Positions 1 to 64,000 of a DNA stretch of 64,000 bases are shown in pieces. The position numbers and the translations under genes are program-made. The DNA comes from Halobacterium sp. DL1. Lineage in GTDB: Archaea > Halobacteriota > Halobacteria > Halobacteriales > Halobacteriaceae. Numbering within the stretch: position 1 is the stretch's first letter; each line of letters starts with the position of its first letter. The stretch is taken from positions 62,001 through 126,000 of the forward strand of contig CP007061.1 in assembly GCA_000230955.3 (NCBI GenBank). The letters are read 5' to 3'. The notes below the pieces were generated by a model that was not told the origin of the DNA, did no database searches, and saw nothing but the letters and a program-made list of their open reading frames with translations.

Positions 1-1286
1 TTGGTCGAACGCTGGAGCAGTTCGTCGAGGAACGCTTGGTAGTACTCGGGGTCGGTGTACTTCACCAACCGAAGTTGGAGTATCGCTTCCAATCCCTCTG
101 CTGTCCAGCGCATCCACTGGTTCTTGCACCGCTTGCTGACCTCGCCCATCAGTCGTTCGACGGGGTTCGAGGTCCACGGAACCTCGAACCCCTCGACAGC
201 GTGCTCGGCGAACGTCACAATCGACGGCAGCCACCGCCGAAGATACCCTGCAGCCTTCGCTGACCCGAACTGCTCCAGTTGCCACGCTGTCTTCTCCAAT
301 CGCTCTCTCGTTCGCGCGATCCGCGAGCGGATCGCCTCGAACTCCTCTTCTGGATGGTGTTTCACCACCGAGTTCTTCAGATGGGATACCTCGTCGATCA
401 CCTCCGAAACGATCTCCTTCCGGCGGTCCAAGGAGAAGACGCCATCGTCCCAGAGGGTGTAGCCCAGCGTTCGGCCGACGTGAACGAGATCGAGTTGGTG
501 GTCACGGGCTTCGTCGGTAAAGGCCGTGACGATGCCGCTATCAGCGTCACTGACGACCGTCGCGTCGTCAGTGACTGCGCCGATATCATCGAGTTCGGCG
601 GCAGTTTCGTCCCAGTCAGCGTTGACCGACAGATCCAGGAGGGAGCGTGACTCTTCGGCGGTGTCTTCGCCGAGCGTTGCTTGGACGGAGTGGGACGAGC
701 GGTCGTCGTCTTGGCTGTGGCATTTTGTCCCGTCAGGAATGACGGTGTCAGCGTCTGTGTCAGCGACACAGTCTGGGAGGAACTGCTTGAGCTTGTGGCC
801 GTATTTCTTGGCACGGCGGTTGATGGTGGTCGGCGACGGCATCGAGACGAAGCCGTCGCCGTGATCGGCAGCGTCACGATAGCTGAGCGAGGTAGCGAGA
901 TCGACGCTTTTGGCGGCGATGTCCTGCTGATAGCGGTTCTGTCCGTCGAAGCTAAGAACGTCTTCGACGGGGCGGAAATAGCTGGATTCGTCGTTATCAG
1001 CGGCTGTATCTTCGATGTAGTGGAGAGAGAACTCGTGTTCCCCGGCGGTTGTGACAGCTGTGCGGGTATCGGTGCCGGCGCGTTGGAAGCGTTGGTCACC
1101 GTTGCCGTGGGCGTGTTTGTCGCCACAGAGCGCCTCGACGCTGGCGGCGTCGAGGCTCTCGACCAGCGATTCAAGGAGTACTGCTTCGAGGTTCTGGTCA
1201 GTGACGGCCTCGGCAAGCGTGGCGAGCGGTAGCGTTTTGTTGTCGTCGATACTCAGTTCAAACCGCACGTCGATTGTGGCGTGCAT
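1..1286 (-). CDS. ISH6-family transposase, 3' end outside window
   Basis: Transposase of the ISH6 family. The start is the ATG at 1286, matching the MHATIDVRF start of the complete copy at 46213. About 17 C-terminal codons are missing because the window begins inside the gene. The frame is otherwise open and matches the full copy nearly residue for residue, so the protein is probably functional if its end is intact. As in the other copy the gene contains long perfect palindromes, for example around 546-575. Confidence 0.9.
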   Translation of the reverse strand, partial: MHATIDVRFELSIDDNKTLPLATLAEAVTDQNLEAVLLESLVESLDAASVEALCGDKHAHGNGDQRFQRAGTDTRTAVTTAGEHEFSLHYIEDTAADNDESSYFRPVEDVLSFDGQNRYQQDIAAKSVDLATSLSYRDAADHGDGFVSMPSPTTINRRAKKYGHKLKQFLPDCVADTDADTVIPDGTKCHSQDDDRSSHSVQATLGEDTAEESRSLLDLSVNADWDETAAELDDIGAVTDDATVVSDADSGIVTAFTDEARDHQLDLVHVGRTLGYTLWDDGVFSLDRRKEIVSEVIDEVSHLKNSVVKHHPEEEFEAIRSRIARTRERLEKTAWQLEQFGSAKAAGYLRRWLPSIVTFAEHAVEGFEVPWTSNPVERLMGEVSKRCKNQWMRWTAEGLEAILQLRLVKYTDPEYYQAFLDELLQRST

Positions 1287-1374
1287 GGGTCACCTCTTGG
1301 GTGGATACCAGAGGCGACCCGTTCCTCACGGGAGCCAGTTACTACTGAACTCTAGAGGACTTTGCGACACGACC
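1..1374 (-). mobile_element. ISH6-family insertion sequence, cut by window edge
   Basis: Near-identical inverted copy of the complete element at 46126-47569. Its inner terminal repeat, read inward on the minus strand from 1374, is GGTCGTGTCGCAAAGTCC, the same as the left end of the complete copy. The other end lies just outside the window, so the target duplication cannot be checked. The element interrupts the reading frame at 1375-1749. Confidence 0.93.
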
Positions 1375-1749
1375 CATAAATTGCTTTTCGCGAATCACTC
1401 GTTCGATGCCGACGTAGGGTTTGATGACTTCCGCAAACACCTGGGGATGGATGTCTGCTTTTTCAAATGATTCCTTGACTTGCCACCCCTTCGGACCCAG
1501 TTCGAAAACGGCGAGCTGCCCCTGCCACTTCAGAAGGAATGTTTCGATGCCAGATGTGGGAACCACGCCGAAAGCCAAGTCCCAAACCTCGTTCTCGTTA
1601 GCGTCGATATCGTCCCTGGTGGTGAAACGGGGGATCCAGATTTCCTCGATTGAGCTTTTCTTTTGAAACCCACGGAGATAAGAGATCTTCAGCGGTGTCG
1701 CCGGTAGGAAATCAACAGCCTTCGAGCTTTCTTCATCCATTTCCAACAC
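1375..1749 (-). pseudogene. hypothetical protein C, 3' end cut by ISH6
   Basis: The reading frame begins directly after the stop of the helicase fragment (TAA then GTG at 1749; an ATG lies at 1740), so it was translationally coupled to it. About 125 host residues remain before the frame enters ISH6 at 1374. The end of the frame (GRVAKSSRVQ) comes from the IS. A segment reading ETFLLKW..LAVFELG..GWQVKESFE resembles EAFLLDM..HVIVFDPG..QWHVYKSFE in the protein at 30630-30989, which suggests a shared small domain of unknown role. No catalytic motif is visible. I infer the third member of the operon whose core is the giant helicase. Confidence 0.7.
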
Positions 1750-4248
1750 TTATCTCTTGATCGGCGTCGACGGACGTGTTTCACATTCACTCGCCGTAAG
1801 ATCCCTCGTGCTATCGAGCAGTCGGTGCACCTCGCCGTCGCTCTCCCAGACCGTTCCTCTGGCCTCACGCAGCACATACCACGTATCGACGTCCCATTCG
1901 ATGTTGAGCCCATGTTTCTGCCAGACTTTGAGCTCGAACTCCTTACCGTTGAGATCAGCGACCAGATACCGTCCCTCTACACGATTCGACCGCGTCGGTT
2001 TCTTCTCTTTCACCTGAACCGCGATTGGAGACGGAAGCCGACTGTTCCCGGGGATGTCTTCCCAGGTGAGAATGGAATCCCTGTCACCATTCAATACGGG
2101 CGATGAATTCGATTCTTCTCTGGTATCGGGAGATGGATCGGACTCAGTCGTCTCGTTCGTCGACTCTTCTCTCGCATCAATCAGGGAGGTTGCTTCCGTC
2201 CACGATCCAAAGAAGTTGGCGTACATTCCCGCAGAGACTCGTCCGTGATGGTTCATCTCCGTCGTTTTCGGCAATTGTCCGAGTTCGTCACGAACACGCC
2301 GGAGTTCCTCAAGGAGTCGCTCTCGTTTGTCTATCCCCGCAGCTTCCAGCGCTTCATCCCACGAGCCGAATTCTTGGAGACAGTCATACGATTTGTACGC
2401 GCCGTCAGAATCCATCTCCGACGCGTACGGAACGAGGTTCTCACCGTCATCAAGACGCTGAATCTCGTTGATGAGTGCCTGCCGGGATGGTCCCGAATCT
2501 GGGGTGGGCGCCGTGGCGCTGTCGTCAGGCTGCCCGTGTGATTCGTCGGTCGAATCGTGGGCTTGCGATTCCTGTTCGGAATCTTCACCGCTGGCGAAGG
2601 TGGCGGCTTCGCGTGCTGCAGTTATCGTCCCAAACTCGTCGGCATACATTCCGGAGCTGTATCGACTGTGTTCGTCGATCTGAGTGGTTGACGGGATCTC
2701 TCCGATGTCAGCAGCAACACGTTTCAGTTCAGCGAGGAGCGACTCCCTTCGGTCGATCCCGGCAGCGCCCAGTGCATCGTTCCACGATCCGAACTCCCGA
2801 TAATACTCGTGAGTCGAGTACGAGCCTTGATCGTCCATCTCAGGTGCCTTTGGAGCGCCACCGAGGTCCTCTGTCAAGGTCTGGAGCTCGTTGATGAGAT
2901 CGTCCCGCGTGGGTCGTTGGCTATCACTTTTCGAAGACTGCTCAGTGGCCGCTGTCTCGGTCTCAGTACTCGATTTCTTCTCCCTCTCACTGCTATCGGC
3001 TCCCGACGCAAGAGCCTCCTCAAGTTTCGCATGGAGCTGTTTGGCTTCCACCACCGAGGAACTCGGCTTCTCATCTGAGGCGGACAGCACCGCCTCAAGC
3101 TTTGACTTCGCCTCACGGTACTGCTGCTGTGCCCGATCTTCCTCGCCGTTTATCGAGGCTGTCCGCGCATCACTGACGAGTCGCTGAGCCTCTGTGAGCG
3201 ATTCCTCGAATCGTACCTGCCGGTCAGCTCTCTCGAGACAGGTGTTGGTGAACTCCACACCGGCTTCCGCCCTCGCTGTATCGAGATCGTACCGCTCGCC
3301 CCAGTCCACAGCGGATTGGAACCGCGTCTTGGCTGCGTCCAACACGGCGTCAACTGTAGTGAACCCGTTACTGGTCGCGACGACGTCGCAGCATTCGAGG
3401 AGCCGCTCGCCTGCGGCACACCGTTCCTCATACGCAGCGGTACGAATGTATCTCGCAGCAGCCTCAAGATCAGTATCGGTACCGTCGGGAATTTTGAGCG
3501 TCTGGTCGTTCGTCTGGATTCGGATTGCATGATGCTTCCAGAGGAGTTGGCCAGCCTGCTGAACGTCGACACTTGTGACGTCCTCGTGGCGGATCTGGAT
3601 GGTTTGATTCGCTGGGTCATTCCCGACGACGCAGAGCGCCCGCGTGGGGGTAATTGCCGTAATAGCCCGATACCCGTTTAGTTCCGGCAGCTGCTGGCCG
3701 GTGTATTCCGGAGTCTGGCGTTTCGACGCCAGCAGGAAGATTACCCCTTCCCCATTCAGCAGGTACGTTTGGAGCGATCGCTGGTGCAGATAGCCTGTCG
3801 AGAAGAGGCCGCCATTGCCCGTGCTCGTCAGGAGGGTCTCGTCGAGGGATACTTCTGTGTCGGGATCGACTTGCAGCCGTCTCGAAATGGCTGTGGGCGG
3901 CTCTCCGACCCCCAGCACGTCAAACACACTGGAACTCCTTACCTGGACATCGGTGCCAGCGTCTTCCACGATCTCAGGCACCTGCAGATGTGACTCGTCT
4001 TCTGTCGATTCGGAACTGGGGGGCTCTGGTGAATCAGAGTCTTGCGACGGGGTTGTCTCTTCACGGGATTCGTCGTCTTCCGACGTCGACGATGGCGACT
4101 TCTGCTCGTGTGTATCGCTCTCTCCAGACGTGCTCTCATCAGCCGACTCACCGTCGCTCGATGTTCCCTCGTGGTTGGTGGCCGTCTCTCGTTGTGACTG
4201 TCGTGTCGAAGAGGCTTCCTCAGAGAGGGCGCTTAACGACGCCGTCAA
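1750..4248 (-). pseudogene. C-terminal half of a giant SF2 helicase fusion, separated by IS66
   Basis: An 832-codon open frame whose first codon is the TTG at 4248, inside the IS66 target duplication. Removing the IS and one duplicate joins it in frame to the helicase at 5854-8161, giving a protein of about 1,600 residues. Visible parts, numbered within this fragment: an acidic Ser/Thr/Glu-rich linker (1-95), a PH-like segment (about 130-245), a helical, probably coiled-coil region (280-400), four homing-endonuclease-associated repeats of about 50 residues (447-500, 502-550, 590-640 and 640-690, each with a FGSW-like core), and a C-terminal beta-rich, OB-like domain (725-830). HNH-associated repeats are usually thought to bind DNA. 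The fragment may still be translated from an internal start, but it lacks the motor. Confidence 0.85.
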
Positions 4249-4252
4249 TAGT

Positions 4253-5853
4253 GTACGTGTTTACCCCCAGAACGATTTCGCCACTCTCTCGTAAGTTGCT
4301 CCTGACCCAACAGTAGAGCAATGCAGACGACAGGGTGTTCTCCGAGGGACGGTCTCCGGCAGGGAGACCGTCCCGCGTCGTCTGCACTGACCGAGGAGAG
4401 TTGTGATGGTCGCTGACGAAAAAGTGGAGCAACTGCTTGAGCGGATCACTGCTCTCGAAAATCGCGTTGATGAACTTGAGCAGGAGAAAACAAACCTCAA
4501 GCAAGAGAATCAGCAACTCCGCGAAGAGAACAAACGTCTCAGAGCTAAGCTCCGGTGGTACGAGGGACCGCATACACCACCGAGCAAGGACCAGTCAGAC
4601 CAAGAGGAGTCGTCGTCCTCGTCCGATGCGGACGAGGACGACGAACAGCCACGTACTGACGGTGGGACACCGGGTCGAAAGCCCGGACACGACCCTGAGT
4701 GGCGAGCCGCACCTGACCCAGATCGAGAAATCGACGTTACCTGTGACTGCTGTCCGGAGTGTGGCGAAGGGTTCGACGAGTCGGCGGGCGTCAGCCCCCG
4801 ACTCGTCGAGGAACTCCCGGATCCACAGCCACCCGAAGTTACACAGTACAACCGCCATCACTACGAGTGCTACTCTTGTGGAGCCGAGACTGTCGCTTCA
4901 CACCCCGACTGCCCCGACGAGGGGCAGTTCGGGGTGAACGTCATCGCCCAAGCCGCTCTTTCCAGATACGATCACCGCCTCCCCTACCGGAAGATCGCCG
5001 ACCGCTTCGAGCAATTGCATGGCCTCGAACTCTCAGGTGCATCTGCGTGGCACGCGACCGAGCGCGCTGCGCGCGCCGGTCGCTGTGAATACGAACAGAT
5101 CCGCCGACGGATTCAGCACGCTGACGTTGTTCACATCGACGAGACGGGAATCAAACGCGACGGCGAACAGGCGTGGATGTGGACGTTCAGGACGGACGAG
5201 CACACGCTGTACGCGGTCAGAGAGAGTCGCGGAAGCGATGTTCCCGTAGAAGTCCTCGGCGAGGACTTCGCGGGAACGGTCGTCTGCGATGGGTGGACGG
5301 CATATCCGGCATTCACCAGCAACCTCCAGCGGTGCTGGGCACATATTCTCCGCGAAGCGGAAGATGTCGCTGACAAGTACGAGGACGGAGAGCCAATTCA
5401 CCGGCATCTCACGCAAATGTACGTCGGTCTCCAGTCGTGGCTGGAGACCGACCCGAGCCTTCGTGAGCGAGCACAGATGCACCGATCAAGCCAGAACGGA
5501 CTCAAATCGCTCGTTAGGTGCTCAGCTACCGACGACCCAGTGGCAACACTGCTCGGGAAGATCAAAGGAGGGATCGACCACTGGCTCACCTTCATCGGTG
5601 AGCCAGCAGTCTCGCCAACGAACAACGCTGCGGAGAATGCGCTTCGTGAGCCGGTTGTTCTCCGGAAAATCATCGGGACGCTCCGCAACGACCGCGGGAT
5701 GTTCGTTCACGAGACGTTGCTGTCCCTGCTGGCGACATCGCGCCAGCAGGGACGCAATCCCTACGAGAAGCTCAAGCGCATTGTCCGAGACAACGAGATG
5801 ATTTCACGGACTCACGCTGTGCCATCCGTCGAGTCCTCGGGGTAAACACATAC
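4253..5853 (+). mobile_element. IS66-family insertion sequence with perfect 8-bp target duplication
   Basis: Complete 1,601-bp element. Ends are GTACGTGTTTACCCCC at the left and GTATGTGTTTACCCCG read inward at the right. The 8 bp TCAATAGT stand immediately outside both ends (4245-4252 and 5854-5861), as expected for IS66. The insertion splits the giant helicase gene. A small relative with the same ends lies at 40096-40305. Confidence 0.96.
4406..5845 (+). CDS. IS66-family transposase
   Basis: Single-protein transposase of about 479 residues (ATG at 4406; GTG at 4403 is in frame). It has an N-terminal leucine-zipper-like coiled coil (about 8-55), an acidic Ser-rich linker, a CxxC...CxxC zinc-binding segment (about 115-165), and a DDE catalytic domain with HIDETG and VCDGW motifs. 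The late E-containing NNAAENALR segment is typical of IS66. It is intact and the element has perfect ends and duplication, so it probably inserted recently. Long palindromes sit in the coding sequence, for example 5423-5452 and 5722-5753. Confidence 0.93.
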   Translation: MVADEKVEQLLERITALENRVDELEQEKTNLKQENQQLREENKRLRAKLRWYEGPHTPPSKDQSDQEESSSSSDADEDDEQPRTDGGTPGRKPGHDPEWRAAPDPDREIDVTCDCCPECGEGFDESAGVSPRLVEELPDPQPPEVTQYNRHHYECYSCGAETVASHPDCPDEGQFGVNVIAQAALSRYDHRLPYRKIADRFEQLHGLELSGASAWHATERAARAGRCEYEQIRRRIQHADVVHIDETGIKRDGEQAWMWTFRTDEHTLYAVRESRGSDVPVEVLGEDFAGTVVCDGWTAYPAFTSNLQRCWAHILREAEDVADKYEDGEPIHRHLTQMYVGLQSWLETDPSLRERAQMHRSSQNGLKSLVRCSATDDPVATLLGKIKGGIDHWLTFIGEPAVSPTNNAAENALREPVVLRKIIGTLRNDRGMFVHETLLSLLATSRQQGRNPYEKLKRIVRDNEMISRTHAVPSVESSG

Positions 5854-8161
5854 TCAATAGTTCGTCTAACTCCGTCGGTCGCTCTCGGTAGAGCGGGAAG
5901 AGCCACCAGACGCGCTGGAGCCCTTCGACGGAGAGGGCTTCCGAGTCACGAAGTGCCTCCATCGCGGCTTCCCAGTCATCCTGCGCCACTCGTTCCCCTT
6001 CCAGCCATAACTCATCCAGCAGGATTTCCGTCGCTTCGACGGTCAGTTCATCAAGAAGCTGTTCCAGATTGACGTTCCCTTGGACAGTCTCCACCTCGAG
6101 GTCCTCAAGCAGATCGCGGGCCCACAGTTCGTGCCCACGCTGTTCGGCGCGCTCCAGCAGTTCGGCGTCGACGCCGGCCTCCTCGATGATCGGCTGCACT
6201 CCGATCGTCTCCCCCAGTTCCCGCACCCAGTTGAGCTCCTGTACGTACTCCTTCGAGTCCAGCCCCGCGAGGTAGTTCTCGTCGGGCATGGCGATGAAAT
6301 GGTGGAAGTGGGGCCGCTGATCGCCGTGTTTGCGGAGGACGCGTCCCATCCGCTGAACGAGTTGCAGCTTCGTTTTAGTCCCCGCGACGTTGATGCCGAC
6401 TTCAGCATCCGGGACGTCAATCCCCTCGTCTAGCATCTTAGGAGAGACAAGTACGCCATTCTCGCATTTCCCGAACTTGTTGATGTTTCGCTGGACTGTC
6501 TCGTTGTTCTTCTTGGAGGAGGTCTCAAGCTGGCTGTGTGCCCGATAGACATGATCGGACACCTCCCCGAGTTGGTCTGCGATTTCGTCAGCCGTGTCGA
6601 TGTCCATCGCGAAGATGACGAGCTTGACAGGCTGGTCCGGATCCTCGAGGTAGTCCTTCGCCAGTTCGATTGCCTCTTCGATCTTGGGCTGTGATCGGTG
6701 GCGGATCCAGGTCCGCGAATGAATCGTCGCCTGGAGGTTCGACCATTCATCGGGTATCTCCTCGTCGTCAAAGACCATCGACGCCGCCTCGTGTGCGCGA
6801 ATGAAGTCCCCGAGGTCTTCGAGTTCGGTAAACGGAACAGGAACCTGTCTGAGAATCCGCTTGGTTGCTGCCGACCGCCGAATGTGCTTGAATTGGTCGG
6901 AGATCGACTCTGTCGCCTCATCCCATTCTTCCCGTTCGTAGGGATCGAGCGGCGTCGGGTGTACCGTCCAGTCAAATTCAGGTATGATCCCGTCACGACG
7001 AGCGTCCTCAACCCCGTACGTGTGGACGACGTCACCCAACAGTTCAGTGAGCTGCTCTCGTTTCAGTTCACCGTCGTCGCCGATCGTCGCCGAAAGACCC
7101 ATCGCAGCCCGATAATTGGGTCTGTCGATGGCGGCCCCGTACCCATCTAAGTTGGAGTAGTGGTGAACTTCGTCGTAGATGACGAGATCATACTGGTCGG
7201 CGAGATCACGATCGTATCGTGGTAGGAGGGACTGTGCAGTGTAGAACTCGACTTCCCCACCGCTAAAGGACACGCTCTCTGCCTGTTCACCCGTCTGTCC
7301 AGCAGGCATTGGGAGCCCGAGCTTCTCCTGTATCTCCTGCTCCCATTGCTTGAGGATCGCGTTCGAATGGGCGACGATCATGATTTTCGCGTCGTCGGTT
7401 CGCGGCTCGTGGTCGGGGTCTTCCGGAAGGACGCCGCAGCATTCGGCGATGGCGGCGATCCCAGCGACAGTTTTCCCCGTGGCGGTCGCCATCTCGAGTA
7501 TCCCGTGTCGACCGTTGTCCAGCCATTCGTTGAGTCCCTCCTCCTGGTTATCCCACAGGGAGACCATCAGGACAGGCCGATGCAGGCGGGACATCGCCGC
7601 CTCTTTGCTCATGCTGCCCAGCGAATCGGCTTCGTCCAGGAGGGCTGTCAACAGGGCTGTATCTGACAGAGCTTCTTGCTGGGCGGCGGTCACGAACAGC
7701 TCCAACAGGTAGAGACCGCCACCACTGCCGATGTGGCTGACATCTAAGGCACTCGGATCGAAGCCAAGCTGTCGCAGTCGTTTGAGAAGGACCGTTTCTG
7801 CAGGCTTCGAAATCACTCCTGATCGCGCTGCCCGCTGCGCTGGAAGATTCTGATTTACGGATACAATGTCCTCCCGGAAACCGTGGAATCTGTCCCGATT
7901 TGCCTCGATCGGCTCCGTGTCGACGAGACCCTGAATACGGTCAGTAATGAAGTCCGCGAATAGGCCGCTGTAATAGTTCTCTAAGAATGTCCATTCGATC
8001 GGATCGACTGGCCCCTCATATCGGGGCATCGTGACTTTATTAGCGACCTCATCATCTAATCGGATGAGTTGCTCTATGGACGGTAGATCAGCGAGGACGT
8101 CGGACTGGTATTCGTCGAAAAAGTCGTAGTCGTAATCAACCAGTCCACCCATTCGTCTCAC
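5854..8161 (-). pseudogene. N-terminal half of a giant SF2 helicase fusion, interrupted by IS66
   Basis: DEAD/DEAH-type superfamily 2 helicase of the XPB/Res-III type. A start is available at GTG 8161, directly after the preceding stop, or ATG 8152. Motifs: Walker A ATATGKT (near residue 230), motif II DEVH (near 327), SAT motif LSATIG (near 355), and motif VI QRMGRVLRK (near 605). The last host codon pair is CTA TTG at 5860-5855; after that the frame enters IS66 and stops at 5804. The intact gene continued into 4248-1750. The N-terminal 200 residues are helical and unassigned. The ATPase core is complete, so a truncated motor protein could still be made, but without the repeat and OB-like domains. 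Confidence 0.9.
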
Positions 8162-8308
8162 CTATTCTCTATCAGTCGTATTAATGTTTTCGTGGGGAAC
8201 ACGCCCTGTCGTCTCCCGGTACCCCGACCCATCACGACTTCCATCAGGGGCGGTAATCGACAGATCCCTCGTTCCGTTCTCACAACCGATTACGTAGTGA
8301 CCTAGCAT
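8162..8308 (-). pseudogene. 3' remnant of the gene upstream of the helicase
   Basis: About 48 codons of open frame end with TAG at 8162, immediately before the helicase GTG at 8161. This is the same zero-gap spacing seen between the helicase and the downstream gene. On its 5' side the frame runs into the end of the ISH3-type element at 8309. I read it as the C-terminus of a first operon gene (A) whose body was lost. The remnant is too short to assign a function. Confidence 0.5.
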
Positions 8309-9684
8309 CAGTCGATCACATCGAGAATTCTCTACCCCCTCCAGTAGAGGTTGAATTTGCGTCTTCGATGCGTGGTCAATTCTCGAAATGACACGGACGG
8401 TGAGTTTCGGCGGTGAGGGGTCGCTGTCGGCGGCGGACTGCCGCCGACGCGACAGTGTCGCCACTCACGATTGCTGTCCCGAGCGGTGGACAGCTACCGG
8501 AAGAACCGGTCGTCGAGTGGTTGGTTCGCTGGAACAGACCTGCGCACACCAAGCGCTGTCCAGGCTGCCCGCAGCACCATCTCACAGAACTCCGTGAACG
8601 ACCATCTCCAGAGGCGGCGCCCCCCGCGGCGGGGCGCCGCCACGTACCTCCAGTGAAGATACCGCCAGCTGTTCTGAAGCAATAGGCTCACTACAAACAT
8701 CACCAGCCGCAGTCCAGCATCCTGAGAACTGGTGAACGCGAGGCTCTGCTTGGCTAATCGGTAGCTCGACTCGATGCCGAAGCGTTTGCTGTAGTGGTTT
8801 CGGGCATCTCGTGGCGTGTCGATGAACGGCGCGTCAGCGGCGTAGCCGTGACGCGCCACCCCGTGTTCGTCGCACCGTCCTTGCTGGTAAACACAGTCGA
8901 TGAACACAGGAAACGTCACCTCGCCGGCGAGATCGTGTTCAATCTCGCGGCTCCAGCCGCTGTTGAGTTCGTCCTGAATCGTTTCGCCCCACTTGACAAT
9001 CGGCATCACGTAGGCGTAGTTGTGCGCGTACAGCAGTTTGAGACCGGTGCTGTTGTAGAATCCGCGATCGAGGTAGACGGCCTTGACGCCGAGGTCAAGG
9101 CCGTCAAGCAGTTCAAGAAACTCAGCGAGGACATCGCTGGTGGTCTCGCCAGCGACTAACTGGCGAACCGCCAGCGTGTACCGCTTGTTTCGTACCCGCG
9201 CATAGAGCGTCGCATACGCGTGAAACGCCGTGGTTCCGCGTTTAGCCTGCGAGGAGTACAGCGCCTCTGTCTCGTCCTCGTCACCGTAGTAAGGATCCAG
9301 GTGGAGGTCGGCGACGACCTCCACCGGCCGATCCGGCAGTGTCTCAAGAGTATCTCGTTGCAGGAGTGTGTCCCCAACCGCCTCAACGGAGTCCAGCTCA
9401 AACTGGTCGGTGAGATGTCCACGGACGGTATTGGCGTGGGGCGAGTCGTCAGTTGTTTCGCAGACGTGGTTGATTGAGGTCCCGCCGGCGCTGGCGCCGG
9501 CGAGGACCTCGTACAACGTCTCTGTCGTGACCTCGACATTCTCGCCGAGGTCTATCGCAAGTTCCTCGTCGAGGCTGTTGACGACACAATTAAGCAGGTG
9601 CTCTTCCTCTATCTCGCTGTCTGCCTGGGTAGGCTTCACACCGCACCCAAGCAGACACTTACTCTAACCCGATGTGATCGACTG
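8309..9684 (-). mobile_element. ISH3-family insertion sequence
   Basis: A 1,376-bp element with inverted ends CAGTCGATCACATCG (left, from 8309) and the same 15 bases read inward from 9684. The match extends a few bases outward (A/T C A G). No 5-bp target duplication is visible (AGCAT against ATACT), so a deletion or rearrangement has probably occurred at one side. It is a diverged relative of the two identical elements at 27455 and 53598. Confidence 0.88.
8494..9639 (-). CDS. ISH3-family transposase
   Basis: 381-residue transposase, close in length and sequence to the 388-residue proteins at 27502 and 53645. Shared blocks are DLHLDPYYGDED, KRGTTAFHAYATLYARV, VYLDRGFYN and HYSKRFGIESSYR, which carry the DDE catalytic acids. 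The frame is complete. Its coding sequence has palindromes at the same places as the other copies with compensating base changes (for example 9300-9325 and 9483-9502). Confidence 0.92.
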   Translation of the reverse strand: MKPTQADSEIEEEHLLNCVVNSLDEELAIDLGENVEVTTETLYEVLAGASAGGTSINHVCETTDDSPHANTVRGHLTDQFELDSVEAVGDTLLQRDTLETLPDRPVEVVADLHLDPYYGDEDETEALYSSQAKRGTTAFHAYATLYARVRNKRYTLAVRQLVAGETTSDVLAEFLELLDGLDLGVKAVYLDRGFYNSTGLKLLYAHNYAYVMPIVKWGETIQDELNSGWSREIEHDLAGEVTFPVFIDCVYQQGRCDEHGVARHGYAADAPFIDTPRDARNHYSKRFGIESSYRLAKQSLAFTSSQDAGLRLVMFVVSLLLQNSWRYLHWRYVAAPRRGGRRLWRWSFTEFCEMVLRAAWTALGVRRSVPANQPLDDRFFR

Positions 9685-9692
9685 ATACTATC

Positions 9693-10052
9693 ATGACCAC
9701 CAATACAATTGATCGACAACTCGTCTGGGTCGTCCTCGCAATCATCGCTGCCCTGATTATCGTTCCCCTGTTCGGCATGATGTGGGCCGGACCGATGATG
9801 GGTGGGATGTGGGGTACCGGAATGTGGGGTGCAGATGGCATGTCTGGATGGATGCTCATCATTGGCGTGGGGATGCAACTCCTCTTCGTCGCCGTCATTG
9901 CCGGGGCCGTCTACCTCGGCTATCGAGCGACACGCAAGGGGGATGACTCATCTGACCCTGCAGTCAAGGAGCTTCGGGCTGCCTACGCACGTGGCGACCT
10001 GAGCGACGAGGAGTACGAACGACGGCGGGACCGACTCGAAACCGAACCGTAA
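9693..10052 (+). CDS. SHOCT-domain small membrane protein
   Basis: 119 residues. Two hydrophobic segments (about 10-30 and 52-76) are separated by a Met/Gly/Trp-rich stretch (MMWAGPMMGGMWG). A C-terminal short helical SHOCT-like tail reads RAAYARGDLSDEEYERRRDRL. Four bases separate it from the metal permease downstream, so the two form an operon. Met-rich membrane loops next to a YHS permease suggest a role in soft-metal (copper) handling, which is inference. It starts 8 bp beyond the end of the ISH3-type element, so its original promoter may have been replaced. Confidence 0.85.
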   Translation: MTTNTIDRQLVWVVLAIIAALIIVPLFGMMWAGPMMGGMWGTGMWGADGMSGWMLIIGVGMQLLFVAVIAGAVYLGYRATRKGDDSSDPAVKELRAAYARGDLSDEEYERRRDRLETEP

Positions 10053-10056
10053 ACCG

Positions 10057-11448
10057 ATGATGTTAGCACCACTGGGACCAGCGGTTGCCGAGGCCCTCCG
10101 GATCGGGATCGGCTTCCTCTGGACAGCCGCCTGGGCGATCATCATGGGATTAGTGATCACCAGTCTCGTCCAAGTTTACGTCTCGAAAGAACGAATGGCT
10201 GCCGTGCTTGGCGATGCCGATATGGCCGGTGTCACGAAGGCCACGCTGTTCGGCGCTGCCAGCAGCGGCTGTAGCTTCGGTGCGGTCGCCATCGGGAAGG
10301 GGCTCTTCAAAAAGGGTGCCCACGTCGTGAACTTCCTCGCGTTCATGTTCGCGTCGACGAACCTCATCGTCGAACTCGGATTGATGATCCTGATCCTGTT
10401 GGGCTGGGAGTTCCTCGTTGCCGAGTTACTCGGTGGTCTCATCCTCATCGCAGTGATGGCAGTGATCGTCCAGTTGACGCTTCCAGAAACCCTCTTTGAG
10501 GAGGTTCGCACCGAACTGAATCAGCGAGATCACGACCACGGCGTGACCGAGGATCCGACCTGCGGAATGGAGGGGCGAGACGAGTATTCGCTCGTCACGG
10601 ATGGTGGCGAGACGCTGAAATTCTGTTCGGAGGGTTGTATGGAGACCTATCAGCAGGAGGTGGCCAGCAGTGGGAGCTGGCGAGACGAACTCCTGTCGTG
10701 GGGTGGCTGGTACAAGGTCGGCAACCAGTATCGCAAGGAGTGGTCGATGCTCTACACGGACGTGATAGCGGGCTTTCTGATCTCTGGATTCGTCATCGTG
10801 TTCGTCCCACAGTGGGTCTGGAACACGCTGTTTTTGCAGGGCGACGGCATCCTTGTCAGCGCTGAGAACGCAGTCATGGGCGTGGCTATCGCTGTTATTA
10901 GCTTCGTCGGTAGCATGGGAAACGTCCCGTTCGCCGTTGCGCTCTGGGGTGGCGGTGTGAGCTTCGCCGGTGTGATCGCCTTCGTCTATGCCGACCTCAT
11001 TACAGTCCCCGTGCTCAACGTCTACCGGAAGTACTACGGCTGGAGTGTGATGCTGTATATCCTCGGCGTGTTCTTCGTGACGATGGCATTCACGGGGTTT
11101 CTCATGGAACAGCTATTTAGTGTGTTAGGGATCGTCCCCGATCTCGCTGGTGGCATGACTGCGAGCGAGCAGACCTATTTCGAACTGAACTATACGTTCT
11201 ACCTCAATCTGATCGCGTTCGCACTCTCAGGATTCCTTCTCTACGTGTACCGACGCGGTCTGGGAGCACCCGGTCAGTACCGGGATCCTGTCTGTGGAAT
11301 GCGAACCGGCGAGGATGGTCCAACCGTCATCCACGATGGTGATACCTACCATTTCTGTTCGAAGGCGTGTCGACGAGCCTTCGAGGAGACACCCGAGGAG
11401 TTCGCTATGATCGATCCAACAGTCTCGGGCGCTCACGATCACCATTGA
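10057..11448 (+). CDS. ArsP/UPF0718-type permease with two YHS metal-binding domains
   Basis: 463-residue membrane protein of the permease family that includes ArsP and related heavy-metal effluxers. Hydrophobic segments lie at about 10-35, 60-145, 245-345 and 375-405. The N-terminal half has the family signature around GAASSGCSFGAVAIGKGLFKKG. Two YHS (TRASH-like) domains, DPTCGM...FCSEGC (about 168-200) and DPVCGM...FCSKAC (about 408-445), each have the Cys pattern that binds Cu or similar ions. The tail is His-rich (HDHH). I infer efflux of copper or another soft metal. It forms an operon with the SHOCT protein. The IS5-type element begins 8 bp after the stop. Confidence 0.88.
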   Translation: MMLAPLGPAVAEALRIGIGFLWTAAWAIIMGLVITSLVQVYVSKERMAAVLGDADMAGVTKATLFGAASSGCSFGAVAIGKGLFKKGAHVVNFLAFMFASTNLIVELGLMILILLGWEFLVAELLGGLILIAVMAVIVQLTLPETLFEEVRTELNQRDHDHGVTEDPTCGMEGRDEYSLVTDGGETLKFCSEGCMETYQQEVASSGSWRDELLSWGGWYKVGNQYRKEWSMLYTDVIAGFLISGFVIVFVPQWVWNTLFLQGDGILVSAENAVMGVAIAVISFVGSMGNVPFAVALWGGGVSFAGVIAFVYADLITVPVLNVYRKYYGWSVMLYILGVFFVTMAFTGFLMEQLFSVLGIVPDLAGGMTASEQTYFELNYTFYLNLIAFALSGFLLYVYRRGLGAPGQYRDPVCGMRTGEDGPTVIHDGDTYHFCSKACRRAFEETPEEFAMIDPTVSGAHDHH

Positions 11449-11507
11449 TAAATCGGGCTCTGTTGAAATCCTTGAAGATTTACATGTTTGTCGTGTAATT
11501 CCATGAG

Positions 11508-12329
11508 ATGAAGACCCTCCCGAAGTCGCAGATTCTCCGTTTTACTGAGAAGGCGATCCACCTAGCACGCCGAGCAGTCTCTCGATACTCCTCGAAGTTT
11601 TCTAAACACCGCTATACACTCCCGCAGCACGTTGTTCTACTGTGTCTCAAAGTTCGGAAGAACACGACCTATCGTGGTCTGCTTGACGAACTGATCGAGA
11701 TGCCACGCATTCGTCAAGCTCTTGGATTAACTGAACTACCTACGCCATCAACGCTCTGTAAGGCGTTCAATCGGCTTGATATGGCTGTATGGCGTGTTGT
11801 ATTGACTCTCTCAGCGACGCTACTTCCGACGAGTGGAATCGTTGGAGTTGATGCGTCAGGGTTCGACCGCAGTCACGCCTCAAAACATTACACGAAACGG
11901 GCTGAACTCACGATTCAGCAGCTCAAAGTGACGCTGTTGGTAGATACGAAAGTGAACGCAATTCTCGATCTGCACGTGACGACGACACGAAAACACGATA
12001 GTCAGATCGCTCCATCGTTGGTCAAACGCAACCCCGAGACCATCGACATTCTGCTCGGTGACAAAGGCTACGACGACCAGAAGATCAGACGACTTGCCCG
12101 TCACCACGAGGTTCGGCCACTGATTAAGCATCGTGAGTTCACATCTCTCCACAAGGCATGGAACGCACGCTTAGACGCTGATCTCTACGGACAGAGAAGT
12201 CAATCAGAGACGGTCAACTCAACGCTCAAACGAAAGTACGGTGCCTTCGTTCGCTCCCGACAATGGTGGAAACAGTTCCGTGAACTCGTTCTTAGATGTC
12301 TTGTCCACAATATCGACCGAGCCCTCTAA
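11508..12329 (+). CDS. IS5-family transposase
   Basis: 273-residue DDE transposase: GVDASGFDRS carries the first Asp, LLGDKGYDD the second, and RSQSETVNSTLKRKYG the Glu. It is about 95% identical by eye to the copy at 37803-38624. The ATG at 11508 lies about 50 bp inside the left terminal repeat. The frame is intact. Unlike the ISH3, ISH6, ISH8 and IS66 genes here, it shows no long palindromes. Confidence 0.93.
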   Translation: MKTLPKSQILRFTEKAIHLARRAVSRYSSKFSKHRYTLPQHVVLLCLKVRKNTTYRGLLDELIEMPRIRQALGLTELPTPSTLCKAFNRLDMAVWRVVLTLSATLLPTSGIVGVDASGFDRSHASKHYTKRAELTIQQLKVTLLVDTKVNAILDLHVTTTRKHDSQIAPSLVKRNPETIDILLGDKGYDDQKIRRLARHHEVRPLIKHREFTSLHKAWNARLDADLYGQRSQSETVNSTLKRKYGAFVRSRQWWKQFRELVLRCLVHNIDRAL

Positions 12330-12388
12330 GATCAGTACAGAGCAAAGGTCCCACAATCGTTATCTCATCAGGCATTAACCCATTATGT

Positions 12389-12562
12389 ATGTCAAAAGTA
12401 ATTTGGACACTTGCTGTAGCATATGGTCTCGTTGGACTCGGTCTATTCTACAGTTTAGCAGTAGATTCTAGTGAGCTATTTTTAGCCATGACTACCGTCA
12501 TCTATGTTCTAATGCTTCCATTAGCATATCTAGTCTATAAAAAACGGGTTGTAAGTGAGTAA
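12389..12562 (+). CDS. small two-helix membrane protein, IS5 passenger
   Basis: 57 residues with two hydrophobic helices (about 4-23 and 30-49) and a basic end. It aligns with the 58-residue protein at 39583-39759 (shared pattern IW.LA...Y....DS...LMLP.AYLV.K), which sits beside the halocin-like peptide. It starts at the ATG at 12389. Its place between the IS5 transposase and the right terminal repeat makes it a passenger. An immunity or accessory role is only an inference from the halocin neighbourhood of its relative. Confidence 0.65.
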   Translation: MSKVIWTLAVAYGLVGLGLFYSLAVDSSELFLAMTTVIYVLMLPLAYLVYKKRVVSE

Positions 12563-12793
12563 TCGCTCAAGAAACAGCCAATTCCCACATCTACGTAGCA
12601 GCTGTGTCACTGCTAAAAGTGTTAGTTCAATAGGATTTCAACAAAGCCTATGTACCTTAAACTGGCTATTTTGGATTGGTATACTAGATAAATATTGATG
12701 AGTACTCATGTTTGAGGGATCATATCTTAGCGATTTCTTGTGAAAATAGGTCGTGAACATTCTGTGTCATTCGCAACTTAACACGTCTGGTTA

Positions 12794-13015
12794 GTGCCAG
12801 CGATTGCACTTCAGCGTTCCGTCGACGACGACCAGTCCGAGAATCGTCAACCCAACGCTCCCTCGAAAACACGTCTTGAATGTCGCAAGTGCGGTCGAAC
12901 GACTGAACATCAGTTCCAGGAGTTCGAGCCGCTCCCAGATGACGAATGGTCTGGCCAGCCAATGTGGGAGTGCCGGGTGTGTCAGTCACCTCGTCACGGA
13001 CCAGACCCCGAGTAG
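12794..13015 (+). CDS. small zinc-ribbon protein
   Basis: 73 residues from GTG 12794. Two Cys pairs, CRKCG and CRVC, about 30 residues apart, form a likely zinc ribbon; the N-terminus is polar and probably unstructured. The true start may be further in (no ATG is available). The region just upstream is AT-rich debris beside the IS5 end, so the gene could be a 5'-truncated remnant. The TTAACCAACA inverted repeat follows 20 bp after the stop. Confidence 0.55.
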   Translation: MPAIALQRSVDDDQSENRQPNAPSKTRLECRKCGRTTEHQFQEFEPLPDDEWSGQPMWECRVCQSPRHGPDPE

Positions 13016-13034
13016 GATAATCGGTTGAACAACA

Positions 13035-13078
13035 CCTTAACCAACACAGGATGCCTACACGAAGTCTGTTGGTTAAGG
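13035..13078. repeat. TTAACCAACA inverted repeat, copy 1
   Basis: Perfect 12-bp arms CCTTAACCAACA (13035-13046) and its complement (13067-13078) with a 20-bp spacer, between two small genes. Same motif as at 21853, 24418, 58836, 59757 and 62649. Confidence 0.85.
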
Positions 13079-13153
13079 CTGGTGCAGGGCTTCAGCGGGA
13101 GACATCAGCGTACCTGCTTCGTTTTTCTGCGCCAGAAGTCGGCGGAGGCGTAC

Positions 13154-13345
13154 ATGATGGACCCGCGAGACACACCAGGATACCGACTGCATCGCGCACT
13201 CAGCAACCTCAACAGCATCGATATCGAGCAACTGGACTCTCCCGACCGAGAGCGAGTCGTTGAGGCCACGACGCTTCTGGAACAAGTAGGACTGCTCACT
13301 CGGCCAGGTACTTCGGAGAAAGCAAACACCAAGGCCGAATCCTGA
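13154..13345 (+). CDS. hypothetical protein, 63 residues
   Basis: Start chosen at ATG 13154 (another ATG follows at 13157). The frame is open further upstream, but that part runs through the TTAACCAACA inverted repeat and looks non-coding. The protein is acidic and probably helical (LHRALSNLNSIDIEQLDS...ATTLLEQVGLL). Family not recognised. Confidence 0.55.
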   Translation: MMDPRDTPGYRLHRALSNLNSIDIEQLDSPDRERVVEATTLLEQVGLLTRPGTSEKANTKAES

Positions 13346-13390
13346 GGAAAGGCTCGGTCGAACAGCACCGATTTAGCCTCTCTCTCAATC

Positions 13391-14974
13391 GGTTCTGTTG
13401 GAATCCTCTGACTTTGTCGACAGCATTATTTTCTCGGCTACAGCAGTAGTGACAGTGACCCTCCATACGAGACGCCGACTACTCGCGACCATCGGGGCCG
13501 CCAGTAGCGCCGCCCTCGCCGGCTGCTCAACCGAGCGGTTCGGCGGAGGCTGGCCCCGAACTACTGAGACGACAACTGACCCGATTCCCGGTGAGGAACG
13601 CGGCTGGGCGCAGTTCGGTCGCACACCCGGTCATGCGGGGTTCGCCCCCGAGGTCCGGGTTGATGATCCCGACCCGGTCTGGTCGGTCAACTTCGAGGGT
13701 GGCCTGACCTCCCCGGCCGTGGTCGAGGATCGAGTGTTCGTTCACGCCGGGCCAGCCCCGGAGTCGGGCGAAGCTGGCACAGTGCTCGCCCTCGACGGGG
13801 GCGGCGAAGAACGCTGGCGGCGGACGCTGCCGGGTGGAGGCGGCGGGTCATCTGGGTGTCCCCCGGTCGTCCACCGCGGCTCTGTGTACGTCGGCGGCCT
13901 AGATGGGGTGTACGCGCTCGACGCCCGCGACGGGAGTCCGCGGTGGAGTCGGGAAACTTCCGGATCGGTGAACGAGGCAGTCCTCGGCCGCGATGATCGG
14001 GTATTCGCCTCTACTGGTGAGACGCTGCTGGCGCTCGACACGCGCGGCCAAGAAGGCTGGACCTACACCACCGGCGACGACCGATTCTCGACGGCCGCCC
14101 CCGCGGCTGGCAGCGGCTACGTCCTCTACACGACACGGGTGCTTGGGAGCGTCGTCGCCATCCAGCCCGGCACTGTTGGGGACCCGCTGACGGAGTGGCG
14201 GTACGCACCCGGAGAGACCGACTTCGACACCCCAACCGTGGTCGATGGCGACGCATACATCCCTGGCGACCGGCTCCACGCGCTGTCGGCCGCGACCGGG
14301 GAGGTTCGCTGGACGGCCCCCGTACGATCGACAGCCGGCGTCTCGACCGACGGGGACCGGCTCTACCTCCCGATCGATGACGGGGCGCTGGTGGCGCTCG
14401 ACACCGCGGATGGCACCGAGCGCTGGCGTGTCTCCCTTGCCTCCGAGGAGGGCGTCTTCCTCCGGACTCGCCCGCTCGTGACCGAACGGTCTGTCATCGT
14501 CACTACTGAGAAGCCGGGACTTGATGAGCCGGCGAACACGTTCGCCGTCGACCGCCGGAACGGGGAGGTCCGCTGGCAACGCGAACAACCCGGTAACATC
14601 GGCTACGACGCGGTCGCAGCGGGCGGACGGCTCTACGTTCCGGTCCTTTGGGACTTCACCCTCGACAGAGAGAGCGGCGGGACACTAGTGGCACTGGCCA
14701 ACTGAGCCGGGTCTCGCAACAGCGAGTCCGTCAGCATCGCACACGAGCTTTGTCTGGATCGAAACGTCAGGAGAAATGGTGAGTCCGACGCGTTCACGGG
14801 ATGGACGTGCCACGTTCGCTTCGCTGCTCTTCGACAGCAACGAGGAAAGCAAAGAGCTAGAGAGCGCTCGCAGTGCTGGAAGGAGTACAATATGTGGAAA
14901 GTACAAGTGTGACATTCCCGATACGAGCGCTCTATTCAGCACCGTCTCAACGGATTGTCATGGAAGGTCTATTT
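13391..14974 (+). other. possible IS5-derived unit around the Tat lipoprotein gene
   Basis: GGTTCTGTTGGAATCC at 13391 resembles the IS5 left end, and TATTTCAACAGAGCT near 14960-14974 resembles the right end. They enclose one high-GC gene and no transposase. The repeats are imperfect and no duplication is seen, so this is a weak call. Confidence 0.25.
13449..14705 (+). CDS. Tat-exported lipoprotein with PQQ-like beta-propeller
   Basis: About 418 residues. Start GTG 13449 (or 13455) places the twin-arginine motif TRRRLLATIG near the N-terminus, followed by a hydrophobic stretch and lipobox LAGC, so the mature protein is probably lipid-anchored outside the cell. Repeated GxVYALDARDGSPRWS / LYLPIDDGALVALDTADGTERW blades mark a PQQ-binding-like (YWTD/BamB-type) propeller. 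Catalytic quinoprotein residues are not evident, so a scaffold or binding role is more likely. Its GC content is clearly above that of its neighbours, and relic IS5-like ends flank it, which suggests separate acquisition. Confidence 0.85.
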   Translation: MTVTLHTRRRLLATIGAASSAALAGCSTERFGGGWPRTTETTTDPIPGEERGWAQFGRTPGHAGFAPEVRVDDPDPVWSVNFEGGLTSPAVVEDRVFVHAGPAPESGEAGTVLALDGGGEERWRRTLPGGGGGSSGCPPVVHRGSVYVGGLDGVYALDARDGSPRWSRETSGSVNEAVLGRDDRVFASTGETLLALDTRGQEGWTYTTGDDRFSTAAPAAGSGYVLYTTRVLGSVVAIQPGTVGDPLTEWRYAPGETDFDTPTVVDGDAYIPGDRLHALSAATGEVRWTAPVRSTAGVSTDGDRLYLPIDDGALVALDTADGTERWRVSLASEEGVFLRTRPLVTERSVIVTTEKPGLDEPANTFAVDRRNGEVRWQREQPGNIGYDAVAAGGRLYVPVLWDFTLDRESGGTLVALAN

Positions 14975-15001
14975 CAACAGAGCTTCGCAGTCGATTTTAT
15001 T

Positions 15002-15022
15002 CCCCCCGAAGGGGTGCGGGGG
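15002..15022 (+). promoter_or_regulatory. hairpin leader
   Basis: TTTTATT then stem CCCCC / GGGGG around loop CGAAGGGGTGC, 27 bp before the ATG at 15049. Member of the recurring leader family (see findings). Confidence 0.6.
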
Positions 15023-15048
15023 TAGGAAAGTGCCCTCGAGGACTAACA

Positions 15049-15429
15049 ATGGCAACACTCCAAGCAGCGACGGCGTCGACCGGCGCGACCGTAACCGATG
15101 CACAGGCAGTCCGCCAGCTCTGCGAAGCACATTGCTTCGGGACCCTGAATTGGGAAGTAGACGAAGAAGGAGAGCTCATCATCTGGGGCTACGACGCCTT
15201 CGAGATCTACGAAACTCGTGAGGATGGACTTCCAGACTACGAAGGTGGTCTCGTCACTCACGAATTCCTCCGAAAGCTGGCCAACTATCTCGAATCCGGT
15301 GAAGAACTCGACATCCAGACCGCGGGGTACACGAAGTGTCGGTTCCCGGTTCTGGCGAAGCGATACGTGGTTCGCGACGGCGAGGTCCTCTACGCGGACC
15401 TCAGCACCCTCAAAACGATAGAGGAGTAG
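15049..15429 (+). CDS. haloarchaeal hypothetical protein, 126 residues
   Basis: Start ATG 15049, placed by the hairpin leader ending 26 bp upstream; the frame is open further up but that part overlaps the leader. The protein is acidic and mixed alpha/beta (FGTLNWEVDEEGELIIWGYDAFEIYE...LDIQTAGYTKCRFPVLAKRYVV). No catalytic motif or membrane segment. It is first in a run of small genes each preceded by the same leader type. Function unknown. Confidence 0.75.
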   Translation: MATLQAATASTGATVTDAQAVRQLCEAHCFGTLNWEVDEEGELIIWGYDAFEIYETREDGLPDYEGGLVTHEFLRKLANYLESGEELDIQTAGYTKCRFPVLAKRYVVRDGEVLYADLSTLKTIEE

Positions 15430-15472
15430 CCGAAAATCAGTCTCCCCGCGAGATGCGAAGGTCCTGTTTTTC

Positions 15473-15495
15473 GAGGGCTGAATGACTGAGCCCTC
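15473..15495 (+). promoter_or_regulatory. hairpin leader variant
   Basis: TTTTTC then GAGGGCT / AGCCCTC (7 bp) around a 9-base loop. It keeps the T-tract-plus-stem layout but lacks the GGGG loop. It contains the upstream ATG at 15482, which argues for the ATG at 15512. Confidence 0.45.
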
Positions 15496-15511
15496 AGGGC
15501 TTCGTGATTTA

Positions 15512-15952
15512 ATGTCTGAACAACCATCGAACGATCCGTTTGAGGAGTGTGAGCTGAGCCCAGACGCGATTCTTGGCACTCACACCTTCGAAGACGTACT
15601 ATTCACAGACGAGACGGAAACACCCGTGAATGTGTTGAACGGTGAGACGCCAGCACATTCGCAAGCAAGCGTCGACGAAGCTCGAGTCTTCGCCGCCGGA
15701 ATCGACAGTGACACGCCGCACATCGCACTCCCGGCATCAGTCGAAGCGCAAATCGAAACAGCAAGCAAACCCTACACAGCTGCTGCCTTCTTCCACTTCA
15801 AGGCGACCGGGTCGCTCAAGCGACATCGTGCATACCACGCCGCCTATAACTCGGATACGTTCTCAGTTGAGTTCGAGGCCGACTACGAGAGCGGAGACCT
15901 GACGATCAGCGTCGAGGAGGAGGACTGCCAGTCGGAGATCGAGAACGTCTAG
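15512..15952 (+). CDS. hypothetical acidic protein
   Basis: 146 residues from ATG 15512 (in-frame ATG 15482 lies inside the hairpin). Segments such as FEDVLFTDETETPVNVLNGETP and SVEFEADYESGDLTISVEEED suggest a small beta-rich acidic protein without membrane segments. Family not recognised. It belongs to the run of leader-bearing accessory genes between 15.0 and 17.4 kb. Confidence 0.65.
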   Translation: MSEQPSNDPFEECELSPDAILGTHTFEDVLFTDETETPVNVLNGETPAHSQASVDEARVFAAGIDSDTPHIALPASVEAQIETASKPYTAAAFFHFKATGSLKRHRAYHAAYNSDTFSVEFEADYESGDLTISVEEEDCQSEIENV

Positions 15953-15978
15953 CCAGCATCGTCAGTACTATTTTTTGA

Positions 15979-16001
15979 GCGCCGGCGATGGGTGCCGGCG
16001 C
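15979..16001 (+). promoter_or_regulatory. hairpin leader
   Basis: TTTTTTGA then an 8-bp stem GCGCCGGC / GCCGGCGC enclosing GATGGGT, the longest perfect stem of the family. It stands 57 bp before the ATG at 16058. Confidence 0.6.
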
Positions 16002-16057
16002 ATCACGTAGCGAGGCAGTGTGCAGTCGCGTGCGTCGGCAGACGAAGGTGAAAACCG

Positions 16058-16549
16058 ATGCACATGGTCATTTACGCACTGGTAGAGGCATCGACACAGA
16101 ACGACGCGTTGGCCACTGGGAAGACGGTGTTCGACCGACTAGTGGGAGCGGATCCACATTCATCCGCCGTGTTCGACTACTATGTGTCCTTCGACGAGGA
16201 GAACACGACGGTTGCGGGCAAGGCTCGATGGGGCGATTTACCGGCCGCATCCCCCGTTGACTCGGACGATGGACAGGACCTACTCGACCAAGGGTGGGAA
16301 GCGACGAAAGAAGAGTTCGAGCGCAATCTCGAACGGGTGAAGGAAGCCATCGACGAACTCTCCGACGAGGAAATCATGCGCGATGAGAACCTCTCTCGGC
16401 ACGCGTTCCACCAGGTCGGTGCGTACGACGGGCCATCGGTGTTCCTGTACGATCAGCACGCGACCGGCATCCGCCATCGTGGACAGCTGGATCGACTCCT
16501 CGAAGAGAGTGAAGACCTCTGGATCGTCCCCGCCGACGTCCACTTCTAA
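16058..16549 (+). CDS. haloarchaeal plasmid hypothetical protein
   Basis: 163 residues. Begins MHMVIYALVEASTQNDAL and has a regularly charged C-terminal part (WEATKEEFERNLERVKEAIDELSDEEIM then YDGPSVFLYDQHATGIR). No nuclease, ATPase or membrane motif is seen. It is 3 bp from the next gene, so the two are cotranscribed. A conserved family in haloarchaeal plasmids as far as I recognise; role unknown. Confidence 0.75.
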   Translation: MHMVIYALVEASTQNDALATGKTVFDRLVGADPHSSAVFDYYVSFDEENTTVAGKARWGDLPAASPVDSDDGQDLLDQGWEATKEEFERNLERVKEAIDELSDEEIMRDENLSRHAFHQVGAYDGPSVFLYDQHATGIRHRGQLDRLLEESEDLWIVPADVHF

Positions 16550-16552
16550 CCG

Positions 16553-16918
16553 ATGCCCCGAATCACAAACTGGACACGGGAGAGTCGAACGCCGTCGCTC
16601 GCGTATCGAAACACCGAGACTGGAGCCCGAGCCGTTCTCCACCGTGGACCGGACTCCTACCGGTACAAGTGGCGAGCAGCAATCCTCGTCGACGGCTATC
16701 CGGTCTGGTCACGTGGCTTCGAGACGAAGCAGGCGACAGTCTTTCGGGACACTCTTCGAGACAGACCAACCCCCAAGTTGAGCTGCCCTGAGTGCCCGAA
16801 TGACGACGTTCTCGTCGGTGAGAAGGCAGCTGACGGGGCGAACGTACAGCGCTGGTTCGACTGCCCCGGCTGTGGCTACGAAGCTCGTTCGAAGATCGTC
16901 TACGCTGCAGAACGCTGA
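16553..16918 (+). CDS. zinc-ribbon hypothetical protein
   Basis: 121 residues. The C-terminal half has CPECPNDDV...WFDCPGCGYEA, two CxxC knuckles of a zinc ribbon similar to those of TFIIS or RNA polymerase subunits. The N-terminal part (ESRTPSLAYRNTETGARAVL...YRYKWRAAILVDGYPV) is a beta-rich segment. It sits in an operon with the preceding gene. Nucleic-acid binding is plausible but unproven. Confidence 0.7.
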   Translation: MPRITNWTRESRTPSLAYRNTETGARAVLHRGPDSYRYKWRAAILVDGYPVWSRGFETKQATVFRDTLRDRPTPKLSCPECPNDDVLVGEKAADGANVQRWFDCPGCGYEARSKIVYAAER

Positions 16919-16950
16919 AGCCACAAGACGTCCAGCGGTCGCGTTTTTCT

Positions 16951-16984
16951 GGGGCAGGAAGGGTGGCCCGAATCACACGGGCCA
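16951..16984 (+). promoter_or_regulatory. possible hairpin leader
   Basis: TTTTTCT then GGGGCAGGAAGGGTGGCCC and an adjacent GGCCC / GGGCC stem. It follows the T-tract and purine-rich-loop pattern loosely, 10 bp before the ATG at 16994. Confidence 0.35.
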
Positions 16985-16993
16985 GATCCACAA

Positions 16994-17389
16994 ATGAGCC
17001 TGGACGTCATCGACCGCCACAGCGAAGCACTGTTCGAGTTCCTCTGGTGTCCGGTCTGCGGGCACGAGGTGTTCAGCCACATCCCCTTCGAGGGCGTGTT
17101 CTGCAAGCACTGCAACACACAGGTGGAACTCCAAGAACCGCAAGAGGACCGTGGCTACGAGGAAGCTGTCCTCGCCTGCTTCGATACCGACACGACCTGG
17201 AATCTCCACGTCGACGAAAAACTTCGACGCGACCTGCCTGACGGATCGGCGAGGGTGAAGATTCTCGGCGCACCGGGTGACTACGAGATCGACTGGTGGA
17301 GTCCCGAACCCAGCGAGGACTGGGAACCGGTCAAGCACGGTGAGTTCGACGACATCGACGAGCCAGACGAGGTGTCACATCTGGCTTAG
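16994..17389 (+). CDS. zinc-finger hypothetical protein
   Basis: 131 residues. An N-terminal zinc ribbon CPVCGHE...CKHCNTQ (about 19-42) is followed by an acidic domain with ILGAPGDYEIDWWSPEPSEDWEP. It is one of the small Cys-pair proteins common in this replicon. No enzyme motif. Family known to me only from haloarchaeal plasmids; function unknown. Confidence 0.7.
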   Translation: MSLDVIDRHSEALFEFLWCPVCGHEVFSHIPFEGVFCKHCNTQVELQEPQEDRGYEEAVLACFDTDTTWNLHVDEKLRRDLPDGSARVKILGAPGDYEIDWWSPEPSEDWEPVKHGEFDDIDEPDEVSHLA

Positions 17390-17455
17390 GGATGTTCGCT
17401 CCAGCATTCAGATAGTGAATCAACAGATCATTAGAGACTGCGGTCGCAGATCGCA

Positions 17456-17488
17456 TTGACGAATCGTTGTTGAATCGAGTTTCGTCAA
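17456..17488. promoter_or_regulatory. candidate operator inverted repeat
   Basis: Perfect 8-bp arms TTGACGAA and TTCGTCAA with a 17-bp spacer, just upstream of the TATA element for the HTH/nucleotidyltransferase pair. A plausible autoregulatory site. Confidence 0.45.
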
Positions 17489-17503
17489 CCTAAATCACGA
17501 AGC

Positions 17504-17514
17504 GTATTTATAGG
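17504..17514 (+). promoter_or_regulatory. TATA box for the HTH/nucleotidyltransferase pair
   Basis: GTATTTATAGG, about 27 bp before the ATG at 17538. This spacing predicts a leaderless transcript, which is common in haloarchaea. Confidence 0.6.
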
Positions 17515-17537
17515 TATGGCACTTACAGTAGACATAG

Positions 17538-18488
17538 ATGCTCACTAAGGCCGGACTCGCCGTCATCGGCGCGTTGAGCACCGGCCGGGAAGCAACAGCA
17601 GCTGATCTCGCGATGGAAACCGAGTATTCGCAGACTCATCTCTACGACGTACTCGACGAGCTACTCGAATCGGGGTTGCTCGCCGAACACCGTGGGGCAA
17701 ACAACCAGCGGGAGGTCTCCCTCACAGACCACCCAGTCGTCGAAGCGTACCGGGCCCTTCGATCCGAACTCGGACACGTTGAATGGCCCGACCTTCTCTC
17801 GCCGGCTACACTCCGGGTATGCTGGTATCTCGACGAGCCCCGACGTGTGTCTGAGATTGCCGAGCGACTCAAGATTACTCGGCAAGGCGTCCACAAGGCG
17901 CTGTCACCGCTCAAGCATCGCGCGATGCTATCCCCCTCCGGCCCAGAGTACGCGTTGAGTGAGGACCTCTCGCCGCTTCTGACGTTCGCTCGTGCAGTCG
18001 TCCGGCACGAGCACCGCTCGCGCGTCCGAGGACTTGCACCGAGTGCGACCGTCGAATGGTGTGATCCGAAGCGAGCACTCGTCCGCGTGCAGACAGCCGA
18101 GGATACAGAGGCACTCGAGGCCGCCACCGACTGGCAACTGACCGGGCTTGCTCGGTTTGCAGAGTACGGCCTGCAATTCTTCCTCGCCGGCGAACCCGCG
18201 TTCTGGTATGCGCCCGACGAGGAACTCACACCGGGCGAAGTGGTGTGTCACACGCTCGCCCTCGATAGCGGCTCCCGCCGGGTTAGCTATGCAATGTTGT
18301 TGATCGAGGCGTTAGATATCGACCAGGAAACGCTCACAGACACGGCAACGTGGTACGATCTGGAAACCACGGTCGCTGCGATGTACCAGGCACTTCAGGA
18401 AGGGGTCGAAGACTCGGACGAGATCCCTGTCGTCCTTCCAAGTGAATCAGAATTTATGGCGCTCAAAGAGCAGTACGGTGTAGTATGA
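17538..18488 (+). CDS. winged-helix regulator, likely antitoxin of an AbiE-like pair
   Basis: 316 residues. It has a first winged helix (LTKAGLAVIGALSTGREATAADLA...SQTHLYDVLDELLESGLL) and a second HTH (RVSEIAERLKITRQGVHKALSPL, about 115-140), then a C-terminal alpha/beta domain. The stop overlaps the start of the nucleotidyltransferase by 4 bp (ATGA). HTH protein followed by nucleotidyltransferase is the AbiEi/AbiEii arrangement, where the HTH partner represses the operon and counters the toxin. The antitoxin role is inferred from this arrangement. Confidence 0.75.
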   Translation: MLTKAGLAVIGALSTGREATAADLAMETEYSQTHLYDVLDELLESGLLAEHRGANNQREVSLTDHPVVEAYRALRSELGHVEWPDLLSPATLRVCWYLDEPRRVSEIAERLKITRQGVHKALSPLKHRAMLSPSGPEYALSEDLSPLLTFARAVVRHEHRSRVRGLAPSATVEWCDPKRALVRVQTAEDTEALEAATDWQLTGLARFAEYGLQFFLAGEPAFWYAPDEELTPGEVVCHTLALDSGSRRVSYAMLLIEALDIDQETLTDTATWYDLETTVAAMYQALQEGVEDSDEIPVVLPSESEFMALKEQYGVV

Positions 18489-19354
18489 CGGTATTCAAAG
18501 GTGGCGAGGCGATCAAAGAATTCCTCGAGGAGTTCGATAGCTGGCTGTCGGAGTCCGTGACGGTCTATCTCCTCGGCGGATCTGCGATGACGGTCCGGGG
18601 ATTGAAAGACCAAACCGAAGATATCGATCTTGCGGTAGGTGTTGTTTCTGAGTTCGAACACGTCTATCAGACGCTCACGTCACAGGGATTCACGGTTGTC
18701 GATGAACCAACAGAGTCGTTCGAGGGCGTCGGAAAAACCGTCGAACTGCATCACGACAAGCGCGGGTTTCGAATCGATATCTTCGAACAGCAAATCGTCG
18801 GGAAAGTCTGGATCACAGACCGGATGCGCGACCGGGCCGAAGAGTTCTGGACCGGGAGTTTCGTAACAGCGTTCATCCTCTCGGATGAGGATATGTTCCT
18901 GCTGAAAGCGGTTTCCGGCGGTGATCTAGCGAGTGGCCGTCGACGCGACATCGAAGATATGCGGAAATACGCCCAGCGTGGGCTGGACTATGAGTTGATT
19001 CTCACTGAGATCGACGAACAGCGACCGTTCAATACCGGCACGACTGAAGCACGGCAGATTCGTGATCGTTCGCATCCCCTATTCACTATCGAGATGGCAG
19101 TAAACTCACTGTCGGGGCTCCCAAACAAGTTCACCGCTCGTATCGCAGAGTTCGCGACGGAGTTCGAGGTCGAATATACCGTTCTGGGTGCTGTTGACGA
19201 TGGGATCGACAACGTCGAAGTACTTCGAGATAGAGTTCTCGCGAATGTGCGAGCACTTTCGGACGACCAGGAAGACACCGTCGATGAAGCGATTGATCGA
19301 CTAGTCGCAAAGCAGATTCTCGAGCGCGACGGAGATACAGTTCGACGCCGCTGA
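18485..19354 (+). CDS. DUF6036-type nucleotidyltransferase, likely toxin
   Basis: 289 residues. Nucleotidyltransferase-fold signature LLGGSAMTVRG...TEDIDLAVGV (about 30-56) with the paired acidic residues DID, a further FRIDIF acidic motif, then a helical C-terminal region. Together with the overlapping HTH gene it resembles AbiE or MenAT type toxin-antitoxin modules, in which the enzyme adds nucleotides to tRNA or another target. The substrate is unknown. It is followed 27 bp later by a convergent nuclease gene. Confidence 0.75.
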   Translation: MTVFKGGEAIKEFLEEFDSWLSESVTVYLLGGSAMTVRGLKDQTEDIDLAVGVVSEFEHVYQTLTSQGFTVVDEPTESFEGVGKTVELHHDKRGFRIDIFEQQIVGKVWITDRMRDRAEEFWTGSFVTAFILSDEDMFLLKAVSGGDLASGRRRDIEDMRKYAQRGLDYELILTEIDEQRPFNTGTTEARQIRDRSHPLFTIEMAVNSLSGLPNKFTARIAEFATEFEVEYTVLGAVDDGIDNVEVLRDRVLANVRALSDDQEDTVDEAIDRLVAKQILERDGDTVRRR

Positions 19355-19381
19355 GCAGGTACTACATGTTTGAGTACAGAC

Positions 19382-20746
19382 TTAGATGATGCCGCCACCC
19401 GCGAGCAGGACAATAACCGCCAGAAGCGCCACGACCACACTCCCTCCGGCCAGTAGCCTGTTCTCCATCGCTTTCTCGTGGAGGGGCATCGCCGCGTACT
19501 CCTCGCGGAACGCCTTGAGGTTCTGTTCGTCGTAGAAGTACTTCGTCTTCAACGCAAATCGCTCGGTGACCGCACACCCCGTACACACCGGCTCCTGCTC
19601 AAGCCGTTCGGTCTTGCTATGACTGTCGCAGGAGATTGCCCCGCAGTTCGGACAATACGTGTACGGCTCGTCGACGCCGCTCGTGTCACAGTGGACGCAC
19701 CGATGGATCCCGTCCTCGGCGGTCACTCTGGACGGACCCGCTGCGTAGTACTCGTAAGGATAGGTGTACTCCTGAAGGTCAGTGGTGTGCCGAACCTCGG
19801 GGAGATACACCGGCTCGATCGTCTGGACGGAGATGTCCGAGCGGTTCGGCTCGCAGGTCTTGTTGTATGTGACGTTGTTGTCGCCGGTGTAGGTCACCGT
19901 CGTCGTGTGGTGCTGCTGGAGCCGCTCGACGGCCCACTCCTTGTACTCGGTCTGCGTCTGGCCGAACCGGTTCTCCTCGACGTCGTCGAACACTGCTCCG
20001 AACTGCTCGGCGTCGAGATCGACCGTCGCATGGAGGTTCTCGGTGACCAGCGTCCCGACGTCTTCGTCGACGACCTGCGGCTGCCCGCGTTCGGCGTGGA
20101 CGACGAACCGCGTCCGGTCGTTGATCCGGTGGATGACACCCACCGACGTCTCGAAGACGGCGTTCGTGTCCGCGGTGACCGCGACCACTGGGCGGAACGT
20201 CACCGCCGAATGTGGTTCCGGGAGGTCGGCGCTCTCGATGTTCTCGATGTCGCGAAATGCCACCTCGACGGCCGCGTCGACGTCGGCGGCCGGATCGTAG
20301 GGACGTAGCGTCTCGTCGCAGAGAATCTCGATGCGGCCGTTGTAGAGGTCGAGGCCGATCTCGTCGGCGATCTCCCGGAGGTCCTCGCCATCGAGCAGTT
20401 CGATTGCGTGTGGGTCGTCGTTTTGCTGGAGGCGGTTTGCGTACTCCTGAGCAGGGTTCGTAAACCGGCCGGTCGTGACGACCATCCCGCGTTTGGGGCC
20501 GTCGAAGTCGAAGGTCGCTATGGCGGAGTGGAGCTTCTGGACGACGGGGCGTCCGACCGTCCCCGTGTGCTTACACTCGACGATGATCGCACGCCGCGTT
20601 CCGTCGACGACCTCCTCCATAAGGACATCGCGACCCTCGTCAGCCGTGCGGTCGGCCTGGCGGACGTTCTCGTAGCCGAGGTTACGGAACACGTCCTCGA
20701 TCACATCCTCGAACTCGAACCCCGAGAGATCGTCCAGTACAGCCAT
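19382..20746 (-). CDS. membrane-anchored Mrr-like restriction endonuclease with zinc ribbon
   Basis: 454 residues. The N-terminal PD-(D/E)XK domain of the Mrr type has FEDVIEDVFRNLGYENV, then DEGRDVLM and IVECKH (about 36-60), and Q-containing helix VQKLHSAI. The middle region is unassigned. Around residues 345-395 lie zinc-ribbon cysteines (CVHCDTSG...CPNCGAISC...CTGC). A single hydrophobic helix (about 430-450) near the C-terminus predicts membrane anchoring. Mrr enzymes cut modified foreign DNA. A membrane-tethered form could act on incoming DNA, which is inference. Confidence 0.82.
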   Translation of the reverse strand: MAVLDDLSGFEFEDVIEDVFRNLGYENVRQADRTADEGRDVLMEEVVDGTRRAIIVECKHTGTVGRPVVQKLHSAIATFDFDGPKRGMVVTTGRFTNPAQEYANRLQQNDDPHAIELLDGEDLREIADEIGLDLYNGRIEILCDETLRPYDPAADVDAAVEVAFRDIENIESADLPEPHSAVTFRPVVAVTADTNAVFETSVGVIHRINDRTRFVVHAERGQPQVVDEDVGTLVTENLHATVDLDAEQFGAVFDDVEENRFGQTQTEYKEWAVERLQQHHTTTVTYTGDNNVTYNKTCEPNRSDISVQTIEPVYLPEVRHTTDLQEYTYPYEYYAAGPSRVTAEDGIHRCVHCDTSGVDEPYTYCPNCGAISCDSHSKTERLEQEPVCTGCAVTERFALKTKYFYDEQNLKAFREEYAAMPLHEKAMENRLLAGGSVVVALLAVIVLLAGGGII

Positions 20747-20817
20747 TCCGAATTATGTGGACAGTACGTTGCAACTGTCAAATACGTTGCCGAACGCAGC
20801 CTCGTGTTGTTTTTGAA

Positions 20818-20838
20818 CCCCCGAGAGGGGTGCGGGGG
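20818..20838 (+). promoter_or_regulatory. hairpin leader
   Basis: TTTTTGAA then CCCCC / GGGGG around GAGAGGGGTGC, 31 bp before the ATG at 20869. The mirrored gene has the same leader at 63705-63724. Confidence 0.65.
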
Positions 20839-20868
20839 TGATCGAACGAACCTCCCGCGAACCAACCT

Positions 20869-21270
20869 ATGAGTGGAATCAGCGACCCACGCTCACACGT
20901 ACAGTCACGGACCTCGGCTGATCCCGACGTCATCTACGTCGGTTACCGTCGTCGAGGCCGCGCCATCGTCGAGAAGCAATCGGACCAAGAACAGCTCACG
21001 CCAGAGCGGAGTCTCGAGCTGGCGAATCACAGTCCTTCGGGCTTCGAATGGGGATATGGTGGCAGCGGGCCGGCCCAACTTGCACTCGCCCTCCTGCTCG
21101 ATTACACGGATGACGAAGCGGTCGCCCTCGACCACTACCAAGAGTTCAAAACCGAGGTCGTGAGCCAACTGGACTGCGCAGGGTCTGCTGGACGCTGGCG
21201 ACTCACCGGAGCCGAGATCGACGCAGTCCTTCGCGAAACACCCGGCGAGCCGGCCGCACCGTCCATCTAA
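20869..21270 (+). CDS. DUF6166-family protein
   Basis: 133 residues. It has the recognisable block LANHSPSGFEWGYGGSGPAQLALALLLDY of DUF6166, preceded by a YVGYRRRGRAIVE strand. Function unknown; the family is common on haloarchaeal plasmids and in some bacteria. It opens a module of six genes in the order DUF6166, DUF7389, 73-residue protein, DUF6610, 115-residue protein, ArdC-like, which is repeated inverted at 63674-59816. The next gene starts 23 bp on without a hairpin leader, so these two share one transcript. Confidence 0.82.
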   Translation: MSGISDPRSHVQSRTSADPDVIYVGYRRRGRAIVEKQSDQEQLTPERSLELANHSPSGFEWGYGGSGPAQLALALLLDYTDDEAVALDHYQEFKTEVVSQLDCAGSAGRWRLTGAEIDAVLRETPGEPAAPSI

Positions 21271-21293
21271 ATACTAATCACCGAAAGCAACCC

Positions 21294-21572
21294 ATGTCAG
21301 AACATACCCAACCATCTCGTGCAGATGATGAACCGGCTGAATCGAGCGAACAGACGACACGAACGGAGTACGTCGAACGCAGTGATGTCGGCGTCTCCCT
21401 CACAGTGAAGCTCAAACGTGGAACCGGTACCAGGGATCAGGACGAGGTAATCGCGAAAGCGAAAGGCAAGACCCTCGAAGACGCTCGCGAGGACATGGAG
21501 GTTCTTCGGGAATATATCCATGATCTCGCAGAGGATGCCCGCCAGATCCAACCCGAGGAAGAAGACGGGTAA
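21294..21572 (+). CDS. DUF7389-type small protein
   Basis: 92 residues with an acidic, disordered N-terminus, then YVERSDVGVSLTVKLKRGTGTRDQDEV and a helical tail with TLEDAREDMEVLREYIHDLAED. I recognise the haloarchaeal DUF7389 pattern; no function is known. A two-strand plus helix layout suggests a small alpha/beta fold. The mirrored copy is 62971-63249. Confidence 0.75.
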   Translation: MSEHTQPSRADDEPAESSEQTTRTEYVERSDVGVSLTVKLKRGTGTRDQDEVIAKAKGKTLEDAREDMEVLREYIHDLAEDARQIQPEEEDG

Positions 21573-21592
21573 CGGCGAGGGCTGTATTTTGT

Positions 21593-21614
21593 CGCCTCAG
21601 TAGTGGTGGAGGCG
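21593..21614 (+). promoter_or_regulatory. hairpin leader
   Basis: TTTTGT then CGCCTC / GAGGCG (6 bp) around AGTAGTGGTG, 7 bp before the GTG at 21622. Conserved in the mirror copy at 62929-62950. Confidence 0.55.
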
Positions 21615-21621
21615 ATCATCA

Positions 21622-21843
21622 GTGAGCAATCCAGATAGTCAAACAACAGACTCAAGCGAGCTTTCGCCAGAACAGCGGCTCGAGCCCCCGAATACGCGAC
21701 TCATCAACGCTGGTATCGCGACGATTCACGACATGGAGACGCTCCGAGCCTGCGTCGCCTACGAGAATGCTAACCAGAACCGGACGCATATTCTGCGACG
21801 CCTCGAGTGGAAGGCTAGGGGGCTCCGTGAGGACAAGGAGTAG
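21622..21843 (+). CDS. hypothetical protein, 73 residues
   Basis: Begins at GTG 21622 and is acidic. It has the segment PPNTRLINAGIATIHDMETLRACVAYENANQNR, which recalls a helix-hairpin-helix-like or coiled helical fold; the mirrored protein (62700-62921) is about 80% identical. No further assignment. It lies between two structured intergenic regions. Confidence 0.7.
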   Translation: MSNPDSQTTDSSELSPEQRLEPPNTRLINAGIATIHDMETLRACVAYENANQNRTHILRRLEWKARGLREDKE

Positions 21844-21852
21844 ATTCCGGTC

Positions 21853-21893
21853 TTAACCAACAATCCAGAGTTGTATCACTAATTGTTGGTTAA
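21853..21893. repeat. TTAACCAACA inverted repeat, copy 2
   Basis: Perfect 11-bp arms TTAACCAACAA and complement with a 19-bp spacer, directly after the 73-residue gene. The mirror position (62649-62690) keeps the arms while the spacer has diverged. Confidence 0.9.
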
Positions 21894-21917
21894 TAAGATG
21901 TAGTCCCGGTTTTTCGA

Positions 21918-21938
21918 GCCCCTGAATGGGTGTGGGGC
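21918..21938 (+). promoter_or_regulatory. hairpin leader
   Basis: TTTTTCGA then GCCCC / GGGGC around TGAATGGGTGT, 28 bp before the ATG at 21967. Confidence 0.65.
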
Positions 21939-21966
21939 GGCCAGCAGCGGCCTCGCAAGCCCAGTC

Positions 21967-22968
21967 ATGTCCCTTGATCTGAGTGCAACTTCCAACACGG
22001 CTAGTGAAATCGCTGCCGCCAGACAAGCCGACGTCGTGGCCTTCCTCCATCGAGCGCCGTTCACCCTGGATGCCTATAAGGTCGGATTCCTACCCGGGTT
22101 CCGAGAGGACTGTGGATACCAGCAGACCCAGTATCAGGACCTGAATATCCCCGTCGGAATGCTCGACAACGACTTCCGGAACCCCGATCTGGATCGATTC
22201 GTTGATCGGTTCTTCGAGCACGAACCTCGGGTCGGTGTCATAGGCGATGTCTACGAATGCGACGGCGTCGACGCCCACGTCGCCGCCGCTCGCGAGATTC
22301 AGGCCAGCTACCCCGAGGCCGAGCTCATTATCGTCCCGAAGTCACGATCGGTGATCGACGCGATTCCGGAGGACCTCGTCCTTGGCTACTCGCGAGGCTA
22401 TGCTGACCGGTTGGCTCACGAGTTCTCCGACCCAGCCGATTGGAGAGGGCGGCGCGTCCACATCCTCGGTGGGAGCCCGCCCAAGCAGCTCGACTCCATT
22501 CGACAGCTGACCCGACCGACACTCACCGACGAGCCACCGGCCGACATCGTCGGCGTCGACTGGAACGGGTTGCATCGTGGCGCACAGTTCGGTGAATTCT
22601 GGACGGCCGACGGCTGGGACGACAGCGGTCGCGACGCCGACCACGTCACCGTACGAAAGACGGTGCGCCACAGCCTTGCCCGCGTCCGTGAGTTTTGGAG
22701 GACCCACGGAATCTGGCCCGAATCGACACCGCAAGACGAGGGGCTCAACGTCGAGTACGAGGGACCGAGTCCTGCCGATCTCGAGGGCGCCGCCTGTTCC
22801 GAGTGCGGGGCGAACGTCTGGCGAACTCGCCGCGGCCCGTACGTCGCCGAATACGATACCGGCGCAATCTGTGGATACTGCAGCTACGAGTGCTACTTCA
22901 GTCACCGTCACCGGAACAACCTGGAGGAAATCGCCGGCGAGCAGAGCGTCTACATCCCGCCGGCGTGA
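21967..22968 (+). CDS. DUF6610-family protein with C-terminal zinc finger
   Basis: 333 residues. It has a TIM-barrel-like pattern reminiscent of tRNA-guanine transglycosylase relatives (GFREDCGYQ, PVGMLDNDFRNPDLDRF, VLGYSRGYADRL, HILGGSPPKQL) and a C-terminal CSECGANVW...CGYCSYECYFSH zinc finger. I recognise it as DUF6610; a base-exchange activity is speculative. The 3' half and the following intergenic bases are nearly identical to the mirror copy at 61575-62576, while the 5' half has diverged more, as expected after gene conversion. Confidence 0.78.
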   Translation: MSLDLSATSNTASEIAAARQADVVAFLHRAPFTLDAYKVGFLPGFREDCGYQQTQYQDLNIPVGMLDNDFRNPDLDRFVDRFFEHEPRVGVIGDVYECDGVDAHVAAAREIQASYPEAELIIVPKSRSVIDAIPEDLVLGYSRGYADRLAHEFSDPADWRGRRVHILGGSPPKQLDSIRQLTRPTLTDEPPADIVGVDWNGLHRGAQFGEFWTADGWDDSGRDADHVTVRKTVRHSLARVREFWRTHGIWPESTPQDEGLNVEYEGPSPADLEGAACSECGANVWRTRRGPYVAEYDTGAICGYCSYECYFSHRHRNNLEEIAGEQSVYIPPA

Positions 22969-22988
22969 CTTCGCGACCTGTTTTTCGT

Positions 22989-23008
22989 GCCCCAGAGAGG
23001 GCGAGGGC
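22989..23008 (+). promoter_or_regulatory. hairpin leader
   Basis: TTTTTCGT then GCCC / GGGC around a purine-rich loop with GAGAGGGCGA, 29 bp before the GTG at 23038. Confidence 0.55.
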
Positions 23009-23037
23009 TCCATCAAGAGTCCTCAGAGGTGATTCCA

Positions 23038-23385
23038 GTGAGTCAACAACAGAGTCCCGACAACGTCTCGATCGACGAGATCCCGGTCGATATCGACACC
23101 ACGCAATCAGCGGAGGTCGAACCTGTCGATATCCCCGACGAAATCGAATCCATCACCCGTGGGCTCGCCGGTGAGCAGCCGCCGACGAATCCGCTGGTCG
23201 TGCTGAAAGCGGCCCGGTGGTGGTACATTCACGGCAAGGGCGGCACGGATCCCGCCTTTCGATGGGCTATCGAGTGGGCGCGGCACCTCGCGACCGACAC
23301 GCCCAGCGACGTTGAGCGCTTCGACGAGTTCCTCGAGTACCTCGTCACGGTCGGCTTCGCTGACGAACCCCACGAACTCCGGTAA
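23038..23385 (+). CDS. hypothetical protein, 115 residues
   Basis: Start GTG 23038 after a GAGGTGATTC Shine-Dalgarno-like stretch. The N-terminus is acidic and repetitive (SIDEIPVDIDTTQSAEVEPVDI). The conserved core ESITRGLAGEQPPTNPLVVLKAARWWYIHGKGGTDPAFRWAIEW is probably helical. The mirror copy at 61152-61499 is very similar. Family not recognised. Confidence 0.72.
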   Translation: MSQQQSPDNVSIDEIPVDIDTTQSAEVEPVDIPDEIESITRGLAGEQPPTNPLVVLKAARWWYIHGKGGTDPAFRWAIEWARHLATDTPSDVERFDEFLEYLVTVGFADEPHELR

Positions 23386-23403
23386 CCGCGAGAGCGGTTT
23401 TTT
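23386..23403 (+). terminator. intrinsic-type terminator
   Basis: CCGC GAGA GCGG followed by six T, starting at the base after the stop. The T-run also serves as the T-tract of the next hairpin leader. Confidence 0.55.
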
Positions 23404-23405
23404 GT

Positions 23406-23428
23406 GCGCCCCAGAGGGGGTGCGGCGC
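23406..23428 (+). promoter_or_regulatory. hairpin leader
   Basis: TTTTTTGT then GCGCC / GGCGC around CCAGAGGGGGTGC, 46 bp before the ATG at 23474. Confidence 0.65.
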
Positions 23429-23473
23429 GTCCTGAACAGACGCAGTCGCCGTGAACTTGATTCGGTGAACACA

Positions 23474-24412
23474 ATGGCTACGACTAGTACCTCGTCGGTC
23501 TCCTTCGAGGAGACCGACACGCGAGACGACGAGATGAACAGTACGATCGAACAGTGGATCGACGAGCTCGTCGCCGGCGTCGACGACGCGCAGGCCAGCG
23601 AAGAGTTCCAGGAGTGGCTCGACGTCCAGAGTCGCTTCCACGACTACTCCTACCGGAATACGCTCCTCATCAAGCGCCAGTATCCAGAAGCGAGCCGGGT
23701 GGCGGGCTACCGGACGTGGCAGGAGGAGTTCGACCGCCACGTCACGGAGGGCGAGTCGGCCATCTGGATCTGGGCACCGATCATCACGAAACAGTGCCCG
23801 GAGTGCGAGAACTCGCCGAGCTACCACGAGAACAGTGACTGTGACTACGACGAGACACCGCCTGAAGAGTGGTCGAAGGGACTCGTTGGATTCAGACCCG
23901 CATCGGTGTTTGACATCTCCCAGACCGACGGTGAGCCGCTCCCCGACCTCGACACAGAGGCGACCGGGGACGCCGGCGACCTTGTTAGCCAATTGACCGA
24001 CGCTGCTGACGAGATCGGCGTGACGGTGCGGATCGTTCCAGCCGAGGAGTGGACGCACGGGGAGGCGAAGGGTATCTGCGAGCAGCTGAGCCTCGTCGAC
24101 GTCCAGCCGCTCGTCGAGGTGCGCGATCGGGAGAACGAGGCCGACCTCGCGCGGACGCTGATCCACGAGTACGCCCACGCCTTGCTCCACTTCGACGTCG
24201 ACGACGACACCGAGCGGTCGAAACGCGAAGTCGAGGCCGAAGCCGTCGCGTACGTCGTCGGGCGCTACTGCGGACTCGACACCAGTGGGTCGGCATTCTA
24301 CCTCGCAGCCTGGGAGTCGGACGATCCCGAGGTCGTTCGCGAGCGGCTTGGACGGATCAGTCGGACGGCAGAGGAACTCATCGACGTGCTCGAAGAGCCA
24401 CCTGCTCGCTAA
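23474..24412 (+). CDS. ArdC-like protein with zinc metallopeptidase motif
   Basis: 312 residues. The N-terminal ArdC-type ssDNA-binding domain (FQEWLDVQSRFHDYSYRNTLLI...VAGYRTWQEEF...IWIWAPII) carries an inserted zinc knuckle CPECENSPSYHENSDCDYD. The C-terminal domain has HEYAHALLH (near residue 231) and downstream EAEAVAYVVGRYCGLD, the IrrE/ImmA-type zincin signature. ArdC proteins protect incoming plasmid DNA against restriction during transfer, so this points to a conjugative or mobilisable plasmid. The mirrored paralogue is 59816-60745. Confidence 0.88.
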   Translation: MATTSTSSVSFEETDTRDDEMNSTIEQWIDELVAGVDDAQASEEFQEWLDVQSRFHDYSYRNTLLIKRQYPEASRVAGYRTWQEEFDRHVTEGESAIWIWAPIITKQCPECENSPSYHENSDCDYDETPPEEWSKGLVGFRPASVFDISQTDGEPLPDLDTEATGDAGDLVSQLTDAADEIGVTVRIVPAEEWTHGEAKGICEQLSLVDVQPLVEVRDRENEADLARTLIHEYAHALLHFDVDDDTERSKREVEAEAVAYVVGRYCGLDTSGSAFYLAAWESDDPEVVRERLGRISRTAEELIDVLEEPPAR

Positions 24413-24417
24413 ACTGG

Positions 24418-24459
24418 TTAACCAACAGATTGCTGGGATCTCCCTCTTTCGTTGGTTAA
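24418..24459. repeat. TTAACCAACA inverted repeat, copy 3
   Basis: Arms TTAACCAAC (24418-24426) and GTTGGTTAA (24451-24459), 5 bp after the ArdC-like stop. The mirror equivalent is 59757-59798. Confidence 0.88.
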
Positions 24460-24466
24460 GTTTTCT

Positions 24467-24490
24467 GCGCCCGCAGAGGGGCGAAGGCGC
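24467..24490 (+). promoter_or_regulatory. orphan hairpin leader
   Basis: TTTTCT then GCGCC / GGCGC around a loop with GCAGAGGGGCGAA. In the mirror copy the matching leader precedes the SWIM-protein gene. Here no gene follows, and homology ends about 20 bp later, so this is a duplication breakpoint. Confidence 0.6.
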
Positions 24491-24712
24491 ATTCTCACCT
24501 CCGTCGAGAGCGTCTTAATTTCTGTCAAGGGCGTATTCCACGGGGCGCAGAAAACTACAGACAGCGGTGAGGACAGCCTAGGTACCGACACATCGTCGTT
24601 AGTGACCACAGCTGCGTGATGGCCACTCACGACTCACAGTCAGGCACCCGCCTCGGAGAAGTACTTCCACTCTGCTTGCCCGAACTATAAGCCACAGAGT
24701 CTCTAATTTTGA
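24491..24712. other. intergenic stretch without a gene
   Basis: About 220 bp after the lost-gene breakpoint. I see no open frame with coding character. CTATAAG near 24685 is a candidate TATA box for the structured RNA that follows. Confidence 0.4.
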
Positions 24713-24784
24713 AGAGAGGGAGCAAAGCTGGGTCAGTCTCACCGACCGGACCAGCTCTAAAGCAGTGTCACACGCTCCCTCTCT
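24713..24784 (+). ncRNA. predicted branched stem-loop leader RNA
   Basis: Perfect 11-bp outer stem AGAGAGGGAGC / GCTCCCTCTCT (24713-24723, 24774-24784) encloses a second stem AGCTGG / CCAGCT with inner GGTC / GACC. CGAACTATAAG about 25 bp upstream would start the transcript at the base of the outer stem. It ends 29 bp before the zinc-protein ATG at 24814. No known riboswitch family is recognised. Confidence 0.4.
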
Positions 24785-24813
24785 CCCTCGAAGTAGCCCG
24801 TGAACTCGTGAGA

Positions 24814-24981
24814 ATGACACCTGATGACCCAGAGACAGTCCGTGGCGACTGCTCGTTCTGCGGCGAGACAGTCACGGGTAGGCACGCAATCATCCACTAT
24901 GAGACTGCTGGCGGTGACCCGTGCGTGTGGGCCGAATGTCCAAGCTGTGGCGAGATCGTTGACCCCACCAATGCTCAGTAA
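24814..24981 (+). CDS. small zinc-binding protein
   Basis: 55 residues from ATG 24814 with CSFCGETV...CPSCGEIV, two CxxC knuckles forming a zinc ribbon. It overlaps the next zinc-ribbon gene by 11 bp, so the two are cotranscribed. The predicted structured leader lies upstream. Similar to small haloarchaeal putative zinc-binding proteins; role unknown. Confidence 0.7.
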   Translation: MTPDDPETVRGDCSFCGETVTGRHAIIHYETAGGDPCVWAECPSCGEIVDPTNAQ

Positions 24982-25126
24982 ACAGTTCATTCAACAGATC
25001 GTCAGGCTTGACTCGTCATCGACAGCGCACCACGAGTGCCGTCACTGTGGATACAGCGTGGAGAAGGACGTCGCTGAATGTCCACAGTGTGGCTCTCACG
25101 AGATTGCGGCCTACGACCTGGAGTAA
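24971..25126 (+). CDS. small zinc-ribbon protein
   Basis: 51 residues from ATG 24971. CRHCGYSVEKDVAECPQCGSHEI is a compact zinc ribbon. A close relative with CRHCGTTL...CPTCGGEDV lies at 60902-61057 in the mirrored module. Overlap with the preceding gene in another frame supports coupling. Confidence 0.72.
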   Translation: MLSKQFIQQIVRLDSSSTAHHECRHCGYSVEKDVAECPQCGSHEIAAYDLE

Positions 25127-25164
25127 TTGCTGAAGGGCTCACAGTTGGTGGAAGGAGTCCAATA

Positions 25165-25212
25165 CCTTATGTAGCATCTGAGGGCTAAAGTGGCTCCAAT
25201 TGTTACATAAGG
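25165..25212. promoter_or_regulatory. inverted repeat before the DUF6788 gene
   Basis: Perfect arms CCTTATGTA and TACATAAGG with a 30-bp spacer; the right arm ends 1 bp before the ATG at 25214. Candidate operator or translational control site. Confidence 0.45.
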
Positions 25213-25213
25213 C

Positions 25214-25561
25214 ATGGAGCAGCCGTCACCACCCACCTCGCTCCCGAAGTATCTCGCGGAAGGGCTCCCAAAGCAGGATACAGAGACACTCTACGAGATA
25301 CAGAGCTACGTTGAGTCACTCATCGAGTATCGCGACCAGTCAGTTGACGCCGACGAACTGCCCGAGGCTGCCGAGCCCGTCGACGAGCCCGATAGCGGGG
25401 ACAACGGAACCGTCGTCAAAGAGAAAGTCACCTGTGGCGACGACAGTTGCAAGTGCACCAGCGGAGATCCCGCGGATATACACGGCCCGTATCTCTATCG
25501 CTATTATCGTGAAAATGGGACGATGAAATCGGAGTACATCGGGAAACCAAGAAGTGAGTAG
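25214..25561 (+). CDS. DUF6788-type protein
   Basis: 115 residues. The helical N-terminal half (LPKYLAEGLPKQDTETLYEIQSYVESLIEYRD) is followed by an acidic linker and a C-terminal beta module with CGDDSCKCTSGDPADIHGPYLYRYYRENGTMKSEYIGK. The Cys cluster and HGPYLYRYYRE pattern are typical of DUF6788. A relative at 58496-58819 lacks the cysteines. Function unknown. Confidence 0.78.
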   Translation: MEQPSPPTSLPKYLAEGLPKQDTETLYEIQSYVESLIEYRDQSVDADELPEAAEPVDEPDSGDNGTVVKEKVTCGDDSCKCTSGDPADIHGPYLYRYYRENGTMKSEYIGKPRSE

Positions 25562-25673
25562 CGGTGAGTCGGTCGACGTAACGAGGAGAACACGCCACGG
25601 TCGACGTCGACTAACGAGCATCTCGGGGAGAGATACGCTTTTCACTGTACGCACACCTAGATAACGGTATACG

Positions 25674-25772
25674 ATGAACTGGGACAGTGAGCGAGAGATG
25701 GCGAAAGACGTCGAGGAGAACGAGGAACTGTACGAGGCGCTCGCAGACAACGACACCGACGACGACGAGTAA
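25674..25772 (+). CDS. 32-residue acidic peptide
   Basis: ATG 25674 to TAA 25772, MNWDSEREMAKDVEENEELY then a poly-acidic tail. It lies convergent to and directly abutting the Fic gene. It could be a tiny regulator or antitoxin, but only the coding pattern and position support it. A TATA-like TAGATAACGGTATA region lies upstream. Confidence 0.4.
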   Translation: MNWDSEREMAKDVEENEELYEALADNDTDDDE

Positions 25773-26273
25773 TCAGCGATACTCTTCAGGAAGGACCTCG
25801 CCGAAGAACTGAAGCCAGACGCGATACAGTTCGTCTTTTTCATACAACCCGTCGAGATGGATGGGAGGTATCTCTCTTCGAACGTCGTGTGACTCAGCCC
25901 GTACCCGTTTGACCCGCTCCGTCGACCATTCTCCCGGTTCCATCCCGTTGTCACGGAGCAGCTTTCGCAATGTAACGATCGCAGTACGGTGGTTCGCATC
26001 CGGGAAGAAGTGTTTCCCTACGAGCGCGTGTATCCAGAGCGCGCACTGTTCGGGAAGCGGCCGATCAGTTGGGAACTCCTCGAGAACCCGTTCGAGATCG
26101 CCGTTTCTCACTCGCCAGATCTCCTTTCGCTGTTCAAGGAACGACTCGTCGTGTGGATTGTCGTAGTGATGGCCGTCTGCTCTCAGAAATTGCGTATTCC
26201 GGAATTTGAAGTTCTCCGGCTCGATCGACGAAAGATCCGTGATACGAGGGGCTGGATCCGTCGAGTCTGTCAT
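25773..26273 (-). CDS. Fic/Doc-family protein
   Basis: 166 residues with the Fic core HFFPDANHRTA (HxFx(D/E)xNxR type; near residue 90), preceded by ALWIHALVG and followed by VTLRKLLRDNG. Fic proteins usually transfer AMP or, in Doc, a phosphate to target proteins. The Gly often found after the acidic residue is Ala here, so activity may be altered. No inhibitory-helix motif is obvious inside the protein. A toxin role is inferred. Confidence 0.8.
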   Translation of the reverse strand: MTDSTDPAPRITDLSSIEPENFKFRNTQFLRADGHHYDNPHDESFLEQRKEIWRVRNGDLERVLEEFPTDRPLPEQCALWIHALVGKHFFPDANHRTAIVTLRKLLRDNGMEPGEWSTERVKRVRAESHDVRREIPPIHLDGLYEKDELYRVWLQFFGEVLPEEYR

Positions 26274-26370
26274 TCGTTACACACCCCAACTCATTCGATC
26301 TACATTACTTGTGGGGGGGACATGCGTATCCGGTTCCTCATCAGCTATCTAGCCTCGCAGAAAACTGCGT

Positions 26371-26645
26371 TCAATAGTCGGAGATATCCGACTGAAGCAG
26401 ATTGTTATCGTCGGCTGTCGACTGGATGATGTTCGCGAGCTCTTCAAAACGTGTCGTTTCGACGGGACATCAAGCTCGTATTCGTGATACCGACCAGCTG
26501 AGAGCCCCTCGTTCCGTTCATAGAGGTTGATCAGTCCGAGCATATTCATATCCGAGAGGTGGTCACGGACACGACGTTCACTCACGCTATCAGCGTCGAG
26601 ACGGCCGCAGATCTTCACGTATCGCTCGTAGAGATCACGGGATAG
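26371..26645 (-). pseudogene. remnant of an Orc1/Cdc6 winged-helix domain
   Basis: SRDLYERYVKICGRLDADSV...RRVRDHLSDMNMLGLINLYERN matches the C-terminal winged helix of the Orc1/Cdc6 encoded at 26790. After DVP the reading frame shifts by one; the original ending ETTRFEELANIIQSTADD can be read in the other frame to the stop at 26371. The AAA+ part is missing and iterons begin 15 bp upstream. A relic of a second initiator gene. Confidence 0.7.
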
Positions 26646-26659
26646 AACAGGATCTCGTA

Positions 26660-26780
26660 CACACCCCCAATTGTAAGTGTTCTACCGAGCGCCGACCCCC
26701 ATATTGTAAGAGTTCACGGTCGCTACACACCCCCAATTGTAAGTGTTTGACTGGTGGTCCGCTCTCCAGATTGTAAGTGT
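26660..26780. repeat. origin 1 iterons, downstream cluster
   Basis: Four copies of a motif like CACCCCCAATTGTAAGTGTT at 26660-26680, 26694-26715, 26726-26747 and 26761-26780. The same motif lies on the other side of the orc1/cdc6 gene, as at haloarchaeal ORB-type origins. Confidence 0.8.
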
Positions 26781-26789
26781 ATCTGGTGC

Positions 26790-27449
26790 TTACAGACCGA
26801 GCTTTGTCTGAATATCGCTACGTGTGTCAACCTCATACGTGTCTAGGAACTCCTCGGCGCTGTCACCGAAGAGATTTTCGAAGCGGTCCATATTGTAGAG
26901 CGTCTCGATGACAACTCGTGGCTCATCCACAATCGAATAAATATACGACCGCCCGCCACGACGACCGAGATTCACTTCTTCCGTTTCGAGAAGCCCAAAC
27001 ATATCAAGCGTGTCTAGATGATCCCGCACACGGGATTCAGAAAGCACATCGATATCGAGGCGATCGCAGAGATCCTTATAGAACGAATAGATGGTTTTGA
27101 CTTTGGCGTCCGTACTCTGGTCGACATCAAGAAACGTCGTTGCAACCAACACAGTTTGCATTTGGACAGTCAGGCGATTGGTAACGATCCGCTCAGTATT
27201 CGCCCGGTCTACTTGCGAGCGGGCGATCCGAACGTGTTCTTCAACAACATGGTCAGCGTCCTCGTGACGAGCTATGTCGCCAGCAGTTTCCAAAAGATCA
27301 AGTCCCATTCGTGCATCACCCGTGTCTTGGGCGGTGAAAGCTGCGCACAAGGGAACAACGTCGTCACTAAGCACGTTCTCGTAGAAAACTAAATCTGCGT
27401 AGTAGTTCAAGATCGTTCGGAGTTCATTTGCGTCATACGGCGAGAACTG
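26790..27449 (-). pseudogene. orc1/cdc6: Orc1/Cdc6, C-terminal part, interrupted by ISH3
   Basis: Continues the protein whose N-terminal part is at 28859-29456. Directly after the IS the frame reads FSPYDANELRTILNYYADLVFYENVL, the expected AAA+ lid region. It then runs through the sensor-2 region (DARMGLDLLETAGDIA) and winged helix (LSESRVRDHLDTLDMFGLL) to the stop at 26790. The ISH3 target duplication AATCT flanks the break exactly. Without excision no full initiator can be made. Confidence 0.88.
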
Positions 27450-27454
27450 AATCT

Positions 27455-28853
27455 CAGTACTTCACAAAGCCGCTTAGTTAGAACGTCTGCTTGCTGAAGG
27501 TGTGTCTAAAACCAAACAAGCAGACGGTGAGATCCACGAGGACCAGCTTCTTAACTTTCTCGTCAACCGCCTTGACGAGGAAGTTTCGCTCTCGTTAGCC
27601 AATAACGCTGAAATCACTGCTGAAGACATCTATGAGGTCCTCGTCGGCGCTTGCGCCGACGGGACCTCTGTCTCTACGCTCTGTGCGTCGAGCCAGAACT
27701 CACCCGCTGGGAACACGGTCCTCTACCATCTTCGGACGAAGTTCGAGCCGGAACGGCTCGAACGAGTCGCTAACACGCTCCTGCGAAAGGATCTCGATGA
27801 ATTGCTCCCCGAACAGGTGGAGGTCTGCGCAGACCTCCACCTGCGGCCCTACTACGGTGACGAAGACGACACAGACGGCCTCTATCACTCGGTAGCGAAG
27901 CGTGGAACCACTGCGTTCCACGCCTATGCCACACTCTACGCGCGTGTGAAGAACAAACGCTACACGCTGGCGGTACGCCGTCTCAAAGACGGCGATACCG
28001 CAAGTAGTGTCCTCGCTGAGTTCTTCGGTGTCCTCGACGGCCTTGACGCCGGGGTCAAGGCCGTCTACCTTGATCGCGGATTCTACGACAGTAAGTGTCT
28101 CACGCTGCTTCAGGCGCACAATTACGCGTACGTGATCCCGATCATCCGGTGGGGTGAGGCGATTCAGCAAGAGCTCTCGGAAGGATGGAGTCGCGTCATT
28201 CAGCATGATCTGACGGGGAAACTCGACGGTCACAGCTGGACCGTCGATTTTCCCGTCTACATCGACTGTACGTACCTAAATGGGAAGTATGACGAGAACG
28301 GTGTGGCGCGTCACGGCTACGCCGCTGACGCGCCGTTCATCGACTCACCACGGGACGCTCGATACCACTACTCGAAACGCTTCGGTATCGAGTCAAGCTA
28401 TCGCTTGTTTGAGCAAGCGATAGCGACAACGACAACACGAGATCCAACGGTACGGCTGCTGTACGTGGTGGTGAGTCTCCTCTTACAGAACGTCTGGCGG
28501 TACCTTCACTACGAGTATGTGGCGACGCCCCGCCGAGGCGGGCGTCGCCTCTGGTGGTGGCCGTACAAGGAGTTCGTCAATATGATTCGACGAGCTGCGT
28601 GGACGGCCCTCGCGGTGCGTCGGGCCGTCCCCGCGAATCGGCCACCTGACGACCGATTCCACCGCTAACCACCGACCGAGCAAGCCAGCGGAGTGAGTGG
28701 CGACGCTGTCGCGTCGGCGGCTGACCGCCGCCGACAGCGACAGCTCTCCGTCGATCCGTCCGTAATTCTCTCGTCGAGACCGTCAGTACAACCGCTTCGA
28801 CACAGAACTCAGGCCGCAGAAACAGCTAGCCGAGGATGCTTTGTGAGGTACTG
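27455..28853 (+). mobile_element. ISH3-family insertion sequence, copy 1, with 5-bp duplication
   Basis: 1,399-bp element with ends CAGTACTTCACAAAGC and, read inward from 28853, CAGTACCTCACAAAGC. Perfect direct repeat AATCT at 27450-27454 and 28854-28858. It appears identical at base level to copy 2 (53598-54996). It interrupts the orc1/cdc6 gene of origin 1. Confidence 0.96.
27502..28668 (+). CDS. ISH3-family transposase
   Basis: 388 residues from GTG 27502. It has the ISH3 DDE blocks DLHLRPYYGDED, VYLDRGFYDS and HYSKRFGIESSYR, with the basic tail common in the family. Protein identical to that at 53645. The gene contains a 30-base perfect palindrome (27814-27843) and several others; an additional strong hairpin follows the stop near 28700-28740. 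Confidence 0.95.
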   Translation: MSKTKQADGEIHEDQLLNFLVNRLDEEVSLSLANNAEITAEDIYEVLVGACADGTSVSTLCASSQNSPAGNTVLYHLRTKFEPERLERVANTLLRKDLDELLPEQVEVCADLHLRPYYGDEDDTDGLYHSVAKRGTTAFHAYATLYARVKNKRYTLAVRRLKDGDTASSVLAEFFGVLDGLDAGVKAVYLDRGFYDSKCLTLLQAHNYAYVIPIIRWGEAIQQELSEGWSRVIQHDLTGKLDGHSWTVDFPVYIDCTYLNGKYDENGVARHGYAADAPFIDSPRDARYHYSKRFGIESSYRLFEQAIATTTTRDPTVRLLYVVVSLLLQNVWRYLHYEYVATPRRGGRRLWWWPYKEFVNMIRRAAWTALAVRRAVPANRPPDDRFHR

Positions 28854-28858
28854 AATCT

Positions 28859-29456
28859 CTCGTTCGGTTAGTGTGGATTTGACCCGGGGCGAAAGGCTCT
28901 CACGGAATTTGAAATTATTACTAATGCCGATAATGCCTACCTTTGCGTGCTCAAGTTCGCCCATCGCATTCGCTCGAGGGAATTCATAGAGGAGCTCCTC
29001 ATCTTCGCCGAGCTTGTCGATCTCGTCGAGGACAACAAGAATACTCCCCCCAAGTTCGTCGAGCGCGGTATAGATACGATCCCAGAGTGTATCTGGGTGA
29101 TGACCTTGCTTGAACGTCTTTTCTGAGTAGAGTTCGTTGGCGAGGTGGGTGATGACTTTGTAGGTCGTATCTCGCTTATTACAGTTGATGCTAAAGACAG
29201 TAAGGTTCACCCCGGCCTCTATGGCGTCAGCCTCAAGATACTCAGTTACCTTATGAGTCGTTGCAGTTTTCCCGACGCCTGTCTGGCCGTAAATAAACAC
29301 GTTAGGCGGCCCAAAGCCATCAAGTACGTCTTGTAAAGCCGCAGCAAACGTCTTGATCTCCTCGTCCCGTTCAAGGATCTCTTCAGGATGATATGCCTCT
29401 TCAAAGGGCTCCTTCGTCTGAAAGATATCGTTTGCACCCTTGAATGGCGAGTCCAT
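28859..29456 (-). pseudogene. orc1/cdc6: Orc1/Cdc6, N-terminal AAA+ part, interrupted by ISH3
   Basis: Start ATG 29456 (MDSPFKGANDIF). Walker A GQTGVGKTAT (near residue 55) and Walker B ILVVLDEID (near 140) identify the AAA+ ATPase of an archaeal replication initiator. Sensor 1 is GIISNNF-like. The frame is lost after TLTEREIQ where ISH3 enters. Iterons lie immediately upstream. Origin 1 therefore probably depends on another initiator or is silent. Confidence 0.9.
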
Positions 29457-30138
29457 ATCACGTCGTGTTAGGCAACGTACTTGAAACCCCACCTTGTAAG
29501 TGTTGTAAGTGTTGTATCTGTTCCTATCTGTCTTCAACACCCCCACCCCGGATTGTAAGTGTTCCATGAGTCAAAACGGTAGGACCGGTTCTGCACGAAT
29601 GTCAACCCACTGTCTTGTTGTCGGAACTACTTCTATCTGTATTATATTATATATGGTTATGGGTAGAGGTAGTATAGCAGGGTATAGTTAAAGCTAGAAA
29701 TTTCACATAACTCGGCTCTTAAGCGTGTGTTTACACTTACAATTAGGGGTGTGTATATGGAGCTATTCACCCGGCTTTTATATAATACATCTCTGGGCAG
29801 TATGTCCCCCAGGGACCCTAACAGTCGTGAGAACACTTACAATCCGGGGTGGGTGGGGTCACACTTCGAGAGTAGTGTGAAGCAGACAAACCGTTGTAGG
29901 TGTGCGACCATTCGTGTCTAGTGTGTAGCTCCACAGAGAATGTTAATGCGGCACGGGATATCATTTCTCGTGGTCTGGTCGTCAACCCCATCGCTTGCGT
30001 TCCAAGAGTGTACGCATTGTAAGCGGTCAAATGTAAAGGGCTAATGGCGTGAAACCAGCTGATAGAGCTACTCATTTTTATGTATCCTGTATGATACTAG
30101 GTAGTCAGCGTTCGATACTCCCGATCCAATAGCGTACG
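29457..30138. other. predicted replication origin 1
   Basis: About 680 bp without genes, AT-rich in the centre (29640-29760). Iterons at 29485-29513 (two overlapping GTAAGTGTTG units), 29537-29563, 29731-29755 and 29831-29855 point in both orientations, around ACACTTACAATCCGGGGTG-like cores. Adjacent orc1/cdc6 and further iterons at 26660-26780 support an ORB-type origin. Confidence 0.8.
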
Positions 30139-30633
30139 CTATGGAAATTCGTAGCCACAGTTCGGACAGAAGGTTTCGTCGCCATCCAGCAGAGAGAGAC
30201 ACTCAACGCAGAGACGGTTGCTTGGATCGGTGGCAATATCCTCTAGGAAGTCCATCGCAGTCTGTGACGCAGCCCCTGGCCGATAGCCGTCAGCGTAGCC
30301 CGGCAGTGTTGAGGCCCATTGGACAGTTCCCTCATCATCGACTACCGCAACGTTTCCAGCGATATCGAGTTTCCTGTAGCGTTTGAACGCCTCTGACGGT
30401 GTCTGGTCGATAGTTTGGTTCAGAGCACGGTTGCGTTTAAGATCGCGCTCGTAGACCTCTTCGGGCGTCGAGTATCGTATTTCGCCTGGGAAGTCCGTGA
30501 TCGGCCCGTGCTGCTCGTCGATCCGGTCGATCTCGACAGCGATGCCGTGCGTATCATACAGCGTTCGGAAGAGCCGTAGCGTATGGTCGTGCCATTCTCG
30601 GACGTCCGAATCAGCGTAGTAGCGGAGAATCAT
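30139..30633 (-). CDS. zinc-ribbon hypothetical protein
   Basis: 164 residues. The N-terminal part (ILRYYADSDVREWHDHTLRLFRTLYD) is alpha/beta. The C-terminal zinc ribbon reads CVECLSLLDGDETFCPNCGYEF. The start overlaps the stop of the preceding gene (30630-30989) by 4 bp, so the two are translationally coupled. Function not recognised. Confidence 0.7.
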   Translation of the reverse strand: MILRYYADSDVREWHDHTLRLFRTLYDTHGIAVEIDRIDEQHGPITDFPGEIRYSTPEEVYERDLKRNRALNQTIDQTPSEAFKRYRKLDIAGNVAVVDDEGTVQWASTLPGYADGYRPGAASQTAMDFLEDIATDPSNRLCVECLSLLDGDETFCPNCGYEFP

Positions 30634-30989
30634 GTGTCCTGCTCAGTGTTTTCTGCGGCTGCGATGCGGTCCGAGAGGCTTTGGGCGAGCCACTCGTTGG
30701 CGAGTTCGCTCGCATAATCAACCATCTGTTGATGGCTCATCCCCTCGGTTTCGAATGATTTGTAAACGTGCCATTGTTCCGCGCCTGGATCAAAGACAAT
30801 CACATGTGTCTTCGCTTCCATATCCAGCAGGAACGCTTCGATCGTGCCAGGGGATGATCCCGGAAAACCCATAGCTCCGCGAATTTTTGGGTTGTCGTTT
30901 TCGCCAATCTGCTTCACGATGTCGTCGGTAATGGGTTGGCTCGGAAGCGACGAGAGAAACGAAGGTGAGGTTTTTGGACCATCGATCAT
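30630..30989 (-). CDS. hypothetical protein related to operon gene C
   Basis: 119 residues. The segment TIEAFLLDMEAKTHVIVFDPGAEQWHVYKSFE resembles a segment in the ISH6-truncated gene at 1375-1749. It is a probable small alpha/beta protein without a membrane helix. First gene of a two-gene operon with the zinc-ribbon protein. Function unknown. Confidence 0.65.
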   Translation of the reverse strand: MIDGPKTSPSFLSSLPSQPITDDIVKQIGENDNPKIRGAMGFPGSSPGTIEAFLLDMEAKTHVIVFDPGAEQWHVYKSFETEGMSHQQMVDYASELANEWLAQSLSDRIAAAENTEQDT

Positions 30990-31158
30990 ATGCGACGATT
31001 CGTGGAGAAATATCTTGAATCCGTGGACTCAATCGTATCTTCGTGTCTTATCTCCGTCGTCGAAACCGAGAAGTGACTTTCACCCTCTGATGACGAATTG
31101 ATCGATAATCTCTGTGAGCAACCTCAGACATTTAGCATCCGACTGTCTCAGTACGAAT

Positions 31159-32157
31159 ATGTCGTTTCGGGTCAGCTGGCACAATCTCCTTGAGCGGTTG
31201 GATGAGCTCCCGGAAGGAGCCACGTTCCGAACCCCACTCTCGAACGACCGGTTTCAGATCACTGGCGTCCAGGAACACCGTGTCATCATCAGGTTCACAG
31301 ACAGCGGTGAGTCGCGACCTCTTCTAAAAGATCAGTTCGAGACGCTATATCGGCGGGTCTCTGACTCTCACGACGGATTTGACCTCGACCGACTCCCACC
31401 CGATGCGGATCCATACCCGACGGTGTTGAGTCTCCATCCACGATTCGAGGTGAACGACGACCGAGGTGTGATTATCGAGACCGAAGAGCCAACCACCTCA
31501 CTGTTACTTGATGAGGACCCTTCCTCTGTGCCTGATCCTGCTCTCGACGAACGAGCGGTGCCAGATCTCGACGTCTACGCGGATGCGCTCTTGCTTGTCG
31601 ACGCGCTTGAACGCCACGAGGTGGAGGCGCTCGAAGATGTCGAGACAGGGACGCTCATCGACCTGTATACCTTGCTCTCGGATGTCCAACGGGATGCCGA
31701 CGATCTCCGCAAGGAAATTGCTGACACGCTCTTAGACCGACTCCATCACGACCGCCCTGTCTCGGGATCATACGGCTCGGTCCAGCGGACTGCTCGGACG
31801 AATCGCTCGCTCAAAGATGACGACGAAGTGCTGGACACGCTCCAATCAGCTGGGATCGACCGTGACCGGGTGGTGAGCGTTGACCGCGGGAAAGTTGACG
31901 ATGCCCTCGAGGTGACTGATGTTGCTGAAAGCGATGTCTACGAGACTGAAGAAACCGAGTACGTTCGGAAAGCCGAGGTGGACGAAGATCGAAAGGAGAC
32001 ACGGCTCCAGGGCCTCAAAGACCAGCTCGCGGCGAGCGATTCCGACGGCGTCGACCAGCTTCGCGATGAAGTCGAAGAGCTCGAATTGCGGATCGAGGAA
32101 CTGACTGAGTTCAAGTCTGGACAGTCGTATCACACGCCATCGAGATCGGACCGGTGA
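31159..32157 (+). CDS. haloarchaeal plasmid hypothetical protein with coiled coil
   Basis: About 332 residues from ATG 31159 (GTG 31114 is also in frame). An N-terminal beta-rich domain (FRVSWHNLLERLDELPEGATFRTPLSNDRFQI) is followed by an acidic middle with helical repeats (DLYTLLSDVQRDADDLRKEIADTLLDRL) and a C-terminal coiled coil (DQLRDEVEELELRIEELTEF). A family often seen near plasmid origins in haloarchaea, as far as I recognise. Role unknown. Confidence 0.7.
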   Translation: MSFRVSWHNLLERLDELPEGATFRTPLSNDRFQITGVQEHRVIIRFTDSGESRPLLKDQFETLYRRVSDSHDGFDLDRLPPDADPYPTVLSLHPRFEVNDDRGVIIETEEPTTSLLLDEDPSSVPDPALDERAVPDLDVYADALLLVDALERHEVEALEDVETGTLIDLYTLLSDVQRDADDLRKEIADTLLDRLHHDRPVSGSYGSVQRTARTNRSLKDDDEVLDTLQSAGIDRDRVVSVDRGKVDDALEVTDVAESDVYETEETEYVRKAEVDEDRKETRLQGLKDQLAASDSDGVDQLRDEVEELELRIEELTEFKSGQSYHTPSRSDR

Positions 32158-32372
32158 GCTGGTCCAGTGACGTGACGATGGGGGACACGTTACGGTTGAC
32201 GTCGGCCCTGACGTGGGTGTTCCCGCTACCGACCAAGAGTATCAACCCAGTTGGACGACCAGTTTTCTCACGTACTGCTCACAATCGTCTGCTGAACTCT
32301 ACTTGATATCACAGTGAACGGATTCGAGTCTGAAAGAAAGATCTAAGCCATATACAGAATGGAAAATGGGAT

Positions 32373-32609
32373 ATGGCGCAGTTGTCTGCGTATTCCAAGG
32401 ATCTGTACGAGCTGGTCGCCGCGCTCGACGACCGTGGAGTCCTCCGACCCGGTGAACGCGAAGCATGGGAGGAAGGAATCGACGATGCCGACGAGATAAG
32501 CGAGCTGAGAACAATCGAGGAAGCGCTCCACAAAGCGATGCTTGATCGCGAGGGTGTCAACGAGGTCGTCAGCAAGCACACAGCAGAGCGGACGCAGGCG
32601 TTTGTCTAA
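32373..32609 (+). CDS. hypothetical protein, 78 residues
   Basis: Small acidic helical protein (AYSKDLYELVAALDDRGVLRPGEREAWEEGIDDADEISELRTIEEALHKAM). No motif is recognised. The 215 bp before it hold no gene. TAAGCCATATACAG about 25 bp before the start may be its promoter. Confidence 0.55.
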   Translation: MAQLSAYSKDLYELVAALDDRGVLRPGEREAWEEGIDDADEISELRTIEEALHKAMLDREGVNEVVSKHTAERTQAFV

Positions 32610-32678
32610 CGGTCAACGCGAGTACCTCGAGGCTCTCCAGCACAGATGGTTTATCCGTCTGATGTGAGAATCGATGGT

Positions 32679-32777
32679 ATGGGTGACCCGGATTCTCCAA
32701 CCGTCTCGGTATCTCTCTCTGGTCCCACGGATATTCCAGCAGTTCTGAATCGGGCTAGCATCGATTACGTTAGTGTC
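32679..32777 (+). pseudogene. gene start cut by the ISH8-type element
   Basis: ATG 32679 followed by GDPDSPTVSVSLSGPTDIPAV...DYVSV, then the frame enters the IS at 32778 and stops at 32801. The coding pattern looks real, but only 33 codons remain, so the product cannot be named. Confidence 0.4.
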
Positions 32778-34180
32778 CATCCGTCTTTAGTTAGGAGATG
32801 AATCGCTGTACTGCGGTAGCTTATCGAGGCTTCTTTTCGAGAGGAATGAGGAAGTCGAGTCTGTGTACAACCAGACTTCCTCATCTCGAATTATGCGTCG
32901 GCTCACTACACTGTTTCCCTCCGAGTTCCTCGAAGAGCACGCCGAGGAACTCGGCGTGGTCGAACGCGACCGCAAGCTCCAGATTCCCGCTTTCATCTGG
33001 GCATTCGTGTTCGGCTTCGCCGCAGGCGAAAGCCGAACACTCGCAGGGTTTCGACGCAGCTACAACTCGACAGCTGACGAGTCGATCTCACCGGGTGGGT
33101 TCTATCAGCGGTTGACGCCGACGCTCGCGGAGTACCTCCGCGACCTCGTCGAGCATGGTCTCGACGAGGTCGCTGTTCCCGATGCTGTTGACGCTGATAT
33201 CAACCGATTCAGGGACGTGATAATCGCCGATGGAACGGTGTTGCGGTTACACGAGTTTCTCTCCGAGAAGTACGAAGCCCGCCACGAGGAGCAGGCTGGA
33301 GCGAAGCTCCACCTGCTCCACAATGCTACTGACCAAACGATTGAACGGATCGATGTTACCGACGAGAAAACACACGATAGCACGCTGTTCAAGACAGGGT
33401 CGTGGCTTGAGAACCGCCTCGTGTTGTTCGACTTAGCGTACTTCAAGTACCGCCGGTTTGCGCGGATTGACGAGAACGGCGGCTACTTCGTGAGCCGACT
33501 CAAACAGAACGCAAATCCGGTGATTACGGCTGAATTACGGGAATGGCGCGGGCGCGCCATTCCCTTAGAGGGCAAGCAGCTCCGAGAGGTTCTCGATGAC
33601 CTCTCGCGGACGTACATCGATGTGGAGGTCGAAGTCGAGTTCAAGCGTGGGCCGTACAACGGGACGCGGTCGCTAGATACGAAGCGGTTCCGCGTCGTCG
33701 GCGTCCGCAACGAGGACGCCGACGACTACCATCTGTACGTGACAAATCTGTCGAGAGAGGAGTTCTTTCCGGCAGACTTAGCGCAGATATACCGGTGTCG
33801 GTGGGAAGTTGAGTTGCTGTTCCGTGAGTTGAAGACACAGTACGACCTGGACGAGTTCGACACAAGCAACGAGGACGTAGTGAAGATCTTACTGTACGCA
33901 GCGTTGCTGTCACTGCTGGTGAGCCGTGAGCTGTTGGAACTGGTCACTGAGCAGGCTGGCGACGAGATCGTGTTTCCGCCGGAGCGCTGGGCGGCGACCT
34001 TCCGGTCGCACGCCCAGCTCATCCTCCACGAACTCGGCGAGTATCTCGGCTACTCGCCACCGCCGCTGTTGGAGCGGCTGATCGAAGACGCACAGAAGAT
34101 TCACCAGCAACGACCGATATTACAAGAGACGCTCGCTACCGCTACGCAACCGAGGTGTGAGTCTTAGCTAAAGACGAATG
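32778..34180 (+). mobile_element. ISH8-type (IS4-family) insertion sequence
   Basis: 1,403 bp with ends CATCCGTCTTTAGTTAGGA (left) and CATTCGTCTTTAGCTAAGA (right, read inward). No 10-bp duplication outside the ends (CGTTAGTGTC against GAAGTGACAT), so a deletion probably removed sequence on one side. It truncates the genes on both sides. Confidence 0.88.
32893..34167 (+). CDS. ISH8-type IS4-family transposase
   Basis: 424 residues from ATG 32893 (MRRLTTLFPSEFL), the usual ISH8 start. DDE acids are in IIADGTVLRLHE, LFDLAYFKY and the late YRCRWEVELLFRELK (the YREK-like signature of IS4). The frame is complete. Long palindromes are in the coding sequence, for example 33007-33040 (one bulge) and 33140-33173 (14-bp arms). 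Confidence 0.92.
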   Translation: MRRLTTLFPSEFLEEHAEELGVVERDRKLQIPAFIWAFVFGFAAGESRTLAGFRRSYNSTADESISPGGFYQRLTPTLAEYLRDLVEHGLDEVAVPDAVDADINRFRDVIIADGTVLRLHEFLSEKYEARHEEQAGAKLHLLHNATDQTIERIDVTDEKTHDSTLFKTGSWLENRLVLFDLAYFKYRRFARIDENGGYFVSRLKQNANPVITAELREWRGRAIPLEGKQLREVLDDLSRTYIDVEVEVEFKRGPYNGTRSLDTKRFRVVGVRNEDADDYHLYVTNLSREEFFPADLAQIYRCRWEVELLFRELKTQYDLDEFDTSNEDVVKILLYAALLSLLVSRELLELVTEQAGDEIVFPPERWAATFRSHAQLILHELGEYLGYSPPPLLERLIEDAQKIHQQRPILQETLATATQPRCES

Positions 34181-37100
34181 GAAGTGACATATTAGCCCCT
34201 TCTTTTCCTCCCGGTAGCTGTATCGGCCGTGGAGATTAATCCATGTCTCGTCACCGTGATCAAACTGAATTAGCTGTTCTAAATCTGGCGTCTCAGTACT
34301 AGTAACCCAATCTTTGTGTGACTGCTCGGGGTTGGTTGCTTCCTCTTCCGTTATAGGGTTCCACCAGTCTGTTTCCGGCTTTGTGTAGTGGGCCAGTGAG
34401 AAAGAAGGGTCGATATCTCGGTCGGATATGTGCCAGTCCCAAGGTTGGGGATATTCTGTAATTTCGGAGGTAGTTCCGGTGATTGGTTGGTAGTTATCGA
34501 AGACACGGGACTGAAGTTCGTGGTATGCAATCCACTGATACTTTTTTCCGATTCTCTCGGGTTTGGCCGTGTCGTGGCGGTCGTAGGGACGTTTCCTAAG
34601 TCGGTCGTCGAACTCCTTGAACAAGTCTGGATGCCAACCTAGTTCGATTATACGTTTGACTATCCATCGCAGAGCTTCTCCAATCTCTAAGTTGTGGTTT
34701 TTAAAGTATCGATCATTGTTACTGCCGACGATGTATCTTGCAAAGTCGCTGAACCCGTCACCCTCGTAATCACCTCCGATAAGATCAAACCATTCAGAGT
34801 CAAGGCTTTCCCAGTCGTGTTCTGTAGCCTCGACAACTGACTCCCACTGTTGTTTCAGTTCTTTCGCTGAGGGTATCTCCGGCTCTGGACTCTCGTATGG
34901 TGGGTCGACCAGTTCCTGGTTCACCTGAAAATCGGTGTCTGCTCGTAGACTGGCTTTGATGATTCCTCTGGCATAGTCACGAGCGAGGAAATGTGGTAGT
35001 GGACTGCAATCTTTGAATTCCCGCTGATATACCGCTTCAGCGAGTAGAGGCATCTCAGAATCACTGGGGTTTCGCAGACAAGCTCCGTAGGCTGAAGCGT
35101 ATACTCTTTCAAGTACATACGGGTCGTTCGCCCCTTGGAATTGGTTTACAACCTTCTTCCAAATTTCGAAGTCATCATCTAGCAGATTGGTCAAGGCCTT
35201 AGTCGCCCGGTCTCTCACGAACCGGTTTGAGCTCGTGAATAGCCACGAAAGGATGATTGACGAAAGTACCTTAACTTCATCACCGGGCTCTTCGTCTTCC
35301 AATTCTCCGGCCCATTCGACGATTCTAACAAGCTGAGTGGTGTTTTCAGGGTCCCAGCGCCGATTTAGATATAGTGTCCAGAGATGGTCTCTATCTTGGA
35401 TTTCTCTGTTTAGCAAGTTTTCGTGAAGATATTTAGCGTTGAAGGGGTGGTCTGGCTTCAGAGCCACAGTGAGTACCGTATCTAAGAAATTTGTTACACG
35501 ACGGCGGGTGTTGACAAAGTCATGGATGAAGTCTAGAATTGGCTCCTTGATTTCCCCATCTTGGTTGGTTAGGGTTTCTGGTTTTCGCCAAGTGATGCTA
35601 TCTATGAACGGTTCAACCAGATTCTCTCCTGGGAAGAATTCGAAGAGTTCTCGATCTACGTATTCAGGGAGTTGAATTGAGAGGGCTTGTATCAGTCCCG
35701 GGTTCCGACCATTCGAAATAATACGGCTTAGTTCGCTGCCATCTTGAAAAGATACATCGACGTCGTCAGTATCGAGATACAGGTCTAGGTATTCTTTAGC
35801 GATGAAGTGATCGGAGAATTTCTGATAGGGAAATCTCACTGCTTTTTGGTCTTCGCGGATATTGACAAATTCAGAAATCGCATTCTCAGACTCCATCCGG
35901 TGATATAGACTATCGTCATAACTGTCGGATTCGTAGAGACCTTCTAGAATCGCTATGGTTTCGTCTTTTGAAAGCCAATCCGTTTCCTGTTCTGCCATTT
36001 CCCGGGCTAAAGCTTCGACACCTTCCTTCACCAAGTTTCGATCAGGATTGTATCCCAGTTCGCTTGGACGAGAAATTTCCCTATGGATTGAGCCTAAATA
36101 GTTATTGAAAATATTGCTCAGGTTCTGGGATCCAGATGGTACCCGTGGTTCATCCCGTTCCTCAAGACTTTCACAAAATAGTTTGAGAAATAACGGATTC
36201 TGGAATTCAGGGGAGAGGAGAGGTACAGAAGGCTCTTCAAGACCGTAGTAGTCGAAGAAGGTTTGTGTTGCTTCGTATTCCCTATCGACAAATCCTCTAT
36301 GTTCTATCTTTACGAGATCGTCATCTGAGAGATGTTCCGGGATTATCCATCTCTCGTATTCCGGTCTCAGGCTGAAGGCTAGTCCGACGTAGGGATAGTG
36401 ACTAAGTTTCTGAATCATACCGGAGAGGTAGTCGAGCCATTGGTCCATCGCCCTGCTCTCATTTAGGCCATCTATCAGAATGAGAGATCGGACATCCCGA
36501 GCTTCACCGAAGGCATCTAACGCTTCCAAAAATTCGTCAACTCCGCATTCAAGTTCAGTTTCTTCGATTACGAATTTCCACGGATTACCGCCTTGATAGC
36601 TGTTGGCGAGAACTAATACAGTTGGTTTCCCTTCGGAAAGCCGGTTTTCGGCTATATCGCAGAAGAGGTGAGTCTTTCCGACGCCCGCTCCTCCCGTGAT
36701 GCAGAGTACAGAATTGTTTATTAGTGATGTTGAATCCTGTTGTAAGACGCTCCGGAAGTTCCGGAGTTCAGACCACAGCTCTCTCAAGTGTCGGTTTGCA
36801 GTTTTCAGTTCTTTGTCTTGTGACTCATCGTCCTGTTCTTCTCTGATTTCGTCTTGGAGAGTACTTACTGCTGATACAGCTGTGTTCGTCTCTGATATTA
36901 TTTCGCCGAGTGGGAATGGCTCATGGATTTTATTGAGGTTAGAAGCAAGCTGGGGAATGATTTCCAAGCTTTCAACTAGATCTTGGTACTCGCTGGAGTG
37001 AAGATTACGCAAGAGCTCGGGTCGCCCATCAGATAACGCCTTATGCTCTTTTTCTTGCAGATTAGACAGATTCCGTTGGAATTCGTTGTGGAACCAATTC

Positions 37101-37738
37101 GTTCTTCCTAATGCCTCAAACGCCTTTGCGATAGGGACATCAACGTCTGCTTCGGGAGTATATCGGGGTTTAGCGTTTTTAATCTGAACACCAGTCTGTT
37201 GTTCTAGTTTATTGTCCGTCAGCTGCTCTTTCTCAAACCAGAAGTAAAGGCGTCCTCTAAATTTCTCTTGATCAAGGAGTCCAGTTAGCTTTGATTCGCC
37301 CCAGTAAACGAATTCAACCTCCATATCACGATCTTCGGCCCAGTCCTCCCACTTCTCGATTCTATAATTCAGCTTCTCTAATTCTGTTTTCCGTCTTCCA
37401 TCATCCAAATCAGGGTCTTCGGGGTCGTAGGGGACACAAATAAAGTACTTAGAGAGATTGGGATGATTATCTAATGCAGCCTCTACAGAATCATCCAACT
37501 GATCTAGTTGACTCGAATCAATTTGATCGAAAAACTTTGCCTGCCATCCCCATGTCTCACCGTTTGGTAGTTCCCAAAGACATTCGATCCCAGAATCCCG
37601 GAATCCCTTCTTTGTGAACCTCGAGTCTTCAGGCACTTCGTCATACAACCGGGAAATCTGACAGCAAAGCTCCTCAAACCCGTCCTGGACCGATCCACCT
37701 ACAGGCCTAATGGAGTCGAAATCGAAGGTGGAAGACAT
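34142..37738 (-). CDS. Avs-like STAND NTPase with N-terminal nuclease-like domain, C-terminus altered by IS
   Basis: About 1,198 residues. The N-terminal ~170 residues (GGSVQDGFEELCCQI...GIECLWE...WGWQAKFF) look like a PD-(D/E)XK domain with E..QxK acids, of the Mrr/Cap4 type. The STAND/NACHT ATPase has Walker A GGAGVGKTH (near 350) and Walker B LILIDGLNE (near 420). A long helical repeat region follows. This layout matches antiviral STAND NTPases (Avs), which sense phage proteins and activate the N-terminal effector. Start ATG 37738 has GAGGTGATG just upstream, and the IS5 end begins at 37751, so the native promoter is gone. The last ~13 residues are encoded by the ISH8-type element, so the C-terminus is truncated. 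Confidence 0.8.
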   Translation of the reverse strand: MSSTFDFDSIRPVGGSVQDGFEELCCQISRLYDEVPEDSRFTKKGFRDSGIECLWELPNGETWGWQAKFFDQIDSSQLDQLDDSVEAALDNHPNLSKYFICVPYDPEDPDLDDGRRKTELEKLNYRIEKWEDWAEDRDMEVEFVYWGESKLTGLLDQEKFRGRLYFWFEKEQLTDNKLEQQTGVQIKNAKPRYTPEADVDVPIAKAFEALGRTNWFHNEFQRNLSNLQEKEHKALSDGRPELLRNLHSSEYQDLVESLEIIPQLASNLNKIHEPFPLGEIISETNTAVSAVSTLQDEIREEQDDESQDKELKTANRHLRELWSELRNFRSVLQQDSTSLINNSVLCITGGAGVGKTHLFCDIAENRLSEGKPTVLVLANSYQGGNPWKFVIEETELECGVDEFLEALDAFGEARDVRSLILIDGLNESRAMDQWLDYLSGMIQKLSHYPYVGLAFSLRPEYERWIIPEHLSDDDLVKIEHRGFVDREYEATQTFFDYYGLEEPSVPLLSPEFQNPLFLKLFCESLEERDEPRVPSGSQNLSNIFNNYLGSIHREISRPSELGYNPDRNLVKEGVEALAREMAEQETDWLSKDETIAILEGLYESDSYDDSLYHRMESENAISEFVNIREDQKAVRFPYQKFSDHFIAKEYLDLYLDTDDVDVSFQDGSELSRIISNGRNPGLIQALSIQLPEYVDRELFEFFPGENLVEPFIDSITWRKPETLTNQDGEIKEPILDFIHDFVNTRRRVTNFLDTVLTVALKPDHPFNAKYLHENLLNREIQDRDHLWTLYLNRRWDPENTTQLVRIVEWAGELEDEEPGDEVKVLSSIILSWLFTSSNRFVRDRATKALTNLLDDDFEIWKKVVNQFQGANDPYVLERVYASAYGACLRNPSDSEMPLLAEAVYQREFKDCSPLPHFLARDYARGIIKASLRADTDFQVNQELVDPPYESPEPEIPSAKELKQQWESVVEATEHDWESLDSEWFDLIGGDYEGDGFSDFARYIVGSNNDRYFKNHNLEIGEALRWIVKRIIELGWHPDLFKEFDDRLRKRPYDRHDTAKPERIGKKYQWIAYHELQSRVFDNYQPITGTTSEITEYPQPWDWHISDRDIDPSFSLAHYTKPETDWWNPITEEEATNPEQSHKDWVTSTETPDLEQLIQFDHGDETWINLHGRYSYREEKKGLICHFHSSLAKTHTSVA

Positions 37739-37802
37739 TACCATCACCTCGGCTCTGTTGAAATCCTTAGAGAATTACATGTTCGTCCTGTAATTCCACG
37801 AC

Positions 37803-38624
37803 ATGAAGGCTCTCCCGAAGTCGCAGATTCTCCGGTTTACTGAGAAGGCGATCCATCTGGCACGCCGAGCGGTTTCTCGATACTCCTCGAAGTTCTCCAA
37901 ACATCGCTATACACTTCCCCAGCACGTTGTTCTGCTATGTCTCAAAGTTCGAAAAGACACAACCTACCGAGGCCTGCTTGACGAACTAATCGAGATGCCA
38001 CGCATCCGCCGAACTCTTGGACTAGCCGAACTTCCTACCCCTTCAACACTCTGTAAGGCGTTCAATCGGCTTGATATGGCTGTGTGGCGTGTTATATTGA
38101 CTCTCTCAGCAACGCTACTTCCGACGAGCGGAGTTGTTGGTGTTGATGCGTCGGGATTCGACCGCAGTCACGCCTCAAAACACTACACGAAACGAGCCAA
38201 ACTCACGATTCAGCAACTCAAGGTGACGTTGCTGGTCGATACAAAGGTCAACGCGATTCTCGATTTACACGTGACGACGACTCGGAAACACGATAGCCAG
38301 ATCGCTCCGTCGTTGATCAAGCGCAATCCAGAGGATATTGACATTCTGCTCGGTGACAAGGGCTACGACGACCATAAGATCAGACGGCTTGCCCGTCAAT
38401 ACGAGGTTCGGCCACTAATCAAGCATCGTGAGTTCACACCGCTCCACAAGGCATGGAACGCGCGCTTAGACGCCGATCTCTACGGCCAACGGAGTCAATC
38501 TGAGACCGTCAATTCGACACTCAAGCGAAAGTACGGTGCATTCGTCCGCTCACGGCACTGGTGGAAACAGTTCCGTGAACTCACTATCGCCTGTCTCAGT
38601 CACAATATTGACCGATCACTCTGA
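37803..38624 (+). CDS. IS5-family transposase
   Basis: 273 residues with the same DDE blocks as copy 1 (GVDASGFDRS, LLGDKGYDDHK, SQSETVNSTLKRKYG). The frame is complete. The few differences from copy 1 include silent changes throughout, so the copies separated some time ago. Confidence 0.93.
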   Translation: MKALPKSQILRFTEKAIHLARRAVSRYSSKFSKHRYTLPQHVVLLCLKVRKDTTYRGLLDELIEMPRIRRTLGLAELPTPSTLCKAFNRLDMAVWRVILTLSATLLPTSGVVGVDASGFDRSHASKHYTKRAKLTIQQLKVTLLVDTKVNAILDLHVTTTRKHDSQIAPSLIKRNPEDIDILLGDKGYDDHKIRRLARQYEVRPLIKHREFTPLHKAWNARLDADLYGQRSQSETVNSTLKRKYGAFVRSRHWWKQFRELTIACLSHNIDRSL

Positions 38625-38642
38625 ATAGTCAGCACAGATTTT

Positions 38643-39002
38643 CTACCGGTTACTGGCCCGTTCACCGGCGTCTTGGATTTTACCGTAGGCAGGTGCAAGC
38701 ACGTAATCCGCGACACCGAGCGCAACGATGAATCCTGCCAACCGGAGCCCATTGAAGCCGGTGTCGGTTCCTACGTCAATGAGAGCGACCAGTCCAGCCA
38801 CCCCGATACCAACCCCAATCCCGACAGTCAACTCTCGGCGATATTCACCCCACCAGACGATGATACCAGCACCCAGCAGCACGATACCACTCACAACCGC
38901 ATCGACACCAAACGACAGCCCACCAAAGGCCAGCCCACCGAGTACCAGTCCAATCCCGACCCGACGAAGTTGTTCGACCGGATCGAGTTCTTCTTCACTC
39001 AT
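38643..39002 (-). CDS. small membrane protein, IS5 passenger
   Basis: 119 residues with four hydrophobic segments (GIGLVLGGLAFGGLSF, AVVSGIVLLGAGIIVW, VGIGVGIGVAGLVALI, LAGFIVALGVADYVL). It aligns with the protein at 39756-40088 (QLRRVGIGLVLGGL with QIQRLGVGATVGGL; TVGIGVGIG with TVGVGIGILG). It is convergent with the transposase. Relatedness to a halocin-cluster gene suggests an accessory or immunity function, which is inference. Confidence 0.7.
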   Translation of the reverse strand: MSEEELDPVEQLRRVGIGLVLGGLAFGGLSFGVDAVVSGIVLLGAGIIVWWGEYRRELTVGIGVGIGVAGLVALIDVGTDTGFNGLRLAGFIVALGVADYVLAPAYGKIQDAGERASNR

Positions 39003-39164
39003 ACATGTAATTCACCAGACACCCACAAAACGCTATGGGTATTATATGACTTTTTATTGGTCAATACGCAGCTCTCATTAACTGGGGCGTTTCAAGCAAG
39101 GATATGTACGAAGAATAGGGTTTCAACAGAGCCAGAAGATTTGAGGATTGTCAAAACCTCAGAA

Positions 39165-39545
39165 ATGAACGGATTTCGCCTCTTCAAAGGCTTCGAAGAT
39201 TCGTCAGAACAATCATCTCAACAGGATCCAGATTCGGACTTGGATCTCCAAGTGTATGAGGTGCTCTTAGAGGATCGTGAGATTCAGTACGAAGTACAAG
39301 AATTATTCGAAGACGACGAACCGAGCTCGGATGATATTGAAGTTGGAGAAGTAGCTATAGCACAACAGTCTTGTTTGAATACCTGTACTACGTGTATCGG
39401 AATCATTGGAGGAGCCTGTCCAGCATGTTTGGCTTTCTTAACTTTTGGCGTCCCGGGCGCAGTAGCGTTTATTATCTGTTTCACGAGTGTTTGTGGGATT
39501 ACTCTCCCGGTCTTTTGTGGCCAGTGTCTTGATTGTGGGACCTAA
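39165..39545 (+). CDS. halocin-C8-like cysteine-rich peptide precursor
   Basis: 126 residues from ATG 39165, 31 bp beyond the IS5 end. An acidic leader (about 68 residues, EDSSEQSSQQDPDSDLDL...SSDDIEVGEVAIAQQ) is followed by a hydrophobic core of about 57 residues with ten cysteines in pairs (CLNTC, CTTC, CPAC, CGQCLDC). Halocin C8 likewise has a hydrophobic ten-Cys mature peptide released from a larger precursor. No Tat signal is present, in contrast to halocin C8. The frame is open upstream into the IS, so the N-terminus may have been cut, or export may use the ABC transporter downstream. Cleavage near AIAQQS is a guess. Confidence 0.65.
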   Translation: MNGFRLFKGFEDSSEQSSQQDPDSDLDLQVYEVLLEDREIQYEVQELFEDDEPSSDDIEVGEVAIAQQSCLNTCTTCIGIIGGACPACLAFLTFGVPGAVAFIICFTSVCGITLPVFCGQCLDCGT

Positions 39546-39550
39546 CCGAA

Positions 39551-39562
39551 CAATTATATAAT
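39551..39562 (+). promoter_or_regulatory. TATA element before the 58-residue membrane gene
   Basis: AATTATATAATT, about 26 bp before the ATG at 39583, which would give a leaderless transcript separate from the peptide gene. Confidence 0.45.
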
Positions 39563-39582
39563 TTCTGGTCATCTACATCAAT

Positions 39583-39759
39583 ATGAAACAAAATCAGTAT
39601 ATCTGGGTATTAGCAGCCCTCCATGCGATTGTACTCATCATTTTACTATATGGTGTGTCAACAGACTCAGATCAAATCTTGAATTACGCGTTGGGACTAA
39701 TCTTTTTACTTATGTTACCGGTAGCGTATCTGGTTGCGAAACGAGCTGATGTGTTATGA
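39583..39759 (+). CDS. two-helix membrane protein of the halocin-like cluster
   Basis: 58 residues with hydrophobic helices at about 7-25 and 33-51 ending in LMLPVAYLVAKRA. It is a relative of the IS5 passenger at 12389-12562. Its stop overlaps the start of the next gene (ATGA), so the two are coupled. Possible immunity or maturation factor; evidence is positional only. Confidence 0.7.
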   Translation: MKQNQYIWVLAALHAIVLIILLYGVSTDSDQILNYALGLIFLLMLPVAYLVAKRADVL

Positions 39760-40088
39760 ATGGCCGCGATTCGAATACAACCCTTGATGAGTCAACGCAA
39801 ATTCAGCGACTTGGCGTCGGTGCCACGGTTGGCGGCCTCATCCTTATTGGTGTCGTGTCGGTCAGTTCATCGTTTAATGCAGCGAGCGTCCTGATTGCGC
39901 TTGGCGCAGTAGCTGTCCTCGGTGAATGGATAGTCTCCCGATCGTACACCGTCGGAGTTGGAATCGGTATCCTCGGCATATTCCCGCTTGTCGGAGAAAT
40001 TCCCGTCGACCTCCGGTTTATCGGCGGTGCAGCAGTTGTGGCAGGTGTCGTCGTCTACCTGCTCGGGCCACGCCTCAACACCGTATAA
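39756..40088 (+). CDS. four-helix membrane protein of the halocin-like cluster
   Basis: 110 residues. A short polar N-terminus is followed by four hydrophobic segments of about 15-20 residues. Relative of the IS5 passenger at 38643-39002. Without the 210-bp IS66-type MITE that follows, its stop would lie about 25 bp before the ABC ATPase start, so peptide, membrane proteins and exporter form one ancestral operon. Likely producer immunity or export helper (inference). Confidence 0.7.
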   Translation: MNGRDSNTTLDESTQIQRLGVGATVGGLILIGVVSVSSSFNAASVLIALGAVAVLGEWIVSRSYTVGVGIGILGIFPLVGEIPVDLRFIGGAAVVAGVVVYLLGPRLNTV

Positions 40089-40095
40089 AAATATC

Positions 40096-40305
40096 GTATG
40101 TGTTTACCCCCAGAAATCGCAAGACAGAAGAGGCTTTTGCTAGCGCCCAGCTTCACCGCTCAACGGCGTAACGTCACTAACACCAGCGCCGTCTGTCGAT
40201 TTTTGAATTCACCGCCAAACAGGATCACTTATAAATGCTATTTTGCCCCTTATTTTCGGGCGTTTCAGGGGATTGAGAACCCTCTCTGTGGGGGTAAACA
40301 GATAC
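40096..40305. mobile_element. IS66-derived MITE with 8-bp duplication
   Basis: 210 bp with ends GTATGTGTTTACCCCCAG and, read inward, GTATCTGTTTACCCCCAC, matching the IS66 at 4253-5853. Perfect direct repeat AAAATATC at 40088-40095 and 40306-40313. No protein is encoded. It separates the membrane protein genes from the ABC transporter genes. Confidence 0.92.
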
Positions 40306-40330
40306 AAAATATCGAAACGACGCCCTCACA

Positions 40331-41110
40331 ATGGTTGCAATCGAAACTCACGACCTGACGAAACAATACGGAACTGTCCTCGCCGTCGACGACCTCTCGC
40401 TGTCCATTCCGGAAGGTGTCGTCTACGGTGTGCTTGGCCCGAACGGTGCCGGCAAAACGACCATGATGCGGATGTTGACCACGCTCACGAAACCAACCAG
40501 TGGTTCCGCGAGGGTGATGGGCGATCCCATCACGGATCGTCTCGCCCTCGTCGAACATATCGGTTACCTTCCCGAAGAACCACCCCTGTTCGATGAACTC
40601 TCCGGACACGAGCAGTTGGACTATATCCGCGGCCTGCGTGATCTCCCGCTGGAGCCAACGCAAGAGCGCATTGAGAGCCTCGTCGACGCACTTGACCTCG
40701 AGGATTACATCGACCGCCGTATTGCTACATACTCGAAGGGGACCCGTCAGAAACTCGCCTTCGTCCAGATCCTGTTACACGGCCCCGACGTGCTTTTTCT
40801 CGATGAACCGACAGAGGGCCTCGATCCACGAGCGGCCCGCACCCTCCGAACCATGATCGACGATCTCGCCGACGAGGGAACAACGATCATCCTGTCGTCA
40901 CACATCCTGCCGATCGTCGAAGAACACGCTGATATCGTCGGTGTCATCTCGAATGGCCAACTCGTCGCCGAAGGAGCGCCTTCCGAGCTTCAGCGCCGCG
41001 CCGAAACCGGAAAAAAACGCTCGCTCGAGGACGTCTTCCTCGAGGTAACGCAGGAACTCCCAGACGCGACGCAGGGGCCCGAAGACGAATCGGGAAACCA
41101 CGATGAGTGA
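40331..41110 (+). CDS. ABC transporter ATP-binding protein
   Basis: 259 residues. Walker A GPNGAGKTT (near 36), Q-loop in IGYLPEEPP, signature YSKGTRQKL (near 134; a C-motif variant), Walker B VLFLDEPTEGLDP and H-loop SSHIL. It is an exporter-type ATPase of the ABC-2 or Nat/Ecs kind. The stop overlaps the permease start by 8 bp. Its position after the halocin-like genes suggests peptide export or immunity. Confidence 0.9.
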   Translation: MVAIETHDLTKQYGTVLAVDDLSLSIPEGVVYGVLGPNGAGKTTMMRMLTTLTKPTSGSARVMGDPITDRLALVEHIGYLPEEPPLFDELSGHEQLDYIRGLRDLPLEPTQERIESLVDALDLEDYIDRRIATYSKGTRQKLAFVQILLHGPDVLFLDEPTEGLDPRAARTLRTMIDDLADEGTTIILSSHILPIVEEHADIVGVISNGQLVAEGAPSELQRRAETGKKRSLEDVFLEVTQELPDATQGPEDESGNHDE

Positions 41111-42845
41111 CCGCCGCTGGCTCAGACACGGCGTACGAATCGGGACAACTGAGTATCGGCGGACGCTCCGTGGGCTTCGTCAGGACTCCCTCCGACTGTT
41201 CCTGGTTGGTGGAGCAGTACTGGCCGTTCTGGCGGTAACGGCCTTTCTGGTACTGCTCATGCGCCTCTTTCTGGCTGATTTGGAACCAACACCGCTGCCT
41301 GCGATGCTTGCTGGACTTACTGTCCCGTTCTGGGGGACGATCGTTTATTTATATGCCGCTAGAGCGCTCTCCCGGACGGGACGGATCGACGCAGAATCAC
41401 TCATGCTTACGACGACATCAACGCGGGCAGTCGTAACTGGTCTCGTTATCGCCGAACTCCTCCGTGGGGCAACCTATCTCGCCCTACCGACGATCATTCT
41501 CGCAGGGGCGTTCGCTGCGACGGTCGGGGCACCACTCTCGGTGCTCTGTATCCCACTCGCGGTCACTACACTCCTCGCGAGTGCTGGTATCGTCGGGTAC
41601 ACGCTTGGTCTCGCCGGCGCGACGCTCGTTTCGACCTCACCGTTCATCGCTCGATATAAAACCCCTCTTGGAATTGGTCTCGCAGTGCTTCTCATGGGTC
41701 CCATCTTCGCGCTGAGTTCTGGCCGGATCGATTTCGCCGTCCTTGCGTCGGTTCCTATCGCTTGGTATACTGACCTCCTCGTTGTCGGATCACCGATTCA
41801 GCCATCACTGCTTAGAGCACTCGGGGCGATTGGGGTGACGATCGCACTTGTTGGTCTCGCTGGGGCGGCCGTTGATCGCCTCGCAGGAATCTACTGGTAC
41901 AGCGATCCGATCACAGGTACCATAACTGGGGTGGAATCGACTTCCCCGCCGGAGGCCGTTTCGCCACTTGAAGCGGCACTGCGGCCCATCCCGTTGTCGC
42001 TCGTTCTCTCGAAGACACCGAGCCGGACCGTCGCAGCCAGAGCACTCATCCAGACGCTCCGGAACCCTGGAAAACTATCGTTCGTCCTCCTACCGGCCAT
42101 CGTGGCAGCACCGACAATCGTGAATGCTTTCGGTTCCGGGATCGGCTGGGAAATCCTCTTGGCGGTATGTTTTGTCGGTATTCCCTGGTTTAGTGGCGTC
42201 GCCTTCGGGTTGAATCCGCTCGGCGACGAAGGTGATGTACTACCCGTGACACTCACGACAACGGTCTCCGGTCGGACGTTTGTGCGGGGCTTGGCAATCC
42301 TCGGCTTCTCTGTCGGCAGCATGCTCCTACTTCTTACAGGACTCGTTTTTGGGCTGTTCAGTCCCTTCAACACGACTGATCTCACGGCAGCACTGCTGTT
42401 GGCAGCTGCCCTCCTGTGGTGTTCTGTATTGCTTGCACCTGCAGCCGGAGTTCGGTTTCCCCGGTTTAGTACAGTCTCCGCTGGTCGGGCTCAAAACATC
42501 CTCCCGCCGAGCTTGACGGCGAGTACACTCCACGGAATTATCGTGTTCGGTTTCGGGCTGTTCGGTGCGCTGTCGTGGTTCCTTCCCGAAGGAACACGGT
42601 CTATCATCGCTGGATTCTTTTCGACGGTTCTCTCGCTCCCCTTGGTGTGGGTAGCTGAACGTGGTGTCGGTCTCGTCGAGCCAGTGCTCACGACTGTACG
42701 CACAATTGGATCAGGAGTTGGGAACCTCGCGCCGGGGGTTATTCAGTTGGGTGGCTACGGTGGCGCGATCGGGGGACTCGTCCTTCTCGGTGTAACGTCC
42801 TATTGGTATGTCATCAGTCGGTTCGAGTCTTACCAGATCTCGTGA
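41103..42845 (+). CDS. ABC transporter permease
   Basis: 580 residues with about twelve to fourteen hydrophobic segments (for example LFLVGGAVLAVLAVTAFLVLLM and GLFGALSWFL), no signal peptide and no enzymatic motif. It resembles large haloarchaeal ABC-2-like permeases coupled to a single ATPase. Cotranscribed with the ATPase. The substrate is inferred to be the ten-Cys peptide or a related toxin; the pair could also be unrelated to it. Confidence 0.82.
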   Translation: MSDRRWLRHGVRIGTTEYRRTLRGLRQDSLRLFLVGGAVLAVLAVTAFLVLLMRLFLADLEPTPLPAMLAGLTVPFWGTIVYLYAARALSRTGRIDAESLMLTTTSTRAVVTGLVIAELLRGATYLALPTIILAGAFAATVGAPLSVLCIPLAVTTLLASAGIVGYTLGLAGATLVSTSPFIARYKTPLGIGLAVLLMGPIFALSSGRIDFAVLASVPIAWYTDLLVVGSPIQPSLLRALGAIGVTIALVGLAGAAVDRLAGIYWYSDPITGTITGVESTSPPEAVSPLEAALRPIPLSLVLSKTPSRTVAARALIQTLRNPGKLSFVLLPAIVAAPTIVNAFGSGIGWEILLAVCFVGIPWFSGVAFGLNPLGDEGDVLPVTLTTTVSGRTFVRGLAILGFSVGSMLLLLTGLVFGLFSPFNTTDLTAALLLAAALLWCSVLLAPAAGVRFPRFSTVSAGRAQNILPPSLTASTLHGIIVFGFGLFGALSWFLPEGTRSIIAGFFSTVLSLPLVWVAERGVGLVEPVLTTVRTIGSGVGNLAPGVIQLGGYGGAIGGLVLLGVTSYWYVISRFESYQIS

Positions 42846-42926
42846 ACGTTCGGGCTTAACCTGGATTGGATCCCTCAAATAAGTCTAAATCAAAGCGTTG
42901 GTTTCATCATTTTTCTCATCTATCGT

Positions 42927-43541
42927 ATGACCACCTCTAACGATTCATCTCCCATTGAGAGTCTTCAAATGCGCTCCCTGTGCGAAGCGTACCAGCTCGG
43001 GATCATCATCCGAAACAAACTCAGAGAAACCAATCTCGTCACCGCATTCGAGAACCTCGATCACTCGATAGACTCGATTGAAGACGGGTATCCAGCGTGG
43101 CATCCTGCGCCACTTTCCTTTCGCGCGATGGTGTTCTCGTTCGTGTTCGTGGAGATAACGGGTGACTCATACGCCGACTTCAGTCGACGACTTACCCGAC
43201 AACCGGAAGTCGCCACTATTCTCGGCTTCAGCCGGGTGCCCGACGAATCAGCCTTCTCGCGGGCGTGGCGAAATCGATTCGACAACGCCGTTCACGAATA
43301 CATCCACGCTGCCGCCCACTTCGTCATCAAGGAAGTCCACGATCGCGACATTTCAGCGCCCGAGGTTCGGCCAAAGTCAGAGATCCTCAACGATACTGAG
43401 GAAGCCGCAGACTCAGTAGAAGACGAATCCTTCTCACAGGAGGAGATTGTTCAGACAACGCGCCTCGCGCGTGATCACGCCTTCGGACACTTCGACTCTG
43501 GTCGGGCGTCGAACGCCTCGTACGAGGACACGCAATTTTTC
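42927..43541 (+). pseudogene. transposase, N-terminal part, split by the composite transposon
   Basis: 205 codons from ATG 42927 up to ...SYEDTQFF, where the ISH6-type end begins. The C-terminal part resumes in frame at 47570 (ELQTFMGMV). The N-terminal region (FRAMVFSFVFVEITGDSYADFSRRLTRQPEVATILGF...DESAFSRAWRNRF) is the DNA-binding part of a haloarchaeal DDE transposase whose family I cannot name. Confidence 0.85.
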
Positions 43542-43725
43542 GGTCGCGTCGCAAAGCGGTCTAGAGTTTCGAGTTATGGTCATGTAGACTACTCGGCGGT
43601 GCTATCTCTAACGCTCTCTAAGCTACGTGCACTTGGTGCACACCATTCTAACGCAGTATTTTTGTTTGTACTAAGTACCGTCGGGACTCTCAGCGGCAAA
43701 CTCTAGAGGACTTTGCGACACGACC
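43542..43725. repeat. ISH6-type MITE, left arm of the composite
   Basis: 184 bp bounded by GGTCGCGTCGCAAAGCGGTC and, read inward, GGTCGTGTCGCAAAGTCCTC. The interior has no open frame. It shares CAGCGGCAAA next to the end with the complete ISH6. Confidence 0.85.
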
Positions 43726-43813
43726 AAATATTTAGATTTCTACATGTTCGGTAGTTCCAGTACTTCTCAGATCCTGACTTCTCAGATCCTGTGTTATCAT
43801 TCTATGTTCATAT

Positions 43814-44095
43814 TCAATCTTGGTCTGTTTTATCAGAGTTCGTTGTTGACTGAGAGATAGTCTGTTCAACTAGTGGTTCGTCCCAGTTGCCCCACTCGCC
43901 AGGTTGGTCACCCAAACTGACAATGTAATAGAGGAGGGCTTGCCAAAACAAGAAGAGAACGAACCCGACGGGAAGAGTGAAAAACACCACTTCGAACGTA
44001 CTCAGAGACCAACGAATGATGATTTGCCACACAACGAGTGTCACAACACTGACAGCGAGACCTGCTACGAGTACGAACCGATTTACACTCGTCAT
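43814..44095 (-). CDS. small membrane protein, transposon cargo
   Basis: 93 residues from ATG 44095 with two hydrophobic helices (FVLVAGLAVSVVTLVVWQIII, VVFFTLPVGFVLFLFWQALLYYIV) and a polar acidic C-terminus. Its start overlaps the stop of the 7TM/ATP-grasp gene, so it is a coupled partner. Function unknown. Confidence 0.75.
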   Translation of the reverse strand: MTSVNRFVLVAGLAVSVVTLVVWQIIIRWSLSTFEVVFFTLPVGFVLFLFWQALLYYIVSLGDQPGEWGNWDEPLVEQTISQSTTNSDKTDQD

Positions 44096-45846
44096 TGGTA
44101 TCCCGCTGTGTCCCACTGTTTAGCAAGGTCGACTTTCTTTTCGGGTGGATAGAACTCACACGCTGGTGGGAGTTCACAGATCCATTCCAACCGTTTCAAC
44201 AGCCCAAGACGGGTCGTGTTTTGGATTCCGAGCCCCGGATACGCGTTTACTTCGAATACAAGTGGTGTATTAGACCCGTCGAGAGTGATATCAACACCAG
44301 CATACCCGAGTCCAGAGGCGGCCGCGGTCTCAACGGCTGTCTGTAAGATCCGATCCCATTCCGGAATTTTGAATGCTGTAAGGTCGACGCCAGTATCGGG
44401 ATGGGTAGGCACCCAGCGATGATGGCTCTGTTGATACGCGCCGAGTGGAGTTCCATCAGCAACTGTAAGCCCGACTCCAATTGCTCCTTTGTGAAGATTC
44501 GCTTGATTCCCCGATTCAATGGTCGGCAGTCTCGTCATCGCCATGATCGGATATCCTTGAAATACAATAATTCGAATATCTGGGACGCCACCTGATGAGA
44601 GTCGTCTAAATAACGGGCTTGCCTCTACCCGTTGTTCGATGATCGCAGCACCGCTCAGATTGATTCCTGCATACTGACCTTGGATGATCCGTTGGACGTG
44701 TCGAAGGAGGTCGTCGACTGTCTTTTTTCCATCCGTCGTGTGATATGTGTCTTCAGTACGATCTGTGATTATGAGAATACCTTCACCGCCGTATGCATCA
44801 TCCGGTTTAATTACAAACGAATCTCGTTTTTCAAACACAGCTCTCGCTTGAGAGAGATCGTCCGTATCTTCCACGATTGCGTACGTGTCCGGTGTCGGAA
44901 TACCTAACCCGTGCAATCGTCGCTTTGTTTCGACTTTTCCCGCACTCGTTCGAAGATGACCTGGATTATACTGCTTTATGTATCTATTCCTGATATTTAT
45001 GCCCAGTACGTCTGTAAGTGAGGTTTGTCTCGGCTCCTGACGGACCCAAGCCGAGATATTGCGGAGTGCAACCTGTATCCGAGTCCCGATCCCATTTATG
45101 AATCCGCCCCAGTGGGAATTGAATCGATAATACTCTTTTAATCGAGTTCGAGTTGTAACTCCCAAATAGAGATTTGTTCCAATGAGTAGTACCCACAGTT
45201 CCGGTGTACGAATATACCAGTCGACAATCGGTCTCGTAGAAATCAGGCCGTAAGTGAGTACGATTGCGAGTAAGGTCCAAATGAACTGAATTGATGGCAC
45301 AGACCAGCCACGTTCTTCGACATCACTGGCAAAGCGATCGGCATACCACGCGGTGACAATTGCCGGAAAAAAGACCTCAATCGTCCCAGAAAGACGGGGT
45401 AACAGCCCAATATCACCCATCAGTAAAAACGCAGCCACAGAGAGGCCGACGACACTAATTATGGCCCCAAGACGGTGGGCTGTTCCAACATTTAGCGGTT
45501 CTAATATCGCGTAAACTCCCATAGAAATAACAAAAATATTTAAGAAAAGTCCTAATCCCCAAATTAAGCCTGTCGACAGCAATGTTAGTGCAAGGACGAT
45601 CGGAGCAAACAGCCCGTAGGTCTTTAGCCCCAATTCGTTTCGGAGAATAGCTATGAGACCTGCTGCAAGCGTCAATTGAAACAGCGTTCGATATGGCTCA
45701 AGTAATGTCGACAAAGACGTAGAGAACAGTCGTAACGTCCACCCAAGTATAAGAAAAATCAGTAGTAGGCTCGCTACGAGATAATATTGGAATGTATAGC
45801 TTTCAAAAAATTTATTAAAATATCTTAGTTTACCTTGATTAGTCAT
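44092..45846 (-). CDS. 7TM domain fused to ATP-grasp ligase-like domain
   Basis: 584 residues. Seven or eight hydrophobic helices (about 20-255) of the type seen in 7TM proteins linked to transglutaminase-like and RimK-like genes are followed by an ATP-grasp domain (about 290-565; KRRLHGLGIPTPDTYA, FVIKPDDAYGGEGI, GVDITLDGSNTPLVFEVNAYPGLGIQNTTR). In bacteria the 7TM and alpha-L-glutamate-ligase-like parts are usually separate neighbouring genes; here they are one polypeptide. I infer ATP-dependent amide-bond formation at the membrane face; substrate unknown. GC content is lower than in most of the window. Confidence 0.8.
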   Translation of the reverse strand: MTNQGKLRYFNKFFESYTFQYYLVASLLLIFLILGWTLRLFSTSLSTLLEPYRTLFQLTLAAGLIAILRNELGLKTYGLFAPIVLALTLLSTGLIWGLGLFLNIFVISMGVYAILEPLNVGTAHRLGAIISVVGLSVAAFLLMGDIGLLPRLSGTIEVFFPAIVTAWYADRFASDVEERGWSVPSIQFIWTLLAIVLTYGLISTRPIVDWYIRTPELWVLLIGTNLYLGVTTRTRLKEYYRFNSHWGGFINGIGTRIQVALRNISAWVRQEPRQTSLTDVLGINIRNRYIKQYNPGHLRTSAGKVETKRRLHGLGIPTPDTYAIVEDTDDLSQARAVFEKRDSFVIKPDDAYGGEGILIITDRTEDTYHTTDGKKTVDDLLRHVQRIIQGQYAGINLSGAAIIEQRVEASPLFRRLSSGGVPDIRIIVFQGYPIMAMTRLPTIESGNQANLHKGAIGVGLTVADGTPLGAYQQSHHRWVPTHPDTGVDLTAFKIPEWDRILQTAVETAAASGLGYAGVDITLDGSNTPLVFEVNAYPGLGIQNTTRLGLLKRLEWICELPPACEFYPPEKKVDLAKQWDTAGYQ

Positions 45847-46125
45847 AATTCTATCCGTACCTCATCACTATTTTGAGATATACTCGACATACTGTATTTA
45901 TAGACCGAATGAGTATACTTAGCTCTGTTGAAATCCTTAGAAAGTGATATATTCTGCTTCAATTACGGTCAATACAGAGTGTAGATTCAGCGAAGTATCT
46001 TAGATAACAGTGGGCGTCACGAGAGACGGACTAGTCGGTGGCGTAGAATACAACCAATTTGGATGAACAGACTCTAGTCATGTAGAGAAACTTTATGTTT
46101 TCATCGTTTGTGACTACAATTTGTG
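45847..46125. other. non-coding cargo flank with a lone IS5 end
   Basis: About 280 AT-rich bases. AGCTCTGTTGAAATCCTTAG at 45921-45940 is an IS5-type left end without a transposase or right end, a relic probably cut off by ISH6. No gene seen. Confidence 0.6.
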
Positions 46126-47569
46126 GGTCGTGTCGCAAAGTCCTCTAGAGTTCAGTAGTAACTGACTCCCGTGAAGGCGGGGTTGCCTCTGGTGTCCAAA
46201 CCGAGGTACCCCATGCACGCCACAATCGACGTGCGGTTCGAACTGAGTATCGACGACGACAAAACGCTACCGCTCGCCACGCTTGCCGAGGCCGTCACTG
46301 ACCAGAACCTCGAAGCAGTCCTTCTCGAATCGCTGGTCGAGAGCCTCGACGCCGCCAGCGTCGAGGCGCTCTGTGGTGAGAAACACGCACATGGCAACGG
46401 TGACCAGCGCTTCCAACGCGCCGGCACCGACACCCGCACAGCTGTCACAACTGCCGGAGAACACGAGTTCTCTCTCCACTACGTCGAAGATACAGCCGCT
46501 TCCCCAGACGAATCCAGCTACTTCCGGCCCGTCGAAGACGTTCTCGACTTCGACGGGCAGAACCGCTATCAGCAGGACATCGCCGCCAAAAGCGTCGATC
46601 TCGCTACCTCGCTCAGCTATCGAGACGCTGCCAATCACGGCGACAGCTTCGTCTCGATGCCGTCGCCGACCACCATCAACCGCCGTGCAAAGAAATACGG
46701 CCACAAGCTCAAACAGTTCCTTCCAGACTGTGTCGCTGGCACAGACGCTGACGCCGTCATTCCTGACGGGACAAAGTGCCACAGCCAAGACGACGACCGC
46801 TCGTCCCACTCCGTCCAAGCAACGCTCGGCGAAGACACCGCCGAAGAGTCACGCTCCCTGCTGGATCTGTCGGTCAACGCTGACTGGGACGAAACTGCCG
46901 CCGAACTCGATGATATCGGCGCAGTCACTGACGACGCGACGGTCGTCAGTGACGCTGATAGCGGCATCGTCACAGCCTTTACCGACGAAAACCGTGACCA
47001 CCAGCTCGATCTCGTCCACGTCGGCCGAACGCTGGGTTACACCCTCTGGGACGATGGCGTCTTCTCCTTGGACCGTCGGAAGGAGATCGTTTCGGAGGTG
47101 ATCGACGAGGTGTTCCATCTGAAGAACTCTGTGGCGAAGCATCGTCCAGCGGAGGAGTTCGCGGCGATCCGCTCGCGGATCGCGCGAACGAGAGAGCGAT
47201 TAGAGAAGACAGCGTGGCAACTGGAGCAGTTCGGGTCAGCAAAGGCTGCAGGGTATCTTCGGCGGTGGCTGCCGTCGATTGTGACGTTCGCCGAGCACGC
47301 TGTCGAGGGGTTCGAGGTTCCGTGGACCTCGAACCCCGTCGAACGACTGATGGGCGAGGTCAGCAAGCGGTGCAAGAACCAGTGGATGCGCTGGACAGCA
47401 GAGGGATTGGAAGCGATACTCCAACTTCGGTTGGTGAAGTACGCCGACCCCGAGTACTACCATGCGTTCCTCGACGAACTGCTCCAACGTTCGACCAAAA
47501 CAGCAATCAACTGTGACCTCTCAATTGAGAGTACCAGCGGCAAAGTCTAGACCGCTTTGCAACACGACC
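46126..47569 (+). mobile_element. complete ISH6-family insertion sequence
   Basis: 1,444 bp, ends GGTCGTGTCGCAAAGTCC and, read inward, GGTCGTGTTGCAAAGCGG. Right arm of the composite transposon. Its left side has no matching duplication, in line with movement as part of the larger unit. Confidence 0.93.
46213..47550 (+). CDS. ISH6-family transposase
   Basis: 445 residues from ATG 46213 (an in-frame ATG at 46171 lies closer to the terminal repeat). Features: NRYQQDIAAKSVDLATSLSYRDAA region, VIPDGTKCHSQ and VVSDADSGI acidic motifs, and the C-terminal WTSNPVERLMGEVSKRCKNQWMRW block with the likely catalytic Glu. Frame intact. Palindrome with 12-bp arms at 46924-46953 is conserved in the copy at 546-575. 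Confidence 0.93.
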   Translation: MHATIDVRFELSIDDDKTLPLATLAEAVTDQNLEAVLLESLVESLDAASVEALCGEKHAHGNGDQRFQRAGTDTRTAVTTAGEHEFSLHYVEDTAASPDESSYFRPVEDVLDFDGQNRYQQDIAAKSVDLATSLSYRDAANHGDSFVSMPSPTTINRRAKKYGHKLKQFLPDCVAGTDADAVIPDGTKCHSQDDDRSSHSVQATLGEDTAEESRSLLDLSVNADWDETAAELDDIGAVTDDATVVSDADSGIVTAFTDENRDHQLDLVHVGRTLGYTLWDDGVFSLDRRKEIVSEVIDEVFHLKNSVAKHRPAEEFAAIRSRIARTRERLEKTAWQLEQFGSAKAAGYLRRWLPSIVTFAEHAVEGFEVPWTSNPVERLMGEVSKRCKNQWMRWTAEGLEAILQLRLVKYADPEYYHAFLDELLQRSTKTAINCDLSIESTSGKV

Positions 47570-48204
47570 AATTTTTCGAGTTACAGACATTCATGGGAAT
47601 GGTTCGGTGCGGAGCCACGCAGGGAGCTACTCGCTTTCAGTACCGGCGTGGCGAGGACTACGGCCCACATGGCGATACCCACCTTCGCACTGTCAAGCAG
47701 TTCGATCCTGACGAGCTTGTCGACGGCTTCTACGAGACAACGGATCGCTTGCTTTCCGTGATTGCTTCTGAATCCTCATTCCGCCGTCCAGTCACTGCGG
47801 CGATCGACATCACCACCATTCCCTATTATGGAGATGTCGAGGAGATGTCGATGGTCAGCGGGACGAAAGACAGGGACGGTCGAGCGTTCAAATTTGCGAC
47901 GCTGTCGATCATCGGGCAGAACATCCCGCTGATTTTGGCTGTCGAGCCGGTTCGAGAGAGCTCTGAGTGGGATGAGAACCCGTCGAATCAGATCCATCGT
48001 ACTGTGCGACGGCTCGTTCGACGAGCGAAAGAGCATGTTCCAATCGAGACAGTGCTGTGTGATCGAGAGTTTGACTCGATACAAGTGTTCCAGACACTCT
48101 CAAACCTCGATGTGAACTACCTCATACCTAAGCGGGTCTCCAGCTCCGAACGGGATGTACTTGAACAAATGGAGGAAATGATCCGGGCGCTGATGGACCG
48201 ATGA
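47570..48204 (+). pseudogene. transposase, C-terminal part, split by the composite transposon
   Basis: Continues the protein of 42927-43541 from the duplicated FF codons. It contains AAIDITTIPYYGD and ETVLCDREFDS, two of the expected DDE acids, and ends at 48204 before the usual third motif, so the 3' end may also be lost. It overlaps the start of the next gene by 4 bp. Confidence 0.82.
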
Positions 48205-48569
48205 AATTGAACCGATCTATCGCACCAGATCTCCTCGTTTCAGCCCTCCTCACTCTACTGGTGTGGTTCGAGTTCTGGGGAGGCCGTCTCCCCGCCAGTC
48301 TCGATGGAACTATATTAATAATTGGGGTCATTGGAGGCGCTATTGTAACCATTGTGGGTCTGGTGATAAAGCAGACCCGCGTAGCCCAAGAGCTGGTGGA
48401 GAACGATATGCGGTTTTTCATCATTATGGCGGGCATCATACTCATCGGGCTCGTGTTGCTTCCACGTGGGTTGCCGACGGCAGCGGAGATCGGCCTGCTC
48501 GTGGTCATCTGGTCGTGGCCAATGGGAAAGGTCGTGGTCGGACGCATCCAAGCGTCAGAACGCAAATAA
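48201..48569 (+). CDS. small integral membrane protein
   Basis: 122 residues with four hydrophobic segments (LLVSALLTLLVWFEF, ILIIGVIGGAIVTIVGLVI, FFIIMAGIILIGLVLL, IGLLVVIWSWPMG). No motif beyond the helices. It begins at the end of the broken transposase. Function unknown. Confidence 0.65.
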   Translation: MKLNRSIAPDLLVSALLTLLVWFEFWGGRLPASLDGTILIIGVIGGAIVTIVGLVIKQTRVAQELVENDMRFFIIMAGIILIGLVLLPRGLPTAAEIGLLVVIWSWPMGKVVVGRIQASERK

Positions 48570-48729
48570 TCCCGTGGTAACGCGGAAAACAAGACCCGGC
48601 GTTGTACTGACCATCCCTCCTTTTTCAACCACATTAGGACGGTCCATCCAGATCTCCGCGTCGCTCGCGACCGACTCCTCCTTGGAGACACATTAATGAG
48701 TCCACCGCCCCTTTATTCAGGTAGACCCC

Positions 48730-48960
48730 ATGGCTACTGATCGCCGCCGTAACGCTGTCGAGGACAAACAGGAGCTCGCGACCACGATCGGGCTCTACGT
48801 CCTCAGCGAGATCTCGCTCGGCAAGGCCGCCGAGCGGACCGGCGTGACTCGCTGGGAGATGGAGGAACTCCTTCAGGAGGCCGGTGTTGAGCTGCAGCTC
48901 GGCCCGCAGTCCATGGACGAACTCGAAGACGAAGTCGATGTGGCGCTCGACCTTGAATGA
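48730..48960 (+). CDS. UPF0175-family antitoxin
   Basis: 76 residues with the UPF0175 core GLYVLSEISLGKAAERTGVTRWEMEELLQEAGVEL, a helix-turn-helix-like segment. It overlaps the PIN-like gene by 4 bp (ATGA). UPF0175 plus DUF3368/PIN pairs are known archaeal toxin-antitoxin modules, in which this protein binds the operon DNA and the nuclease. CTTTATT about 20 bp upstream may be the TATA box. Confidence 0.82.
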   Translation: MATDRRRNAVEDKQELATTIGLYVLSEISLGKAAERTGVTRWEMEELLQEAGVELQLGPQSMDELEDEVDVALDLE

Positions 48961-49487
48961 GCGAGCCGGTTTCGCGGCCTGTTGTCCTCGACGCAACAGT
49001 GCTCAGTAACTACGCGAGCACTGATTCCGTCACCTGGCTCACGACGACGCTTGATGACCTCTGGACAGTTCCCGCGGTCCGAACCGAACTGGAGCAGGGC
49101 CGTGAGGTCGGCTACGCGTATCTAGAGCACGCCCTCGATGGTCTTGAGTCGGGGCGGATCGGGATTGTGGAGACGGCACCGGAGCAGCTCCAGCAGGACT
49201 ATCCGACGGTGCAGACCCGTCTCGATCCCGGCGAAGCCGAAGCCCTGGTGGCTGCGCACACGGCTGATGGGACGCTCGTGACGGATGACGGGCCCGCCCG
49301 AGCGCTCGCGGCCGAGTACGACATAGCGCTCACCGGGTCGATCGGCTTGCTGGTTCGCGGCGTTGTTCTCAAGGAACTGACCGTCGAGACGGCGGATGAG
49401 TGGCTTACGACGTGGATTGAGGAGCGGAATTACTACGCGCCGGTCGACAGCGTGACTGCAGCCCTGCCTGAGGACTTCGAGGAATAG
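48957..49487 (+). CDS. PIN/DUF3368-like toxin
   Basis: 176 residues. Conserved acids of a PIN-like nuclease: VVLDATVLSNYA at the N-terminus, LDPGEAEALVAAH in the middle, and LVTDDGPARALA, followed by a DUF3368-type GLLVRGVVLKEL. Expected role: RNA cleavage restrained by the UPF0175 partner. Confidence 0.82.
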   Translation: MSEPVSRPVVLDATVLSNYASTDSVTWLTTTLDDLWTVPAVRTELEQGREVGYAYLEHALDGLESGRIGIVETAPEQLQQDYPTVQTRLDPGEAEALVAAHTADGTLVTDDGPARALAAEYDIALTGSIGLLVRGVVLKELTVETADEWLTTWIEERNYYAPVDSVTAALPEDFEE

Positions 49488-50076
49488 CACCACCGTCGTA
49501 GTGATCGCCACAGCAGTGGAGGGCAGTACGGATACGCTGCTTAATGGTGCTGGAACCATCATACGTTTCGGGGAGTCGCAGTGACGTCCCGAAGGTCCCG
49601 TCATAGGTCCTCTAGAAGGACAACCAGCTTCTAGCGACAGGTGCGGTCACCTCGAAAGCCCCCGACCGCTCGCCGGTCGCGACTCGCTGCGCGCCTCGTC
49701 CCTGCGGTGCTTGCGTCGCCGGGGCACGACGAGCGGTCGGCCCCTTTCAGTCCCGCCCCGGTTCTGTTGCTGGGTAAGCGCTCTCCATCGGTTGGCTGGT
49801 GTGTACGTCCCGGCTCGCACCGCTCGCCGCGTTCCGCCCTCCGCGTCGCTCGCGACCGACCATTCCGGGCGTGCGGGCGCTCTCCGCACCGCCCGCGCCC
49901 GTTCCGGGCTAAAATGAATCTGGTCTCGACGCCAGCGCTTCACCCGTTCGGGTCCTCCGGACCTCGGCTGCGCCGACCGCGACGGACGTGGTTGCGTCGC
50001 GGCGAACGGGGAATGCGCTGGCCGCTCGCTCCGGGCGGGTCGGCGCGCGGTGCTGGTTGGGGCCACCTCATGCAGG
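49488..50076. other. GC-rich stretch without a gene
   Basis: About 590 bp with open frames on both strands but no protein-like composition (Arg/Ala/Pro-rich in all frames). It contains many short CGCTCGCGACC-like repeats. It leads into the hairpin cluster before the OB-fold gene. I regard it as non-coding. Confidence 0.6.
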
Positions 50077-50219
50077 CGCGCTCTCGCTCGCGCCCAAGGG
50101 GGCGCTCGCGAAGGCGCGAGCGAGAGCGCGCAGATGGTTCTGTCGGTCGGTGTCGTCGGAAAACCGCGATGTAGCAGCATCGCGGTGTCGGCGCGTACGC
50201 GCCTTCGGTCTTTGGTGAG
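50077..50219 (+). ncRNA. cluster of four strong hairpins before the OB-fold gene
   Basis: A perfect 19-bp inverted repeat (arms 50077-50095 and 50113-50131), ACCGCGATG / CATCGCGGT around 50163-50185, palindrome GGCGCGTACGCGCC near 50189-50203, and GGTC / GAGACC next to the start. The density suggests a structured RNA leader or a single-strand replication signal. Confidence 0.45.
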
Positions 50220-50223
50220 ACCA

Positions 50224-51123
50224 ATGTCAAGTAACAGCTCTAGTAGCAAGGTCGTTACGGTGGATGAACAGGCATTCGAGAAAGCGGGCGGTCAGACGGT
50301 CGATGAAGACGGGTTCCCGGTCGTCGACGAGACGCCGGAGTTCCGGGCAACGGTCGACATGGAAGTGCAGGCGAAAGTCGATTCCAACCATCCTGACGCG
50401 CGGGTCGAGGAAGGCCCGGATCACATGTTCGGGAAGACCCTCGAACAGGAGGAACGCATCGAGGCGCGGGAGGCCGAGTTGGAGCACATCAGTGCCCAGG
50501 CTGAACTCAGTCAGCAGGAGGGACGCGCGAAGCGGACGCGAGATATCGCAGCGAAGCGGAGCGCTGAGCGGCGTGTGGAGTTCCAGAAGCGGGCGGCGAG
50601 CGTGAATCCGATGGCTGACCCGGAGCGAGGCGATCCTCGTGCAGAACTCACGCAGGAGCAGTTAGCGGCGGTGAACAAGCAGTCGATGCGGCTGGCGAAG
50701 AAACTGGATGGCTGGTCGCGAGCAGCGATTGGTCGGCGGCTGGGTGAAGCCGTCGTCGGTGGGAAAGACCTGACGAGTGCGGTCGTCGGGGTGTTCGAGG
50801 AGTTGCAGACGGCACCTGGGACGGTGATTCCCATTGGGAAGCTCGAGAACGTCAATCGCAAAGAGGTGAGCATCGAGGGCCGAGTCGAGGTGCTCTGGGA
50901 TGCGGACTCGCCGGCCATCGCGCAAGTCGGGCTAATCGCGGACGACAGTGGGAAAACGAAGGTGACGTCATGGGTTGCGAGTGACCAACCCTGGATCGAA
51001 GAGGGCGAGCGCGTGCGGATTCACGGAGCGGCGAAGAACTGGTACAATGGGCGCGTCTCCGTGGCTCTAACCGGGTGGAGCACCGTTCACTTCCCCGAGC
51101 GCGGTCGGTGGTGGGAAGCGTAG
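50224..51123 (+). CDS. OB-fold (RPA-like) DNA-binding protein
   Basis: 299 residues from ATG 50224, placed after the hairpin cluster. The acidic N-terminal half includes a charged helical segment (EQEERIEAREAELEHISAQAELSQQEGRAKRTRDIA). The C-terminal OB-fold reads VNRKEVSIEGRVEVLWD...QVGLIADDSGKTKVTSWVASDQPWIEEGERVRIHGA, as in haloarchaeal RPA-type single-strand binding proteins. No zinc finger is present. A plasmid replication or repair role is likely. Confidence 0.8.
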   Translation: MSSNSSSSKVVTVDEQAFEKAGGQTVDEDGFPVVDETPEFRATVDMEVQAKVDSNHPDARVEEGPDHMFGKTLEQEERIEAREAELEHISAQAELSQQEGRAKRTRDIAAKRSAERRVEFQKRAASVNPMADPERGDPRAELTQEQLAAVNKQSMRLAKKLDGWSRAAIGRRLGEAVVGGKDLTSAVVGVFEELQTAPGTVIPIGKLENVNRKEVSIEGRVEVLWDADSPAIAQVGLIADDSGKTKVTSWVASDQPWIEEGERVRIHGAAKNWYNGRVSVALTGWSTVHFPERGRWWEA

Positions 51124-51167
51124 CCAGCGTGCGCGGCCTTCTTTTTTGCTACGTGCCGGACCGACCC

Positions 51168-51232
51168 AGACCCCGCCGCCCCACCCTCCGCTCCGTGCTC
51201 GCTTCGCTGCGCGCGCAGCCACGACCTCATTC
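51168..51232. repeat. GC-rich repeat, copy 1
   Basis: Contains CCGCCCCACCCTCCGCTCC followed by a GC-rich palindromic tract and CAGCCAC. A second copy is at 52387-52456. Both lie downstream of a gene and upstream of a hairpin leader. Confidence 0.55.
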
Positions 51233-51295
51233 ACCGGTCCAACATTCATCCGACAAAGCGGGGGAATGGGGGCGCGATCCAAGCGGGTTTATCGG

Positions 51296-51315
51296 GCCCC
51301 TAGAGGGGTGCGGGC
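51296..51315 (+). promoter_or_regulatory. hairpin leader
   Basis: TTTATCGG then GCCC / GGGC around a loop with TAGAGGGGTGC, 25 bp before the ATG at 51340. Confidence 0.6.
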
Positions 51316-51339
51316 GCACGAGCGCTCCGGGTAGTACAA

Positions 51340-52302
51340 ATGACGGGTAATCGTGATCTAACCTGCGATGTCTGTGGTGAGTCCTTTGACACCAAGGACG
51401 TGCTAGGTGGCCACAGCAGTAGCCATAGTCGTCGAATCTCCGAAGCACAATTATTGGCTGAAATAGATCGTCTAGTAGACGAGTTCGGTCGTTCACCGAC
51501 GACCACAGAAATGGATACAGTTGGAGCGTATTCAGCTGGGACGTACGAAAACCGGTTTGGCAGCTGGACGGAGGCGCTCCAGTCCGCGGGATATGAGCCG
51601 GTAAAGCAACACCGGATTTCCGAGGACGCAATCCTTGACGAAATCAGTCGGCTTGCAACGGAGACCGGTACCCCGCCAACGGCGTCCGAAATGCGCTCGA
51701 AGGGGAAATTCACGGTCACAATCGCGCAGGATCGCTTTGGAAGTTGGAACGAGGCGTTGGAGGCAGCTGGATACGACCCTCACAAGCGCCATCGCATTAC
51801 TGATGAAGCGTTACTCGAAGAGATTCACCGGCTTGTCGACGAGTTAGGGAAGGCCCCCACAGCGCAGGAGATGAATGACCACGGTGAGTTTTCGCGTCGG
51901 CCCTATTTTAACCGCTGGGAGGGCTGGCAAGCTGCAATTCGGGCGGCTGGGTACGAGCCGGTTGGTCGCCCATCTGGCCCAGATAACTACAACTGGAAGG
52001 AACAGCCAGCCCACGAGTGGCGGGAATACGGGGACAACTGGGAGGAGCAACGACAGAAAGCACTCGAACGCGATAACTACACCTGCCAGACGCCGGATTG
52101 TGAGTGGACGCAAGAGGCGCACCGAGAGGAGTTCACGAGAGGGCTTCACGTGCACCACATTCGGCCACTAAGTGCGTTCGGCGATGTCGAGAATGAGGTC
52201 AACTTCGAGCGGGCCAACCGTCTGGACAACCTCATTACGGTGTGTGTCGAGCATCATCATCTCTGGGAGCGGGCCTCACCGCTTCGCCTTGATACACGGT
52301 GA
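51340..52302 (+). CDS. HNH endonuclease with zinc finger and homing-endonuclease repeats
   Basis: 320 residues. A C2H2 finger CDVCGESF...GGHSSSHS (about 6-29) is followed by three homing-endonuclease-associated repeats (about 34-84, 88-140, 146-196; each with F(G/E)(S/G)W and AAGYxP) and a C-terminal HNH nuclease (about 215-320; CQTPDCEW, LHVHHIRPLSAFG, LITVCVEHHHLWE). The repeats are related to those in the broken giant helicase. Either a free-standing homing-type or a defence nuclease; it is not inside another gene, so homing is not evident. Confidence 0.85.
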   Translation: MTGNRDLTCDVCGESFDTKDVLGGHSSSHSRRISEAQLLAEIDRLVDEFGRSPTTTEMDTVGAYSAGTYENRFGSWTEALQSAGYEPVKQHRISEDAILDEISRLATETGTPPTASEMRSKGKFTVTIAQDRFGSWNEALEAAGYDPHKRHRITDEALLEEIHRLVDELGKAPTAQEMNDHGEFSRRPYFNRWEGWQAAIRAAGYEPVGRPSGPDNYNWKEQPAHEWREYGDNWEEQRQKALERDNYTCQTPDCEWTQEAHREEFTRGLHVHHIRPLSAFGDVENEVNFERANRLDNLITVCVEHHHLWERASPLRLDTR

Positions 52303-52386
52303 ATTTCGTATCAGACGGCCGTCGAACGTGTAGCTGACTGAATACCGATAGGGTAGGTAGCGACCAGTTGATATTCTACTGCCAGA

Positions 52387-52456
52387 CCAGCCCAAGCCCC
52401 ACCGCCCCACCCTCCGCTCCCGGCCTCCCTGCGGTCGGCCGGCAGCCACAACCGGG
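52387..52456. repeat. GC-rich repeat, copy 2
   Basis: Same CCGCCCCACCCTCCGCTCC core as at 51168, followed by a different palindromic tract (CCGGCC...GGCCGG) and CAGCCAC. It lies within a 264-bp gap that otherwise holds only a hairpin leader. Confidence 0.55.
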
Positions 52457-52520
52457 ACCACAGCTTTGGAGGTGGTGTCCCGAGGGGCAAGCCCGCTGTC
52501 GCGAGACAGTGTGTTTGTCT

Positions 52521-52541
52521 GCCCCCAGAGGGGCGGAGGGC
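52521..52541 (+). promoter_or_regulatory. hairpin leader
   Basis: TTTGTCT then GCCC / GGGC around CCAGAGGGGCGGA, 25 bp before the ATG at 52567. Confidence 0.6.
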
Positions 52542-52566
52542 ACACCAAGACGTGCCCCCGAGACCC

Positions 52567-52776
52567 ATGTCCGGAGAACGTACCCTCACGGCCCGTGAAC
52601 GGCTTCGCATTCACCTCCGCGAAGCCCGCCGCACGACCGACTCACCAATCGTCGAAGCACAGTTAACGGCTGCTCTGGATGCCTGGAACGACCTGCCGCC
52701 GACACCACTGCGGGAGTGTCCCGTCTGTGGGAAAGTCGGACTCCCAGAGCGGATTCAGCAACATGATTGTGATTGA
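52567..52776 (+). CDS. small zinc-finger protein
   Basis: 69 residues from ATG 52567. An N-terminal helix-rich part (ARERLRIHLREARRTTDSPIVEAQLTAAL) precedes a C-terminal CPVCGKVGLPERIQQHDC finger (C2HC). Convergent with the HTH regulator 7 bp away. Likely DNA-binding; function unknown. Confidence 0.7.
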   Translation: MSGERTLTARERLRIHLREARRTTDSPIVEAQLTAALDAWNDLPPTPLRECPVCGKVGLPERIQQHDCD

Positions 52777-52782
52777 GCAATA

Positions 52783-53574
52783 TTATCTAGTAGATATTTT
52801 ACTCGAATTGTGGCTTCCTCCGCGATAGAATATCTCCTCACTCTCTTTTCGGTGCTTGCGATAGGTGCTGATTCCCCATTCTACAGCATCCTCTGAACGG
52901 GTCGTAATTGTCCCAAGCAATCGCATAGAATCATCATATACGCCCAGACACAGGGTTTTGTCCTCGAGGATTACCATCCCAAACGGCAATTCATTATTAG
53001 TTCGTTGAAGCGTACAGGAATCACTCTTCATGCACGCTTTCATCTCATCAGGGAATGTGGTCCAAAGTTCATTTTGCACGTCCTCGGTCATAAGAATCTC
53101 TACAGTTATTCCTCCATCTTGGAGCCGTGAGACAAGTTCGGTAGTGATAGAGGGATAGACAACAGGCGCAACGATTTTGACTACCTGTGCTTCTCTAATG
53201 AGTTCAGCTACATGGTCGATAGGTCGTTGTGGAAGCGTCCCGCTTGCTTCCCGGACTTCAGCATCCTTCAGAAGAGCAAACGGAGCCTCAGGCGGGAGAT
53301 ACTGACCAATAGGTTCAGCATAGGCCAGGCGTTCAGCCAATTGGTATACCTGGAGGGCAAATCTACCAAACTGCGTTAGCTGATAATCACCGACATACTC
53401 TTTTACGTAACCATCATCTTTGAGAAGACGAATATCTCGATCAACCGAAGACCGAGATTTATCGGCTTTATTTGCAATTTCACGGCTGTCAGAGTGTCCT
53501 TCTTCTAGACTCTTCAGGACATCTCCTCTGTGTGCAAGGTGATTTAACAGCTCCGCTACTCGGGGACCGGACAT
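52783..53574 (-). CDS. winged-helix transcriptional regulator (FilR1-like)
   Basis: 263 residues. The N-terminal winged helix (RGDVLKSLEEGHSDSREIANKADKSRSSVDRDIRLLKDDGYV) is followed by a C-terminal sensor-like domain (VVKIVAPVVYPSITTELVSRLQDGGITVEILMT...LPFGMVILEDKTLCLGVYDD...GTITTRSEDAVEWG) like the FilR1 regulators of archaea. No operon partner; the ISH3 copy begins 24 bp upstream of its start and may have displaced its promoter. Confidence 0.8.
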   Translation of the reverse strand: MSGPRVAELLNHLAHRGDVLKSLEEGHSDSREIANKADKSRSSVDRDIRLLKDDGYVKEYVGDYQLTQFGRFALQVYQLAERLAYAEPIGQYLPPEAPFALLKDAEVREASGTLPQRPIDHVAELIREAQVVKIVAPVVYPSITTELVSRLQDGGITVEILMTEDVQNELWTTFPDEMKACMKSDSCTLQRTNNELPFGMVILEDKTLCLGVYDDSMRLLGTITTRSEDAVEWGISTYRKHRKESEEIFYRGGSHNSSKISTR

Positions 53575-53597
53575 AACCGGAAGTTTATATTGAAACT

Positions 53598-54996
53598 CAG
53601 TACTTCACAAAGCCGCTTAGTTAGAACGTCTGCTTGCTGAAGGTGTGTCTAAAACCAAACAAGCAGACGGTGAGATCCACGAGGACCAGCTTCTTAACTT
53701 TCTCGTCAACCGCCTTGACGAGGAAGTTTCGCTCTCGTTAGCCAATAACGCTGAAATCACTGCTGAAGACATCTATGAGGTCCTCGTCGGCGCTTGCGCC
53801 GACGGGACCTCTGTCTCTACGCTCTGTGCGTCGAGCCAGAACTCACCCGCTGGGAACACGGTCCTCTACCATCTTCGGACGAAGTTCGAGCCGGAACGGC
53901 TCGAACGAGTCGCTAACACGCTCCTGCGAAAGGATCTCGATGAATTGCTCCCCGAACAGGTGGAGGTCTGCGCAGACCTCCACCTGCGGCCCTACTACGG
54001 TGACGAAGACGACACAGACGGCCTCTATCACTCGGTAGCGAAGCGTGGAACCACTGCGTTCCACGCCTATGCCACACTCTACGCGCGTGTGAAGAACAAA
54101 CGCTACACGCTGGCGGTACGCCGTCTCAAAGACGGCGATACCGCAAGTAGTGTCCTCGCTGAGTTCTTCGGTGTCCTCGACGGCCTTGACGCCGGGGTCA
54201 AGGCCGTCTACCTTGATCGCGGATTCTACGACAGTAAGTGTCTCACGCTGCTTCAGGCGCACAATTACGCGTACGTGATCCCGATCATCCGGTGGGGTGA
54301 GGCGATTCAGCAAGAGCTCTCGGAAGGATGGAGTCGCGTCATTCAGCATGATCTGACGGGGAAACTCGACGGTCACAGCTGGACCGTCGATTTTCCCGTC
54401 TACATCGACTGTACGTACCTAAATGGGAAGTATGACGAGAACGGTGTGGCGCGTCACGGCTACGCCGCTGACGCGCCGTTCATCGACTCACCACGGGACG
54501 CTCGATACCACTACTCGAAACGCTTCGGTATCGAGTCAAGCTATCGCTTGTTTGAGCAAGCGATAGCGACAACGACAACACGAGATCCAACGGTACGGCT
54601 GCTGTACGTGGTGGTGAGTCTCCTCTTACAGAACGTCTGGCGGTACCTTCACTACGAGTATGTGGCGACGCCCCGCCGAGGCGGGCGTCGCCTCTGGTGG
54701 TGGCCGTACAAGGAGTTCGTCAATATGATTCGACGAGCTGCGTGGACGGCCCTCGCGGTGCGTCGGGCCGTCCCCGCGAATCGGCCACCTGACGACCGAT
54801 TCCACCGCTAACCACCGACCGAGCAAGCCAGCGGAGTGAGTGGCGACGCTGTCGCGTCGGCGGCTGACCGCCGCCGACAGCGACAGCTCTCCGTCGATCC
54901 GTCCGTAATTCTCTCGTCGAGACCGTCAGTACAACCGCTTCGACACAGAACTCAGGCCGCAGAAACAGCTAGCCGAGGATGCTTTGTGAGGTACTG
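53598..54996 (+). mobile_element. ISH3-family insertion sequence, copy 2, without duplication
   Basis: 1,399 bp, apparently base-identical to copy 1 and in the same orientation 26,143 bp away. Flanks are AAACT (left) and AGTAT (right), so no target duplication, which suggests that one side was exchanged by recombination with another copy or lost by an adjacent deletion. Confidence 0.95.
53645..54811 (+). CDS. ISH3-family transposase
   Basis: 388 residues from GTG 53645, identical to the protein at 27502, with the same DDE blocks and palindromes. Complete. Confidence 0.95.
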   Translation: MSKTKQADGEIHEDQLLNFLVNRLDEEVSLSLANNAEITAEDIYEVLVGACADGTSVSTLCASSQNSPAGNTVLYHLRTKFEPERLERVANTLLRKDLDELLPEQVEVCADLHLRPYYGDEDDTDGLYHSVAKRGTTAFHAYATLYARVKNKRYTLAVRRLKDGDTASSVLAEFFGVLDGLDAGVKAVYLDRGFYDSKCLTLLQAHNYAYVIPIIRWGEAIQQELSEGWSRVIQHDLTGKLDGHSWTVDFPVYIDCTYLNGKYDENGVARHGYAADAPFIDSPRDARYHYSKRFGIESSYRLFEQAIATTTTRDPTVRLLYVVVSLLLQNVWRYLHYEYVATPRRGGRRLWWWPYKEFVNMIRRAAWTALAVRRAVPANRPPDDRFHR

Positions 54997-54999
54997 AGT

Positions 55000-56034
55000 A
55001 TGGGAGAACACTCAACGTCGAACCGATTGGCAGTGAATCAGCCGACACGAGGGGCCGACCGCAATCGGTCCCTTGCGGATCAGGCCGATCCGGCTACGGA
55101 CGAGATGCTGTTGCCGTCACTCGACGACGGAGTCACGCTGCTCGACGTAGAGGGGGGCCGCGGCGTCCCGATCCTGCAGTCGCTCGTGCTCGACCACCTC
55201 CTCCTGCACGACGGGCCCACCTTCTGGATCGACGCAAACGGACACGCGACGACGACGACACTCGCCCAGATAGCGCCCAGCCAGCGGTTGCTTGATCGAA
55301 TTCATGTCGCACGCGGCTTCCACTGCCTACCAACACTACGGCGCCGTCAGTAATCTCCCGACGGCGGTGAACCAATCTATCCAGGAATCCACTGCCAACA
55401 CCGGAACGCGCGGTTGAAAATCGACGGGTCGCGACGAAAAATCGTCCCCGCACACCCCTTCGTTCATCGTCGTGTCGGCCGTCGACACGCAGTAGCGCGC
55501 CAACGATACCCTCGGTGAGACACACACGGCGGCCCTCCAGGCACGGGCGCTCGCCCGGGTATCGACCTACGCCGACGGCTATGACGTCCCGGTGCTCGTC
55601 AGCCGGAGCAGGCGCGACGAGCTCACGACGCCGGTCGCAACGGCCGCCGATAGCCATCTCGAGGGTGAGCGAACCCGAATGGGCCCGCGGTTCGTTGGCG
55701 ACGAGTTCGAGACACCTGTCTACCGCGTCGACGGCGGCGTGTACTACCAAACGACGTTCGCATACTGGCGGCATCGCGATCGAGACCTCGCTGTCCACCC
55801 GGGCCAGGATATCGAGCATGTGGTCGACGACAACGAGAAATCCACGCGGGACCGTGTCGACCTGCCCATGAGGAAATCGGGACTTACGACGCCACATACT
55901 ACGAGACGCAGTTGGTTCGAGCTGTCGAGAGCGCGTTGTCACCGCTTGGGAGGGACCGAACGGATATTCATCGGGAACTTGCCGAGACCCAAGAGATGGC
56001 CGTGACGGCATTCACATCCGTTGGCGGCAAGTGA
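55000..56034 (+). pseudogene. decayed haloarchaeal hypothetical gene, several frameshifts
   Basis: Coding pattern runs from ATG 55000 (MGEHSTSNRLAVNQPTR...LLDVEGGRGVPILQSLVLDHLLL...FWIDANGHATTTTLAQI) and continues in other frames: TAYQHYGAVSNLPTAVNQSI after a one-base slip near 55320, then LGETHTAALQARALARVSTYADGYDVPVLVSR, then MGPRFVGDEFETPVYRVDGGVYYQTTFAYW, and finally ATYYETQLVRAVESALSPLGRDRTD to the stop at 56034. The alternation of frames over one continuous protein-like sequence shows a RecA-like or similar P-loop-type haloarchaeal gene in decay. No intact product. Confidence 0.7.
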
Positions 56035-56061
56035 TCCGCTACCACGGAGAATGACCCCTCC

Positions 56062-56629
56062 CTCCCCCCGTCATCGATGTGTAAACTCTTCAGAAGAGGG
56101 GAGGGGGTGGAATGTGAGAATAGTCAAAACAGCTAGAAACGCCGGAATACGTCTTGAAACGTGTTTAGACATCCAAATAAGGTCTAAATTGGGTTAGTCC
56201 TTTGTCTGACGAAGATTTATATGACCTCCATTATAACCATAGCCGTAATGTACCATTACACGAGGTTTTGAGAAGGTTACTTCAATAAACCGAGTAATGG
56301 TATAGCCGCTGATCAGCGCTGTCGTTCTCCCCGATATCACCGTTATTAGACTCTAAACCAGCTGTCAACGGTTTCACCCGCACTTTCGCCCACCCCGACT
56401 CTCACATGTTTACACTTCGATGACGGGGGGTGGGTGTTCAATACTCGGGACAAACGCAGGTGATACTCGTGGTCTGGGTGGAGAAATGGGCACTCTCAAC
56501 TCCTGCGCGAAATCCGAACTTGTCGAATGCGAGAGCCGAGTCACGCTCCTATGAGATCTGATTCGAGTTTACACATCGAATACGGGGGGTGTCTCTCGAG
56601 AGAATCTTCTGAATCTATCTGCAAATTCA
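56062..56629. other. predicted replication origin 2, downstream side
   Basis: Iterons related to TTTACACTTCGATGACGGGG at 56062-56086, 56408-56432 and 56565-56592 (mixed orientation) flank an AT-rich centre at 56190-56300. That centre also has the inverted repeat TACCATTAC / GTAATGGTA (56251-56259, 56294-56302). No gene. Together with the iterons beyond the orc gene this is an ORB-type origin. Confidence 0.8.
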
Positions 56630-58087
56630 CTAATTGTGGAACTCCTTCAACTGGGCGTTAACGACGGACTGGAGGAGGTCCTCCTGATCGGAGATAGCTT
56701 CCAAACGAGTGTCGTCGACGATCCGATTCATCATGGCTTCGGGATCCCCCGTGAACGTGAACTCCATGTACATTCCGCCACCACGGCCTCGACTCTTCCG
56801 TGAGGTCGAGATGAGACCATACGTGGAGAGCTCTTTGACGTACTTGACATAGGTCTCCCGCGTCATCTGGTCAGCATCGATCTCATCGGTAATCCATTGG
56901 TAGACTTTGAAGCCGACCGGACTCGGGACGGAACTCCCGGACCAATTGGAGAAATGGGCGACGGAGGCGGTCGCGTAGAGGGATATCTTCTTCTGGGTGG
57001 TCAGACCCTCGATTAACTTCAGTGAGCGGTCCTTGTCGATTTCTTCCTGAGATTCGCGGACGTGTTCTTCGCGAACTTTCTCGTCACCCCGTTCATCCGC
57101 GAGGTCACCGGCACCGCGGAATAAGTCGATTGCCTTTCGTGCGTCTCCATGGCTTTGGGCCGCGAATGCTGAAACGAGCGGTAGCACGTCGTCAGTTAAC
57201 GCATCGGACCGGAAGGCGTCACGACGGTTCTCGAGTATTTGGCGGAGCTGATTAGCATCATAATCGGGGAAATAGACGTCCCGTGGATTGAATGAACTCT
57301 CGGCACGACCGTCGATATCCTCCATGAATTTGGGGTCATTCGTCAGAGCTGCGACTGATACTTGTCCTTCGATTTCGTTCGTGTTACTTGCTCGCGATAG
57401 CTGATAGAGCAGTTTCGAGTAGGCGGGTTCGTCGTTCGCTCGTCGGCCGACCAGGAGATCGATCTCGTCAAGGATGAAAATGACTGAGTCGTAGTGTTCG
57501 TTGATCAGCTCATACAAGCGCCGATACTTGCGCTTCGTCGACACTCCCGTCTCTGGGACGCCGACCTCTGCACCGACGTCCTTCGCGACGGTTTGGACGA
57601 GTTCGAAGACAGCTTGATCGAGGGTATTGATCGGCTGGCAGTTGATGTCGACAACGCCGAAGTGTTCGCCTTTGGACTGACAGAGCTCGATGATCTGCTG
57701 TGTGACTGCCCCGATAATGAGTGATTTTCCCGTCCCAGCTGGCCCGTACAGCAGCATATTCGGAGGCCGGTTTCCTTGGAGAGTCGGTTTCAGAAACGAA
57801 ACGACGGACTCGAGTTGGTCATCACGTCCGACGATTCGCTCTTCATCGATGATCGTGTCCGGCTCGACGAGATCTCGATTGACAAAAACGGATGCTTCTC
57901 CCTCATCGTCGAGCATATCCCGAATTGACCGCTGTGTACTGTCCTCTACAGTCTCCTCGGTTTGCTCCGGTATCACGTTCCCGGTAGCATTCTCCCCACC
58001 GGCTTCTATGTGTTCTGCGTCAGCTCTAGAACGAGTTCCTTCGTCGAGGGTAGATTGGTCCGCTCCATCCTGATCACTACCGGCCAT
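56630..58087 (-). CDS. orc1/cdc6: Orc1/Cdc6 replication initiator, intact
   Basis: 485 residues from ATG 58087, with CTTTTTAACG about 25 bp upstream as a leaderless-type TATA element (an in-frame start at 58129 exists). Acidic N-terminal extension; AAA+ core with Walker A GPAGTGKS (near 113) and Walker B FILDEIDLL (near 202); sensor 1 ALTNDPKF; C-terminal winged helix (MTRETYVKYVKELSTYGLISTSR with basic wing). It binds the flanking iterons and loads the replicative helicase. It differs strongly from the broken origin-1 initiator, so the two origins are of different incompatibility types. Confidence 0.93.
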   Translation of the reverse strand: MAGSDQDGADQSTLDEGTRSRADAEHIEAGGENATGNVIPEQTEETVEDSTQRSIRDMLDDEGEASVFVNRDLVEPDTIIDEERIVGRDDQLESVVSFLKPTLQGNRPPNMLLYGPAGTGKSLIIGAVTQQIIELCQSKGEHFGVVDINCQPINTLDQAVFELVQTVAKDVGAEVGVPETGVSTKRKYRRLYELINEHYDSVIFILDEIDLLVGRRANDEPAYSKLLYQLSRASNTNEIEGQVSVAALTNDPKFMEDIDGRAESSFNPRDVYFPDYDANQLRQILENRRDAFRSDALTDDVLPLVSAFAAQSHGDARKAIDLFRGAGDLADERGDEKVREEHVRESQEEIDKDRSLKLIEGLTTQKKISLYATASVAHFSNWSGSSVPSPVGFKVYQWITDEIDADQMTRETYVKYVKELSTYGLISTSRKSRGRGGGMYMEFTFTGDPEAMMNRIVDDTRLEAISDQEDLLQSVVNAQLKEFHN

Positions 58088-58129
58088 ACGCTTGCTGTAC
58101 GCCGAGGCGTTAAAAAGATTTACCTCCAT

Positions 58130-58495
58130 CGATGTTTATCCGGCAGTTCTACCCAATTTATCTCCTATATTCGGATGATCAGTGCCGTCTCTGTTGGGAC
58201 CGACACCGAAGTATTTCCTATAAGGGACTCCCCGTCATCGATGTGTAACGCGAGCTACTTCGCCTTCTTGCTAATCTGATGGTTCGATATTCAGTACAGT
58301 CAATTCTACCCACTCCATCGACGTGTAAGCTGTCTGTCTGACACCCGGAATCGAAGTGTAACTTGTGGGTTCCACTCCTCGTCATCGATGTAAAAACTGG
58401 TTTGGTCTTCCAGTCTTCCGACTGCCAGCTATCGATTTACACTTCGAACACGGGGGGAATATTGATAGAAATCTATTGTCCCCGACTCCGTCATT
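58130..58495. repeat. origin 2 iterons, upstream cluster
   Basis: Units at 58227-58249, 58308-58330, 58341-58362, 58373-58396 and 58434-58458 with the core TCATCGATGTGTAAA or its complement and an adjacent C/G run. No gene in this stretch. Confidence 0.8.
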
Positions 58496-58819
58496 CTATT
58501 CGTCCGGGTTGATCGGACCTTTGTACTGGGAGCGGACCTTCTCTCCTTCTCTCCACTGCCAGTAGTAGTAGCGATTGTCGTTAATTTCCTTGATCGTGAT
58601 CGTCGCTTTCGAGGGGACGTCGTCTGGAAGATCGTCGGGGCGTTCCTCGATATCGTTTTCGTCCGGTTCCCCTTCAAGACGGGCTTCCCGTTCCTTGTGT
58701 TCGGCTAGCCCCTCAGCGTAGCGGGCTACGTCCCGAAGCTGTTCCGGCGAGGCCTCGTTGAGAGTGTCGACTAATTCGGCTGGAAGTCCTGCTGGCGGGG
58801 TCGGTGGCTCGTAGGACAT
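58496..58819 (-). CDS. DUF6788-type protein without the Cys cluster
   Basis: 107 residues from ATG 58819 (upstream in-frame ATG 58846 lies in the inverted repeat). N-terminal helices LPAELVDTLNEASPEQLRDVARYAEGLAEHKE and C-terminal ITIKEINDNRYYYWQWREGEKVRSQYKGPI align with the protein at 25214, but the cysteines of that family are absent. Probably a paralogue in which the metal site has been lost. Function unknown. Confidence 0.72.
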   Translation of the reverse strand: MSYEPPTPPAGLPAELVDTLNEASPEQLRDVARYAEGLAEHKEREARLEGEPDENDIEERPDDLPDDVPSKATITIKEINDNRYYYWQWREGEKVRSQYKGPINPDE

Positions 58820-58835
58820 CGGCTGTCGCCTCGTG

Positions 58836-58876
58836 TTAACCAACAAAAGCCATCAATCGATAGTTCTGTTGGTTAA
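58836..58876. repeat. TTAACCAACA inverted repeat, copy 4
   Basis: Perfect 10-bp arms (58836-58845, 58867-58876) with a 21-bp spacer, between the SWIM and DUF6788 genes. Confidence 0.88.
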
Positions 58877-59704
58877 TCATCTCTGGTTTGACCCGGTCGG
58901 GAGTCGACCGTCCGGGCGGGGAACCCGTCCCTGCTTGATTTCGTGGTCCACCCGGCGGATGTGTTTGCAGCCGCCCTCGGGCGCTCGTTGCTGCCAGTCC
59001 GGACAGGTGCAGGATACGCTGATCACGTCGACTTCATACCAGCTCCCCGAGGCTGACTGCACCTCGTAGCGACCGCCCTTTTCGAGCAGCGAGACTGCCA
59101 TTGCTTCGTCGACGGCGCGTCGGGTTCGCGGTTCGAGGTCCGCACGCTGGTTCGAGTGCTTCGTGACGACCATCCGATCGCGAACGTCGCCAGTTCGTCC
59201 ACCGTCCGGCGCGACGGCAGCGGCAGGACCCTGGAGCCAATCTTGAAGGAGTTCCTCGACCGGATGGCCTTCTGGCCAGAGATAGTGGACTTCACGGCGC
59301 TCGCGATAGTCGTAGGAGCCACACGCCGCGGCGTTCCCAGCCCACACGCGCCACGCGCCGAGGGCGGCCATCACGTCGACGATTACGCGCGGGACGATTT
59401 CGTACTCGTCAGGGTAGAAGATCCGGAAACGGGTACACTCCTCTCGTGGTGGGACGATATCCCACCACTCGACGTCGTCACCCCAACTGTCGAACATCGC
59501 TTCATCCTCTCCATACCCAACGGTCACGCCGCCGATCTCGGGCACGTCCGTAGATATCTCGTCAGTCTCGCCTTCGAGCAGCCGGAGGACGGCGTACCGT
59601 AGATACTCGTGTGCTGGATCGTCCGCCGACCGGGCGATCTGGTCGTGTTGTTCTGCAACCCGTTCCGCCTCATCGAGGACAGCGGATAGATACAGTTCAC
59701 TCAT
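58877..59704 (-). CDS. SWIM zinc-finger protein
   Basis: 275 residues from ATG 59704, downstream of a hairpin leader. C-terminal SWIM motif CTCPDWQQRAPEGGCKHI (CxC...CxH). The N-terminal region is mixed alpha/beta (ELYLSAVLDEAERVAEQ; EYLRYAVLRLLEGE). SWIM domains bind DNA or proteins in recombination and mobile-element contexts. The equivalent gene is missing from the module copy at 24.5 kb. Confidence 0.82.
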   Translation of the reverse strand: MSELYLSAVLDEAERVAEQHDQIARSADDPAHEYLRYAVLRLLEGETDEISTDVPEIGGVTVGYGEDEAMFDSWGDDVEWWDIVPPREECTRFRIFYPDEYEIVPRVIVDVMAALGAWRVWAGNAAACGSYDYRERREVHYLWPEGHPVEELLQDWLQGPAAAVAPDGGRTGDVRDRMVVTKHSNQRADLEPRTRRAVDEAMAVSLLEKGGRYEVQSASGSWYEVDVISVSCTCPDWQQRAPEGGCKHIRRVDHEIKQGRVPRPDGRLPTGSNQR

Positions 59705-59724
59705 GATTCGACGGAGGTCGGAAT

Positions 59725-59748
59725 GCGCCTCCGCCCCTCGGCGGGCGC
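59725..59748 (-). promoter_or_regulatory. hairpin leader
   Basis: Minus strand: TTTTTCA then GCGCC / GGCGC around a loop with GAGGGGCGGA, 20 bp before the ATG at 59704. Counterpart of the orphan at 24467-24490. Confidence 0.62.
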
Positions 59749-59756
59749 TGAAAAAC

Positions 59757-59798
59757 TTAACCAACGAAACACTGTCTTACCGTCTGACCGTTGGTTAA
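59757..59798. repeat. TTAACCAACA inverted repeat, copy 5
   Basis: Arms TTAACCAACG and CGTTGGTTAA with a 22-bp spacer. The last arm base pair differs from other copies (G/C instead of A/T) on both sides, a compensating change. Confidence 0.88.
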
Positions 59799-59815
59799 CA
59801 GTGAGAACCGCGTGT

Positions 59816-60745
59816 TCAGCCCTCTGCAACCGTGTCGATGATCTTCTGTGCGGTCGAACTGATCCGCCCGAGACGTTCCTGAATGCCCTCCGCATCGTCG
59901 CCCTGCCACGCGGCAAGATAGAACGCTGACCCGCTCGTATCCAGGTCGAAATACCGCCCGACGATGTACGCGACGGCTTCTGCCTCGACCTCACGTTTCG
60001 ACCGCTCGGTCGCGTCGTCGACGTCGGAATGGAGCAGCGCGTGCGCGTACTCGTGGATGAGCGTCACGGCGAGATCGGCCTGATTCGGGCGGGCTTTCGC
60101 CTCGACGACTGGGTGAAGATCACGCTTACTCCGATATTTGCAGACACCCTTCGCGCTGCCGTGCTCCCAGTCGGCAGCGTCGACGATGCGAACCTCGACA
60201 TCGAGATTGTCCGCCGCGCCGAGGAGCACGGGAACCAGGTCTTGGGCATCCCCCGTGGCCTCGGTTTCTAGCTCGGGTAGTGGTTCGCCCTCGGTCTGGG
60301 AGACGTCGAACACAGAGGTTGGCTTGAACCCGACCAGTCCGTTCGACCACTCGTCGGGCGGCGTCTCGTCGTACTCACAGTCGCTTTGCTCGTGGTAGCT
60401 CTGCGAGTTCTCACACTCCGGGCATTGCTTCGTAATAATTGGTGCCCAGATCCAGATGGCCTGTTCGCCTTCCTGGACGTGCCGGTCGAACTCGTTCCGC
60501 CAAGTGTTGTAGCCCGCGATTTTTGTCGCCTGGGGACACTGGAGGGTGATCAGGAGCGTGTTCCGATGGGAGTAGTCGTGGAACTGACTTTGGATGTCGA
60601 GCCACTCTTGGAACTCCTCACTGGCCTTCGCCTCGTCGACGTCTGCAACAAGGTCGTCTATCCAATTTTCGATGGTGCTGTGCATCTCGGCGTTCCGTGT
60701 GTCGGTCTCCTCAAAGGAGGCCGACGGGTCACTGGTCGTAGCCAT
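59816..60745 (-). CDS. ArdC-like protein with zinc metallopeptidase motif, second copy
   Basis: 309 residues from ATG 60745. Same architecture as 23474-24412: ArdC ssDNA-binding domain (FQEWLDIQSQFHDYSHRNTLLI), CPECENSQ knuckle, HEYAHALLHSD and EAEAVAYIVGRYFDLD. Sequence has diverged by roughly 20-25% from its paralogue, mostly in the linker before the protease domain. Anti-restriction during plasmid entry is the expected role. Confidence 0.87.
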   Translation of the reverse strand: MATTSDPSASFEETDTRNAEMHSTIENWIDDLVADVDEAKASEEFQEWLDIQSQFHDYSHRNTLLITLQCPQATKIAGYNTWRNEFDRHVQEGEQAIWIWAPIITKQCPECENSQSYHEQSDCEYDETPPDEWSNGLVGFKPTSVFDVSQTEGEPLPELETEATGDAQDLVPVLLGAADNLDVEVRIVDAADWEHGSAKGVCKYRSKRDLHPVVEAKARPNQADLAVTLIHEYAHALLHSDVDDATERSKREVEAEAVAYIVGRYFDLDTSGSAFYLAAWQGDDAEGIQERLGRISSTAQKIIDTVAEG

Positions 60746-60790
60746 AGGATTCACCGAATCGAGTTCACGGCAACTGCGTCAGTTCAGCAC

Positions 60791-60812
60791 GCGCCGCACC
60801 CCTCGGGGGCGC
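60791..60812 (-). promoter_or_regulatory. hairpin leader
   Basis: Minus strand: TTTATTGT then GCGCC / GGCGC around CCCGAGGGGTGC, about 46 bp before the ATG at 60745. Counterpart of 23406-23428. Confidence 0.62.
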
Positions 60813-60901
60813 ACAATAAACGACGGTGCGACTGCGGGGTTTATCTCGGGGGTGCTATCGGGGCTGGGATTAACAATCAGTGCGACACTACCACCGAGAG
60901 G

Positions 60902-61057
60902 ATGGGTCTCGTCGATGCACTTCGTGGGGTTGTTAGCACTCGCACGGCCACCACGTCCACCCTGTATGAGTGTCGCCACTGTGGCACGACTCTCTCGGCG
61001 GATACCGAGACGTGTCCCACCTGCGGTGGGGAGGATGTCGCTCGCTACCAGTTCTGA
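60902..61057 (+). CDS. small zinc-ribbon protein
   Basis: 51 residues from ATG 60902. CRHCGTTLSADTETCPTCGGEDV is a zinc ribbon closely related to that at 24971. It sits on the opposite strand between two module genes, which shows that it was inserted into this copy or lost from the other. Role unknown. Confidence 0.68.
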   Translation: MGLVDALRGVVSTRTATTSTLYECRHCGTTLSADTETCPTCGGEDVARYQF

Positions 61058-61151
61058 GGGGCTCTCGTTCCGTCTGCACAGCTTGTTGTCGAAAACGCTT
61101 CTGTCCGGTAGTGTCCGGCCAGGTACCCCACGGTGTGAATGGCAAAACTGC

Positions 61152-61499
61152 TTATCGGAGCGATTCCGTTTCGTCAGCGAAGCCGACCGTGACGAGATAC
61201 TCGAGGAACGCATCGAACCGCTCGACGTCGCTCGGCGTGTCGGTCGCAATATGTCGCACCCACTCGATAGCCCACTGAAACGCGGGATCAGTTCCACCTT
61301 TTCCATGAATATACCACCAGCGAGCCGCCTTGAGGACGACCAGTGGGTTCGTCGGGGGCTGTTCGCTTGCTAAACCACGGGTGATCGACTCGATTTCTGC
61401 GGGTACGTCGGCTGGCTCGATCTCCCCGGACTGGGTGGTCGAGGTATCGATTGGAATCTCATCGACTGAAACGTCGTCTGCAGTTTGTTGCTGACTCAC
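61152..61499 (-). CDS. hypothetical protein, 115 residues, second copy
   Basis: From GTG 61499. Paralogue of 23038-23385 with the same acidic N-terminus and core ESITRGLASEQPPTNPLVVLKAARWWYIHGKGGTDPAF. The most constant protein of the module after DUF6610. Function unknown. Confidence 0.72.
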   Translation of the reverse strand: MSQQQTADDVSVDEIPIDTSTTQSGEIEPADVPAEIESITRGLASEQPPTNPLVVLKAARWWYIHGKGGTDPAFQWAIEWVRHIATDTPSDVERFDAFLEYLVTVGFADETESLR

Positions 61500-61531
61500 G
61501 GAAAGTCACCTCTGGACGAAGACTCACGAAC

Positions 61532-61556
61532 GAGCCTCCGCCCTCTCCCGGGGCCC
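61532..61556 (-). promoter_or_regulatory. hairpin leader
   Basis: Minus strand: TTTTTCG then GGGCCCC... with loop GGGAGAGGGCGGA and closing GGCTC. Imperfect stem, about 33 bp before the GTG at 61499. Counterpart of 22989-23008. Confidence 0.5.
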
Positions 61557-61574
61557 GAAAAACAGGTCGCGAAG

Positions 61575-62576
61575 TCACGCCGGCGGGATGTAGACGCTCT
61601 GCTCGCCGGCGATTTCCTCCAGGTTGTTCCGGTGACGGTGACTGAAGTAGCACTCGTAGCTGCAGTATCCACAGATTGCGCCGGTATCGTATTCAGCGAC
61701 GTACGGGCCGCGGCGAGTTCGCCAGACGTTCGTCCCGCACTCGGAACAGGCGGCGCCCTCGAGATCGGCAGGACTCGGTCCCTCGTACTCGACGTTGAGC
61801 CCCTCGTCTTGCGGTGTCGATTCGGGCCAGATTCCGTGGGTCCTCCAAAACTCACGGACGCGGGCAAGGCTGTGGCGCACCGTCTTTCGTACGGTGACGT
61901 GGTCGGCGTCGCGACCGCTGTCGTCCCAGCCGTCGGCCGTCCAGAATTCACCGAACTGTGCGCCACGATGCAACCCGTTCCAGTCGACGCCGACGATGTC
62001 GGCCGGTGGCTCGTCGGTGAGTGTCGGTCTGGTCAACTGTCGAATGGCGTCGAGCTGCTTTGGCGGACTCCCACCGAGGATGTGGACGCGCCGCCCTCTC
62101 CAATCGGCTGGGTCGGAGAACTCGTGGGCCAGGCGGTCGGCGTATCCCCGTGAATACCCGAGGACGAGGGTCTCAGGGATCGCGTCGATCACCGCCTGTG
62201 ACTTCGGGACGACGATGAGCTCGGCCTCGGGATAGCTCGCTTGGATCTCACGAGCAGCAGCGACGTGGGCGTCGACGTCGTCGATTTCATCGACGTCGCC
62301 GATGACCCCGACCTCTGGTTCGTACTCGAAGAAGCGGTCGACGAACCGCTCCAGATCGGGATTCCGGAAGTCGTTGTCGAGCATTCCAACGGGGATGCTG
62401 AGGTTCTGATACTGCGTCTCTTGATATCCACAGTCCTCCCGAAAGCCCGGAAGGAAACCGAGCTTATAGGCATCCAGGGTGAACGGCACTCGATGAAGGA
62501 ACGCTATCTGGTCTGCTTGTCTGGCGGCAGCGATGTCGCTAGCCGTGCTGGAGTCTGTACTCAAATCGAGGGACAT
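61575..62576 (-). CDS. DUF6610-family protein, second copy
   Basis: 333 residues from ATG 62576. Paralogue of 21967-22968. From about residue 180 to the stop and through the following T-tract the two genes are almost identical in DNA, while residues 1-137 differ at roughly one position in seven. This uneven pattern points to gene conversion between the inverted copies. C-terminal zinc finger CSECGTNVW...CGYCSYEC retained. Confidence 0.78.
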   Translation of the reverse strand: MSLDLSTDSSTASDIAAARQADQIAFLHRVPFTLDAYKLGFLPGFREDCGYQETQYQNLSIPVGMLDNDFRNPDLERFVDRFFEYEPEVGVIGDVDEIDDVDAHVAAAREIQASYPEAELIVVPKSQAVIDAIPETLVLGYSRGYADRLAHEFSDPADWRGRRVHILGGSPPKQLDAIRQLTRPTLTDEPPADIVGVDWNGLHRGAQFGEFWTADGWDDSGRDADHVTVRKTVRHSLARVREFWRTHGIWPESTPQDEGLNVEYEGPSPADLEGAACSECGTNVWRTRRGPYVAEYDTGAICGYCSYECYFSHRHRNNLEEIAGEQSVYIPPA

Positions 62577-62604
62577 GAATGAACTCGCGAGGCCGCTGCT
62601 GGCC

Positions 62605-62625
62605 GCCCCGCGCCCCTTCAGGGGC
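62605..62625 (-). promoter_or_regulatory. hairpin leader
   Basis: Minus strand: TTTATTGA then GCCCC / GGGGC around TGAAGGGGCGC, 28 bp before the ATG at 62576. Counterpart of 21918-21938. Confidence 0.65.
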
Positions 62626-62648
62626 TCAATAAACCGGGATACCCTCTA

Positions 62649-62690
62649 TTAACCAACACTGTGCGCTTCAACTCGTGGAATGTTGGTTAA
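62649..62690. repeat. TTAACCAACA inverted repeat, copy 6
   Basis: Perfect 10-bp arms (62649-62658, 62681-62690) with a 22-bp spacer unlike that of its counterpart at 21853-21893. Confidence 0.9.
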
Positions 62691-62699
62691 GAGCGGAGC

Positions 62700-62921
62700 T
62701 CACTCCTCATCCTCACGCAGCTCGTCGGCTTTCGACTTGAGGCGTCGCAGAATCTGTGGCCGATTCTGGTGGGCGTTCTCGTAGGCAACACACTCCTGAA
62801 GGGTCTCCATATCGTTGATCGTCACGATACCTGCGTTGATGAGTCGCGTATTCGGGGGCTCGAGCCGTTGTTCTGGTGAAAGCTCGCTTGCGTCAGCCGA
62901 TTGAATATCTGGATTGCTCAC
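62700..62921 (-). CDS. hypothetical protein, 73 residues, second copy
   Basis: Paralogue of 21622-21843 with GTG start 62921 and the core PPNTRLINAGIVTINDMETLQECVAYENAHQNR. Acidic, helical. Function unknown. Confidence 0.7.
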   Translation of the reverse strand: MSNPDIQSADASELSPEQRLEPPNTRLINAGIVTINDMETLQECVAYENAHQNRPQILRRLKSKADELREDEE

Positions 62922-62928
62922 TGGTGAT

Positions 62929-62950
62929 CGCCTCCGCCACTACTGAGGCG
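62929..62950 (-). promoter_or_regulatory. hairpin leader
   Basis: Minus strand: TTTTTTGT then CGCCTC / GAGGCG around AGTAGTGGCG, 7 bp before the GTG at 62921. Counterpart of 21593-21614. Confidence 0.55.
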
Positions 62951-62970
62951 ACAAAAAACAGCCCTCTCCG

Positions 62971-63249
62971 TTACCCGTCTTCTTCCTTGGGTTGGATCTG
63001 ACGAGCGTCCTCTGCGAGATCATGGATGTACTCCCGAAGAATCTCCATGTCCTCGCGAGCGTCTTCGAGCGTCTTGCCTTTCGCTTTGGCCACGATTTTG
63101 TCCTGATCGCGGGTGCCAGTCCCGCGAGTAAGCTTCACGGTGAGGGAGACGCCGACGTCACTACGTTCGACGTATTCGGTTGGCGACGATCCCGTATTGT
63201 CCGATGTCGATTCGCCATTCGAATGAGACGACTGATCGTGACTTGACAT
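62971..63249 (-). CDS. DUF7389-type small protein, second copy
   Basis: 92 residues from ATG 63249. The core YVERSDVGVSLTVKLTRGTGTRDQDKIVAKAKGKTLEDARED is nearly identical to 21294-21572; the acidic N-terminus differs freely. Function unknown. Confidence 0.75.
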   Translation of the reverse strand: MSSHDQSSHSNGESTSDNTGSSPTEYVERSDVGVSLTVKLTRGTGTRDQDKIVAKAKGKTLEDAREDMEILREYIHDLAEDARQIQPKEEDG

Positions 63250-63272
63250 TTGTATCTCTCGGTGATTGGTGT

Positions 63273-63674
63273 TCAAATAGACGGTGCGACCGGTTCCTCG
63301 GATGGGTCGCGAAGCACTGCGTCGATGTCACTGCCGGTGAGGCGCCAGCATCCGTCGGAACCCGTACAATCGAGTTGGCTCACGACCTCGGTCTTGAACT
63401 CTTGGTAGTAATCGAGGGCGAGCGCCTCGTCCTCCGTGTAGTCGAGCAGGAGCGCGAGCGCGAGTTGGGCCGGCCCGCTCCCGCCGTATCCCCACTCGAA
63501 GCCCGAGGGACTGTGGTTCGCCAACGCGAGACTCCGCTCTGGCGTGAGCTGTTCTTGCTCCGATTGGTTCTCGACGATGGCACGGCCTCGACGACGGTAA
63601 CCGACGTAGACAACGTCGGGATCCTCCGAGGCCCGGGACTGTACGTGCGAGGGTGGGTCGCTGATTCCACTCAT
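63273..63674 (-). CDS. DUF6166-family protein, second copy
   Basis: 133 residues from ATG 63674. Same DUF6166 block (LANHSPSGFEWGYGGSGPAQLALALLLDY) as 20869-21270. Together with the following genes it mirrors that module in order and spacing. Confidence 0.82.
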   Translation of the reverse strand: MSGISDPPSHVQSRASEDPDVVYVGYRRRGRAIVENQSEQEQLTPERSLALANHSPSGFEWGYGGSGPAQLALALLLDYTEDEALALDYYQEFKTEVVSQLDCTGSDGCWRLTGSDIDAVLRDPSEEPVAPSI

Positions 63675-63704
63675 AGGTCTGTTCGCGGGAGGCTCGTTCG
63701 ATCA

Positions 63705-63724
63705 CCCCCGCACCCTTCAGGGGG
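63705..63724 (-). promoter_or_regulatory. hairpin leader
   Basis: Minus strand: TTTGTCG then CCCCC / GGGGG around TGAAGGGTGC, 30 bp before the ATG at 63674. Counterpart of 20818-20838. Confidence 0.62.
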
Positions 63725-63833
63725 CGACAAACAGCTACCAGGATTCACTCATGACGAGGATCTCGTCGAACTGTCCCGGGCTGGATTATCGTCGAATCTC
63801 GATACATTTTCAGCCGTCACGGAGGCAGCAGGC

Positions 63834-64000
63834 TTAGTAATCGACGTGTTGGGCTGGCGTAAGCGAAATCGACTCGATTGCTTCACGACGGATCTCTTTC
63901 TCAAGCCCGTTTTCACTCACTAATCGGAGTGCCCCTTCAGGACCATCACGAATCGCTTCGATAGTCGCCGCGAAATACTCCGAGCGACCATTGTCCTCCC
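63834..64000 (-). CDS. hypothetical protein, 5' end outside window
   Basis: Open frame from the window edge to TAA at 63834 (EDNGRSEYFAATIEAIRDGPEGALRLVSENGLEKE...SLTPAQHVDY). Acidic and helical, with a protein-like composition. The part visible is too small for assignment. It lies upstream of the second module in the same direction. Confidence 0.45.
   Translation of the reverse strand, partial: EDNGRSEYFAATIEAIRDGPEGALRLVSENGLEKEIRREAIESISLTPAQHVDY

Follow-up and report, generated by a model that had tools for sequence, protein, structure and literature searches.

A haloarchaeal fusion of a 7TM_transglut membrane domain and an ATP-grasp ligase within an ISH6-type transposition unit

Introduction

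Ligases of the RimK/ArgX/LysX group are soluble and carry no membrane domain, and in the PgsB-PgsC polyglutamate synthase a ligase, the Mur-type PgsB, is found together with a small polytopic membrane protein and the product is an exported polyamide. The closest described system to the locus reported here is RloB-RloC of the Pseudomonas aeruginosa rlo operon, for which the available part of the source describes a 7TM_transglut protein and an alpha-L-glutamate-ligase-like ATP-grasp protein as partners encoded by two genes, an inactive transglutaminase domain ahead of the 7TM part of RloB, and a secreted protease, RloA, in the same operon (PMC12239564). According to that same part, P. aeruginosa genetics places RloA, RloB and RloC in one pathway, RloA cleaves polyglutamate substrates in vitro, and in Pseudomonas the two proteins RloB and RloC have effects on osmotic tolerance, antibiotic resistance, biofilm and cell shape (PMC12239564). 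Shewanella is reported to release more vesicles when it loses a related membrane protein (PMC12096838).

Here we describe a haloarchaeal protein in which 7TM domain and ligase form one chain. It is encoded in the window, i.e. the whole 64,000-nucleotide stretch of Halobacterium sp. DL1 that was analyzed, which is part of a 316-kb contig.

Results and Discussion

Fusion Gene, Domains and Membrane Partner

The minus strand at 44092-45846 reads as 584 codons without a break, where the plus strand has 24 stops. Both Pfam domains, 7TM_transglut (PF14402) and ATPgrasp_ST (PF14397), lie within this one frame and above their curated cut-offs of 25 and 31.4 bits (Table 1). A first interpretation of the DNA made without database searches (the sequence-only reading) had proposed a 7TM domain and an ATP-grasp ligase in a single archaeal protein, coupled to a second small membrane protein and located on a transposon, and all three proposals are borne out below. 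Its label of "7TM/transglutaminase-like" needs a correction: the 7TM_transglut domain is there, but no transglutaminase model in Pfam matches the protein (E to 0.1), nor does any match the four scanned (L016, L018, L019 and L021; E to 0.01) of the seven other distinct haloarchaeal loci. Where bacterial RloB has its transglutaminase domain, ahead of the 7TM part, the fusion has only a short loop. In NCBIfam, the full-length model TIGR02291 (RloC; alpha-L-glutamate ligase-like) reached 240.1 bits, below its cut-off of 314.2, and the RloB model NF052267 reached 52.9 bits, below its cut-off of 900, covering residues 50-244 only.

Table 1. Positions of the transposition unit, its cargo and its insertion site in the window.
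Feature	Position	Strand	Evidence
Target transposase gene, 5' part	42927..43541	+	no NCBIfam match of its own
Left target-site duplication, AATTTTTC	43534..43541		identical 8-bp flank
Whole ISH6-type transposition unit, 4,028 bp	43542..47569		ISH6-type ends and identical 8-bp flanks
MITE-like element with ISH6-type ends, 184 bp, left boundary	43542..43725		end pairs
Small two-TM membrane protein, 100 aa	43814..44116	-	ORF; two hydrophobic segments
7TM and ATP-grasp fusion gene, 584 aa	44092..45846	-	ORF; Pfam and NCBIfam; AF2 model
ATP-grasp ligase domain, residues 286-557	44176..44991	-	PF14397, 201.9 bits
7TM_transglut domain, residues 51-243	45118..45696	-	PF14402, 86.4 bits
N-terminal membrane helix, residues 3-40	45727..45840	-	AF2 helix H3-40, start at lower confidence; hydrophobic peak 23-41
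ISH6 insertion sequence, 1,444 bp, right boundary	46126..47569	+	end pairs; transposase match
Right target-site duplication, AATTTTTC	47570..47577		identical 8-bp flank
Target transposase gene, 3' part	47578..48204	+	ISH3-like, 53.1 bits, below cut-off 225

An alignment of 27 archaeal and bacterial proteins showed R69, G73, G78, F80, P82, P161 and R171 of the 7TM part conserved at 96-100%, with G78, F80, P82 and P161 identical in all 27 rows. Across 14 ligases from archaea and bacteria, the residues identical in every row include K347, G353, G354, E404, R425, D519, E532 and N534.

Immediately downstream comes the gene for the small membrane protein, which shares 25 bp with the 3' end of the fusion gene. 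At all eight distinct haloarchaeal loci the ligase is directly followed by a small protein with hydrophobic segments, with overlaps of 1-25 bp, and apart from this gene no frame outside the fusion was common to all eight (BLAST among L015-L022). The small proteins were alike by BLAST (E <= 1e-6) only among L019, L020, L021 and L022, those of the window, L016, L017 and L018 being matched by place and pattern, and no Pfam family scored above cut-off at the six of eight loci scanned. Gene order is alike over a wide stretch between L019 and L021. One family resembling signal transduction by eye was common to L015, L016 and L017.

Structure Models

The AF2 model of the fusion (23 rows) had a mean pLDDT of 83.8 and a pTM of 0.61. 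Searches of solved structures by sequence returned only weak matches, all to RimK-type ligases, while the predicted ligase domain best matched ArgX (Z 17.6) and RimK (Z 16.9) in the PDB. The ligase domain is alike in fold to RimK, ArgX and LysX, at Z 16.4-17.6 and rmsd 2.9-3.3 A over 206-214 residues with 18-24% identity. Sequence and model thus describe an N-terminal helix and 7TM part followed by a complete RimK/ArgX-fold ligase with its conserved residues.

The 7TM part modelled alone (20 rows; pLDDT 81.4, pTM 0.73) had no Foldseek match in the PDB at E <= 0.001. In a second structure comparison, its three best rows were an Mtr chain (Z 8.5, 3.4 A, 128 residues), an Rnf chain (Z 7.9) and a chain from another Mtr complex (Z 7.5), and lower rows held further Rnf (7.0, 6.1) and Nqr chains (6.9, 6.6, 6.6, 6.3, 5.4) mixed with ABC-transporter and ExbB chains. 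These Mtr/Rnf/Nqr matches span 114-148 residues, with subunit names taken from chain letters, and by the search tool's own guidance their scores are within the chance range, as Z values below about 13 are common for helical bundles. MtrC, D and E are described in PMC12774963 as adopting a rare pseudo-twofold fold that modestly resembles NqrE and may serve sodium translocation. The MtrC/RnfA/NqrE sodium-pump fold, although the top structural match of the model, is without sequence support: comparison of the 7TM profile with Rnf/Nqr and MtrC profiles gave no signal over decoys, and since the Rnf/Nqr-MtrC positive control was equally silent, this comparison has no power. Non-overlapping halves of the 7TM part aligned solely at two P motifs, and weakly (p 0.012-0.072 vs 0.13-0.42 for decoys).

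It would be a long shot, in our estimation, that 7TM_transglut is an unrecognized member of the Mtr/Rnf/Nqr fold, a pseudo-twofold bundle with two helix-start motifs (GxFxP at 78-82 and FFP at 159-161), and that the fusion is a single-chain, ion-coupled peptide synthase-exporter in which the ligase would make an acidic peptide with ATP, a sodium gradient would drive its export and transposition would have spread the system among halophiles.

Homology of the 7TM part to CapC/PgsC (PF14102), a candidate prompted by P motifs seen by eye, was also examined, using those of 371-411 aa among 30 collected haloarchaeal CapC frames. An earlier comparison, in which 20 7TM rows were used, had suggested collinearity across 168 columns (p 0.15); the hhalign p of 0.14-0.34 was no better than that of reversed decoys (0.068-0.20), and the homology is therefore not supported. 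The haloarchaeal CapC frames themselves (L042-L071) are about 380-430 aa long and often have two CapC repeats, and PF14102 occurred in 26 of 97 genomes.

Transposition Unit and Insertion Site

The transposase encoded at 46171-47550 matched NF041731 (ISH6) in NCBIfam at 388.2 bits (cut-off 240), and a perfect inverted repeat of 27 bp (43699-43725 and 46126-46152) lies at the inner ends of the MITE-like element and the ISH6 copy. When the unit is removed and its flanks are joined with one copy of AATTTTTC, the two parts of the target gene read through as one open frame of 413 aa. Because the outer 8-bp flanks are identical and the inner flanks, AAATATTT vs AATTTGTG, are unlike each other, a single insertion of the whole unit is the simplest account; most simply, then, the fusion and its partner arrived in one event within another transposase gene. 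The ISH6 transposase would have acted on the outer ends of the MITE-like copy and of the full ISH6 copy, and the fusion and its partner would be the cargo. The same genome has two more pairs of ISH6-type ends with a spacing of 1,445 bp, which likewise show 8-bp flanking duplications, AAGTTTTT and CATAAATT. No ISH6-type ends were present at the other seven distinct haloarchaeal loci or at the remnant L041 (16.6-18 kb read), and the transposon is therefore a local feature.

The cargo has a GC content of 46% vs 56% for the window, and GC3 of the fusion gene is 0.43 vs 0.68-0.82 in six other distinct fused haloarchaeal genes (0.71 and 0.80 for the two halves at L019).

A near-identical copy, L015, occurs in a genome from another family, where it sits on a 3.3-Mb contig at the edge of a lower-GC stretch. 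Over 2,384 bp it matches the window at 99.9% identity; the match takes in the MITE-like element and the genes for the small protein and the fusion, but the ISH6 copy is absent. The two sequences differ at two positions, one at 43537 in the flank and one inside the element over 2,375 bp. An exact 8-bp duplication was not found around the MITE-like element at L015 (AATATTTC vs AAATATTT). Such identity between families points to recent transfer and, as far as sequence comparison goes, shows that the fusion system has moved between families at least once.

The 209 bp between the cargo common to L015 and the ISH6 copy (45917-46125) are absent from L015. A 33-bp piece within them resembles window 37752-37784 at 85% and is perhaps the end of another insertion sequence.

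Bacterial Relatives

In agreement with the sequence-only reading, which held that bacteria usually encode the two parts separately, a 7TM protein (502-529 aa) and a ligase frame (315-390 aa) were separate neighbors in the same order at 18 of 18 bacterial loci, drawn from a peptide-pattern scan of named contigs (two loci share one isolate). Within the class of L023, PF14402 was found in 39 of 185 genomes, and 39 of the 40 matches were not fused to a ligase. All 40 loci were inspected, i.e. L023, eight loci comprising L083-L089 and L091, and the 31 loci L142-L172. L023 has the RloB-type order, with PF14400 at 24-177 and PF14402 at 258-503. The transglutaminase part was present in 31 of 31 of the L142-L172 group and a full ligase frame adjoined in 29; at L171 the ligase is truncated at the contig end, and at L165 the contig stops just past the 7TM frame, and the sole ATP-grasp match there is weak (32 bits) and distant. 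No ligase was seen in the stretches read at L085 and L086, and L089 (PF14402 at 20 bits) had no match to the follow-up profiles.

The exception is L083, an 838-aa chain of transglutaminase, 7TM and ligase. Like the haloarchaeal fusion it joins 7TM and ligase, but unlike it L083 retains the transglutaminase core and is followed by a TPR-like frame. Its branch in the ligase tree is very long and its placement unsure (51/9), so the case for a separate origin comes mainly from its different domain make-up.

PF01841 scored above cut-off in the RloB-like proteins at L083 4476-6992 and L084 4724-6340 (62.7 and 63.7 bits), where by eye the Cys, His and Asp are kept, and perhaps these are active enzymes in a family called inactive. 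At both loci the next frames look like TPR proteins by eye.

Occurrence in Archaea

In the class sample, PF14402 was found in seven of 145 haloarchaeal genomes, fused to the ligase in six, and seven other genomes of the window's genus in that sample are without the 7TM domain. The seventh carrier, L019, has neighboring frames of 347 and 388 aa, and a 92-bp tandem duplication in the linker (99-bp identical run) disrupts the frame, so that this is a fused gene that either underwent fission or was misassembled. Scanning named genome contigs with short peptide patterns added fused copies at L021 (Natronolimnohabitans sp.) and L022 (Halostagnicola sp.), as well as the broken pieces of a remnant, L041 (N. 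innermongolicus). Across 392 genomes of the phylum there were five matches, four of them haloarchaea already counted and the fifth, L090, in a genome that is 56% complete and belongs to another family, outside the order. There a 455-aa 7TM_transglut protein, whose outer part is different, has a separate 319-aa ligase as its neighbor.

The strongest seven PF14397 matches among 141 haloarchaeal genomes (196-226 bits) belonged to the seven 7TM carriers, all others being at or below 139 bits, and in a tree of 30 ligases the eight distinct haloarchaeal rows formed one clade (support 99/98). Many archaeal genomes with the fusion as a standard form were named with the sequence-only reading as what would refute it. 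Within haloarchaea this is largely the case, as carriers of the 7TM domain have the fused form as standard (six of seven genomes), but across haloarchaea as a whole the fusion is uncommon; judged from the genomes surveyed, those few haloarchaea that possess the system usually have it fused, and the system is rare and patchy overall. The fusion, the partner, the transposon and the bacterial separation thus stand from that reading, but the fusion is not a one-off.

A scan with six short exact peptide patterns found no relative in viral contigs, and among plasmids the only relatives were a Legionella record (36% identity) and an Aeromonas record (32%). No description of the archaeal fusion was found in the literature searched, a search of limited reach, and the main text of PMC11237513, on archaeal fusions, contains neither "transglutaminase" nor "glutamate ligase".

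The outer part at L090 (5405-6772) is non-transglutaminase and includes an acidic Asp-Thr repeat.

Comparison with Known Systems and Rival Explanations

The haloarchaeal protein is a variant of the RloB-RloC kind without the transglutaminase domain. Its natural fusion in haloarchaea and in one bacterium argues that 7TM domain and ligase are direct partners, acting together, and would place the 7TM C-terminus in the cytoplasm. We hold with middling confidence that the fusion is a minimal one-chain RloB-RloC-type synthase, in which a RimK-fold ligase is joined to a membrane domain that would handle or export its putative amide product. Counted for this reading were the domains, the ligase fold, the conserved residues, bacterial adjacency at 18 of 18 loci, the fused L083, the coincidence of ligases above 190 bits with 7TM carriers, the partner at eight of eight loci, the common genetic pathway of RloB and RloC together with polyglutamate cleavage by RloA in vitro (PMC12239564), transposition and the identity with L015. 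Counted against it were that, to our knowledge, not even RloB or RloC has been assigned a substrate, product or transport activity, the lack of an RloA-like neighbor, the sub-cut-off NCBIfam scores, a 7TM part without a clear solved relative and a partner whose BLAST likeness is limited. In seven of seven carriers, matches to the RloA-like protease (PF05618) were on another contig or more than 600 kb from the fusion; no such protease lies beside the haloarchaeal fusions and a small two-TM gene follows them instead, in which they differ from the rlo operon. The likeness to PgsB-PgsC is one of concept.

The orientation, chemistry, product and transport of the fusion, as we infer them, would be as follows. 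The ligase would face the cytoplasm and, with ATP, would convert a carboxylate through an acyl phosphate to an amide with an amino acid. Amide formation would probably be repeated, and the putative peptide would be glutamate-rich or similar and either free or acceptor-bound. The 7TM domain would take up this product and move or present it across the membrane, with the fusion setting a 7TM to ligase ratio of 1:1 and keeping the ligase at the membrane domain's mouth.

The 7TM part could instead be a membrane anchor or sensor only, with a ligase that modifies a membrane or ribosomal protein in the manner of RimK. RimK is among the nearest solved folds and, in the available part of PMC12239564, modifies RpsF; a sensor could also control the ligase under osmotic stress. 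The conservation of the seven 7TM residues listed above is, however, beyond what a plain anchor needs, and ligases above 190 bits never occurred without a 7TM domain among the 141 haloarchaeal genomes, and we consider this explanation possible but doubtful. A 7TM domain that flips a lipid- or sugar-linked acceptor for the ligase to decorate seems to us unlikely: the Pfam name of PF14397, sugar-transfer associated ATP-grasp, fits it, as do the glycosyltransferase-like and flippase-like frames seen by eye next to L022, but the small gene alone recurs beside all eight haloarchaeal loci. We give still less weight to the window copy being non-functional cargo in transit. The 316-kb contig with several transposases around, the absence of the system from the seven other genomes of the genus and the broken remnant L041 are what such cargo would lead one to expect, yet the frame is full-length, the conserved ligase residues are intact and a single difference separates it from L015 over 2,375 bp.

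The archaeal form shows that a transglutaminase domain and a neighboring protease may both be absent, and it thus offers a small natural version for expression, purification and structure.

Other Observations

A PF05618 protease-like domain occurred in 15 of 15 haloarchaeal genomes, with 15 of 17 matches in open frames of 459-521 aa, which may be RimK-protease fusions. In the window, a frame of 1,201 aa with a Walker-A-like GGAGVGKT (34142-37747, minus strand) looks like a large NTPase and is possibly defence-related. Window 38673-39545 (plus strand), 39756-40088, 40331-41110 and 41103-42845 form a possible haloarchaeal peptide-antibiotic cluster, with a precursor-like frame whose C-terminus is cysteine-rich and which had no Pfam or NCBIfam match, an ABC ATPase (PF00005) and a polytopic protein; this stretch (38673-42845) presumably resembles the halocin C8 clusters.
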